Notes under the pieces: model-generated
Database searches by the model: none
Told to the model about the DNA's origin: nothing
The model's input: the letters and a program-made list of their open reading frames with translations, nothing else
Translations under genes and position numbers: made by a program
Assembly (NCBI GenBank): GCA_028622995.1
Contig: JAJQJQ010000038.1
Location: 1,178,001-1,242,000, forward strand
DNA length: 64,000 nucleotides
Source of the DNA: Panagrolaimus kolymaensis
Taxonomy: Eukaryota > Nematoda > Chromadorea > Rhabditida > Panagrolaimidae
Direction: 5' to 3'
Shown here: positions 1 to 64,000 of the stretch, one piece after another
Position numbering within the stretch: the stretch's first letter is position 1
Layout of the letters: every line of letters begins with the position of its first letter

Positions 1-237
1 CTGTAAATAAAAAAATATTTATTAATTATTTTTCGATGCTCTTTTTTTCTTTGACATTTTTTTGAGTGTCCATTATTTAAGCGCATTAATTTTTTTTCTC
101 GATACAGACAACCAAAAAAGCGTCTTTAAAAAGTGAATGCTCTCTTTTTTGTGGTGAGTAATAATAACCACAAACAAAATTAATAATGCATTTACGAAAA
201 TTATTTTGAAGAAGAAAAATATAAATGAATGACTAAC

Positions 238-2234
238 CGATGCATTGATAGGGTCGAACAACAAATGAATGTTTACATTGAGTTCCATCTTCTTTACACC
301 ATTTTCCTATATTTGTTTCATGTGAATATTCAACAATATTGGTAATATTATGACCCGGATAAACCTATAAAAAGTAATAATAATAATACATTATGAATCA
401 TAACTTTCATAACTTTATTTTTTATTTTGCCAGACTAATTAAAAAATTTATTTTTATTGCCTCCTTGTGATTGTAGTTTTTATTAAAGCCAAACTTCAAA
501 ATAAATAATTATTACTTTTAACTAGTAAAAAAGCTTTAATAAAATAAATTAAATCTGTTATCACACACGATTTTGTGAATTAATTTTGTAATTTCCCTCA
601 CCCTCGTGTTTTTTTTGTTCAGTGTTTATTTTTACAGTAACAATTTGGGATTTTTGAACAAGTAAAAATAAAAACTTGTTTTTCCTATTTTTAACCTCAA
701 AGTAAAAAAAGCCACAAAAAATGTTGTTTTCATATTTTTTTAACTAAAAAAAAGTTATCGAATGCGTCATCGGTAAAAAAAATACAAAAGATATTGAAAA
801 AAAAGGATTTCCAAAACAACCAATTTTTTTTGTTGCAACCAAAAAAAAGTTACTTAAAAAATGTAATTCAAAACTCGAAAAAGTTGTTGTTGTACGATAA
901 TTTTAAAGACATACATTTTTTAATTTAAATTTTTTTTGTTTGCAAAAATAAACATAAATTATAAAATGAGAAGGACGAATGTTATTGCAATTAACTTTTT
1001 TGTTTTAAATTATGTTGAGTGGCACAAGTATGTGTGTAAGCAAGCTTTAGGTTGGGTTTCACTTGTTTCTTAAATGGACCGCAACAAAAAAATTAATGAC
1101 ATATGAGCGAAATTTAAGTGGTTTTGTTTTTCATCTACTTTGCCTTCATGACAATTTTTTCCTCTGTCGTTCGTGAAAAATGAAAAACGAAGACGATGCC
1201 AAAAATGCAGAAAAAGAAAACCATTAACGAAAAAAGTGTTGTTCACTAATGCGGAAATCGGTCTTTTTTCTAGGAATAAAAATAATTTTTTTTGCAAATG
1301 TACGTTTAAAAACCATTAAACCTTGTGTTGTCACAAAAAAATAATAATGCATTGACAAAAATTTCACCTTCTTTGTTCACAAAAATAAAATAGTCAGGAA
1401 AAAATTATCTTTCAAATCATAAAAATAAAAAGGTTTTTTATTCAAAGAAAAAAAAATGTGTTTTAAAACACATTTTTAGTTAGGTTTTTTAGAAAAAGAA
1501 AAATACTTACACGTTTACAATATTTAAGAATATCATATTTTCCTTCAAGGCATGTAGCTAAACTGCTATCATCTGTATGCCATTCGCCATCTTCACGAAT
1601 GTATTGATTTCGATATCCACAATTAAATGCAACCAATGGAATAAAAGATTGATGGGAGCGAGTATCAGAATTATCTTCGTCAACATTCGCAGAAATTCCC
1701 TTAAAAAGTCATACATTTTTTTAGTTTCCTTAATTATTTTTATTTTTTTCAGTGTTAATAGTTTTCCAAAATTCTTTTTGCTTAGATTTTTGCTCCTGAT
1801 TATTTTAATTATTTTCACTTTGCGATGAATTTTATTTTTCTTCGTCAAACATGACAGAAGAAGTGTTCTTTTGTGATCAAAAGAAAATATTCTAAATGAA
1901 AAATCGCAACATTAAAGTTTTTTGTTTGTTTGCAATACTCATTTTCGACGTAAAATTGTAAAAACAAAAATATTCTTTCAAAAAAAATTTGTATCGAAGA
2001 AGAAAAAAATGTGTAACTTTTGGATTAAAAAACGAAAGGAACCCGAATTTCTAAGAAATTGAATTAATTCCCAAAAGACTCATTTTCTTTTTATACGAGT
2101 AAATAGAATAGAAAAAAAAAAGTTGGAAAAACTTTTAAAAATAGAAAAAAATTTATTACCTCAATATGTGCCGAATTTGAAAAGGCTAGAAATGCCACGA
2201 CGAAGAACGTCAGCAGCGACATCGCTGCTGCCAT
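238..2234 (-). CDS. apl-1: Amyloid precursor-like protein APL-1, 5' part (3 exons, continues off the left edge)
   Basis: Exons 2160-2234, 1511-1699 and 238-364 join in frame. Exon 1 gives a signal peptide (MAAAMSLLTFFVVAFLAFSN). Exons 2 and 3 give the start of the APP E1 domain. In exon 2 I see VAFNCGYRNQY, a TDD segment, TCLEGKYDILKYCK. Exon 3 has VYPGHNITNIVEYSHE, a WCKEDGTQCKH segment and VVRPYQCIG, the heparin-binding growth-factor-like part with its paired cysteines. The last exon ends in phase 1, as expected for the conserved continuation. The family is single-pass transmembrane; in C. elegans apl-1 is essential and needed for moulting. The E1 copper-binding part, E2, transmembrane segment and cytoplasmic tail lie outside the window. 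A T-rich acceptor (AG at 2262-2263) 27 bases before the ATG suggests SL trans-splicing or a leader intron. Intron 2 is 1146 bp, long for this window. Confidence 0.93.
1452..1477. repeat. 26-bp perfect palindrome in apl-1 intron 2
   Basis: Each 13-base arm reads AAAAATGTGTTTT, with no spacer, centred between 1464 and 1465. It lies close to the 3' end of apl-1 exon 2. It could form a cruciform or hairpin or bind a dimeric factor. In such AT-rich sequence part of it may be chance. Confidence 0.6.
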
Positions 2235-2263
2235 TTTTCGAAAAAAATATAAAGAAATACACT

Positions 2264-5200
2264 GAAAAAAAAATGGGAAAATTAATTTAGAAATGTCAAA
2301 AAACAAAGTTTACAATTAAATTTTCAAAGCATCAAAACGTCAAAAAAACGAACACACGCAAAGATAAACGGAGTTTGATAAAAAAAAGTTTCTTTTTTTA
2401 GTTTCTCTGTTTTTTATTTCTAAAAAATCCATCAAAAAAAACTCCAAAAAGCGCTACAACGGCATGGCCTTTCCGTCTTTTTATTTTCTATATTTTTTTC
2501 TCGCTTATCCGTTCTTTCCGTTTTTGTCACAAGCAAAGCAAGTAAACACAAGAAAAAATTTTTTTCATTTTGGAGTGTGCCAAAACGCAGTTTTTTCACT
2601 CTTCTCTCAAAAATATATTTAGTTGCTTCAACCATGCTTTTATTCTTGTTGTTGAACGTCAAAAAAAAGCAAAAGAGAAGAGAGTTGACTTCTTTTGGAG
2701 GGCATGGAAGTGGAAATGAAAATGGAAGAAGAGGAGACAGAAAAAAGCAGTAAGCAATTTTGACCAAATAAACTTTTTTTTATACTATTTCTACCAAAAA
2801 CAAAGTCAGTAAAACAGCGAAATGGGAAGAAGAAGAAGACATTCACAAAAATGAGATTTCATCACATAAAAAAAATTGGTTTCTAAATTCATCTTTTATG
2901 GGGCAAAAATAGAAGACGAAAAAAACATGCATCATGCGCATTGATTACTTGAAGGATCCATATTTGGTAAAAAAATATTTCCAGTTTACGATAGTGGCGT
3001 TAAATAGCGTTTCAGCTTTTATGGGAGCATTGGCATGTATAGTAATAATATGTACAACAACAACAACCAAAAAAAGAACATGGAACATGTTAAGAAGTTG
3101 TGAATCGGAAAAAAATAAGCGTCCCTCGTCTTTCTAGAGTGGTGGTGGTGGTTTTAAGCGATTATTCATCGACACTGTCGACGTGTCCAGAAAAAAAGGG
3201 GAAAAGGAGAGGAGAAGAACAAAAAAAATTGAATGCGATACAATAATGGATCGTTTTCTAGAGAGAAAGAAAAGGAAGCGGACGGAAAAAGCGTCTTTTT
3301 TGTTTTTGCAAAGACTAAAGCTCTTTTGTAAGAACATCAACAAATTTTTTTTATTTTAAGCATTAAACTTTACTTGACCTTGCGTTGAAATTGTATTTTT
3401 ATTTATCAAAAAATAAAAATAAATACGAAACCGACCCAAAAAGTAAATAATATATTTGAAGAAAAGATTATTGAGAAATAGAAAATTGAACATACATACT
3501 TTCTTGCAACCCAGCCACATCCAGCCACACCCCAAAAAAAAGCTATTTTTTATTTTATTTATCTTTTTAACTTCCTTTTGCAAGAAAAAAAACATGAAGG
3601 GTAAAAAAATAAACATTGTGGCAAATAAGCGACGAAATAAAAAAATAATATTCAATATGGGCGTCAGCGGCTGATTTATATAAGTGAATCATTCTCTGAC
3701 TGACAATCTCGGGATGGATTTATGGTGGTAGAATTAGATGACAACAACAAAAAAACGGAAATTAATATTTTTTAAAAATGAAAAAAAAATACATACAAAA
3801 AAGAAGCATTTTTTAAACAACACATACATACAACCGTTCACATAGCTTCAAAAAATTGTTAAATGAAAGAATAAAAATTAGCGAAACTAAAATGTAAAAT
3901 ATAATAAAATAAAAAAGCGGTTGCCATGGCAAAGAATGCTAGTATAAAAAAATAAATTTGATATTTATACTGCTAGTTTGGTTTGTGCTCTTAGTTAGAA
4001 AAAATGAAAATGCAAAAATATTAAGTTAAATTTAGTCTTTTTTGCAGACGAACAACGAGCACGAGAATTAAAAAAAGCTAAAGTTTATCACCTTTTTTAT
4101 GAGTACAAAATAACAATAAAAAAATATTAGAGAAAGGGCAAAGATGCTAATGAATACTGTAAATAAAACTGTAAACTTTGAAAAATAAAAATAACGGAAG
4201 ACTAAAAGTTCAAAAAAAGGAAAAAAATAAAATAAAAATACCATTAGGAAAGCCCATTAACTTGTAAAAACATGCGATCGGCGACACGAAAAATGAAATA
4301 TATCTATGTATGTGTTTTTCGATTAAAAATTAAAAATGCAAATGGTCAAATAAATAAATAAAATATATATGTAAAAACGGAAGAAAAAGAGGTCGTTTAC
4401 AAAAAAAATTATTTCAGTCGTATGATCATGTGCGCGTTATTCGACGCATATGCATTTTTTTTTCTCATTCGTTTTTGATGTTTGAATCGGATGATGATGG
4501 TGATAAAAAAAAGGCAGAAGAGTGACACAGGAAAAAAAGGAGGTCCAACAACTAAAGAAATTTTTTGCCGCTCTTGCTTCAAACGGTGCAAAGAAAAAAA
4601 TGGAAATAATGGAAATAAATGTTTTTACTAACAAATGCACATTAAGTGGCGCCAAAAAAATTGATAGAAAAAGTAAAGGAAAAAAGTTTTATGAAACAAA
4701 AAATAATGAGAAAATGAAATTCAGAATGTAAAGAAAAAAACCGGTAATTTTTTTAACAACATTTTCGAACAAAAGAAAAAAACTTAACTTTAAACTTGTT
4801 GTTCGCTTTTTTCTTTTCAAGTTTGCGTTTTAAATTAAAGGAAAAAATAAAAAAGGTTAGTAAGATTTTAATCTTAAAACAAATTTAAAATATAATTTTA
4901 TGTTGCTTAAACCGCAAAAAAAAAATAGGACATTGATTTTGGTTGGGCGGAAAAAAATAATAATGAGAATCGAATCAAATGAAAAAATGAGAAACAGTGA
5001 GAAAATTGGAAAGCAAATAAACGACGACAGTTTTCACCGTCACAAGAAAAACAGGCGTAACCTTTCTTCTTCTTCTTCCTTCGATAAATATCGCCACTAA
5101 TAATAATCAATAAATAACTGTGCAAATATTAAAAATAAAGCAAACAATACCATTTTTTTGGGCTGCAATTATCGAACGAAAAAATCCAAAAAACATTTAA

Positions 5201-8200
5201 GAAAAAAACTAATCGCAAATGAAATTAAACTTTCTCAAAAACACTTCATCCATCTTTTTTAACAACAAATCTGGTTTATGTTTTTGCTACTGCTAAAAAA
5301 AATAAAATAAAAATACTTTTTCAACAAAAAAAAAACCCTCAATAATTGGAGCACTTTTTCTCTCTCTCATCTCTCCCAACCACAACGACAGCGACATCAA
5401 CCTCAGGCAGCAACAGCGACAAGAGAAAGAAGCGACCGCGTCAAGTAATATTTAATTTTCTTTCAACAAAAAAAAAGAAAGATCAAAAATAAAAAGTTAT
5501 GCGGCAGTAGAAGATAGAAAAAAAGAGAGGTGCGCTGTGTTGCTTATTTATTTTTTTGTTGGTTAATGCTGCACGCAGAAATATATAGAAATAAAAAAAG
5601 AGAGTCCTATCACAAATCGAAAAGTGATTGTGATTGTCTGTCGTCGTCATTTTTGGTGGAGTTGCGATAGCAAAAAAAGAAGAAGAGAGAATAAAAAGAA
5701 TGGTATCGCCGTCGCTGTCAAACGTGGTCGTGTTTGTGTTTGTTGTTGTGGTTCTTCTTCGCGCAGAGGCGGTAGAGGTAGACAGGCAGGCAGTCAGATA
5801 TTACTCCGCATATGTACATAGGTAGGTAGGGTGCGGCGAATAGAAAAAATGAAGAAAGGAAAATTGATGTGAATGCGGAATGCATCGTACAACAGCAAAC
5901 AACCAACTATCATATTTTCTTCTTTTTTTTGCCTTTTCAACAGTCGTCGTCGTCAGTTAGTTCACTGACGCACATGAATGTTATTTTTAAAACATTCAAT
6001 GTAAAAATGAAAAAAAATTGACTCGATTGGATTTTTTCTTTTTGTATAACTAACTGCGCGAAAAAAGAAAAAGAAAAAATAAAGTCCGCGTTCAATGGAA
6101 TGATAGAAAGAGAAAGAGAGAAAAATGGAATAAAATGAAGAAGACGAAAGCGATGACAACAAAACAACAACGCTTGCTTGCTTTTTTTGGCTTACAAAAT
6201 ATAGGAAAAGCAAAAGAAGACTGGCGACTGTTTGTTGTTATTTTTCTATTTCTTCGTTTTCCCCTTTTTTTTGCAATAAAAAAATAAATTTGTTCGCGCG
6301 TTAGTATTGGTTGTGGGGTGGCATTGAGCTTGTAAAGAGACACTCCACTCCGCGTTAAACATGAATGACTGTTAGTTACACTTTTTTCGTACTTCTGCCA
6401 TCCCTTTTGGAGATGACGATGCCACACTCCTATCTTCTCCGGACATGGATGCTGCCGGAAAGAGGAATAAAAAAAGGAAGCCGCTGTTGCCGCCAACCAA
6501 CTAAGGATTGGTAGTTTTTAAAACATTCATTCATTCTGCCGCTTCAGCTGCGGTCAGCTCAACTAACTTTTTTTTGAAAACTAAAAGACGACACGAATAC
6601 GACGACGACTGATTGATATACACACTCAGCTGACTTTTGAACATCCCAACCAAAAATGAAGAAGAAGAAAACCGCCAAAAATGTTGTGTAGATTCAAAAG
6701 AATAAAATAAAAAAGAATTGGAAAAAAATGGCCGCTGATGCCGCCGCCATAAGCAAAATGGCACAATAATGTGTCTTAAAAGAAAAAATTCCAAAAGAAA
6801 AAATTTTTTTATTTTTTGAAAACATCCGCGAAAACTTTTTAGAAAAAAAGGAAATCGTTAGAGTGGCAATCCTTTCTTCTTCTTTTTTTGCGTTGCCCTG
6901 GGGTGCCAAAAAAGCTAAAACCATTGTTGTTGGTTTTTGATGGAATAAAAAAAAGCAAGAGCGCCAAAAAGAAAGCATCAAAACAAAAAAATGAACAAAA
7001 AATTCTGTTACACTCAAGTAAATTTGGTGAAAGTCTTTTTTTTCTCCCAAAAAAGGAAAACTTTGTTTTTGGTGGACATTAACGAGGCCCAAAAATGCAA
7101 ACAAACATTGACTGACTATATAGTATTGAAAAAGAAGTGATAACCATTAAACTAGATAAAGCAATAATATAAAGGACATAAAAGTTTGTTTATGGAAGCT
7201 GGATTATTTGTTTTATCAAGCTTCCATATTTTTTGGAAGTTTAAAAAACCAATACTCTATAGACCATGAACAACAAGTTTTCGAACTCAAGAAAAAAGAT
7301 GCAATCAATCATAAAAAATGTTCCAAGAGTTTGATACTGTAAAAAAGATTTAGAGGATAATAGTTTTTATAAACAAAATATCAAAAACGAAATTGATTCA
7401 AAATAATTTAAAAACAAAAATAAATCAGGAAAACAAAATGCATTTTTTGATTATCACAATTTAAATTAACAGAAGTTCGGGATTTCAAACGATCAATGAT
7501 AAAATTAAAAAAATATACTTCTAGCAACCCTTTTTAAAAATATTTACAAAAAATATTATTGTATTAAATTAAAAAAAACATATTTGCTTTTCATAATTTC
7601 TTAAAAGTAATAAATAACCAACCCTTGGCCAAAAAATTGTAAATAATAATTTTATTTTTTTAATTATCCTCAACCTTGCAAGTTTCTTTTTTTATATTTA
7701 TGTTCAAAGCAGCAAGAAAAAAGCTATTGAAAAGAAAAGCCAAATGAACACTTTTTTAATATTCCCTTTTCTTCTTCTTTCGATTCAATTAAAATGAAAA
7801 TAAAAAGCAATGCATATTTAAATGAAGCGTCCTCTTTTTTTAACACCAAAAATCAAAACTTTTACAATGGATTGAAAATGAATCAAAATAACCACAAAAA
7901 ATCATTATACTTTTTATGGAATTTCTGTAAGAAAAAGAAAGCGATGAATGAATGAATTTTTTCTTGCACGCATCTTAACACGAATATTCAATCCGAACAA
8001 ACAATAAAAAATATAAATAAAAAAACTCCCGCGTCTTTAGCAGCTGAAAAATTGCTTTTTTTGTTGTTTCATCAATATAAGCATCAACTATTGGCTTATC
8101 ATTTTTAATAAATAAGCATAACTTTTTATTATTTATTTCTTATTCCAAAATCTTTTACAAATTTAAATTAAATTGTCATAATTTTTTTTACTTTCCAAGT

Positions 8201-8585
8201 TTCAAAATTTAAGTTTTAAAAACATTATTTATAAATATTTTTATTATTTTATAAAGTTTATTTCAAATCAAACTTTTAATAAGAAATTCTTGATTGCCAT
8301 TTACCCCAATACTTTTTTCTCATATTTAGTGAATGCAAAATTCATTTCTTCTGAATTACCAAAAATGGCAAACGCTTTTGCGAATATTTTACTATTTTGA
8401 AGATTTTTTCTCCTTTCTTCCACGTTTTTTTGACCATCTTTTTCTTGTTTTTTCTTTTCTTGAATTTTATATTACAAACAATATTTCGCGGATTTGTATT
8501 AGAGATCAAATGTTATATTTAATACCAATGAATTTTTGTTACAAATTTTCATTTTTACTAATTTATATATATATTTTATTTTCAG
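2264..8585. other. Gene-free region between the divergent apl-1 and AT-hook genes
   Basis: I see no supportable coding exon on either strand. Open frames here are short, rich in F, K, S and L, and follow homopolymer runs. Two stretches are less AT-biased: about 5340-5450 (CT/GA-rich, then CAGC/CGAC repeats) and about 5600-6640 (several CGACG-type clusters). They could be promoter or enhancer sequence for either gene, or upstream apl-1 leader exons. The sequence alone does not decide this. Confidence 0.6.
7116..7262. repeat. Nested imperfect inverted repeat
   Basis: The outer arms are 7116-7128 (CTATATAGTATTG) and 7250-7262, matching at 12 of 13 positions when reverse complemented. Inside them is a perfect 10-bp pair, TATGGAAGCT at 7191-7200 and its complement at 7219-7228. 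The about 147-bp unit could be a small MITE-like remnant or a folded RNA. I see no clear target duplication. Confidence 0.3.
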
Positions 8586-8642
8586 GCATATATAAAATAT
8601 TGCCATTCAAAGAAAAGTAATAAAAACTATTTTTTGTACGTT

Positions 8643-11600
8643 ATGACGGCGTCGTCCGTAAAAACGGGTATGCTGGATTTTATTGATTCCATTTATTTTA
8701 TTTAAATCTTGTTTCTTTTTTTTCTAGGGGCGCCGAACATGGATTTAACTTGTGATGAATCGATGCCAACGGACAATGATATTGATCCAAATGTATGTTT
8801 TTACTAGATTAAAATTAGTTGCATAATTTTGCGAATATTTTTGTTTCAGAGAAGGCTGCAACAAAGAAATAATAATCAAATGAATCAAATATCCGCAACC
8901 CCTCTAAACTTTAATTTACAACCAAATGTTAATTTAAATGTAAATCAGCTGAGTTTTCCAAATATTCCATTGATTTCAAATCAAGTAATACCAAATAATT
9001 TTATTACAAATATTACAAATTATCAAATTTTGGAGCAACAAATAAAACTTGCACAAGCAGTTAGTTTTTAAAATTAAATTTAAAAAAAATATATATATAT
9101 TTATTAATTTTTTAGTTATCGCAGCAAAGTCAAAATATATTACAAGCACAAAATTTGATGCTACCCCAACAATCTTCAATTCCTGCAAATCTTCTTACTA
9201 ACGTATAAAATTTTTAAGCTTAAATAATTTTAAAAACTTCAAACATTTTTAGGGGTTTCAAAGGCCGCAAATGTATCTTCCACAGATGCCTCCTCCACCA
9301 CAACAACAACAACCACAGCAGCAAATTAATTTTAATTCTATTGCCCAAGCTAGTGTTGCAGATCAAATAGAATTCCTTACAAGGCAGGTAATTCAAAATC
9401 GTATGAATATGCCATTGCCACATTTTTCACCACCAATGCCTGCTGCTTCATTGGCGGCTACTTCGATGGCTATGCCTGTGCCAATGTCAACACTATCAAC
9501 AACTTTATCAATTCCTACATCCGCGCCAATGCAAATGGAAACAATAATGCAACAACAGCACCAACAACCATCAACATCGATGCCAGCAACAGTAATAATT
9601 CAACCTGCAACACAAACTCCGTTTAAATATGTAACGAAGCCTCCAGTGACTAAAAAAGCTAGGCGTACAGCTACACCTAAAACTTTGATGCAGCCGCCAA
9701 TTTCGAATTCACCAATTATAAGGAGACCAGAAGCATCTCAAACTCCACGAATTAAAGCAACGCAAACAGTGAAAAAAATTTCAACTCAAACGCCAGCAGT
9801 TTCAGTGATATCTTCGCCACCGAATGTCATTGCATCAATGCCGCTTCCAACATCATCTAAAACACCCGAGCAACAACAAGCTTCCACTTCTACTGCAACG
9901 ATTCCAGAAGTGGCAGCAACTTTACCACCCGAACCCGAACCCGAGCCTGAACCAATTCGTTCAAATATGTGTGATTATTTGGATATTGAAAGTTATATTC
10001 CTGGTGTGAATAAACCTTTCCAAAATCATTTTAGCACTGAAAATGAAATTGCTGCTCGTCCACGAAATGATTTTGGTTCAAAGCGAATAATAAATTTTAT
10101 TAGCCTTGAAAAATATATTAATGCTTGTCGAAAACCTGCTTTAATAATTGATTTGATAAGGAAAGGTTATAAAATGAGAGTTCCTATAATTGAAGATGAA
10201 CCATCAGAAGATTTATTAAAAGCAGCAAATAATTTTATTTCAATTTTTCCTGAATGCGTTTGGCAAACAACAGTTGAAGATGGAGGAAATAAATATTTTG
10301 AAATTTTACTCAAAAAAATTTATGATGAAGAACGTCGAAAAGTATCGAAAGCAAAATTGGTTCAATCCACTGCTGCATGTTTCGGTAAGTTTTAAATTCA
10401 AAAAAGTTAAAATAAACTATTATTTTTTATAGAAAAAGCAGCACAAAAAAATTTATCCTTACGGCAAGGCGATGGTGGCAGAGCAAAATCAGTTGATAGT
10501 GAAGGAAGAGCTTTAGCTGCAGTTTTTACTGCAGCCAATGTATCTCCAGCGAAAAATCAAAATATTTCCACTGTAGTACCAATAAATTTGCAACCAAGTA
10601 CTTCTTCAGCAATTTCTGTTGTTCAAAATAATACTACAGCTGATTTCCTTGCTGGAATTGGCTGTTCAGAAGATGCCGCTTTAGCAACAAGAAAACGTCA
10701 AAGAAAGCAACAATTCGAGTTCATATCTCCTCAAGAAAGGATCAAAGTTCTTGGAACAGTACCATCAGATAAATCTGTGGAAACTTTAAAGTAAAAAAAA
10801 GCAAAAATTAAGGCTATTTAACAAATTCTATTTTTTAGATTTAAACCAAACACATCTGGAACATTTACTCACAGGTCTCAAACTTTAGCAACAAATAAAC
10901 ACCCAAATCAATTTATGGTTGTTACTGATCCCAATATTCCATCTTCCTCTGGTCTTCAATATTCGTCGCAAAATATTTTTTCATCTGCCAATGATAATTC
11001 TTCTAATACGAATTTTAAAGAAGCTGATCTCTTATTATATTTTTCTAAAAATACCAACGAAAACAAAGTTCACAAAAAGGGCGCAGATTTTTTTATTCCA
11101 TCCAATTTTTCTCAAGTTCGTCATGGAATTCAAGCATTTAAAAAACAAATAAAAATACAAAAAGCAAAGCCAGGTGAACTTAGAAATCCTGATTTTACAA
11201 AATATTTGCCAGAAGCAATATCCTTGAACAATTTGGAAGAAGATCCAAGAAATGGAAAAATAATTCAATTGCCAAAATTTTTTAATACCAAAAGTATTTT
11301 ATGGAATTTTGGACCAGATCATCGAAAAATTGGGATATTGCCAAGCAAAAAGGTCACAGTGGTGGAAACCATTCCATTGCCATTTAAAGCTGATCACCAG
11401 GAAATGAGTGATTTAAATAAAGTTTTAAAAGAAATTGATGCATATTCTCATGCTTTGACTTTGGAACAATTTTCTGTGAATCAGGTAATTTTTTCCCTTT
11501 TGGACTTTTTAATACCCAATTTCTTGAAATTTTTAAATCGCGTTTTTTAGAAAATTGAAAAATTATCGAAATCTCTGATAAAATTAAATTTCCACCCTCC

Positions 11601-14600
11601 AATTATTAAACCATCCAAATATGATAATTTGCTGTCTGTAAAAGATTTGATTCCGACATTAAAAAAAGTAATTTTTGTATTTTTATTTCCATATTTTTTT
11701 ACTTTTAAATTTTTGCAGAATCTTCGCGACCAAAATTGGCATAACTTTGACCCAGTGAAATTTATTAACACTCATTTACCTAAAACTCAATTAGAATTAT
11801 TAAAAGAAAAATCTAAAAATATTGAAAATGCAATTTGCGTTCAAACATATTTTTCTTTATTAAAATTACATCGTAAATTTCCAAAGATTTTTAATATTTT
11901 TACTGAAGTCTTGGTGAAATTTCAAAATAACAAAGGAGAAGAAAATTCAGAATTTATAAGAAGTATGAAAAAATTGCTGCTTTTTAAAGGTATGTTTTAA
12001 AAAAAATCTTTTTTGAAAATTAAAAAGTTAAATTTAAATTTTTTTAGAGAAATTAATAGAACTTGTAAGAATTTTTGATCAAAAAACTAAAGGAAAAAAA
12101 TCAGCTGAAGAATGTTTAAGTAAAGCATTAGAAAAATTAAATACCGTTTTAAATGTCAAAAATATTTTGGACACCGTTGTTGAACCACCCCACCAGGATC
12201 GATTAAGTCCAGTTCTAGAAGAGGTAGTTGAAGAAAAAGAATTTAATATTAAAGCAATCTTTCCTGAAACTGATGAATTTTATCAAACTTCAAAGTCGGA
12301 TGCTTTTAAAATTCGTCAAAAATATTTAAAAGAAGCTAAACCATTTCAATTAATTTCACCAAAAGATTGTGAAGGTAAAAACCGCCGAATTGCCCATCGC
12401 TTTCCAAATGTTAAATGGCATGTAAGTCAAAATGGAATTATCACGGCTTATAAAATTGATAAACAAATTTATTCATTAATTGAGCAACGAAAATATTATG
12501 ATACTAAAATTGAAGATTATGTTTATCCACCAACAGCGAAAATAATTAGCAGTAAAAATTCATTTTTTGATAAGAAACATAATTTATCCATTAAAAATAT
12601 TTCTTCAAAAGTGGCAGATCAAGCAAAACGTTTTGAAAAAATGGAAGATTCATTTTATGAAAGATTTGAAAAGGCTTCTAAAATTTCAAATCAAATTCAT
12701 TCAATTTGTTTAGAAAATATTCAAACCTTTTTTCCATTTATTTATCAAGCCCTTAAAGAAACGATGGATGTTATGATTGGGAAAGAAAATAAACAAAAAC
12801 GATTATTTGTGGAATTACATTTTTTGATGAAAGGCACCGAATGGGCCAGAAGATTGACTGATAAAGTCCATGATGGCCCAGCTGAAGGTTTATATCCCAT
12901 TAAAGGAAATGATAATAAAGTTGTGGAATTGTTTTTAAGGGTATGCAAATTTTACAAAATATAAAATTTAAGAAGTAAAGTTGTGATTTTTTTAGATGGA
13001 AGAATGGTTTGACGTATTATTTGAAGGCAGCGAAGATGAAAAGCTTGAATATTTTTCGGAATTAACTCAACTTAAAAAGTGGAAAGAAAATTATCGAAAT
13101 CATGAAATGCGACAATATTTGAGAATGGATCCAGATGGAATTTTTCATTTCCCTGAAATCTTTGATGAAGGTTATAAAACAAAAACTTCGTAAGAAACTC
13201 AGTTTAAAAAACCAAAAAGTATTTGAAAATTTTTAGACAAAATTTTAGAAGAATTAATTCCGAGCAATTTCCACTTGACGATAAAAATATCTTGGATGTA
13301 ATCCTTAAATTAAGAATGGCTACCAAAGATAGATATTTGAGTAATATCAAACATAGAGTAAAAGCTCAAGAACAAGCATCAAAAATTATTGGTAAAGTTG
13401 AAGATTATATGGAACGAAGAACTCGTGCTTCAACTATTTTGTTTACTTATGCAGAAGCAACTTGCAATTTTACAAAGCCATTGCCGGATTCTGTAAGTCT
13501 ATCTATAGTTAAGGGCTTCCATGAAGAAGAAAATAAATTAAATAATTTAAGATTGCAAATGCATTTAAAAATCCCATTGAAATGTTAACTCAAGAAGCTG
13601 TGCTCATTAATCGCGGTCATGTTCCTCCAAGAATAGTAACAGAAAATGAAAATCATAAAGCAAATGATATTGACGGGGCCACTAATATCGATAACTTTAG
13701 TTCTGAAAAACTTTTGGAAGAAGCCATTAGAATTAGGAAATGTTTTAACTTAGTACCAGAAAATGAAAAGCAAAATGGAAAAGCGGATGATTGGATGAAT
13801 ATTGATGGAGATCTTCGTAAAGATACGGTTTTATACAATCCTTCAGCTTGCTTAGATTTTTGTAAAAATCCTCAAAAAGAAGCTCACGATATAGCATTGG
13901 TAATTTTTCAAAAGTTATAAAAAATTATTTAAAAATATGTAACTATTTTTTAGAATACCGCGGATTTAAATGAACGTGAATTAACTGAAATTGTTTATAA
14001 ACAATATATTGAAGCAAATCGAAGTTGTTCCATGGTTAATCGTGTAAAAGAAATGAATCAAAGGCTTCTTTGTTATTATCGACGCGAAGATTATCGAAAT
14101 CAAGTTTATGATTTTATTGTTAAATCAAAAGAAAGTGAGCCCTGCAAATTATCAGAAAGTTTAAAAAATCCAGGTGAAAATGTGGAATTTTCATTTATCA
14201 AAAAGCATATTGCTGCAAACATCGAAAAGGAAAAAATAGAAAGGGAAAAAAGAAAAATTGAAAGCCAAATTCATCGAGAACTTAAACATGTTTCGTCTAA
14301 TCGAATAATGGATAAACCAACTACAAAAACAGTATTCCGAAGCCCCGTACATATTTCCAAAGTGAGAAAATATCAAAGGAAAATTGATTCTTTAAAGAAA
14401 TCACCGATCAATAAAGCCAAAAATCGAAAAGCTAAAAATGACATTAATGCGGAAAACTCAATTGAGAAAATTAACGATGAAGAGCCTCATTTGAATAATA
14501 TTTCGAAAGAGAAGACCGACCAAACGTTGGGAATTGATAATTACTTGAAAGAAAAGCAAAAAGAATCGTTTGAGTTAAAACATAAAGAAACTGCTCAAAA

Positions 14601-16200
14601 TGTTGTGAAGAAAAAAACCATGAAACACAGAAAAATGAAGGATGGTATTAAAATTACTGAAAGTGGAACTCAAACAGAAAGAATTATCCCTGCCAAATCG
14701 GTTGTCAAAGAAGCGGAAATGACCCAAACAGAATCAAGCTATCTTCAATTTTTGAAACATAAAGCAGAAAGAGCAGTGAAACTTAAGAAAATTGCTAAAA
14801 AATACAAAGCTCTAAAAATTAAGGAAGCTGAAATATTTGCTAAAGCCCAATTAAAAGCAATGAAGGATGCAAAGAAAGCAGCGGCGGCAGAAGAAAAGAA
14901 AAATAAATTAAAAAATAAGAGAAAAAGAAATGAATCAATTAGCTCGACATCTCCGTTAAATGCGGCTTCAAAGGATAAAGAAAAAAGTGTTTCAATTGAT
15001 AGAACTCTAAATTTGGCGCCAAAGAATCCACCAGATATTACAATCCCAAAAAGTCTAACACCCAGTGAAAAATTAGAGACAAGTCTCGATATTTTGACAA
15101 AAGGTTCATCTAAAGCCTCAGCGAAAAGCACCACTGAAGAACAACAACCAGCTCCAATAAAATTAAAAGATTCAAATTCTTCAAATTCACCAGAATTGGG
15201 AACTGATTTTGGCACATTTATGGAAGCAACATCTAGAAGATCAAATGATAGTAAAGTGCTTACAACTTCAACATCGGATAAAGCCGATACTTCTGAAATT
15301 TTGCTTTATGAAGGACAAATGCCAGGAGAACCACTAATTATAGAAGGATCCAATCTTAATAACGAAGACCTTCCATCACCAATTATGGAAGAAGATGTTC
15401 AAGTTATTAGCAAAAGTAAAAAAGATTTGCCCGATGTTAAAAAAGAAACCGTTGAAAATGGAGCTAATGCTAATAATATCAGAATAACCACGATGAGCGT
15501 AAATGGTGTCGTAATTAAACGTGGAAGAGGAAGACCAAAAATTAATGTATCCGAATCTCCTTTACCATCGTCGACAGTTGAAAGCCCCGTAACAGAGCCT
15601 AAGAAAACGTATAAAAAGAGGGGAAGACCTAAGCTGCAGCAGCCATCAACGAATAGCCCTTCTTCTTCAGATTCTCAATCATCACCACCATCCATTCCAA
15701 AGAAACGGGGAAGAAAAAAACTATTGCCTCTGCTTCCAATTGCATCGCCTAAAAAGAAAAAAAAAATTGAAAATCAAGAAAACACTGCAGCCCTAAATCC
15801 AGTAGAAAGAGGACCACCTTCTCCTGCGCCTGGGCCATCAAATGTTCCACCAATCAAAATTAAAAAAATTAAACCCAAAGAAAAATCCACTTTGCTATCT
15901 CCAAAGAAAAAAACAAAAATAGGAGCAACAGAAGCTGCTGCAGTTCCTTCACTACAAAAGCGTCCAATTGGTCGACCAAGAAAATTAATTGAGACTAATA
16001 ATCTTACTACATCGTCGCCACCATCGGCTTCCAAAACAACTCCAGTAATTATTCCAATGTCACCAACAACAACAACACCAACTAAAAAGCCCGAATCTAA
16101 ACAACAACAACTTGGAAAAAGAGTGATTAAAAAGAGAATATCTCTTTCACCTGAACCCCCAGCAGAAGTATTAAGTAAACGGAAATTAACAAAGAGGTGA
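8643..16200 (+). CDS. Large AT-hook nuclear protein, function unknown (14 exons, 2282 aa)
   Basis: Exons: 8643-8667, 8728-8792, 8850-9059, 9116-9202, 9253-10384, 10433-10790, 10839-11484, 11551-11667, 11719-11989, 12048-12940, 12996-13189, 13237-13492, 13552-13899, 13954-16200 (6849 nt, all phases agree). I do not recognise the family. Residues about 31-400 are low-complexity, rich in Q, N, P, M and T, ending near a PEPEPEPEP run (about 354). Residues about 360-1620 look globular, mainly charged helices. A lysine/glutamate-rich, probably coiled-coil stretch follows from about 1620 (KEKIEREKRKIE). The tail carries four AT-hook-like motifs: KRGRGRPK (about 2057), KKRGRPK (2089), KKRGRKK (2117) and RPIGRPRK (2205). 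AT hooks bind the minor groove of AT-rich DNA, so a chromatin role is likely but inferred. A leader acceptor (AG 8584-8585) precedes the ATG. The 59-bp intron 13493-13551 was placed to bridge a frame change. Confidence 0.85.
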
Positions 16201-16220
16201 TCTCTCATTTTATTAATTTT

Positions 16221-16226
16221 AATAAA
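16221..16226 (+). promoter_or_regulatory. Candidate polyadenylation signal AATAAA
   Basis: AATAAA lies 21 bases after the stop codon of the AT-hook gene, a normal distance for a short nematode 3' UTR. The motif is common by chance in this AT-rich sequence. Confidence 0.5.
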
Positions 16227-16462
16227 ACTATTAAATTTTTATTGTTTTAATTTTTCAATTTTATATAGCTTTTTTATTGATCTCTTTTGCATTTGAATTT
16301 TTCTATATTGTGATCCTCACTTTTTTTAAAAATATTCATTTAATTTTGTTGCAAGTTCGCCAAAGTTTTAAAATTATTTTTATATTCAAAAATACTAATG
16401 GCAGAGGGCGGCGATTTATGTACATTAACTTTGACGAACTTGTTGTTTTTTGTTTCTTGTTA

Positions 16463-16710
16463 GTTATATAGAAACCACATACCAGATACTGACTACTGTA
16501 TTGTTTAAAAAAAACAACGTTTATATTTTATTAAAATAATTTTTTTATGTATTTGCCTTTTTATTTTTTTATGAAAAAATGTGCTTTAAATAATATCTAT
16601 CCTTTTTCTTCTTAAAAAAATTCTTCCGTTTCTTTTGTTTGTATAAAAACGTTTTTTGTGTTGTTAATTTTTTTTATTAATTATTGCTTGCAAAATAAAC
16701 TAATATTCAA
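16463..16710. repeat. Copy 1 of a duplicated block flanking the cysteine protease
   Basis: The block begins with GTTATATAG, then a CCACATACCAGATA segment and CTACTGTATT, and runs through CTATCC and TTTTGTTTGTATAAAA motifs to TTGCAAAA. The same motifs occur in the same order and spacing at about 18336-18616, with small indels. This copy ends about 30 bases past the protease stop codon, so it forms that gene's 3' flank or 3' UTR. The edges are approximate. Confidence 0.75.
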
Positions 16711-16739
16711 TTAATTCTTTTTGCATACATACATTTAAT

Positions 16740-17797
16740 TCAAATTGTGGGAACAAGAAGTTGTTGAGTCATACCAGAAAAATTTTGATTTCGTTTAAAT
16801 GAAACGTAGCCATTATCACCCCATTTTTTACCCCAACTATTTTTAGCAATCCAATAATCTTTTGTCCACCCAACGATAAGTATAAAATGTTTTCCAAGGT
16901 AGTTATTTTTATTGCATTCACTTGAAGGAATATCAAGAAATCCAGATTTATAATGCGCGAAAGCTTCACAAACATAGAAAATCATTGTAGCTGGGCCATA
17001 GTTATATATTTGCGCGGCATAAGTTGATTCATTAGTACCAAGTGTGCGATAGCCAGAAATAAAATAATTTCGATTATTACTTTTATTTGTGCAGTTTCCA
17101 TTTGATGCGGTATATGGTTGATCAAATTCTTGTGGAACCCCATGAGCGTTAACAAATTTAAATGTAGTGCTTACACTTCCACCAGCACATTGATGGGAAC
17201 CATTGTTACAATTAACTATATATTGTTCAGATAAATCTAATGATAGATTAAATTTTATGAGATATTGTGATTCAATTGCAGCCATTGAAGTAAAAGCCCA
17301 ACATGATCCACAATTTTTTTGATCTTTCACAGAAGTAACTTTACCATAATTACGATAATCCATGGAAACAGGAATTTTAGCATCAATGATGCCATTCAAG
17401 GCATTGCGTTTTACACGAGTTTGAATAGGATCGATTATGGCTCCATTGAGATACTACAAAAGCATGCTTAGCAAATACATATTTATAAAAGGAAACTCAC
17501 ATGTTTTTTTTCATCATCAGACATGAGTGAAAATTTATTATGTCCAAATTGAGCATCTTTATATTTATTTTGAAATGTTTCAATTTTTGTTTTTGCATTT
17601 CGAAAATAATCAAGGCGACGATTAAATTCTGAAGAATCAGCTAAATTGAAACCATGTCGATCGATGAGAGAGGAAAATTCTTGGATTTCTGGATCAGCAA
17701 AATCCACATTGGCAAATTTGGTTTTATCAAATTTGCAAAAAACTATTGAAATTGCAATTGCAAAAAAAAGGAGCCAAATAGCAAAGTTACGAAGCAT
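16740..17797 (-). CDS. Papain-family cysteine protease, cathepsin L-like (2 exons, 336 aa)
   Basis: Exons 17501-17797 and 16740-17453. A hydrophobic signal peptide (NFAIWLLFFAIAISIVFC) is followed by an I29-type inhibitory propeptide with an ERFNIN-like pattern (residues about 58-80) and a GNFD-like segment, FGHNKFSLMSD. The mature enzyme has the oxyanion Gln and catalytic Cys in KDQKNCGSCWAF, a CAGG loop, the catalytic His in GKHFILIVGW and the Asn in AKNSWGKKWGDNGY. All catalytic residues are present and there is no cathepsin B occluding loop. It is a secreted or lysosomal endopeptidase. A VKR site before the mature part is a possible processing point. Several NxS/T sequons suggest glycosylation. 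Length and layout are normal for the family. It sits between two copies of a duplicated block, which suggests past local duplication. L, F and other related subtypes cannot be separated with certainty. Confidence 0.93.
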
Positions 17798-20700
17798 AGT
17801 TAAGAAAATAATGCATTTTCATGCATTTTTTGAAAAGTTTTATACCATTTTTTTATGGTTATCAATGACGTTATTAAATTCTGGATCATGTGTACACACT
17901 CTATTTTGAGTGATATTAAAAACCATAAAATCTTAAATTTTATGAATTTTTATTGTTGCTGTTGTTGCATTATTTGATTTTTATGCAACAAAAAAAGGCA
18001 AAAAAGTAGTTTTTGCGTTTGATTATTTTGCAACTTTTTGTTTATTCAAAAAAAAAGAAGTTTAATAATAGAAACGCGTCGTTTTCATTCAAACATTTTT
18101 TTATGCTTCTTTGAAAAATCTTACCGTTCACGTAGGTGGTATATTGAAATGGGTGTGCAATAAGGTGTGATTTTAGCAAATAATAAATTAAAATTGTTTA
18201 GTCCTCCCTCATTTTATTGTTTTTTTTTCTTAACCTTCACCTTTGTTAGTTTATCTTTGTTTGTTTTGTTTGCATATTTTGAGTAATACTACTGTAAAAG
18301 CATCTAAATTCAGATAGCCTTCATTTTATATACATTAGTTATATAGCAACCACATACCAGATATTACTACTGTATTATTTTAAAAAAAAGTTTATTTTTT
18401 ATTGTTAAAATAATTATTTTATGTATTTACCTTTTGACTTTTTGTAAACTAAAAACATGCTTTTAAAATATCTATCCATTCTCTTGTCTTTTTTTCTTCC
18501 AAAAAAATTTTCTTCTTCTTTTGTTTGTATAAAAAATGAGGGTTATTTTTTTCATTGTTGAATTTTTTTCTTTTTCATATTAATTTGTTGTTTGCAAAAA
18601 ACTAAAATAAAGTAAATTTTTTATTTCATTCTTAAATTGAGTCTAAACACAAATACACAAATTTTTTTTTATGGTTTTATGTTTGCTTTTATCATTTTTT
18701 TGAAGGTTAAATGTTAAGCAGAAAAAAGTGATGTTATTTTATTGAAGGGTGGGTAGTTGTTGAAGAGCGATGTAGTTCTCTAATATTTAAAAGAATTACA
18801 GTCTTGAAAAAGAAAGTTTAAGAAAAAAAAATTAAAATAGCAACATTTAAAAAATGGGCAACTCCTCCGCCATTTAAATTTCTTTAAAATTTTACACTGT
18901 AGCCGTCGATATCTTGTTTCAAATTAACTTAAACTTTTTTATTTAAAAAAAAAAGTTTTATATTGATTCATTTTTTTCCATTAACGAAACCTGAGTAACA
19001 TACATACTTTCCGATTTATCTTCGTCTTTCGCTTCTTCTTGACAGTAGTTTAAAAAAAAGAAGAAAGAAAATTCTAACATTTCATTAACACGAGTTTGAG
19101 TGAAACTTTTTTCCCAAAACACATTCTTGCAAAAAAGAAAAAATTGTTGCTAAAAAGTGTAAAAATAAAAACTAACTTTTATAGTTGATAATGGTTGCAA
19201 AGTCCATAGACAAAAAAAATAACAAAACATAACATCTTTTTTTGTCATTCAAGTTTAATGTGTTGTTTCTTTCGACCCAAATTGAATTTTGTTTTTCTCT
19301 ATTATTTCTTCTCACTATTTTTCTGCTGCAAATATTCATAAATGCAATGCTACAACATACTCTTTTTTCTTTCACCTCCAATGGCGGTGGTGGGTGAAAA
19401 GTACATATGCGTATGCCATAAATAAATGAATAAATGAATACCATGACGATATTAATTTTTAATAAATGTTTTTTTCTTTCTGCTAATGACATTGAAAAAA
19501 TTGTTTTAATCAAATTTCTTTAGACTTTATGTTTTATGTTTCATAAAAAGATTAGAATTAATTTTTTGAATTTTTAGAAAATGCAATATATAAATTAAAA
19601 CATTTTATGTTTTTATACTTTATTTTGCCAAGTTTTTCAAACTTCTTGTTCCATTTTAAAATGGTTCCAAATAATTTACTGTATTTTCGAATTTTTGTTT
19701 TAAGTTGATATTTAAAATTCTTATGCGTCAAAAAATAAGTATGTATTTTATTCTATTGTTTCTTTTTTTTCTCGTTTCTTTTTTTGCAAAATAATAGAGT
19801 TTTTTTTGAATTTTTATGCAAAATTTCTTTTGCTGCTGCCATTGGCAATGATGCAACAACGATAATGTATGTGAAGTGAAAATACCTCTCTCATGGGCCC
19901 TATTTTTCAGTCAAAAAATTTGTGGGGGAAATAGATATATACACATTACTCCATGAAACTATAGACGATGGTTGGGAAAAAAAGGAAATAATTTGATGGA
20001 GTTTATTTTTTATTTACTATTAAAAAAAGATAAATAAATAAAGAGAGATACCCTTCTCCATAAAAAATGCCACCATTTATAGTTTTCTGCTCTTTACTTT
20101 GCTACTCTTTAAAAAAAAGTGACTGGTAATAAAATTTATTGGAAGAAGGAAGCCTTTTTATGTTTAATTTTTCCTTCCTTCCTTATTTTTCTTTTTGAAT
20201 GTTTATTTTTATGTGGAAAAAAACTCGGTTCATTGCAATAAAATCCAACAAAAAAATGTAAAATTTATCTTCACATTGTTTCAGGTGTTTTATTGGGAGA
20301 GGAGGCTTAAAAAAATGCGTTTATTTTTAATTTGTTGGAAGAATAAATAAAAAAAAATAGAATGATAGAAACAATTCTTTTTTTATGATGTACATCCATT
20401 CTTTGTTTAAAAAAGAAAAAAATGTTTTAAGCGACCATGCCTTTTATTTTATTTTCGCATCAAAGAATTCCATTTTTATTTTTTTGATGTTTCAAAAAAC
20501 CATTTTTTGGGACTTTAGTCAAATTCTATTTATTTCTTCCGGAACGCTTAGAAAAAAAGTTGTTCATTTTTAAGAAAAAATATGTATGTTAAAAAATGTT
20601 TTTTTTCTTTCATTTCCTCTTTTTTCTTATTTGCATAATTTTTTCTTATGATTTTTCAGTGGCTTTTTCTTACTTTTTCAAGTTTAACACTCTTTTTTGT

Positions 20701-22369
20701 TGTTGTGAATTTTTTATTTTAAACTTCATTTTTTACAGTCATAGAAACATTATCCATCTTTTCTTGTAGCCCTTTACGTCGTCTGTCTTTCTTCCTCCTG
20801 TTGAATGGTAGTATACAAAAAAACTCTCTTGGGAGAAATTTTAAAAAAGTGTTCATGGAAGCAAAAACTTGAAGTTTCTTGCCTTTTTTGACGTCACAAA
20901 AATATTTTTTTCTGGGCAAAACGTTTTTGCTTTTATGGATGTTTTCAGTGAAAGGAACCGCTCCTGTGGAATGAGTAATAATAATAAAAATAATAATATT
21001 TTTATATTTAAATGCCAATAAGCATTTGCGAGCAATTTTACCCTAAATCAATAGAAATGACCTTAAAAAACAAATATTTTTTTGTTAACTCTTTTTTCAT
21101 TGTTAAAAAGTTTTTTTTATTTTAAAAATTTGTCATTGTTTTTAATTTTCCGAATTCTTTACTACTTCCTCGTAATTTTTTATACTTCTTGAGATTTACA
21201 AAAAAAAAATGATCCTTCTAAAAAAATAAAATATCATCATTTGATCTTTTTAATCATGGACGACATTCTCTAAAAATTCTTTTCAACAACTTGAAAGAAA
21301 GAAAAAAATATAGTGAAAGTGAGTGGTATTTATGAATAAATAAAAAAACAAATAATGAGTACTTTTTTCTTTCTTGTCTGACAATGATATTATTCTTTTG
21401 TGATGGTGAGATCATTGTCTTCTTTTTCTAAAAGTAAACACTTAACTTAAAAGTTCAAAAATAAATAATTTTGTTCAAGTGTACAACCACAAGAAAAAGA
21501 AGTGAAATACAAATATTTCAAGCAAAAAAATCAAAAATTTTGAAATCATACATTTTTTCTTCTTTTTTGAATCATGAGTATCTTTGGCAGATTAGATTGC
21601 TTATTTTCTGTATCACTTTTTTATCTTTGTTATTCTTAATATTTTTTTTGTTTTTTTAATTTACTACACAAATCAATGGTTTAAATTATTTTAGTAAATT
21701 GTCTGTCTCACCATCTCTGCGTCAGAGTATAGCGGTATCGATATTTTCTTTCTTTTTTTTTGCCGCTTGAAATTAAGCTTTAACAACAAGTAAGGAAGGA
21801 TAATATCTCACGTTTAAAAAAAACTAAAGCGCGTTGGAGGAAGAAAAAAAAGAAGACGAACGACGGAAGTTTAGAATTTTTTGACATTTTGGTAATAAAA
21901 GTTTCTTCTTTCCTTTCTTTTTTTCCTTCCTTTTAAAGTACAATACTTTCCATTCTTTTTTTTCTTTTTAGGTATTATTTTTTGACATTTAAATTAGTTA
22001 AAAAAAGAATTTTTACAGGGTTTTAAATTTGATTTTATCCAAGCTCGAAAAAATTTTAAACCTTTTTTCATTCTTAAAAAAAAAAAATTGTATTTTTTCG
22101 ATGACGTTTTTTTCTTTCTCATTTTTTATTAATATTTGCTTTTTGATTCAATAAAAAATAATGTCTTAAGTTTAAATCACATTTTAGTCAAAAAAAACTG
22201 TGTATCTCTTTGTTTTGTAAATTGTAAAAAAAAAGAGATCAAGTTTCGAATATATCCGTGAAAGTAACCGTTTCTTTTTCTTCTTCTTTTTTTGTATATA
22301 TATTTTCTCAATCTTTGTGGTCGTGGGAATAACAAACAACAAATTTTTCTAATCACGCTTTTGTTACAG
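17798..22369. other. Gene-free AT-rich region
   Basis: Apart from the duplicated block at about 18336-18616, I see no coding exon, RNA gene or element. The open frames are short and low-complexity. It separates the protease promoter from the GPCR promoter. Confidence 0.6.
18336..18616. repeat. Copy 2 of the duplicated block, upstream of the protease
   Basis: This is a diverged copy of 16463-16710: GTTATATAG, the CCACATACCAGATA segment, CTACTGTATTATTTT, then ATCTATCCATTCTC, TTTTGTTTGTATAAAA and TTTGCAAAA. It lies about 540 bp upstream of the protease ATG. I see no protease coding sequence beside it. It may be the 3' flank of a lost tandem copy, or a short dispersed repeat. Confidence 0.7.
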
Positions 22370-22398
22370 AAAAAGAAAAAACGAAGAAAAAAAATATT

Positions 22399-23816
22399 AT
22401 GTCTCCAGTTGAAGTGGTGTCATCAACTTCAATATTTCAACAAATAGGTGTTACAACACAAAAATTATTATTGTCGCCAACATTTAATTCTATGCCATCA
22501 ACAAGCGCAAGGCCATATTTTTTACCACAGTATAATAATTTCGTGACTGAACCAACAACAACGATAACAACGACGACAGAAAATATTTTATTAAATTTTG
22601 AATGGAATGTCACAGATTTGGATTTTGATAATGCAAAAGCTTTAGGTAAAATGGAATCAAATGAAGAATCTTCATTTCGTTTATATGTGGCTTTATTGGT
22701 TGTTTCTGCAGCAATAATAGGTTTAATAATAAATATTTTTATTTTATTATTAAGTGTTTTACATATTCATGGAGATTATAGACATTTTGTTGCTAATTTG
22801 GCCATCGTTGATATTGTTGGAGGTAAGTCAAAAAAGATTTTATTTCAACAAAAAATTTCTTTTTAAACTAAATTTTTATTTTTAAAATTAAAAAAATTCT
22901 TATTATTATAAATTTTTAAAAAAAAACTTATAAAAACTCTTTTTCAGCATTGTTATTTGCATTTATGGGTTATGTAAATTTATCGGATCGTCAACAATTC
23001 TCTGTAAATGTTATGACATATTCAGCTTTTGCTTTTTATGGCTCTTTTGGAGTTATGATTTGTGCATTAGTTCCTGTTTCACTTTCAAGAGTGGTAGCAG
23101 CTTCAAAACCAAAAACTTATGACAAAGTAAACAAAACTTAATTTTTTTTCACACATTTTTAATGACAAAAAATTACTCTTTTTAGTTATTTTCTGGGAAA
23201 CGTGCATTAGGTGTCTGTGCAATAGCTGATATGGCGCCAATAATACTTTTGGTTGTCATATGTTTATCTCGGCATGACACTGGGAAATGGTTATTTTTTG
23301 CTTATGCATTTTTAACCTTTGCTGCTTATGTAGTTACATTTGTTTCAAATTTGGTTGTATTTCGAATTGTTCAAAAACATATTCACGTGGTTCAATGTTT
23401 GCATGATAAAACGAGATTGTTGGAAACTCGACAAGTTGCATTGGCCACTCTTGCCCAAGCTGTCGTGCCATTAGTTTGTCAGGTGTCTAACCTTTACTTT
23501 TTTGGAATCTTAATTTTCATTTTTTTAATTTTAGGTCCCTGCATTTTTATTCCTTTCCTCTGTAATGCTTTTAGTTGAACCTTTAACCGATGGAAATGTA
23601 ATTGTTATAACCCAACTTTGGCTTGCCGCAAGTCCAATGTTTGATGGATTTATTACTCTTTTTGTTATAAAACAATATCGACATCATACTATTGCATGTT
23701 GTGCAGCAATTTGTGATAGTAATTGTTGTTATTCCGCTAAAAGATTAACAGCTACCACGCGAACAGCAGCGTATTATTCTTCCACCGCTGTAGAAAAATT
23801 TGAAGTTAAAGTTTAG
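22399..23816 (+). CDS. Serpentine seven-transmembrane GPCR, nematode Str-superfamily-like (4 exons, 393 aa)
   Basis: Exons 22399-22822, 22948-23126, 23186-23482 and 23535-23816. A long Ser/Thr-rich N-terminus (about 90 residues, no signal peptide, an NVT sequon) precedes TM1 (LYVALLVVSAAIIGLIINIF). TM2 carries NLAIVD, matching the rhodopsin-type NLAxxD pattern. TM3 ends in SLSRVVAASKPKTY at the DRY position. The end of TM7 reads SPMFDGFITLFVIKQYR, like the PxxDPxxxxxxxxxYR ending of nematode Str-superfamily receptors. The C-terminus is Cys- and Ser/Thr-rich. The family is mostly sensory, but the ligand is unknown; a neuropeptide-type receptor is not excluded. An acceptor (AG 22368-22369) 29 bases before the ATG suggests trans-splicing. 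It converges on the mGluR gene, with 157 bp between the stop codons. Confidence 0.85.
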
Positions 23817-23973
23817 TAAAAAAAAAGTTGACGTGATCTTAAAATTTGAAAATTTACGGGTATTTTTTCCTTTGTTTATTTGTTAAAAATTATTTTCTTT
23901 CTTTTATTTTGAATAAATTATTTTTTAAAAGTATTAGTAAATATTTTTATTTAAATTACATACATTTTTTTAA

Positions 23974-26900
23974 TTAAAGAAAAGTGTCTTGAGCAGTAGT
24001 GCTAGTTATACTGGGACTTGGTTGGGTTGAGCTTTTCCTCGAATTTTTACGCTTTTGACCTGCTAAAAGTGCGGTATATTGTGTGACACTTGGAGGATCT
24101 TCACGTGCCGCTCGTAAAGTAGATCGATGACTTGAATTACGAAAACTGCAATCACTATTTTTTTAAATTTCAACTAATCCGAGTTTAATAACAACCTTTT
24201 TTGAAGCATATAATCTCCATCTTGTTTTCTAACATTTTTATCCTTTTCAAATAAAATTATCCATAATTTTGGTGAAAATATACATACTAATGCAACATTA
24301 GCTGACATAGAAATAGATATGCATAAAGATGTGGTTTGGATCTATAAAAAAATAAATACAATAAAACAAAAGTAAATAAACCCCCACTCTCATTAAATTT
24401 TTTGTTTATTAAAAAAGAAAAGCAGTTGAATAAATAATTAATAATTCAATACAAATTTAAAATTTTTTATTAATGAACTAAAGCTAACAGCGACTACTTA
24501 CCTGAAAATCACTTCCAGTACCAAAAAAGAAAAATATCCATGAAACCCATACTACGCAAGTTGTATACATACTAAAACCAATCCATTTGGTTTCATTAAA
24601 ATTTTCAGGGACTTGTCGAGTTTTTATTGCATAAATGGTGCATAAAATAATTAATAATGCATCATACATTAGTGAATAAAGAAAATGATGATCTGGAACA
24701 TTACAAGTTAAAACCACTTGATCCCTCGTTGGATAATCATGTCGAGTTCCGGGTGGAACAAATAATAACCAAATTAATGAACCAAATAATTGTGGAGCAG
24801 CGATAACAGCAGTTAAAAACATTTGGGACATAGGTGATATGCAACCTGGGCGTTGAGCTGAACGAGTGGCTTGAGAAAATATTCTATGAATTCGATTTGT
24901 TTTAACTAATAATGAAGCGTATAAACATGAAAATGCAAAGCCAATACCTAAAAAAGGTAAGAAAAAATTTAGATAATAGATTTTGTTAATTTTTGGCACC
25001 AAAATGTAATATTAAAAAAAATTACAAACCAGTTCTTTTAAAAGCACAGAAAATTGTTGTTGGTGGTGAAATTAATACAAAAGTCATAGTGTAACACATA
25101 ATCATCGAAAATAAAAGTACATAACTTAATTCTCTTCCTGAAGCTTTAACAACTGGGGTTTCATTATATCTAAAAATTTCAAAAGTTTAAAAATCCCAAA
25201 AAAACTAAAATTGAAGTTAAAAATTTACATAATATAAACAACGATCACCAATAATGTAGCTAAAATTCCAAAAACTGCAAATATTGCGGGCACTATACTA
25301 TACCAAGATGACCAACGCATATGTTTTAAAAAATTTTCAGTTAAATTAAAACATCCCATTCGATCTTTAGTTGGCCACATGCCTTCTCCACAATCGATGC
25401 AAGTTGTATCATTTGCAAGATATTCATAATCTTCACATTTTCCGCAGGCCCAACAACATATTTCATCCTTAAAAATAATTTTTATTATTAGTTTTTTAGT
25501 TTTATGGCTCAAAAAAATTAATTAATTATTTACAGCTTTAATTAGTTGCTTTCGATACCCCAGAGGGCAAGGCATGCTACATTTTGAAATTGGAGTCTCC
25601 CTTTCTTCTTCATTTCCATGATTCCAAAACATTAATTCTTCTTTAATAATTAATCTTTGTTCTGACCAACTTCCAACTTCAACATAATCACCTCGATCGG
25701 AATCAGAAGCTTGATTTTTACTTCCCGATGGTTGATAATTAAGTATAGTATAATGAGCTGGACCATCTCCCTCGGGGCTAAAGTGCACAGATTTTCCAAC
25801 CAAATCTAAAAAAAGAAAGTTTTAAAAATAAATAACAAAAATAAAGATAATTAGTTTTTTAAAAAATAACCTTCAAATTTAACATTTAATAAATATTTTT
25901 TATAAAATTCATCACCATCTATTCTTTGCATAGCACTACAAATTTCTGGTAATTTTGCATATCGAGTTATCCATGAAGTTTCGATGGTATCATTAGGGCA
26001 ATGTTCGTTTTTCATGGCTTGAAGAGCATGGGCTATAGCATAAACAGCTTCAATAACAAATTGAATTTTATCATCGGGACTAAAGTTTTCTTTGGATTGT
26101 CTTATTGGTTCGCATCTAAAAAATCGTAATTTAAATATAAGAAAAAATTTTTTTGGTGCAAACTTGTTTTTAGAAGTTTCTTCAGGTAAATCAAATTCAC
26201 AACTAAATTTATGTTCCCATAATTCTCTAAGCCATTTATTTCTTTCAAATTTATCCGTTCCTGGATGAAGAGAAAGATAATATTCTTCAAATGATGGAAC
26301 TCTTAATGATTCAAGCATGAGAACTATAGCTCCTTCAGCTGATAATCTCCTTATTCCAACTGTATATGCATCATTATTTCTATCCCATCCTTCACTAGCT
26401 AACCATATAATTCGTTTATTTTTTCTGCGATTTGGTTCCATTTTCATTCGTTCTGAAGTTCGTTCCATTAAATCTGGAATATATTCGGTTCCAACAAAGA
26501 GAACAACCACACGAGCGCCAACTTTTTTATCGGGTTGAAGTCTACAAAAAAAAGAATAGAAAAAAAATTTGTGAATGAGATTACTAACTTTTTAACTAAA
26601 TTATCAACGGATTCAGTTAAAGCTTCACGCTTCATTGAAATTCTTTCTTCAATTGCAATACAAATATTAACTTTTCGAGCTTCTTTTTTAAATGCATCAG
26701 CTCCAAGTTCGCCATATTCATCAGCGGAATAAACAAGGGAAACATAAGTCCAATTAAATTTTCGAGCGATATCTATCATAGCCCTAGCTTGATAATTATC
26801 ACTTGGAACAGTTCGAGCAAAATATTCAAATCGACTTTTATCACTTAAATCTGCGTTTGTACTTGCAGGACTAACTTGAACAATTCGAAATAATCTTAAT

Positions 26901-27560
26901 AAATTTGCAATTTGTACTGTCACGGAGCTATAACTGGCACCAACTACAGCCACAACTTTTTTCTTGGGTGTATAACTTATTTCGGGTGGTTTCCCATCAC
27001 CACATTGAAAATCTGATACATCATTGGATCCTATCATATCCTTTACAAAATCAAGGCTTTGATTTAGGGCATAAGCAGGATTTGAGCAAGAATCTAATAT
27101 TAATGCACCCTAAAATTTTTTTATTTAAATTGGCCCCTTTAAAACTATAAATAAAGTTTTACCAGTTTGTAGCCTCTTAAAAAATCTGTTTGAGCATTAA
27201 TCATATCTAAGGCGTATAACATAGCCTCCACCCGATGTATTCCCCTGAAAAATAACATTAACCAAAATTACCATTTTTTATGAATAATAATACCTTGTTT
27301 CAAATATTTCTCCACATGTATTTCCACCGGGAATATTAGATTTGGCATGAACAGGAAATACACCGCCAATAATTAAATCCCCTGGTATTCTAAGAGCTTT
27401 AACTTGATTTTGAGAAACAAGACCATTGGAATCTTGAATGGTCTGAAAAATAACAAAAAAATAAAAAACATGATAGTCATCAACTTGAGAGACTACAAAC
27501 TTGTGCCAAAACATTAATATTGGCAATTATTTGAGTTGCCATTGTTAATAATGAATACAT
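23974..27560 (-). CDS. mgl: Metabotropic glutamate receptor, class C GPCR (12 exons, 949 aa)
   Basis: Exons (5' to 3'): 27501-27560, 27294-27442, 27163-27244, 26589-27109, 26164-26541, 25871-26115, 25534-25805, 25229-25467, 25030-25169, 24502-24947, 24196-24341, 23974-24145. The Venus flytrap domain shows IPGDLIIGGVFPVH, ALILDSCSNPAYALNQSL, ASYSSVTVQIANLLRLF and SDKSRFEYFARTVPSD, with the glutamate-binding Ser/Thr positions kept. The cysteine-rich linker includes CCWACGKCEDYEY. Seven TM segments follow, with NETPVVKASGRELSYVLL, KTNRIHRIF, CTIYAIKTRQVPENFNE and FSPKLWIILFEKDKNVRK. This is a Gq- or Gi-coupled receptor for synaptic glutamate. C. elegans has mgl-1, mgl-2 and mgl-3, and I cannot say which this is. 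The predicted first 20 residues make only a weak signal peptide, so the first exon is the least certain. One 48-bp intron (26116-26163) has a GTTTGC donor. Confidence 0.95.
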
Positions 27561-30500
27561 CTTTCTTTTTTATTTATTGAAAAATCTTTAGAGTTTTATC
27601 TTTTTAGAGAAAAATAAAAAATAAGTTTTATTTTTATTTTTAAATCTCTAAAGATCCTAATTTGCCAAATAAAGAAGTTGCAGCTACAAATAATTTTTTA
27701 TAATGTCAGTTAACAAAAAATTAGTTGCTGGAGTAGTACGACGACGACGACATATGAGTTTACTAACAACAACAACAACAACTGATGACAGCATGATGAA
27801 AAAATAAAATATCTCTCCAGTTTTCTCTTTTCTTGCTACATTCAGTTATTTTTATTTATTTATTAACAATAAAATAATCCTGAAAAAATAAGAAAATAAA
27901 AAATAAGATGAATGATCGATTTTTAAATATATCTGCTGCAGCTATTCTTTTTCAAAATGATTTTTAAGTGAGAGAAAAAATAAACGTATCGCGTTCAATA
28001 AACAAAAGCAAAAGTGCTATCAATAACTCATCGGCTTTTTATTCTTTTAGATTTTCGAGAAAAATGAAAAACAAAAAAAAAATATGGGCAGCTTTTTTTG
28101 TTCGCGGCATGAAGCTTTGGAATTATGTCTTAAAAAAGAAAAATTAATAACTCTCTCAAAAAAGGGTGAAAATTTTTTATATTGTTTCACACAGCCAGAA
28201 AAAAAAGGTTTAAAAAGAAACTTATGACCCCAATTCTTTACTTTTTTTCAATGGAAATTTTTTACTTCAGAATAAAAAAATTAAAGGACATATTGAAAAA
28301 AAAGAAGAAACAAAAAATTCTAGGAAAGTTTATTTTTTTAAGAAAAAAAAGAGGGTTGGCTTTTGAAAAAAAAGCAGAGGTATGTATCAAAACCAAAAAA
28401 GCCTCCTTTCTTCTTTTTCATCTGAGATTGTATCAAATAAAAAAATATGATGAAGAAACAAGAAAGAAGAAACAAAGATTTGCCAATAAATAAAAAAAAA
28501 ATAATGGCAGAACCAAATTTCAAGACAAACAACTTGCTGCTGCAATTGCTTGTTGCAAAAGCAAAAAAGGAGAAAAGACAATTGCCTGTTAGCAAACAAT
28601 TTTTATTTTATTTTTTATTTTATTGTAATCGGATATGCGCAGGCACGAGAGATGAGAGAGGACTAAAAAAACTTTTAAAACAAAAGTTTCCAAAATATGG
28701 ACGCTTTTGAAGTTTTAAGATATATATAAAAAAATAACAACAAAAGGGATAAAGAGTAATTTTCTTTTTGGGTAAAATTTGAGTTCCAAGCATGATAAAA
28801 AATAAACGGAAACTTTCTAGCTTTCGTGAAAAAAAAATGAAAAAAGGCAAATCAAAAATCGCCGCTGTTCCCGAAAAACTTTTTTTTTTGCATCCTTCAA
28901 ATTTGAGTTTGAAGGCGACGGACGAGGTTGCTGCGCGGAGATAATTTGTTCAGGATGGCAAATAAAAAAATAAATAAGGGTAAAGACGAAAAAAAGCAAA
29001 AAAAGAAGAAAAAGCTGTCGTCGTCTACTAACTACAACTTTGCGTGAAAGCCGTCGTCGTTGTCGACATTTTTTGTTTCAATGTTTCATTCCTTCTTTTT
29101 TCTTTTAGTTTAGCCTTCTTCTTTTAAAACATAAGAAACAAACAAAAAAAGATAAAAAATAAAAATAAAGCAACAAAAAAGGTTCGTTTTAAAACATTGA
29201 GCCTTCTTATTGCTTTCTTCTTTTCACTTTTTTGGCAGCTTTATTTTTAAAAATTCCATAAGGTTTGAAACATTTGTAACACACCAACCACAAAAAAGGA
29301 CAAGAAAAATATTTTTTGTTGTTGGTGTAAACTTTTTTTAAGAAAGGAAAGCTTCTTTGTCTGAAAAATTAATTTTCTAAATAACTTAGATTTTTTTTCA
29401 ACACAATAAAGAAAAAAGCGTGGAAAAAGGAAAAAAATATTAACAAAAATATCAAAAGTAAAAATTAGAAGAGAAAAAAACCAAGTTGCTTATTAGCGAC
29501 CGAACATTATTATTTTTACTTTTATTCTTTTTCTTATTCTCATGGGATTATTATAATATTTTTTTAACATTAAAAAAGAAAAATTTAAAACAACAAAAAA
29601 ATAACAAATCATCATTATTCAATGAAAAATGGTAAGATTTTGTTTTGCTTTAAAAAATCTAACTAACTTTGACTACAGAGTTACTTTGTTTCGACAACGA
29701 AAAGCGAAAGCAATGGTCAAAAAACTATTACTTCATTAAAATAAAACTTTCGCCTACTTTTTTAAGCTTACCAAAAAAAATAATTTTTAAGCATCTTTTA
29801 TTTTTAGAAGACGACACGAGTAAAATAAATTTTTGGGTTTGTAGAGCGTCATATTTAGTGGTTGTTGAAAACATAATGTTTCTTCTTTTCTTTTTCACAC
29901 GAAAGAAAAAAAGAGTAGAACGAGAATAAAAAAAATAAGTAAAAAAATAAAAATAAAATCTAGTTAGCATAACTCGGATGGTACATTTGCGCGTTGTTTT
30001 CCGTTGTTGTTGCTTTTTCTACTTTCGGAAATCAGAATGCCCCTCATTCTTTTTTTCTTCATCTTCTTCATCAGCTTCTTGAATGAATAAGAAATAAAAA
30101 ATAAAAAGAAGACGAAGCTCCTGGGTTCCAAATTTTTTTGCTTGTTGTCTCCAAATATTTTTTGGGAGATAAAAATAAAGAATAAAAAATAAAAACCATA
30201 GAGTTAAAAAATGTTTAACCTAAAAAAATTGAAGGCGAGACCACGTTTTTAGGTTAACCCGAAACTTTGAACATTATTTTTTTGCCTCTGTTGTTTGCTT
30301 CTTTTTTTCTATTTGAGTTTAAAGCAATTTTTTTAACCTATAAAAAAGTCAACGTTTCATTTCCTCTTTTTCTTTTTTCGTTTTCATGTGGCTGGCTTAA
30401 TGATGTTTTTTAAACAAAAGTTAAGTTTTTACGATTTTCAGTTGTTTATTTTCTTTATTTTGTTTGAAACCAATGAGTCTATCTTTTTATTTTATTTTAA

Positions 30501-31940
30501 CAAAAGTGCATTTTTCTGAATCAAGGTGTTATTGTTATTGCTATAAATTTTAAAAGCTTGGATGAAAGAAAAAAATGAGAAATAAAAAATTCTTTTGTTC
30601 GCACCAAAAAATAAAAAAAGAAGGAAATTTCATCAATTGGCATAAAATTAGCAGCCATGGACGAGAGAAAAAAATAAATATAGAAATTTGATTCTCCTCT
30701 CTCTCTAATTTGAGAAAGAAGAAACACATAATGGAAGTTTTACGTTTTTAGTTTTTTTTTTTGATGTGGATGACGATAGAATAAATACCGTGGGAATGTT
30801 TGTGGTTTGTTAATGGTTGGTTGACAATGCTTTTATACAAAATTATTTTAAGCAACCAAAAAATTATTTAACTTTCATAAAAAAAGTTTTATTTTTTGCG
30901 GAAAATATGTTATTTTTTTAAATACAGTTTTTATTAACTTTTTTTGAAGATATTTTTTTTTGTATACTATCTCAAAAATATTCCTAGTGCTTTTTTTATT
31001 TCATAAAAAGACAAGCTGAAGAATGTACCTTGGTATCTGTGATGTTTTTTTTATAACAAAGTTTAAAGCAATAAAAAGGAAGAAGAAAAAGGCATAAAAT
31101 CAAAATTAAAGTAATTGTTTCTTCCTTGTTCAACCGGAGAAAAAAAATTTTGGACTTTTATTTTATCTTATCATTCTTTAGCCAGGCCTTTCATTATTTC
31201 GTCTGGTGTCATTTGAAAAAGCAGATAGACGACACACAAACAACCAACCTCAAATATTAAAAAAAAGGCCGTGCCAATCATATTCTCTACGATCATTGAT
31301 TGATCGATAAAATTTTTTTTAAAAGGTCAAAAATAATCAAACAAGCAAACAGACACAAAATACAAAAGAAAAAAAGTAATGAAAAATTGATTTAAAGGTT
31401 TTTTTGTTTTTGCCAACAATTTTCGTTTTTAACTTTAAAAAATAAAAATAAAAATTTAATCCTAATGTAAACTTCTTGTTTTTAGAATCAAAGATTATTG
31501 ATAAAAGTTTCTTTTTAGCTTTTTAACATGAAGTTTACATACAAACATTTTTGTTTGGATTAAAATAGTAGCCGCCGACGAGAGTGTCGTCAAATAGACA
31601 TGTGATCAAAAGAAAGAAAAATATCGGCGCCAAATTAATGTTGTTGTTATCATCTTTTTATTTCCTTCCTTAATGAGAATGATGAGAAAAAAATGTTATG
31701 ATTGTAAGTAGGTATGTATGTGGGGGTGGGAAATAGATAGGCTCCACTTAGCACAAATTGTGGTGGCAGCAGTCTGCTGCCTACCTTATATGTTTATTTT
31801 GTGTGTTTGTTGGATAAAAGTGTCATTTTTTTTCTTCTGAAAACTATCATTAAAATTTCTTTCCTACCTTTTTTTTATTTCCTTTCTTTTCTTGTTGGTT
31901 TTCTTGAATTTTCTTTTTCATTTTTTACCTAAAAACAAAT
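27561..31940. other. Gene-free region between divergent mGluR and HPS1-like genes
   Basis: This 4.4-kb stretch holds long A/T runs and short low-complexity open frames. I see no supportable exon, RNA gene or transposon. It must contain the promoters of both divergent genes. Small simple repeats occur, for example the CGACGACGA and CAACAACAA runs at about 27735-27785. Confidence 0.6.
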
Positions 31941-34348
31941 ATGATTGGTACGGTTATTATAAACAGCTCAAATGAAATAATTCAAAGTTTTGGTAATTAT
32001 GAATTCAATAAACATTTAAAATCTTTATCTTTGGATTGTGAAGAATCCATTCTTGATCAAAGTAATAGAAATAATGCGGCGGCAACAACGATAATCCCAA
32101 CAACCATTAATAGACTTTCAAGTTGCAGTAGCAGTGGAATTTCATCAAGTTGTGAAACAACTTGCTCATTAAAAACAAAACAAAATATTTCTTCACTGCG
32201 TTCCTCAAATTCAAAAACAGTTAAGTAAAGGCATGTTTAAAAAAACTTAAAAATAATCGATTTCGTTCAAATTTAGAAAATAGAAGACGATGATATTTTG
32301 CTATCCTATATTTTGCCTTTATTGGCCATGTATCAATCTCGAAAAGACACGGAACAAAATGAAATAAGCCTTTTATATTCCGATGAAATAAAATTTTCTT
32401 TTCAAATTTTTGATGTCTCTCATTTTATTATAGTTATTTCAAGTAATAATTATTCTGAATCAGAAATAGAAGAATTTAGTAAAAATGTTAAATCATTATT
32501 AAATTTTTATTATGGTCCTTTCATATATTTTTTAAAATCAGATTTAAGTAGCATTAAACGAAAGCGAAGTAAAGTTGAAAAGAAAATGGATGTATTAATT
32601 TCGCAACTAGAAAATGGAAATCTTAAATATCCAATGCTGAATGTGAATGCACTTTATGCAAATTGTCATAGATATAAAAATTTTATGCCACAATTTCGAA
32701 AAATTATTGGGGATATTACCAATGTCATTGGACATTGCAGGTAAATTTTTTGTTGTTGCGGTTTTTGTTGATTTTTATTTTATTTTTAGATGCATTTTTG
32801 TTAGTTCCGGCCAAATAATTGGTTCAGTTTGTTCCAAAACCAAGCAACCTATTTCTATTATTGATTTAGTGGATCCCGCCGATATCAATAATCTTGTACA
32901 AATGTGTCAAGTTTTTGATCAAAGTTCATTTGCAACCAGCAACAATTCTGTCACAGGGAACAACAGCAGCAATATTTTGAGTGATAACGTAACAACTACA
33001 ATTTCTTCCTCAAAAAAACAACCCTTACAATTACAACATCATTTTGAACAAATTTGGGTTCACTTTCTTCATACTTCAAATAATCAAAAACAAAAACGTC
33101 AATTTGTTAATGCATTTTTATTTTCATTATCAAGTGAAATAGATCTAATATGTTTAAATTCGATAGATCAAAGTCTACCAATTCATATAACTTGTGATTT
33201 ACTTGATTTACTTGAAGATATTGAAAACGTTCAACAAGATAAAACAATATTTATTGCAAAAACTGGAGAATTGATGCAAGATTTGGGACAAATTTTGGGA
33301 TCATTTAAGCCAAAATATTTTAACAAAGAAACTCCATACATGTTTTTGGAAAATTTGCAACGCACAAATATTTTGCTAAAGGTAAGAAAAAAAAATTAAA
33401 TAACAAAAATAAAAAAAATTAAATCTGTCCAATTTTTTTTTGAAATGTGATTGATGGCTGATTTTTTGTTTTGTTTCAGAATTTATGGTCTCGACTTCAT
33501 GTTGAACTTTTACGACCTTTAGGAATTTCTGTGAATGATGACAAAAAGCAGCAAAGAAGTTTTTCAGCTTTATTTTCTTCTTACAGTCCTTATTCCACAA
33601 TAAATCGATGGAGTTCAACAGTTTCACTTTTTTCGAACTCATCGAGTCAACGCTCAAATCTTAGCGGTATTGATTCCCTTCAAAAAAAGCAAAAAGCCCT
33701 TCCAATTCAAACAATTGCGATGATTCGGCATTTTCAGCGACAATTAAGACTAGTTTTAAATGAATTTTGTATTCATTCATATTGCGTTGGAAAATATGAA
33801 AAATTTAAACTTGCTGAAAGTGCGATGCGACGAGTGATGGATCGATCCTTGAGTCAAAACTTACAACCATTATTTTCTAAATCTGCTAAAGAGTTGCACG
33901 ATAAAAATGAAATAACCCCAGCCAAATTGGGGTTTGATATGATTGGATATGTTTTTTATCGATTGGATGCTCCATTCAATATTTATTCTTATCCATGTAA
34001 GCTTTTTTTATTTTGACTTGAAAAAAGGGGTTTAATTTAAAATTTTGTTTAGCTATCTATGGCAAAATTTTCTTACATTTACATTCGACAGAACAAAATT
34101 CGGATATTATTATTGTAAGGCTTGAAAGTGGAGAATTACTCATTCAAATCACAGGAACTTCAAATTCAAAATCTGCGCCTGGAAATAAATCTAAAATTAA
34201 GAATAAAGACGCACTTCTTGATCTGCCAATTTCATGTGCAGCAATTTATCCATCTGCTATCAATTCTCAGTTAGCTATAAAACAAACTTTTTCATTAGCT
34301 TCAACATTAAATCGCAGAATTGAAATTATTACTTCCATGTTTGAATAA
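31941..34348 (+). CDS. Probable HPS1-like longin-domain protein of a BLOC-3-type Rab GEF (5 exons, 715 aa)
   Basis: Exons 31941-32219, 32277-32740, 32790-33381, 33480-33996 and 34053-34348. The N-terminus (MIGTVIINSSNEIIQSFGNY) fits a first longin strand pair. A Ser/Thr-rich linker is followed by DDILLSYILPLLAMYQSRKD, FSFQIFDVSHFIIVISSNNY and SEIEEFSKNVKSLLNFYYGP, resembling the first HPS1 longin region. SEIDLICLNSI then HITCDLLDLLEDIE matches the HPS1 segment that ends in a leucine-rich helix. The C-terminal RQLRLVLNEFCIH and AESAMRRVMDRSLSQNLQPL, then MIGYVFYRLD, resemble its third longin region. The length is close to human HPS1 (700 aa). HPS1 with HPS4 activates Rab32/38 for lysosome-related organelles. 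The match was made from memory. MON1, CCZ1, GLO-3 and Fuzzy share the fold, so family membership is likelier than the exact name. No acceptor lies just before the ATG, so the start is less certain. Confidence 0.6.
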
Positions 34349-34968
34349 ATTTTTTAAATTTTTTTGTTATGTTTTTTTAAACTATTTATTTCCTTGTTAT
34401 ATAAAGCTAATTTTTTTATAAATAAACCAGATTTTTTTGCTTTATATATTTAATCTTTGAATCCAAAAATCCAAAAAACAATGTTTTTGGAAGAAATAGA
34501 AAACTGAAAATTGATAAACGAACAAGTTTAACTCATTTTTCTTTTTTCTTTTTTTTGCACATCCTTTTTTGAAAAAGAGTCAAGGCAAGATGCCTCTGGA
34601 GCGGCGGCAATATTAACGTATTACACGGTCATCGATAACATAAATATATAATAAATGGAATGGATTGATGAGTGTCGTCGTCGTTGCGCCATTAAAGATT
34701 ACAATCTATTTTTTTTTTCTTCATTAAAGACTCTCTTTTTCAAATAGCATCCATCTCTTACCTAACTTCTGGTTGTTCATCACACTCCAAAAAAGAGGGA
34801 AGATGAGAGAGGAAAAAAATGAGAGTATCAGCGGCGATCACTGTCATCCCTGTTAACTTTCAGAGGTTCAGTTAAATTAAAAAAAACGACATTTTCGCGC
34901 ATTGCCGTGTCCTTATTTTTTTTCTGTGACTATTTTTTTATTATTTTTTTTCTATTTATTTTTTAGTC
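34349..34968. other. Spacer between the HPS1-like and acetyltransferase-like genes
   Basis: These 620 bp hold no coding exon. A run of GC-richer sequence at about 34570-34690 could be promoter. A strong acceptor (T-rich tract then AG at 34965-34966) sits two bases before the next ATG, so the second gene is trans-spliced or has a leader intron. The gap is long for a classic operon (about 100 bp) but does not exclude one. Confidence 0.5.
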
Positions 34969-36209
34969 ATGCTTGCCACTGCTGAAATCCGAAATTTACT
35001 TCTAAACACTAAAATTGAACGAGTCTTGGGTGGAAATTTGCTTCCCGTCAATAATAATTCTTCATTTCTCAGTTTGGAAGATGTTTATACTGTCACTATA
35101 GTTGAAGATGATCCCAAATGTGTTACACCAGTTGCTTTTGGCCTCTTCAATAAATGCAGTCCGAGTCAAGTTTATTGCGCAGTCATAACTCTTAAAAAAG
35201 GTTATGAAAAAAACTTTGTTTCTATTGAAAGAGTCAAAAATAACAATATGGGTGTTGATGCTGAAGACACTCGACGTCATGCATGCTATAAAGTAAGTAT
35301 AAAAGTTAATGGCTTTTGCGTTATAGCTTTAAATTTTTTTTAGATTACTCGAGTTGAAGAAAATGAAGAAGACTTTTCCAGCTTTCCACAATATTACAGC
35401 GCCTTTGGTGTTCGTGAAGTTTATCCCCTTCATCAATGTGTTGTTGATGCTCTCATTGATAATACTATCGGGCATAAAAACGTGGATACGAAACGTAATA
35501 TCACTGTTGACCTTTATGACACACATTCTGGGTAATTAATTTCATAATAAATTTTTATTTAATTTGAAAAAAATTCTATTATATTTTTTAGACGCTTTGC
35601 TGAACTCAGTGATGAATTATGGCGTGATCGAGATGGATTTGTTGTTACGGATCGTTCAAGATTCAATGAAATTGAAATCTCACGTGCTTCCTTAGTCAAT
35701 ATTTTACAAAAAAGTAAAAAGAATGATGCTGTGACTTTTGAATCATTGAACTCCAAAACATCCGCCGCTTTCTTGGAATATGATTCGGATGTTTGCGTTA
35801 ATGATAGAAGCGAATATCTCGAATATCTTTTTTCTCTCACTGGAATCAAAGGCACTGTTGCTTTGGATAAAAGCAAGCGACCCGTGGCTTATGTTTTATC
35901 TTTAGGAAATCACATTCTTCAATGCTATGGAGATTCACCAGAAATTTCTAAGTAAGTAACAAAAATTTTTTTATTTGCTTCCGCAAATAAAAGCCTTTTT
36001 TTAGCGCCACTCTTGCCAAACATGTTTCACAAATGATTGAACCAGCTTTAAGCATGTTTATTCGAATTGACCAAAGTTGGATTTCAAAAGAATTAGCAAT
36101 GGCTGCAAGCGCTTCTCGAAGAATTCGACGCTTCCATTCAAGAATTATTCCAGCCCAAGTTAAATGGAACAAAGTCTTTGCCTTAAATATGGGAGCAAAT
36201 TTGTACTAA
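34969..36209 (+). CDS. Nematode acetyltransferase-like (DUF1248/Acetyltransf_18-type) protein (4 exons, 358 aa)
   Basis: Exons 34969-35292, 35344-35531, 35592-35951 and 36005-36209 (1077 nt, phases agree). The C-terminal third has RPVAYVLSLGNHILQCYGDS, HVSQMIEPALSMFIRI and SASRRIRRFHSRIIPAQVKW followed by FALNMGANLY. From memory this resembles nematode DUF1248 proteins, which end in a GNAT-like acetyltransferase fold. The N-terminal half (ERVLGGNLLP, DVYTVTIVEDDP) would be the other half of such a two-part protein. It has no signal peptide or membrane segment, so it is probably cytosolic. Substrate and role are unknown. The start was chosen at the first ATG, two bases after a strong splice acceptor, which is typical of a trans-spliced nematode gene. 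Confidence 0.72.
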
Positions 36210-36338
36210 ATTTTTTTTTCTTCATAAAAATGCATTATTTTTTTGTTTCTAAATTTTATAATAATTTTATAAAAAGCATTTATTTTTGATTTTAAATTTT
36301 TTTTGGAAAAATAAATAAAAATAGAGTAAAGTTATTAT

Positions 36339-36635
36339 TCAAATTATTGAAGATAGGGAAGAATAAGATTCAAAAGAAGGAGTTAGTTTAAAAGGACGAT
36401 TATTTGTTGTTTGTTCAAATAATGCTGCATTTCTTTTATCACCAGTAAACCAAATTTCCTATAAAAAATTAATTCAATAATGCAAATTTTCAAAAAAAAT
36501 TAATTTGTCTTTTTAAAAACCTACACGAGTCATGTAAATAATCATTGCCATCCATGAAAATAATAACATCCAACCCATATGACAAATTTGGCCATCTCTT
36601 ATTTCTTGTGTGTTATTGAGGCTACTATTTTCCAT
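36339..36635 (-). CDS. Small single-pass membrane protein, unknown (2 exons, 76 aa)
   Basis: Exons 36525-36635 and 36339-36458. A short polar N-terminus ([16 protein letters not shown]) leads into a hydrophobic segment ([16 protein letters not shown]), then [18 protein letters not shown] and a Ser-rich tail. No signal-peptide cleavage site is obvious, so it is probably a small integral membrane protein. The splice sites (GTAGGT donor, TTTTTTATAG acceptor) keep phase 0. Codon use is protein-like in both exons. I do not recognise a family. It converges on the acetyltransferase-like gene, with 129 bp between the stop codons. It is easy to miss because neither exon is long. Confidence 0.68.
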
Positions 36636-37050
36636 AAACATTTTTTTTATTTTTGCAACAAAAATTAAAGCTGAAAAAAGTAAGTTATTTCATTGAGCAA
36701 TCGCAACTTTTTCTTCCTCTTTGCTTTTTTTTATACTTCAAAAAATCAGATTAAATTACACGGAAAAAAAATTTGTTCCGCGTTTTTGCAAAAGAATTTT
36801 TTTCTCAATTTTATAATTATTCATTACTTTGTCTATTTTTTTAAAGATAAAAATTTGTATAAATTAACACATTTATGAATTTATTTTTATAACACAAAGA
36901 AAAAAATAGTTATTACAAAAAAATGGATGTATCACGTGACGCGGCTTATCGACGACGACTTCTCTAACAATATTGGAATGAATGGATGCGGAAAAGAAAA
37001 AGGTTTTAAAATTAATAATAATTTAATTTATTTTTTGTTTGTCCTTTAAA

Positions 37051-37811
37051 TTAAGCAAACAATGAACGTGGTTGTTGTTGATCAAAGGCAAATTTATCAG
37101 CCCTTTTAGCGAATTTTGCAAATTTAGCAAATTTTGCGAATGCAACATCATCGGAAGAAGAAGAATCAGAAGCTGCAGCAACTGCGCGTTTAGCAAATTT
37201 TGCAAACTCTGGCTTATTGACATCAACCACTTCCCATTCTGAGACGGCATCATCTAAAAAAAACAATATTAAATAAATGATTATTGTTTTCTTTTTCTTA
37301 AATAAACTAAAACAGATGTTTTGTTTTATCTTTTTTTTTTTACTTACCCATTAAAGCAAATCGCTTTGCAAATGGCGCCGTAGCGGCTGATGATGATCGT
37401 TTAGCAAAAGCAAAAGCGAATTCACTTGGTTGAGTATTTCGATGTTTAGCGAATTTATTTCTAATTCCATTGGATGTAAAAACAAAATTGCTTTTAGGTT
37501 CTTGTAAAGATCGCTTAGTCAATCTATACATTGATCCATCATCAGTGAAGGCAAAAACTAAAAACGAAAGAGAGAGAAAATTATCTGGGTAACGATCAAA
37601 AAATTTATTATAAAGTAAACTTACGTTTAGCAAATGCAAAATTTCCTTGACCAACTTTATCAGTGAATGCAACTAAAATAAAATAATATAAAAATAAGGT
37701 ATTTTTCAAGCTTTAAAATTTAGCAGACTTACAATTATCATTTTCAGCAAACCCAAATCCAATTGCAAAAAGACAACAAATTATAGCAAATGCAAAAATA
37801 TGAATTTCCAT
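37051..37811 (-). CDS. FAFA-type neuropeptide-like precursor (4 exons, 179 aa)
   Basis: Exons 37733-37811, 37625-37672, 37348-37557 and 37051-37253. Exon 1 encodes a signal peptide (MEIHIFAFAIICCLFAIGFG). The rest is a string of short peptides separated by KR sites and ending in FA, FAFA or KFAKFA. Predicted products end in PSEFAFAFA (before KR), SSSAATAPFA, NKPEFAKFA and VAFAKFAKFAKFA, and the last ends in SLFA at the stop. C. elegans NLP-18 and NLP-20 carry similar FAFA endings, so this is probably a member of that group. There is no C-terminal Gly before the cleavage sites, so the peptides are probably not amidated. At the exon 2/3 join the simplest splicing gives FAFAKL instead of FAFAKR. 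Repeated FAK units would offer single-Lys cleavage points. Confidence 0.88.
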
Positions 37812-39336
37812 GTTTGATTTTTTTCTCTAAAAAATAATAAAAAAAAGTTAGTTTTTTTTGTTGTTGCTAAACTTCAAAAAATCAGAAGAGCAATAAAAAT
37901 AGAGTTCACCAAAAAATAGGATTTGCGATATCAAAACAACTTGAAAATTTTTTATCATCCTTATTTTTTTAAATACTAAAATGTTGGTTGTCTCAGTTTA
38001 AATTTGGGACATCAAACGAAAAAAAAAGAAGAATGTTCTTCTAAAAAAGCAAAAAGCGGGCAGCGGAAGGAATTGCTTCTTTTAAGCGTTTCTTCATTTT
38101 GCAATATTCTGAAGTCTTCTTTTCTAATCACGCAACAACAACAACCGTTTTGTCTTCTTCTTAGTTTTCTCAATCAAACGACGCCCTTCCGGTTAAGAAG
38201 ACTCCTCCATATTTTTTTTGAAGAGGATCACTCTCTAGTTACTATTTCGGACAACTAAAAACTTTTTGTTAACTAAAAAAATATAAAGGAAATGCGTGCT
38301 TTTTTTCCGGGTAACAAGGGGGTAGTTGTTGGGTCACGTCAGTTAAGAAAGTCTTCATTTTTTTCAAGTTTTTTTTTATTTCGATTGCATTATTTCTTAA
38401 AATAATTATTTAAACTTCATTTTTGATGTTTGTATGTCAGAATTTTTAAATGGGGTTTCAATATAACTTCCAAATAAACAAAAGTTTTAATTTTTTTATT
38501 TTTAAATTTTAACAAATAAAAAAAACAATCATAAAAAGCTCAAAGTGTGTTTGATGTCCACCAAAAATTAAAGTTAAGAAATTTGTTAGCATTTGCACAA
38601 AGAAAAAAAGAAGAAGTTAAAAGTGTTAATTAAAAAATAGAACAAAAAAAACAATCTAAAGCATAAAATCCCGTTTTATAAGATCTCAACAGAATAAAAA
38701 TAAAACAAAAATAAAATATTTCCACAATTTTATTTTTTTGCGTATAAAAAAGCATTAATTTTTAAAGCAAAAAAAAGCACTGCAATCTCCATTTTTTTAT
38801 ATTCGATGGAATTCTAGTTAGCGAAGTACTATATTAAAAGCAGTAGCGACAAGCGAAAAAGATTAGGTTTGTGGATAACCTTTAATTTAATTAAAATAAG
38901 AAATTTAAAAAATACGATTTTCTTGAAAAAAAGACTATGTAAAAACAGCAAAAAAAATTTTTTGCTGCTTTTAAAATTTTCCAAAAATATCTTTCTTCTT
39001 AGAAAAAAATGCATAAATTTGTGAGTGTTTGTTGTTTGAACTAATTAAATGCGCTATTTAAAAAAAAGCATTAAATGATCAACAACAAAAAATATTTGGA
39101 AAGCGTAATAATTTTTTGATATTTAAAAGCGAAAAATTGTACTACAACATCTTTAAAAAAATATTATTAACAATAACAAAATAACATGAAACAAAAAAAT
39201 AAATGTCTTGGCAAGGTTTTTTCTCAAAAAATAATAATAAAAGAGTATCTAATAATTTTATATTTGACTAGGGGTTTAGTGGCAGTGTAGCGGGGTTTGA
39301 GAAAAATATTTAATTTTAATTTGCTGCCGAAATTAA
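37812..39336. other. Gene-free region upstream of the neuropeptide gene and downstream of gon-1
   Basis: I see no exon here. It holds AT-rich homopolymers and short chance open frames. It should carry the neuropeptide promoter (right of 37811) and the gon-1 3' UTR (left of 39337). Confidence 0.6.
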
Positions 39337-42300
39337 TTAGCCCACGCCAATACTTGGACGTTGTTTATGATCAATTTCAATTACGATTCCTTTATATTGA
39401 TCGGGTGCACATTCACCACAAAAGCCTCCACATTGGCCTCGAATAAGGGCATTGTTCTGAAAAAAATTAAAATTAATAAATTCTTTAGTGAAAAATTAAG
39501 TTTAAATATTTACTTCAGTTCGAATAATTTTTGAACTTGATTTATGTCCATGATCCATCCATTGTAAATCATCAACTATTTTTAAACCAGTTCCACGTAA
39601 ATCAATTGAAAATCGACCTTGTGGGCAATCACTAGCGCTATAACAATCCCCCGCAGTTCCAAAAGGAACGGGAGTGCCATAAGCAGTTTGAGCAAATGTA
39701 AAATCATGAGCTGAAAATTAAGGAAGATAAATTTTTTTGGAGCTAATAAATAGGTAAAAAAGCTTACGATTAATTTTCATATTATGGAGATCAACTCTAA
39801 CACGCCTAAATCGACTAAGTCCGCTATTAACATGTCCATCATTTGAACATGCACAGGAATCATTACGTTTACCACCATATGGGCAGGTATAAGGAAATAG
39901 GAGACTAAAAAACGCAATATTTGTTTTTTTAAAACTTTACCAAATTAAAAAAAAAAGAAATTTACCGTTTTCCATAAAATTCACCGAAATTTGTTTCAGC
40001 ATCAATATTAAGAAAAGTTTTAGGAATAGTATTATTCATTAAATGACAATATACAGTTACTCTAAAGCCAGCTACAAGAACAGTATAATTTCCATCTATG
40101 CTATTTGTTACAGTATTTTGGGCTTTGATTTCGGCGCAATCATTTGGTAAGCCTATAAATGGGTTATATATATTTAACAAAATTTGGTTTTCTGTAATGT
40201 GTTAATTAAATAATAAATATTTCGTTAATTAATAACACATAAATAAATATCTTTTGTCAAAATTCTTTTAAACACAAATTACAGAAAATTTTACGAAATT
40301 TTTCTTTAATTTTGACAAAAGATTTTTTAGAAAAAAATTATAAAAGAACGAAAAAGTATTTACAATTTCTAAGGAAGCAGGATTCACGATGTTTGGGTCG
40401 AGTATCCTTATTGCATTGAGCTTTGGGAACTCGAATGCCAAGGCGATCCAAGCAAGGAGTTTTACGACGACGATAACCAGGACCGCAAGTTTTTGAGCAC
40501 TAAAGAAAGGAAAAAATTGAAAATTGATAGAGAATTTTAAAAAAAGTGATAGATTAAATAAATAAAAATAAAAAATTTAAGTTTAAGGTAAAACAGACTT
40601 TTCCCCAAGGTAATACATTCCATCGATATTCGGCATCGCAAGGATTCATCGCACATTCTTTATTTACATCTGGTTTTTTCAATGACATACACATTCGAGA
40701 TAAAACAGTGGGTTCAGAGCCAAGCTTCGTCGAACTTTGACCCCGCATTCCTCTTTTCACTTTGCAATCGATCCGGCGGAAATGATTTCCACTTCCACAA
40801 GTACGTGAGCACTAAAAAAATATATAAATAATTTTAAGGGTAAAATATTTTTTAATAAAAAGCGAAAAAAATAGGGTCACAAAAAGCAAATTAAAAAAAT
40901 AACAAAAGCAAGAACTATAAAAATTATTGTATAAAAAAATAAAAATAAAAAATGCCTGCCTTGTCTGATAAAGCTCTTCTTTGGAAGCTGTTAGTTAAAA
41001 GAAAAACCATGAGTTAGTATTATGTTAGTAAAAAATGAAGAATATTTGGTTTGAAATTTAATTAATTTAAACGCCTTACAGTGCTCCATGGTCCTGGAAC
41101 CCATTCATATGGGCATAAATCAGTATTGCATGGCCGAGCTTTAATTGGCTGGGTTTGATTTTGACACATTCGATTTGCTGCACGTTTTCCACCTTCGTTG
41201 AGGCAATAAACTCGACGACTTTGATTCATCTTTTTACATGGATCAATACACTAAAAATCAAAGGTTTTTAAATATAAAGGAAAATGTGCGATATTACTTT
41301 AGACCATGGAGTAACCTTCCATGTATAACTAGGACATTTAATATTTTCACATTGTTCCGTTTCTTGAGGTTTTGGAAAAGCTGAACATTCAGTATCGGCA
41401 ATAATTGTTCTACGACCTTTTTTACAATAAATTGTACGCTTTTTAACTCCAACTCCGCATGTTGCCGAACACTATAAAAATTATCAAAAAAATATTATTT
41501 AATCCGCTTAACTAAAATATTTTTTGCATGATTAATTTCTCACCGTTGACCATTTTCCTTTGTGCCATCGAGGGCATAAAGCTTCTCGACATTTGTGCTC
41601 TGTGAGTGGTTTTGTAAGCGAATTGCATTTATCATCCGTCACCGTTTTATTTGTTTTTATGTTAATGCATGATATCGTGCGTTGACGTAATCCTCGTCCA
41701 CAAGTGGCGGAACACTAAAAATAAAAAAGAAAAAAAAATGGGTGTGAGTGAAAAAATAAAAGTAAAAAAATAAATTTAAAAAATGTTAAAATTTTGACCC
41801 ATTTTTAATTTTGAAAACCCATTGCCAGTCACTAAAGAAAAAATAAATTTAAAATGTTAATGTAAAATGAGTTAAACCAAAGAAGAAAAGGAGAGAGATA
41901 GAAAAAGAAGCTTGTACAATAAAAAAATGTTAATGGAAAGAAAGCAAGAAAAATAAAGTAAAGTAAAGGTAAACGCCGAAGCTGTTTGTAGAAGTAAGGT
42001 AGTAGTTGTTTTATATGTCTGATGAATCGAGTGAGTTGAGTGATGTAGGCGAAATTGTTTGATAATAAAATTCTTTAATTTTCTCTTTTTAAACATTTTT
42101 TAAACACATATATATATAATTTTTTTTAAACTCGGACGACAAAAACACAATCAACAAATTTACAACATCAACAGCAAAAAAATAAAGGCATTTATGAAAG
42201 ATAGAATGAAAATAATAATAAAATAGAGAATATTGTGTGCGAAAGAAAAAACAACCCTAAACTTAGCACCAACATTTGGGTAAAAAAGAAAAACATATTT

Positions 42301-45300
42301 AAAAAAAGGAGACATTTCAATAAAAATTTAATTAAAAGATTTCAATAATTTTTTGTCCAAAAGTAATGAAAGTTTTAAATTTTTTTTAATAATGTCAATG
42401 AAATTATTACGAAAAAACTTTTGAAATCACTTAACTATACTAAAATATATAACTACTATAATAATAAACTCTTTGATATCATTTTTTTTTTTGGAAAATA
42501 AAATTAAATATAAACTGAATATGGAAAAAACATAAAAAACTGAGCACATAAATTTTTTAACTAAAGAACAAAAGTAAAGAAAAATAAAGAAAAGCATCTA
42601 GCCAAATCTTTAAGCATTTAACAAAAAAATCCTATAAGGCTAAACTTAAAAATATTGCAAAATAAAACATAGAAAAATTATAAAAGAAAAAGAAAAGCAG
42701 CCCGTTTTTTTATATCTTTGTTGCTGAAAGATCAAGCTTAATGAAATAAAAAATTTAAAAAAAAGAAAAGAAAAAGGTGTGATTTTAGTGTCGACGACTA
42801 CGACGATGTAATAATCGTCGTCGTTGCCGCTCTCGATATTGCAAATCATAATGATGATAGTGACTATTATGGCGATTATAATTATTATGAATGTGCATTT
42901 GTTTTTCGTGCCTCATCCTCCTATTATCATTATTTTGTGTAGTTGTAATTGATGCATCACGTACCGTGCTCCATTTGCCTGGTTGCCATGAATAATACTT
43001 TTTAAGAGATTCTTCAATTGAATTTGTTTTAGCTGGACCAATATTATTATTGCTATTTGATACAGATGCTGATATCAATGATTCATTTATAGTTATTATA
43101 GGAGGACATGGCGATGAAGCACATCCTCTTCGAGTGGATGGCTTTGCTTCATGTTTAGCACATTCAAAATCTTCTAATCGCTGTTTACTATTAATATCTT
43201 CTTGACACCATATACTTCGCTCCTGTGTGCCATCATTGCCGCAAGTTACCGAACACTATAAAATTAAAATAATAATATAAAGTTAGTAAAAAAAGCATTT
43301 TTGTTATTAGTTAAAATAAGAAAAACCAACCGTGGACCAAGGAGTAATTTGCCATGCAGCTTTAGTGCATTTTTGTTCATTACATCTTTCAAAAAGAGAT
43401 GGCTTTTCTTTTTCATTACAAACTGCATTATCACAAATTATAACCCTTCTTTTCCATCCACCGCCGCAAGTAACAGAGCACTCTTGCCAATCTCCAATTT
43501 TCCATTTACCCAACACAATTTCAGGCTCCCTTGGACATGCAGGTAATCCACAATTCCTCACAGCTTGAGGTTGAGTTTCAATATCACATTCTGTGTCTTC
43601 CACTGAATTTGATGTATCTCCAACTTTTTCAAGTTTTGTGCAAGTAACTTTTCGATGTTGCATATGATGAATTCCACAACTAGCAGGACAAGGCATCCAT
43701 GGTCCAACATTCCATTTAACACAAGGTTTAATACTGCATGCTCGCTCACTGGGTTCCTTTTCAATGTGCTGGCAATAATTATCGGGAAGTTGTCGAACAT
43801 GATCATGACAAACCACTTGTCGCTTTTGGGTTCCATTTCCACATGAAGCTGAACAATCAGCCCAAGGCCCAGTTGCCCAATAAATTTGTGGAACATTTGC
43901 GGATTCTTTTGCGGCTTCACCTTTGCATTTTTCACGCTCACAAGGCTTTTCAGTTCGAGGTTTTAAGTGCTATAAACAGAAAAGTTATTGAAATTGTTTT
44001 TATTTAATTCCTTACTTGAGCGCATTCTCGATCTTCAACTTGATATTTACTTGCTGTGTCTCTCATGCATTTGATAGCTCTTTTTTGCATTCCCCTTCCA
44101 CAAGTTTCTGAACAAGCTGACCATGATTCAACTTGCCAAAATGTGCATGCCATTAATTTGCATACTTCCCTTGGTTTGGGTTGTTGAGCTTCAGGGCAAA
44201 GAGAATTATCAACAGTTTGATCACGAAATATGCATTCAACTTCTCGATGTCTAATACCTTGTCCACAACTAACAGAGCAAGCTGACCAATCACCATTTCT
44301 CCAAAATGGACATGGTCCATGATTGCATGGTTGATGGCTAACAGGACGAGTAGAATTAATTCTGAGACATACTTCGTCTCTAACTTTCTTCCCGTATGAA
44401 TCTGCACAATGTACAGTTCGAGTGGCCCAGCCATCTTGGCAAGAAACTGAACATTGGCTCCATGAACTCTTTTCCCAATGAGGGCATTCGGGTTTTTGAC
44501 ATTGCTTTTGTACTATTTTCTTTTCCATTCCGCAGTGAGCTATAATTTTTTTAAATTAAATTTGAATTTTAAAATGTTTTTACCTTCATCAATGATTCTT
44601 CCCCTCGAATCCAAACATTCAGCTGATCTCGTTTCAACTCCAACTCCGCATGAAACTGAACATTCCGACCATTGACCAAACTTCCAAGATGTGCACATAT
44701 GTTCATTACACTTCTGTCGATTATCCTTTTCAGAAGCATTACAAAATTGTGGATCCAAATCTTGTCCTGCTGCACTTTGGCATTGTGCATGTCGAACTTT
44801 AACTCCGCCATCACAAGATCGTGAACATTCTGACCAATGGCCATAAACCCATCGAGGACATGGAATTCTATTGCATTCTTGTTCCAAGGCTTCACGAGAT
44901 ATCCTTTCACAATGCCTTTCATCAACAACTCGATTGGCATCATCCACACAGCGAATAGTCCTCCTACTGATTCCTCGATTTCCACAAGTTTCACTGCAAG
45001 ATGACCATTCTCCATAACTCCATTTCCTTCCAGTGCAATCTGTGTAACAAGTAACTCGAGCTGGAGGTATAGCAACTCCTGTGAGTTCACATTCTTTTTC
45101 ATGAATGGGTTCTTCTCTGCCATTATTATAAGTTTTAATACACGTGCTTCTTTGATGTTTTTCACCATGTCCACATCGAGCTGAACATCCACTAGCATCA
45201 ATTGTTTTCCACCTAAAGTAAATTAAAAAGTATGTATTTACGTAATTTGATCGTAGGGGTGATGTGAGAAAAGTAAACAAAAAAGAAAAAATAACATACT

Positions 45301-48300
45301 TGATAAAGCAGTCAATATTACACATTCTTTTTTGTGGAGGTGGTTTTCGATCAATGCAATGACGTTCATTCGCATGTCGATTGGTTGTAGCATCCACGCA
45401 ATGAAGTAAGCGATCTTGAGTTCCTACAAATTAAAATTCCCTTTTGAAGAGTCCAATTTTAAATTAATTAATTAATCTTTTTATTTTTTTACCTTGACAA
45501 TTAGAAGAGCATTCAGTGAAATGATCACTAAAACGCCAATAATAATTTGATGTTGGTAAATGATATGCAGGGCCAATATTATTCCTGGGAACCATGTATT
45601 TATAGTGAATATTTGGAGGATTAAGATTTCCAACACTCAAAACATGCAAATAAATATCTGATCGAATTGGACCCGTTCCATTTATTTGTTCAATTGTATG
45701 ATCACTGCCTGAATATTCAAGAACCGTATCTTGAATGGGAATTTGTTGACGAAATACTGAAACTTGATATTGTCCATTAAGGATAAATTCGCCATTGGAA
45801 GATCGAAGGGCTAAAAATTTAAATGGAATTAATTTTAAATTATTTTTTTGATTTTGTTTTTTTACCCAAATAATTATCATCATCTTTATTTCTATTGTGT
45901 GCATTTTGTTTAATGTCAATATTTGCTGAACCTGCTGGGATTTTGAGAACTTCATTATACCCAAATGACCCTATTTCATTGTAAACACCTTCGACGGTTT
46001 GACAAGTGCTTCCATCGCCACCACAAATTCCACAAACATCCCGTTTCATATCAGAACCCAAACGATGATCACATCCTGCACTATGGCATGTGCCATCAAT
46101 ACATATATCATCCCCATTTTGATCACATGGAGTACCATCAAGAACTTTTTCTTTTAATAAATAAAATGCTTGAGAATCTTTTACTCGACAATATAATTTG
46201 CAGCGCTCATTTCGACTAACTAAACGTTTTTTTAACTTAAATATTTAAAAAACAAAAAAATAAATGAGATACTTACTTCCAGTATATTTTGGTACCCATA
46301 TAGTTTGAAGGGGAACTCCATGAATGCCAACATTTTTATTATCAAATTCAGCACATTGCATTTCTCTAAACCCTGGTGTATCCCATGGACATTCTTGAAT
46401 GTTGCATGGCCGATAACGTTCTCGTTGACCAACACAATATTTTCCGCCATTCATAGGTTTGGGATTATCACAGTCTCTTAAAGCTTTTTGAACTCCACCA
46501 CCACAAGTTCGAGTGCAATCTCCCCAAGGTTTCCATTCACCCCATGCACCATTTTGTTTAGCCCTTTGTTCAGGTGCCATTCCAACACATTGACCTCGAT
46601 GGCACCATTTGCTATCACCACATGGAGTTCCATCCGCCCATGGCATATGTTGAGTTCGACAACCCATTTGATAGCCATAATACGTGGAACACCATAACCT
46701 TCGACAAGTAGGCATATATGGACATATTTCTGCTGCTGGACCAAAAACAAATCGACATTGTTGATTTACATCATAAAGTGCCCCTGGCGCTGGATTTTCA
46801 AACATTTTATCATAATATTTTCTTTCAATTGGTTGATCCAATATGCATTGAGTTTGGGCACGACTATCATCCAAAAATTTGCTTAACATTGCTGAACTGC
46901 ACGCTGACCAAGACCATGGATGAGTATTATATTCAAGGGTTGGAGCCATAATATGATAATTATGTTTATTTAATTGCATATATTGAGAACATTTTCTTTC
47001 ATCATCATGGGGAATATTAAAAATATGGCCAAGTTCATGAGCGATTGTAAAAGCTGCAGAGAGGCCATTATCTTCAATGATTGCACAACTTCGATGCATA
47101 TCACACATGGTTCCTAATTCCGCCAAGCCTAGGGTATCGCATTTATGAGTGGCTCTTAAATTTTTGAAAATATTTATATAAAAAGTTAGAAAAGCATTTT
47201 TTGATTGACGAACCTGCAAATATCATGCCGAGTTAATAATATTGCAACATCATGATGACTTATAGCATCATCATTGCGATCATTATAATTTTGTTGCCAT
47301 GCACAAAATTGTTGTAAGGTTTCTTGAGCTCTGTTGGAAATTACAGGTCCTGCACGTTCATGTTTTAATATTATTACTCTCACGACAATAATATTTATTG
47401 AAGCTCTCAAAGTTGGATGCCGATATATTGATGCTACAGTTGAAAATAAAGTTAAGACATAACTTTCAAGATTTCCTTGATGATAGGCTAACATTTTATA
47501 ATCAGCCACAACTAACACTTCCACATAATGATCCCATGAATCTGCTGATCTTCGAGATCTTTGATTTCTTCCTAAAAAAAGTTTTTTTAAATTATCTAAT
47601 TTAGTTATTTTTTTGCCTTTCAAATTTATTCCTGGTTTTCTTATTTTTGCGTCAAATTTTTTGAAAATTAAATGAAGCGTGTAAGAAAAAAAACTACTAA
47701 AGGATTAACATTTTTTTGCTTTTCTTTGCTTAACTTTGAAACATTTAAAGGAAAGTTAAGTCCCCTTATAGTTAAAAATCAAAAAACTAAAGGTTATTGA
47801 GGCTTTGGAGCTTTGTTTTACTACTCTTCATAGAATGATTAAAAACATTGTCAACATGAGGTTTGAAACAAAGCTATCAAAAAAAGCGAAAAAGAAGACT
47901 TTAACTATATATTTTTTAAAGGCAAAGTTCTTTAGTTTTTTAGTTTTTTTGCAGATGTTTCTAATTTTGCTGCTTTACTTAAATAATTGCAAGATTTCTT
48001 TTTTTTTACTTGGAACAGAAAAAAGAACAAAGTAATTTTTTAGTTTTCCCGCTTAAATTTTTTTTAGCCATAACTTCAATGAAATTTGATCAAAGAAATG
48101 TAAACTAGCCATTGGTCATACCGCGTTTTTTAAGTGGAAAGTAAAGAAGAAAAAAACAAATACTGCAGCCATAAAAAAATAACAAAAAACAAAAAATTAA
48201 AGTATGGAAAAAGAATGCTCACGAGTAATATCAATCCATTCAGTATTATTTTCATAAGTTTCTTCTTCATAATCATCAAAATTTGTTGAATGTGTTTGGG

Positions 48301-51300
48301 AAATGTTAATTTTTGATTTTTCAATGGGTTCATCAAAACTTCTTGGGGTAGCACGAAATATTAAATGTGGTTGCATATCGATGCTTATGATGCTCCTTCT
48401 TTTTCTCCTTTTTTGTATTCCATTGCCTTCAAAGTCTTTTTCAACTCCATCCTTTTCATTTTCTTCTTCACTTTCAGATTCATCTTCTTCTGAGAGTAAT
48501 TTTTGATGATTTCGAAATTCAGTGGATTTAAATGGTTCAATCAAATATGCGCCATCGGGTAATGCCAAAGTTCCAAACTAGAATAAAAAACATTGTTAAA
48601 AGTGCACTTTAATGTTATTTTTATTTCCTGAATTTTTTGTTTGCTTTTACATCTCAATGCCCCTCTCTCACTTTCATTTTTCCTGGATTTTTTTTTAAAT
48701 AGGAATTTCAAGCTCTTCTTTTTTTTTAACAAATAAGATTAAGTAGACCACGCAAAAAAAAAATTGAGTTATATTTTTTTATTTTGAGGAAGAACCCATC
48801 TTTTATGTTGTTGTTGTTGGACGTTGTTGCTTGTTTAAAAAACGATAATACAATTAGTTTTAATTTGGTTTAGTCCAAAAAAGAATTAAAACAAACTTTG
48901 ACCTTGTTTTTGTTTTAATTTTATTTTTTGTCTCAGAAGAGAATGTTTTTTTTGCGTTTGCAAAAAGGTCTTTAAAAAGTGACCAAAGCATAAACTTTGT
49001 GACCCTTGAGTTAAAAAATTTTTTCTTCTATTTTTGCAAACTCCCTCGCAAAAAATATGCAAAAAAGTAAGAAAGAAATATTTTTAGGATAAATCATTGG
49101 TGCGCAAAGAATAATAAAAGTATTGAAATTTGATATAAAAGTAAGTAACAAAAAGTTACAATTTTTTTAAATAAAAACTATATATTGTTTACAAAAATGC
49201 AAACAGTAACAAAAAAGAAAAGAAGAAGCTCATTCTTGCGCGTGGGTATTCATCATCTTCATTCCTGAAGTGAGTGATCCCCGTCTAATGTAAAGAATAG
49301 CTTTAATTCCTTTATTTTTTATATTTATGTTTGAATATAGAAATTTGAAGATATTTTATTTTTTGAATCATAGAACAAACGAAAAAATGAATGATATCAT
49401 ATTTATTCAAAAAATAGAAACTTTTAAAATTTAAATAAATAAAGAAAAAATCGCGGGATTGTTTTTATTTTCTTTTTTTTGGTCGCTGCATTGTTTCATA
49501 AATAATTTTTTTGTCGGCTTTTTTACACAACACCTTTCTTGTTTACATTTTTGTTTTGTCGGGAGAAGAAAAAAAGAAGATGTGAAGCTGTGTGTGAAAA
49601 AAGGGCAAAGGAACTAAAAACAAAATATCGATGATGATAAAAAAAAAAGACTGCTGCAAAAAATAAAAAAATGTAAATTGCATTCGAATTTGTTGCAGCT
49701 GCGGCAGCAATGTTATTTTTTTTAATATGCAAAAAAGAAAAAAAGAAAGGAAAACATCTTGCATTTGGCTATTTCTCTAATGTCCGAAACAAGTGGTACC
49801 AGAGTTAAACTAAACCAATAATAATAACCGGAACAAATTAAGGCAACGGGTGCCACATTAAAAAATAAAAAATATGCTCTAATAAAAAAACTACAGCTTT
49901 AAAACCCAAAAAAACCCCATAAAAAATAAATAGATAACCAAACATGAAAAAATGAACTTACAAGACCACCATGTTTTTCACAAAGATTAACCATTCCTTT
50001 TTCATCTGTACCATTCACGCTTGCAGTATACAGACAATTAGGTGATACCTTTGATAGCCTTGCATGAGTGGTTTCATCATTATCCATATATTGAATTAAT
50101 GGAATAACTTGACCATTTATAATATTATGATTTTTTCTAAACACACATTTTTTTAGTATGCAACTTAAAAATTTAAATATTTTTTAAATCTTACTTTGAT
50201 ATGGGTTTAGCAACTTGTTTCCATCGTTCAAAAAATACATTTAATTCTTTTTCTTTATGAATTATATCTTCTGATAAAGGATTATTAATAAAATCTGATT
50301 TTAATCGAAATGTACACGAATGTCCACATTGTTTAGCTAATCCAATAACTCTTGCGTTTGTTGGTGATTTTTGCCTCATATCTTCATTCCTTTCTTCTTC
50401 TTTATTTTGTATAAAACGCTTTTGCCGATGCCTCCTTATTTCATGAGCATTTAAATGCCATATAACTCCTTGATTTGGTTTCATTCCTTAAAAAATATAC
50501 ATTTATATATTTATTTATTGCTTTTATGTCTCATCTTTATCTATGTGTATTTTTTTATTTATCGTTTTAAAAGACATCTTTAATCATATTTTTTTTGCTC
50601 TAAAAAATGCATGTTTTTCTTCGTTTGAATAATTAATCAACAAAAAAATATTAAGACGGAATTCTAAAAATAGAGGCATTTTTTGTTGGTTAAACCCTTT
50701 GAACTGCCTGCCTTTTCAAAAAAAAAAGAATCTTTATTAACCACAGGAGGTCTCATTTTGCCCTTTTACTTGCAACCGAATTCTTTATAAAAAAAATTCT
50801 TTTGCATCTTCTTTTATAAATTCCATTAATGTAACAACAAAACAAATAACTGCCATTGTTTAATTTCTTTTTAAGTCTAATTACTCAAAAGAATATAATA
50901 AAAAAATTGAAATAGACTCGAACCGACACTGAACTGACTGACTATTCAAAAAAAATTATTAGATCATACATTCTATCTATTTTTGGCACATTTTTTTTTT
51001 GCATGGGATTTTTTTTCTTTTTCTTGGTTATCTACAATCATTTTTTTCCTTCAAAATACGCAAAAAGAATTCAAGAAGAAGTAAATAACGAAAAGAAAAG
51101 AAAGTTAGCAAAACCTTTGAGACAATAATAACCACCACCACGTCGTCTGCTACCAATCAAATAATAAAAAACCCAACAATGTTTAAGTAAGATAGTTTAT
51201 GTTGTTTGACTCTATTTTCTTTGCTTCTCCTCTTCTTCTGTGTGTTGTTAATGAAAGGGTTAAAAAAATAAGAAAGTAAAGAAGTAAATTTTGGGCGCTT

Positions 51301-54300
51301 AGCCAAAGTGATTGTTTCGGCTTTAGAGATCAAAAATGTTCTTCTCTCGCTTTTTTTCTTCTCTAAGCTAACTTCTTTTTCTTCTTCTAAAGCATTTGGC
51401 AAAAAAAAGAAGAAGTAAATCTAAGAGGTCGACTAGTATGACGCTTGTCTTCTACTTTTACTGATTGCGCTATTTCTGCATCGAATGAAGAAGAAGAAGT
51501 AAAAAAAAGGTTAACCACCGGCCAACAACAACATAACGGACGTGGTTGATGAATTCCATTCTCTTTTTTTTACCTGCGCAAAAAAAAAGAAGAAGAAAAG
51601 ACGCGGTTTTTTTTAGGTGTTTGTCAACTACTTAATACTCTTTTTCTTTTTTCTCTGGACACAAGCAAAGCAAAAAAGCAAGCAAGAATAAATGTTGATC
51701 TCCTCACAACCGACGACGATTCAAAAGGTTAAAATGTTTAAAGTTTACGTATGGAAAAATGGAAGAGGTAAAAAGAAAATAATGAGGGTTGGATCACAAA
51801 TTGAGACCGTTGGTTAGAGCTAAAAAAACTTAAGTGCCGTTCCTTCAATTTTTCTTCCTCAGAAAAAAACCATAGATGTGTTTGCGCACGTCACTGATGA
51901 TTTTTTTTTGATGAGAAAAAGCAATAAAAAAAGGTTACTAAAAACTTTTTTTAAGTTCTATTTTGTGTAGTACGAAATAAAAATTGAACTCAGAGAAATT
52001 AAACTAAACTAAACTAAGAAGCAAGTAAACATAAAAATCGCATAAAATACATAAATCAAAAAATGAGAGTCCATTTGAAAACTAAAAAATCTTTTTGATA
52101 AAAATCATATAATTTTCTTTTAAAATTATTACTGCATTTTCCTTGCTCTTTGTTAAAGTTTCTTTGTTTGTACCTCTTCCAAAAAATGTTAGGACTTTAC
52201 TAAAAAAAAGAAGAACAAAAAGGCATTAATAAATTTTAGTTTTTGTCCTAACCGTGAAGTTGGTTAGACAATACAGAGTAAGTGAAATGTAAAGTTAAGT
52301 TCTAACAACTAACAAAACAATGAAACAATGAATACAAAATAGGCTATGCAGTGAGGCTTCCATAATCCATACGAGACCATCAGAAAGCGCCATTTTGAAT
52401 GCTTCGTGTTGTCCGAGCCACAACACTCTTCTCCCTCCTATTTCAGCATTGCATCTTCATTCAGCATTGAGAATCTTGAGTTGCAGTGCCATCAGGATAA
52501 CGACGATTGGACGTTGGAACAAGAGGTTGAGTTCTTCTTTGAACAGGAGATTGTACAGCAGAACGAGCATGAAATTGTACAGAAGAACTAGCACGAGGTT
52601 GAACAGGAGAACTTGAACGAGATCTTACATCTTGAAGTACAGTGTCTGCAGGGAGACCACCAGATGAGAGTTGCTTTGTTGAAGCTTCTTTAAGTGTCTG
52701 CAGGGAGACCACCAGATGAGAATACATTGTTGAAGCTTCTTTAGCACGAACAAGTTGATTGAAACCTTCGATTTATTCCATAGAATCTTCTTTTTGAAGT
52801 CGAGCATATCAGTACCATTCATCAAGAGAATTCCATAGATTCTTTACCAAAGAATCTTCTTTGAGTTGGAGATGACCATAAACATGAGTAGCTGTAGAAT
52901 TAGCTTTATGTTGATACCATATCGACAGATGCACCATCTGTTCCTTCTCCTTCTTTTTGAAATGATGAAGATAGGGATCAGCGAACCATGGTAACATCGA
53001 AGAGGACCAGGAGTTGTTGTGATCGAAGTTTAACGACATGAGGATGTCCAGCAGAATTGCTTTTGAGTATAAAGCATAAATTTGATGTTCAGCTGCGATT
53101 GACAAGCGAAGTTGTTTCGTGTTGAGCAAGAGTCATACGAAGAGCATAATCAATCAGTTTTTTGAACACTATTGAATCCATTCAATATGTTGCAGCAGAT
53201 GAAATTGTCAGCTTATGACGATGAACAAATGTTTGATACCATTAGTTTGTAGGTTAAACCAAGTATTTAGACCATAAGTTCGAGCACCAGATGAACAATA
53301 GCATTGTGATCGAAATCCAGGAAAGAGCAATAGTTGAGGAACATTTGCGGTGGAGATCAGAACGAAGTAAAGTTGTAGCAAACTTTGATGAGGTCCAGGA
53401 ATGAGCATGAGTTGAGGAACAATTGCGATGGAGACCAGGACGAACTTCTTTAGCGACCATTGCAAGGTGAAGTCACCTATCTTCTTTAGCGACCATAGCA
53501 AGGTGAAGTAACCTATCTTCTTTAGCAACCATAGCAAGGTGAAGTAACCTATCTTCTTTAGCAACCATAGCAAGGTGAAGTAACCTATCTTCTTTAGCAA
53601 CCATAGCAAGGTGAAGTAACCTAAGCTTCTTTAGCAACCATAGCAAGGTGAAGTAACCTATCTTCTTTAGCAACCATAGCAAGGTGAAGTAACCTAAGCT
53701 TCTTTAGCGACCATAGCAAGGTGAGGTAACATGAACTTGAGATGATGAGGTTGGTGAACAGAGCCTCCATCCAGTTGAATTGTTGAATATCATCAGGAGA
53801 ACCTTCATCCATACGATCAATAGTTGAATCAAGCGAAGTTCCATTCCACGATCTGAGTTGCTATCATTCCATTTTAGCCTTTGGGCATGTGCAGTGACAA
53901 TGCTGAACCAAACGACCCAGGAAAGAGCATAATCGGCATGTTAGGACATCCGAACATCAGAAACAAGATAAGTAAAGCAGAGATACTTATTCAGGAGAAC
54001 ACCATTAGAACACGATAAGTAAAGCAGAGATACTTATTCATAAGAACATACCATTTCGAGATAATTATTCGCGAGATGAACACCATTTCGAGATAAATAA
54101 AGCAGAGATATTTATTCAGGAAATGAACATGGTGTTGGAACATAAACGATATCTGTAGATGAGATCATCGAACACTTGAGTTTACCATATTAGAACATAA
54201 GCGGTATCTGTAGATTAGATCACCAGAACTTGAGTTGACCATATTGCAGGAAGTTGAACGTATTGCAGGATAAGGTTGATCGTAGTTGTTGATCAGGAGA

Positions 54301-57300
54301 TGATGATGACATTGATCGAAGCAGGAGGACGACCAATATAAGAATGTTGAACCAGAGGACATGAAGATAAGCGCATTGACGAAGACATGTTGTGAGGAAA
54401 TCCATTTCCTTTAGCTTCGGCAGATATCCACATCTGCCTCTTCCTCTCCTTCTTCATTTCCAGTAGAGCGTTGACAAGCCCCTTCTCCTCCTTTTCTTTG
54501 AGATGAATAAGTTGGAGATTGACGAAACATTAAAGCATTGAAGAGTCGAGCAGTTTGCACATATTGACATAGTTCGTAACGTTTGCTTTTAACCATAGAA
54601 AACATAAGGGAAGAATACTTGAATTTCGATTAAGCTTCTCCATGAGCTATTCACGATAAGCACCATAGTATTTCGGAAGAACATCGAAAAGTTGTATCAG
54701 GATCATGTTCTTTGATTTCCACGTCTGAACTCAGGAACGTTGAGGACGTCTTGGAACATCAGCATAAGAACATACGAAGCATGAGCATAACCAGTTGAAT
54801 CATAATCAGCAGCATCGAAATCAGTAGGATATGAGCCTTTGAAATCCATTGTATTTTTGCACGGAAAAATCAGAAACGGAAGGATGGATGATTTTCGCAT
54901 CGGTATAATCATCGAAAACGGCAGGGTATTGGCATCAGAAGTATTACATGATCATGAGAATATTACGAGCATAAGTTTCCACCTTCCAAGCATGTTGAGA
55001 AGTCATCAGAGATTCTTTTATCACCGTAATGAGGGTGTTGGTAAATCGAAACCTTGTGAATCTTTTCGCACAGCACCAGTGTGACTAACAGGCAAAGCAC
55101 AAGCCCCAGGAAATCATACGACGTAGTAATAACATTGCTTTTGGATCAAAAAGCATAAAATCAGTATCTTTACCATGAGCTTATCCATAAGCTTACCCAG
55201 AAATACGACCAGTGCTTTTAGAGCTGAAAGCATAAACTATTTGAGTTGTTCTTCATCAGCGTCTTCCTTCTCCCTCTTCTTTTGTTGGAACAGAAGCAGC
55301 AGCAGGAGTTGGAGTAGTTGGAATTGTTGCGGAAGTTGATACCAGGATGAGGAGCACTAGAAATATCAGCAAACCAAGAACAGAAACATCAGATTTTGAA
55401 TCAAAAATCTGGGAAAAGTTGAGCACGAGCAGAGCAGCGCAGAATTGAATCACTCGTCACCAGTTTGTCCTAACCGTGAAGTTGGTTAGACAATACAGAG
55501 TAAGTGAAATGTAAAGTTAAGTTCTAACAACTAACAAAACAATGAAACAATGAATACAAAATAGGCTATGCAGTGAGGCTTCCATAATCCATACGAGACC
55601 ATCAGAAAGCGCCATTTTGAATGCTTCGTGTTGTCCGAGCCACAACAGTTTTTAATGACTTTCTAAAGTGAAAGCGTGAAAAATTATTTTTTTCCTTTTT
55701 TTAAATCCTTAAACTTTTTTGGCCTTTTTTAAAAAACAAACAAATTTATGACCCGGTCAACAATGAGAAGAGAGCATTTAGCTTTTTTAAAATTATTTTT
55801 GGCTCCACCACATTATTCAGTTGTTTTTTTTTATGGTTGCGTGCAATTTTCGCTCAAATATATCACAAAAGAAAAAGAAAAAAGTGAACACTAGACTAAA
55901 TGGCGACGCAATCATCCCAATCGTTTTTTCTTCTTCTTCTTCTTGGCCAACAACGTCGTTACCAAGTCCTTCTTCAACTATTTTTTTAAAACTAGAGCCG
56001 CCGTGAAGTCTCTCTTTTACTCTCTCGTTATTGCGCAGTGGAGAGAAGATAGATCCCAAAAGACCAATGACGTCGAAAAAAAATTCAAAATTTACAAAAA
56101 GCACTAATTATCTTTTTTTAAGAAGCTTATAAGTTTAAATTTTTTGATATTGTTAAAAAAATCAGCATAACTCAATTTTTATGGAAAAATATATACCTCG
56201 ATGATAGTGATATTGTTATCCTAACTAAGCCTAGTCAACGAAGTTTAATGGAAAAAAAATAACAACATCAACAAATAAAAAAGTTAAGTTTAAAATCGAC
56301 CGACCTCTCGAAACGTAATCCGATTTTGTTGTTGTTATTTTTTTCTTTCCTTAATCGTCCGTCTTTAACATCGTTTTTTTATTTTTTTAAAACTAAACCC
56401 ACTTGTCATCCTATCATATATACTAATCCTCATCTCACTTACTTACTTTTTTTCTCGCAAAAAAAAATCGAATTAAATAAAACTCTATAGTAAAAGTTAG
56501 TCGTCGGCTATCAATATATGTATGTATTCAAAAAAAAAGCTCCCCTCCACTACCACCTTCTTTTTTAAAAATGTTGCGAAGAAAGGAAAGCAAGCGTGTT
56601 TGCACAATACAAAGAAGAAGAAAAAAATCTCACACACGCAATCCTTTTTTTCCCTTTATTTTCAATGATGACTAAATTTTTTTATTGTGTCTCCTGTACT
56701 TTTTTGGCATAACATTGCTTTTAAAACAATTGGTCAAGAAAAAAAATGGAAGCATAAAAAAAACAAAAGAGTCAAAGCAAAAAAAACGTAAAAGACTTTT
56801 CTTTTATTTTATTTTTTCTGTGGTCATCGTCAGTCAGTATGAGAACCGTTTGACATCAATCCTTTCTTTTTTTCCATGGGAACTAAGAAAACATGAAAAA
56901 TGGTCAAAGAATATTTTTTTGACAAGAAAATAAACAAAGCCAATAATTTTTGCAAATTTTGCATCCATAAAAGAAAGTTAATAAACTTTACTATAAAAAC
57001 TGGCTATTTCCATAAAAAATAAACAGATGTCTTTTAAAAATGGCAATAAAATAAAAAAAAATACATTTTTTGCCCTTGTAAAAAGTAATGGTTTTTATTT
57101 AAAAAAGGAAAAACAATAAAAACTAACCAGAATAAATAGTTTTTGGTGCCAATGCTGGAATTTTTGATTTTGATGCTGTTGTTGAATGTTTTTTTGAAAG
57201 AGATGGAGAATGAGAATTTACTATTGTCGATGATGAATAAAATGTAAATAAACAAAATATAAACGCTAATAATATAATTCCAATAAAAATTAAATAAAAT

Positions 57301-57626
57301 GGTTTAAATAAAATTATTTTACTATCCCAAATTTTTCCATTTAAAATTGAAGAAGGCGACGAGGATGTTTGATGGCATTTTTCTGAATTTATATAATGCC
57401 TTTTTTCTTGGTGATGATGGTCTTCATCTTCGTCATTTTTCTTTTTCTCACAAGAACCATTGTTGTTGATTTTATTTTGACGAACTCTTCTCAAATTATT
57501 ATTTGAACTTGGTTCAGTCGATGATGAAGTGCTTGCAAGATTCATAATATCTTCTTCTCCGTTTTCTTCAACTTTTTTGTTGTTGTTATTGTTGGAATTA
57601 GGATATATCAGTTGCCTTTCCACCAT
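39337..57626 (-). CDS. gon-1: ADAMTS metalloprotease GON-1 (22 exons, 2313 aa)
   Basis: Exons: 57128-57626, 50195-50486, 49962-50136, 48223-48577, 47214-47571, 46277-47154, 45866-46219, 45493-45810, 45300-45423, 44584-45212, 44016-44539, 43331-43969, 42965-43255, 41544-41714, 41298-41471, 41080-41250, 40599-40811, 40364-40499, 39966-40152, 39768-39904, 39514-39710, 39337-39456. A hydrophobic segment (about 104-130) precedes the propeptide, a furin-like RSRR site (about 445-448), a reprolysin domain with zinc-binding HELGHIFNIPHD (about 599-610), disintegrin-like and Cys-rich parts, a spacer, about 18 thrombospondin type-1 repeats and the GON domain (CGGFCGECAPDQYKG near the end). GON-1 remodels basement membrane for gonad and pharynx shaping. 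Exon 1 was assigned because its end (APKTIYSG) and phase fit exon 2 and the known N-terminal layout. The start is the ATG at 57626. Intron 1 (6641 bp) holds an LTR element. Confidence 0.95.
40188..40323. repeat. Composite inverted repeat in gon-1 intron 18
   Basis: ATCTTTTGTCAAAATT (40249-40264) and its exact complement (40308-40323) form a 16-bp stem with a 43-base loop. TTTTCTGTAAT (40188-40198) and its complement (40278-40288) make a second, interleaved 11-bp pair. A third, imperfect pair surrounds GTGTTAATTA at 40199. Together they fill most of this 211-bp intron. It may be a small MITE-derived insertion or a folded intron RNA. Confidence 0.5.
41715..42964 (-). other. gon-1 intron 13, with an open extension of exon 13 at its 5' end
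   Basis: This 1250-bp intron separates two thrombospondin-repeat exons. From the exon 13 donor (GTACGT) the reading frame stays open into the intron to a stop at 42785-42787. The extension is rich in His, Asn and Arg (for example HNNYNRHNSHYHHYDLQ, then RRSRRH). The remainder is AT-rich with nothing recognised. Confidence 0.6.
47572..48222 (-). other. gon-1 intron 4
   Basis: The intron is 651 bp and ends just before the exon carrying the furin-like RSRR site. I see no exon or element in it. Confidence 0.8.
48578..49961 (-). other. gon-1 intron 3
   Basis: The intron is 1384 bp, AT-rich, with no coding potential I can support and no recognised element. It interrupts the propeptide coding region. 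Confidence 0.8.
52239..52243. repeat. Left target-site duplication GTTTT
   Basis: GTTTT directly precedes the left LTR and matches the 5 bases after the right LTR (55648-55652). Five-base duplications are typical of LTR-retrotransposon integration. In T-rich sequence a 5-base match is only modest evidence alone. Confidence 0.8.
52244..52425 (-). repeat. Left LTR (3' LTR of the minus-strand element), 182 bp
   Basis: It starts TGTCCTAACC and ends CCACAACA. I compared it along its length with 55466-55647 and saw no difference. Since both LTRs are copied from one template at insertion, identity points to recent integration or gene conversion. Confidence 0.95.
52426..52439 (-). other. Polypurine tract of the LTR element
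   Basis: On the minus strand this reads AGGAGGGAGAAGAG and abuts the TG of the 3' LTR. That is where reverse transcription primes plus-strand synthesis. Its position fixes the element's orientation. Confidence 0.85.
52643..52742. repeat. 51-bp tandem duplication in the LTR element
   Basis: The segment starting GTGTCTGCAGGGAGACCACC occurs at 52643 and 52694, with GAAGCTTCTT at the end of each copy. It shows two near-identical copies. The duplication adds to the repeat-built interior. Confidence 0.8.
53445..53734 (-). repeat. 36-bp tandem repeat, 8 copies, in the LTR element
   Basis: The unit contains CTTCTTTAGCAACCATAGCA on the plus strand. Copies start at 53445, 53481, 53517, 53553, 53589, 53626, 53662 and 53699. 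Two intervals (before 53626 and before 53699) are 37 bp. On the minus strand one frame reads AMVAKEDRLLHL and another LLWLLKKIGYFT, and the 37-bp intervals shift the frame. This argues against a constrained protein repeat. Confidence 0.9.
53967..54247. repeat. Further tandem duplications in the LTR element
   Basis: GATAAGTAAAGCAGAGATAC occurs at 53967 and 54014 (47 bp apart), with a diverged third copy at about 54092. A second duplication begins GAACATAAACGATATCTGTA at 54138 and recurs with changes at 54193 (55 bp apart). The copies are diverged, so they predate the insertion. Confidence 0.7.
55445..55462 (-). other. Primer-binding site of the LTR element
   Basis: On the minus strand this reads TGGTGACGAGTGATTCAA, three bases inside the 5' LTR. 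TGG pairs with a tRNA 3' CCA. The implied tRNA end, GAATCACTCGTCACCA, has the right layout (T-stem, 7-base acceptor strand, discriminator A, CCA). I cannot name the tRNA without the genome's tRNA set. Confidence 0.7.
55466..55647 (-). repeat. Right LTR (5' LTR of the minus-strand element), 182 bp
   Basis: It starts TGTCCTAACC and ends CCACAACA on the plus strand, and appears identical to 52244-52425. As the 5' LTR it should contain the element's promoter. I see no clear TATA box to mark. Confidence 0.95.
55648..55652. repeat. Right target-site duplication GTTTT
   Basis: This directly follows the right LTR and matches 52239-52243. Confidence 0.8.
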
Positions 57627-60600
57627 AACTAATAGCCTATTATTTAGATGCAATTGAATTTTTAATCAAAAAATGCATCATTGCTTTTTGAAAATAATAT
57701 TAAAATTTATAATTTGAAAATATAAAATTTTTTGAACCAAGCGGCTTTAATCAAAAAATACAAAGCTGCAACTTCTTTTCTTTTTTTGGTTAATTCAGGA
57801 ATGTTTGTTTGAGGAAGTTTAAAAAATTATAAATTGTTGCAACAGAATTAAAATAAAATAAAATAAAAAATAGTCCACAAAATAAAACTAAATTAAAACG
57901 TTTAAGAATCCACAACAAAAATAAAATTAATTAAAGATAAATATTTTTGTGGATGGAAAGTTGGCAGTGAGCAAAATAAACGGCAGTATAAAAAAATGAG
58001 GATAGTAAAAGAAAAGGGTTTCTGCCTTTTTTATTCCCTTTCTTTCTATTTTTGCTACAAAAAAATATATCTAATAGATGATAAAATACTAATAACAATA
58101 ACAACCTGAAAAAAATGCAATGGTTTAAAAAAAATATAGGTGTAAATTTTACAAAAAAAAAATTTTATATAACACGCGAAATAGACAATTTTATGAAACG
58201 ATAGCTTTGCTTCCTTGCTGTTTGCTGCTTATTGAGACAATAATAACGAACGAATATTAAATAATATTAGAGAGGAAAAAAGAACGGGGGCAAAAAAAAA
58301 AGAGAGAGAAATAAAGAAACAGGTCAATGAATATTATAATTTTTTTCCGCTTAATTTATCTATCAAAAATTTATTAAAACATTTATATAAATAAAAAATA
58401 AAAAAGAATGGTTTATTTAAAAAAAAAATTTTCTTGATATCATGAATGTTTTTTGTTGTTTAAAAAAATCCTCAAAAAAATTCACTCTTTTTTTTGTGTC
58501 TCTCTTGAACTGGCCAAGAGAAGTAAGTTAAAAACGAAAAAGTGGGCGGGGTTAAAAAAGAGTCTGAAAAAATAAAATGTACGCAAACGAGACAAATAAA
58601 AAAATATTTTTTTGCGCAAGCATAAAAAAATGTGGCCTTAAACTCCTTCAGACATATTTAAGAGGGCGAGAGAGAAACAAAAGAAGAAAAAAATAAATAA
58701 AACGACGACGATGAACTCCTCCCTCAAAAAGAATGAGAAGAAGCAAGCCTCTGGCATTTAAAAAGAAAAAAAATCGGATCGGGCGCAACTGCGAAAAAAA
58801 CGGCGCAGAAGAAAAAACTATCAAAATTCTTGCATAAAATTTATTTTATTTTTTTGTTATAAAAAATTGTTTGGAAAAAAAGTAAAAAATCGCTAGACAC
58901 AGGTGTGAGAAAAAAAATTTATTGCTTAAAAAAAGAAATTAAGATTGTTTTATAAAAAAATTATTATTGCAAGTGTGAAAACACTCTTTCATATTTTTTT
59001 TATTTTAGCAAAAAAAGCAATAAAACTTTGATGGGATGACCTTAGTTTTTTTTTTCATACCAAAAGAAAAAAATGACCAAAGCAAACAAACACCAACAAC
59101 AACGACGCCTGCAAAAATAAAAAAAGCTATCAAAAAAAGTTATAACTTTTTGATAGGCTTAAAAACACAAAACATGACTATACAGACTCCTAGTGCCCAG
59201 ACACGACTCCTAGTGCCAAACCCAAATATAATATTTTTACGTAGGGTTTTCATGTTGAAATATTTTTTTTGTCTAATCCACCAAGCTTTAACTACGCAAA
59301 AGCCCCTCAAAAAAAGATAAATTAAATCTTAAAAGAAAAAGAATAAAAAAACTAATTTAAAAAACAAAATAAATGTGTAAAATAAAATAAATCTATTTAT
59401 TAGTTAAACTTTTTCTTTCAACCATTGAGCTAAAAAATAAATTAAAATTAAGTCATTTGAATTTGCACCAAAATGAAGAGTGAGAAAAAAATATGGCAAC
59501 TCAGTCAATCACCAAATGGCCGCTGTCCACTCGGTACTACTTTTTTACTTTCTCTCCCATCACTTTTTTATTTTTTTTCAAACTGAAAAAAAGTGATTGA
59601 ACCGCTGTGATACTACTACTACGACGACGCTACGTTGAGCAATTTGGCCACGACGGTTATTTTTTTCTTCAAGACAGCTGCTGTGTCCAAAAATTATTTT
59701 TATTTATGCCCTTGTGGGTGGATATAGTTGAGTAGACAACTACTATCACAGCGGCGACGTACCTTTGGTCAGTCGCCGTCATTCAAGTTTGTCAACTGTG
59801 AAAAAAAAAACAAAGTGAAGGTGAAAACTTTTGTTTTTGAGATAAAAAAAATATCAGCGAAAGGAGACACTTTTTTTGTTTGTAAAATTTTTTAAGCCAA
59901 AAATAAAAAAAACTAATAGGGTCAGAAAAAATTTGTCTCACTTTCTTTTTAAAAAAAGAGGCGATTGTCGTTTTACATAGAAAAAATCAAAAAAAAAATT
60001 GCAACTTTTTTTAGTCTAAAGTTTTTTGTGCTTTAACACAAGCAAGAAAAAACGAGAGAGTGAAAGGCAGAGAGAGGCAAAAAAAAAAACCACTCAACAA
60101 TAAAAGTATTAAAACTGTTCTGATTATATATGATAAGAACGAGAAAAAAAAGAAGAAGAAAGAATGAGAAAGAAAAACTATTATTCCATAAAAAAAATAT
60201 AAAAATAATGAATGGTGGTAGAGAAATCAAAACGAACATTATTTTTGTCTATCGGTAGCTATGTCGTCTGGTAATTAAAAGTCTAAAACTGGGCATCTCA
60301 TAAAACTAACAAACAAGCAAAATTATACTATGACTGATAACAAAAGACAAAAAAGAAAGCTGTAAAATGAGCCAAATTAGGGAAGGTAAAAAATAGCTTG
60401 AAATAAAGAGATAATGGAAGTACAGTTGCATATTATTTACTTGCAAGGTGTTTTTTTTATATTTATTTTTTATGGCTTTCAGGGATTATTACGTGTTATA
60501 ATTTTGAAACAATTTCGGAGATTCGCGCAAGCCGGCACGAAAAAGGCCTAAAAGACAAAAAAATAAATCCGTTTGGTTCAATAAAAAAAATCAAAACGGA

Positions 60601-63600
60601 GAAAAAAACGAAAGGGAAAAACCGCGCTTAAAAAAATAGCAAAAATTCAAATATGTTAAATTATGACATTTTTGGAATGACCTCTGCTTTTTTGCTTGCT
60701 TGCTGGCTTTCATCATCAAACACAATACACGCATATTTTTTTTTTCTGTTAAGGTTAGGGTTTATGTTGTCCATAAATTTATGAATGTAAGTGTATGTAT
60801 TGTTTCAGACATCTTTCTAAATTTTTCTTTTTCTTTTTTGATATAAAAAAAGTTTCATTTTTTCTTTTAAGTATAATTAGCGAATGAACAGAACTTAACT
60901 AAACTCAGAGATATCCGCATTTATTTTTACTTTTTTATTTATTCTTTTTTAAAATTATTTTACTTTTCTTCCAAAAACCTCAAAATGCAATCAACTGGTA
61001 AAAATTAAAATAGTGTCCATCAAAAAAAAATGCGCAAAATTTGAATTAAAACTTTTTTTCTTCCAAAAATCCAAAAATTGAAAAAGCTTTTTTTTTTCAT
61101 TTAAAAAGGTTAAAGACTGGTCGCGCCACTTTTTGGAAGGAACTCAACCACAAAAAAATGTATATAATACATTTTTGAGATTACACATTTTTCACGCCTG
61201 CATTCTATTATACCCTATCTATCTGTCACCTATAAGCAAGTAAAAAAAAAGGAAAAAAAGAAGGAAGAGATAAAAGGGGCCTTCCGACGACTTTGTGTGG
61301 TGGCGCCAATAGGTAAGTAAAACAAGAAAAAAGGCAAAAACAAGAGTGATCGGGAAACACAAACGTAAAACAAAACAGAAAAAGAAAAATAGGAGGTCAT
61401 CATTTTTTTTTCGCTGATGGGGACTTCATTATTGCAACATTATTTTTACAATATTATGGGATAGGTTAACTATGCGAGGATAATCAAAGGAAAAGACTAT
61501 AAAAATAATCATCTCTTTTAAAGGAAACAAGAAAGTTTATTGAGCCTCTGGAATCACGGCCAATGGCGGCGGGAACAATTCATTACCCGAAGAAAAAAAA
61601 TAGGCAAGGTCAATCATCTCCAGCGGCTATCCTAGGGATATATAATATCTGCATATTATATTTGCCAAAAAATAGAGTAATATATATTATTTTTTGTGGC
61701 CTAAGAAATTACGTTTTTTTTATTCACGCAATAACGAACAAAAAAAAATTCAAATTAGGCGACAGACAACGAAAATCATCTTCATCACATCAAATCAAGG
61801 CGAAATCATTCCCACGAGGCAGGAAAAAGGTGCTAAAATGAGAAGTGAGAGAAATTGAGAGAGAAATAAATAAAAAAAGATGGATGAAGAAAAATGAGCG
61901 ATGATCCGAGAAAAAGAAAAAAGAAGAGAGAATGAGAAATAGATCCTAGTAGTTCACAGCTCGTAAAAATAAAAAAAATAATTTGCCGCAAAATAACATT
62001 ATCGTGGTTGCGGTCAGTTGAAAAATAAAAATGAAATATAAAAACAGAAAAAATTTTTAGTGGCATAAAAAATTTGAAAAAAATCACAAAAATGTTTTCT
62101 TCGATCAAATATATTTTGCTGTTTTTTAAAGTTAGCATAAAGCAAAGTAAAGTTGGCGATTTGGTTAATGTATGGGACTCCAAAACAGAAAAATAAAAAA
62201 AATGGAACAAACGCGTAAAAAAAGTTGCAATGAAGAAAGTAATTTGTTAGGTTTTTAAACGGGTTTATTATTTTTCTTTTACTATTATTTTTTTGTTGTT
62301 GATAAATTAATATAATTAACTATCCAAAATTAATGAGTAGTAGTATTTTATTTTTTTAGATGTTATAGTATGATACAAAAAAGAACAAAGAAAAATATGA
62401 TAAATGGTCAACGCGTGCTACTATAATTTGTTATAAAAATAATAAAAAAAGTGCAATCAAAAGTCAAATATATAAAAATAAATTTATTGAATAAATTAAT
62501 TTTAAGCCGTATTAATATGTTCGTCAATAATTTTTAACTAGCCGGTCTGCAAAGCGAGAAAAAAAATATTGATAAGAGTTTGGGACCGACGACCCTCTGG
62601 CCTTCAAATTAATTTTTTTATGCATTTCAGTTTAAAGCCAATTTAATCCGGGGCAGCAGCAGCAGTAAAAAAAATTGTGTCTATTGTTTTAAAACACGAG
62701 CATTAAAAAAAAGAAAACAAAAAACACATCGTTTGCGCCAATTTATTTTTATTGTTAAAGAAAAAGTCTCTCACGATATTGAAAAGAAAAAAAGTTTCAT
62801 TTATACAAAAAAAAAGAAAGAAAAAAGAAGACAGAATCCAAATCAAAACGATAGTCTTTTTTTCTTCTTCTCTTTTTTTAGAAGGATTTGTCTTTTGTAA
62901 ACCAAAGAAAAAGAAAAAATGAAATAAATCTGGGCATTTTTTTTTCTTAACGTTTGTGGTATTACTCCTTACTTACAACAAATATAAGGACAACAACAAA
63001 CGACGATGACAAATTAAAAAAAAATAGAGTCGAAGCAAGCGCGCGATCCCTAGGATCATCAATTTGGCAAACACATCATCAATGAATGCAGTTCAAAAAA
63101 ACAAGCAGATCAAAATCCCCAGTCAGCCACCTAGCTAGTAGCTACCGATGATGATTGAAAGACATTTTGTTTTGTTCTGTTTTTTTTTTCTTCTTCTAAA
63201 AGTTACTTATTTCTTTAAAAATGTACATAAAAAAGGTCAAATGTCTACATTGAATCCAAATTAAAAAAAAAAGAAACGAAGCATTAGAAATAAAAAAAAT
63301 GTATTTTAGTCTAATTTAAAATTTTAGTCTTCATTGGTTTGATAATTTGAAAGAATAAAGAAAACAATAAAAGTGAGACTTCAGCAAGTTAGTTATCAAA
63401 ACATTTTTTCCCTGTAGTCTATGTTATTTTTTATTGGTCACTCACATTCATTTTTAGGTAACTAAAATAAAAAAATAAAACAATATTTTACAACCATTTA
63501 ATTTTAAGGACTATATTAAATTAAAAAAATTGTTATCTACAAATTACACCAATCTCAATCAGCAGAGGAGACTAGCCATTAAATTTATGGCTAAAAATTC

Positions 63601-64000
63601 TGAAATAAATAAATGAATCGAACGAACGTTCGTTAAAAAAAACCACTGAAAACAAAATGTTTGTGGTTAATAGATAGACGACAAATATACCTAAAAGTAT
63701 TCCTTCTTCGTCTATCTATTTATTTTTTTTGCATGCTTTTAAAAAAAATGCTGAATAAGCAGGAAAAAATAAAAAAGAAAAGAGCAAAGAAGAAGAAAAA
63801 AAATAGGACGAAACCACCCTTTTTAATTTTCTTTTGTTGTTGGTGAAATTGGGTGGTTGACGGCGGCTTTTTTTCCTGTCCATTTTAATGATAAGCAACA
63901 AACACAACATCAACAAAAAAACTCCTTAATCAATGATGTTGGAATTAAATTGAATAGTTTAATTTTTCTCTTTTACTTTTTTTGTTGGAAAAAAAGTTGG
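57627..64000. other. Presumed upstream region of gon-1; no gene recognised
   Basis: The 6.4 kb holds long A/T runs, purine-rich stretches and short chance open frames, none with protein-like composition or clean splice sites. No tRNA, rRNA or transposon was recognised. It may hold the gon-1 promoter and enhancers and part of a gene off the right edge. Confidence 0.55.
59185..59217. repeat. 20-bp direct repeat
   Basis: GACTCCTAGTGCC occurs at 59185 and 59205. It is a two-copy repeat in a small patch richer in G and C than its surroundings. Its meaning is unknown. Confidence 0.6.

Follow-up and report, generated by a model that had tools for sequence, protein, structure and literature searches.

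A probably recent, non-coding LTR retrotransposon of Ty3/gypsy descent in a gon-1 intron of Panagrolaimus kolymaensis

One of the three gon-1 copies of Panagrolaimus kolymaensis, a triploid parthenogen, harbors an LTR element within the 64,000-nucleotide stretch analysed here (the window). It is very probably a non-autonomous LTR retrotransposon that derives from Ty3/gypsy and inserted recently; it would have been mobilised in trans, and its LTRs were most likely shortened by slippage. The element is recognised by its LTRs, a target site duplication (TSD), a primer binding site (PBS) matching tRNA-Leu, a polypurine tract (PPT), sibling copies, homeologous sites that lack the insertion, and a relative with coding capacity.

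The two LTRs are in direct orientation, have TG…CA ends, and are identical at 182 of 182 positions. A first-pass annotation had described this pair, the flanking GTTTT duplication, a PBS, and a PPT, and all are present (Table 1), the PBS and PPT on the minus strand beside the right and left LTRs, respectively. The sense strand of the element is the minus strand, the same sense as gon-1, and the 5′ end of the interior on this strand is AACTGGTGACGAG, reading down from 55465. The PBS comprises 10 nt matching tRNA-Leu, which was found by its 3′-end pattern; ARAGORN calls tRNA-Leu at five of the six loci read. For tRNA-Trp, also considered as the primer, a conserved stretch gave no match. A perfect 182-bp repeat combined with a TSD, a PBS, a PPT, and two precise empty homeologous sites cannot be chance.

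Table 1. Features of the element and the flanking gon-1 exons (window coordinates)
Feature	Position	Strand	Remarks
Whole non-autonomous LTR element	52244..55647	-	3404 bp; LTRs, GTTTT, two empty homeologous sites
5′ LTR	55466..55647	-	182 bp, TG…CA; identical to 3′ LTR
3′ LTR	52244..52425	-	182 bp; identical to 5′ LTR
TSD GTTTT, left	52239..52243		read from sequence
TSD GTTTT, right	55648..55652		read from sequence
PBS TGGTGACGAG	55453..55462	-	complementary to tRNA-Leu 3′ end + CCA
PPT AGGAGGGAGAAGAG	52426..52439	-	abuts 3′ LTR (left LTR); also in coding relative
TTGTCT at deletion junction, 5′ LTR	55488..55493	-	comparison with longer sibling LTRs
TTGTCT at deletion junction, 3′ LTR	52266..52271	-	comparison with longer sibling LTRs
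Leader common to coding relative	55375..55465	-	about 76%; interior positions 1-91
Stretch like part of gag-protease ORF of repeat L030	54706..54830	-	125 bp, 82%; sequence match
36-bp tandem repeat in non-coding interior	53445..53734		repeat structure
pol C-terminal tail remnant	52444..52637	-	60% (57 aa) followed by 87% (15 aa)
Exon upstream of element, probably gon-1 N-terminal	57126..57665	-	weaker evidence than for 49950..50496
Coding exon(s) of gon-1 mapped next, downstream of element	49950..50496	-	tblastn with nematode GON-1 proteins

The gap between the two flanking mapped gon-1 exons measures 6629 bp with the element and 3220 bp without it, in agreement with the earlier statement that the intron was doubled. 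The probable N-terminal exon is among the stretches best conserved between homeologs and shows a weak match to the N terminus of Panagrellus GON-1, with Pfam matches below the cut-off only. The other two gon-1 haplotypes (C33 and C25; 2/2 homeologs) are empty at the exact insertion site, where the target is present once, with one base different.

A genome-wide BLAST search with the LTR, recommended in the first-pass annotation, yields 40 matches, four of which are the window locus and its redundant contig C265. Surroundings were read for 29 of the 40 matches (two in the window, 26 in 20 regions, and one on C10); the matches of the coding relatives on C26 and C3 belong to the other 11. C265 was rejected as a second copy, as over 10 kb it differs from the window locus by gaps alone (0 substitutions). 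Beyond the window, there are three further complete copies (C26, C6, and C23), as well as partial copies and solo LTRs. In end-to-end alignment, the interiors of the three are identical to that of the window element at 99.6%, 99.1%, and 94.3% of aligned bases, respectively, and the LTR pairs are identical in all four complete copies (0/1045 sites differ, pooled). The non-coding copies on C26 and C23 have two homeologous places each, located by joined flanks, and both are empty in either case. The C6 copy sits in a repeat, so that its homeologs are unscorable, and has a 3-bp ATG overlap without a clean 5-bp duplication. Given the three further complete copies, each with an identical LTR pair, and the partial copies and solo LTRs, the window element belongs to a mobile non-coding LTR family, as had been proposed. 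The proposal of a recent insertion is likewise upheld by the identical LTR pairs and by the homeologous sites that are empty here and at two other copies. This dating supports a recent insertion but is no proof of insertion after parthenogenesis arose.

The interior is 3040 bp long and contains 20 minus-strand ORFs of at least 50 aa. Eight of these 20 ORFs were scanned, with no Pfam domain at cut-off and chance-level matches in three (E 0.09-0.18), and the reading frames are disrupted by indels between sibling copies; a coding interior was sought and dropped on these grounds. The gag-PR-RT-RH-IN coding capacity of an autonomous Ty3/gypsy element was thus not found in the scanned ORFs. The earlier description of an interior without gag-pol domains holds for these ORFs but has to be amended for the remnant of the pol C-terminal tail. 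Scattered interior pieces are common to L031 (C44), and one stretch of ~125 bp is common to L030 (C62), whose gag-protease ORF it matches weakly at the protein level (E 9e-4).

A coding relative of the family (L014) is located on C48 and carries identical 283-bp LTRs and a GAAAC duplication. Its gag-pol frame is open over 1402 aa, and the Pfam domains follow the order zinc knuckle, protease, RT, RNase H, H2C2, and integrase. Compared with solved structures, its RT lies close to Ty3-G, and its two homeologous places, located by joined flanks, are both empty. Close relatives with frames of 1406 aa (C26) and 1006 aa (C3) were identified by search only. Among 78 RT matches, families 79-80% identical to L014 occur on C18, C47, C4, C7, C12, C3, and C60, none beside an LTR match. 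The C48 element and the non-coding family have in common the LTR, leader, PBS start, PPT (AGGAGGGAGAAGAG also precedes the 3′ LTR of L014), and pol tail. The LTR of the non-coding C26 copy is identical to the C48 LTR at 89.4% of aligned bases, a comparison that uses, of the three coding elements, the LTR of C48 alone, and the last 187 bp are 82% identical. The LTR and the residual pol homology make the window element Ty3/gypsy by descent. Nevertheless, BLAST identity between the window LTR and the LTRs of the coding group is only 72-77% with gaps counted, and interior positions 92-2829 have only short matches to C48 (best 22-26 bp); the window element therefore does not descend directly from the coding family. 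The C48-type element is, however, a likely candidate driver. The first-pass annotation had postulated an unseen driver and suggested a search for a relative with the same LTR, primer site, and a pol gene. The C48 element, which has 89% of aligned LTR bases and the PBS start in common with the family and whose gag-pol frame is open, is a relative of this kind in the same assembly, so that the probable driver is no longer unseen.

The 182-bp LTR size is exact at this locus, but it is a deleted form: the LTRs of the other complete copies measure 287-289 bp (287 bp for C26 and C6), and in each LTR of the window copy the 105 bp bounded by TTGTCT repeats are gone, and the LTR AATAAA with them. The deletion most likely arose by template slippage during the making of the window insertion, a reading based on one locus. 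In the proposed mechanism, RNA of the window family would start in the LTR and enter particles built by the gag-pol of the coding relative, where tRNA-Leu would prime reverse transcription, followed by integration in trans. While the window copy formed, the reverse transcriptase would have slipped between the two TTGTCT repeats, and both LTRs would thus have been born 105 bp shorter, without the AATAAA. The resulting copy is now probably a poor donor, lying in sense in the long N-terminal intron of one gon-1 copy.

A lost source copy carrying the same deletion would look identical to slippage at insertion. The short-LTR form may therefore be a small subfamily in which a deleted source, lost or present in other isolates, gave the window insertion as offspring; the same deletion in both LTRs is what any such offspring would show. 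This origin is unlikely, as the deletion junction (pattern, up to 2 mismatches) is found only on C37, the contig of the window locus, and on C265, and the nearest sibling, on C26, has 287-bp LTRs despite its closely matching interior. Slightly less likely still is a broader scenario in which the three haplotypes of the asexual triploid were already united when the window element, the sibling copies, and the coding driver transposed, and in which the window copy is tolerated in sense within gon-1 because reverse transcription had by chance removed the LTR poly(A) signal.

Other readings concern the identity of the LTRs and the class of the element. Gene conversion can remove LTR differences and could have made the LTRs of an old insertion alike, but both homeologs, which are diverged 4-7% around the site, are empty, and the three other complete copies also have identical pairs, so that such a history is very improbable. 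That misassembly merely doubled a segment of 182 bp is hardly credible: the existence of C265 could be cited in its favor, yet the repeats flank 3 kb together with a TSD and empty homeologous sites, the siblings share the architecture, and the published HiFi reads (mean length 14,425 bp) exceed the element in length. Equally hard to credit is a BEL/Pao element, a lead suggested by the PBS start TGGTGAC and the 5-bp duplication. The RT and Pfam results speak against it: the RT places the coding relative near Ty3-G, and the six pieces of L014 scanned contain no Pao-type domain.

With Ty3/gypsy elements, including the C48 relative and the nematode example Cer1 of Caenorhabditis elegans, the window element shares LTR ends, a 5-bp duplication, a tRNA PBS, a PPT, and the pol tail remnant, but it differs in having no gag or pol domains found and a mostly unrelated non-coding interior. 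Cer1 is described as a gene-disrupting insertion with identical LTRs that is polymorphic among strains, and its PBS is reported to fit tRNA-Pro rather than tRNA-Leu (PMC3315495). TRIMs resemble the window element in their LTRs and 4-6 bp duplication and likewise code for nothing; 11 of 289 plant TRIM subfamilies are reported to have a larger relative whose LTRs are 79-98% identical (PMC4717578). At 3404 bp, however, the window element exceeds the TRIM size of under about 1 kb. In LARDs, a conserved non-coding interior replaces gag-pol, the LTRs span multiple kilobases, and the element exceeds 4 kb. The window family is mobile and also conserves a non-coding interior, but the LTRs of its complete copies are 182-289 bp rather than kilobases, and its interiors are rearranged between copies. 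Retrozymes are also non-autonomous LTR retrotransposons (PMC4918200), but the hammerhead ribozyme that characterizes them was not found, with no Rfam match at E up to 1 in window positions 51500-56500 and none at the gathering threshold in L010.

This sort of genomic parasite is already well understood, and the window element is a clear case of it, and a recent one. A single triploid assembly contains the matched pair of a non-coding LTR family and its likely Ty3/gypsy driver, and insertions can be scored as filled or empty on three haplotypes, so that direct tests of recent transposition are possible in a nematode that reproduces by parthenogenesis. One insertion displays a clean LTR deletion in both of its LTRs, and one of three gon-1 alleles is marked for an allele-specific expression test. 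The first-pass annotation mentioned neither that the element lies in sense with gon-1 nor that 105 bp are deleted from its two LTRs.

The LTR element in the gon-1 intron carries the structural marks of an intact insertion, and the first-pass annotation was right that its 182-bp LTRs are identical, that a GTTTT duplication flanks it, and that its primer-binding site and polypurine tract are correctly placed. The placement of the latter two shows that its sense strand is the minus strand. TGGTGACGAG complements the 3′ end of a multi-copy tRNA gene plus the added CCA; past 10 nt, complementarity continues only with gaps. A genome search with the tRNA 3′-end pattern found 27 places, 24 of them with identical GTTCGAATCCCACTCTCGTCA, and none with the reversed-pattern control. 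ARAGORN assigned five of the six loci read to tRNA-Leu (AAG or TAG).

Features of the element, its host gene, and its coding relative
Feature	Position	Strand	Evidence
LTR element	52244-55647	minus	identical 182-bp repeats, TG...CA ends, GTTTT target duplication on both sides
Polypurine tract	adjoins LTR at 52425	minus	AGGAGGGAGAAGAG
Primer site	directly after LTR at 55466	minus	AAC then TGGTGACGAG
pol C-terminal tail remnant	52444-52637, just before polypurine tract	minus	60% over 57 aa and 87% over 15 aa
gon-1 exons	49950-50496 and below	minus	mapped
Probable N-terminal gon-1 exon	57126-57665	minus	homeolog conservation; weak match to Panagrellus N-terminus, 26% over 134 aa
Coding relative (L014)	C48 ~1556545-1561639		identical 283-bp LTRs, GAAAC duplication, 1402-aa frame

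Because the flanking gon-1 exons also lie on the minus strand, the element is in sense orientation within the intron, which it doubles, as had been noted, from ~3.2 to ~6.6 kb. The best GON-1 match is to Panagrolaimus sp. PS1159 (75% identity over 61% of the query), and the N-terminal exon gives only sub-cut-off matches in Pfam. A search with one gon-1 exon identifies homeologs on contigs C33 (97%) and C25 (96%), besides the window's own contig (C37) and the small contig C265; three gon-1 copies are among the grounds on which we infer a triploid parthenogenetic host. The C33 and C25 homeologs align with the window on both sides of the element, which is absent exactly there; where the window flanks, once joined, have AATTTTAGTTTTTAATGAC, C33 has AATTTTAGCTTTTAATGAC. 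C265 was rejected as a second copy of the element: its region L009 (C265:14000-23999) differs from window 48858-58854 by 0 substitutions and 29 gap positions over 10 kb, and it is therefore counted as what it most likely is, a redundant contig of the window locus.

Since the LTRs are identical and the homeologs empty, the element inserted after the haplotypes diverged. The same observations are no proof that this happened after parthenogenesis arose, because the site could already have been polymorphic in a sexual parental population.

The genome search for further copies proposed in the first-pass annotation bore fruit. In the 265.8-Mb assembly (807 contigs), the LTR matches at least 40 places at E ≤ 0.001 (40 of 49 candidates scored). 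An interior query of 2766 of the 3040 bases matches C26 over its whole length (best stretch, 99%), C6 in two stretches (97% and 96%), and C23 at 92% for positions 527-1949, with other stretches at 74% and 90%. Together with the window copy, these make four complete copies; partial interiors occur on C47, C5, C12, C10, C16, C40, C13, and elsewhere. Within-copy LTR differences are 0/182 (window), 0/287 (C26), 0/287 (C6), and 0/289 (C23), or 0/1045 pooled, giving a 95% upper bound of ~0.3%; around the gon-1 site, by contrast, the haplotypes differ from one another by 4-7% substitutions. Among 14 single-LTR places examined, three have interior sequence attached and 11 have none; of the latter, five retain the full 5-bp duplication, one retains 4 of 5 bases, two match over the 4 bases visible, and three show none or are unreadable.

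Joined flanks of the C26 copy match across the join on C12 (90%) and C13 (88%), and those of the C23 copy on C104 (99%) and C66 (98%). All four places are empty and, judged by flank match, would be homeologs; the similarity of the C23-copy flanks exceeds that between haplotypes at gon-1. At the ends of the C6 copy there is only a 3-bp overlap, ATG, and because this copy sits within a many-copy repeat, its homeologs are indistinguishable from other repeat copies. This repeat (L011 flanks, C6 ~6570198 and 6573716) has TTGTCGGTCCAGACCGACAA motifs, its copies often in facing pairs, and accounts for 93 of 107 joined-flank matches, short ones counted.

The LTRs of the C26 and C6 copies measure 287 bp, and those of the C23 copy 289 bp. 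Aligned to the C26 LTR, the window LTR matches it at 182/182 shared bases but has lost positions 161-265 (C26 numbering), a stretch with TTGTCT at both edges and with the sole AATAAA and sole ATTAAA of the C26 LTR. The window interior keeps two AATAAA, and the copy is therefore not free of such signals. Reverse transcription builds the two LTRs from a single R-U5 and a single U3, so one slippage event before the strand transfers would place the same deletion in both. Such slippage is the likeliest origin; a less likely one is a source copy that already had the deletion, gave rise to the window insertion, and has since been lost. Searched for with ≤2 mismatches, the deletion junction turned up on C37 and the redundant contig C265 and nowhere else.

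A candidate for the predicted relative with a pol gene was found on C48. Pieces of its frame match, in order, DUF7083, zinc knuckle, aspartyl protease, RVT_1, RNase H, H2C2, and rve in Pfam; the last piece has no Pfam match. The solved structure nearest to the relative's RT is 4ol8 (titled only reverse transcriptase/RNase H, and presumably a Ty3 structure), followed by 7q5b (Ty3-G Gag-Pol). Close relatives, assigned from the RT and the pol-tail/polypurine stretch, occur on C26 (1406 aa open; RT 99%), separate from the non-coding copy there, and on C3 (1006 aa open; RT 96%), the latter stretch being 100% identical in both. Joined flanks of the C48 element match C41 (93%) and C50 (90%), both empty, and the coding family has therefore moved recently, too. 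With gaps set aside, 89.4% of aligned bases are the same in the LTRs of the C26 copy and of the C48 element, while LTRs of the coding group match the window LTR at 72-77% in BLAST with gaps counted. The polypurine string is the same in the element and L014, and the primer sites differ by one base within the first ten. These similarities make it likely that a driver with similar ends is present in the same genome, and the coding relative may mobilize the non-coding family.

Non-autonomous Ty3/gypsy derivative is the most fitting name for the element, which resembles TRIMs and LARDs in the way it works but falls outside the size definition of either. Passages of PMC4717578 report a related larger element for 11 of 289 plant TRIM subfamilies (4 of the 11 putatively autonomous) and mention unpublished nematode TRIMs; portions of PMC8685519 already apply both categories in the nematode M. 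incognita. For Panagrolaimus, sections of PMC10879605 contain "LTR retrotransposon" in the titles of cited works, as well as a repeat annotation for strain PS1159.

The interior has 20 minus-strand ORFs of ≥50 aa; none of the eight scanned reaches the Pfam cut-off, three giving chance-level matches. The earlier view that gag-pol domains are absent holds to that extent, but the pol tail remnant qualifies it. Alignment of the interiors of family copies shows numerous indels of lengths not divisible by three. Over its first 91 bp, the interior matches the L014 leader at 76%, and ~125 bp resemble a stretch of a gag-protease ORF in a C62 repeat (L030; protein match, E 9e-4). Apart from these and the tail, no source was found for the interior, including its 36-bp tandem repeat.

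Other regions share parts of the element. In L030 (C62:388300-393300), two units are spaced 2578 bp apart; they are 100% identical over 2052 bp and contain ORFs resembling gag and aspartyl protease. The matches at L029 and on C10, C16, and C40 share their boundaries, and each comprises a related 5′ LTR and interior sequence, as though carried along in something larger; the one read has no 3′ LTR within ~4.5 kb. L013 (C12:3691781-3694441) has two LTRs 2.5 kb apart, each with the same polypurine tract before and the same flank after it, and appears to be an element end duplicated in tandem rather than a complete element. L031 (C44:544300-547800) is a decayed repeat with scattered pieces in common with the element interior and, by eye, one stretch like the integrase end of L014.
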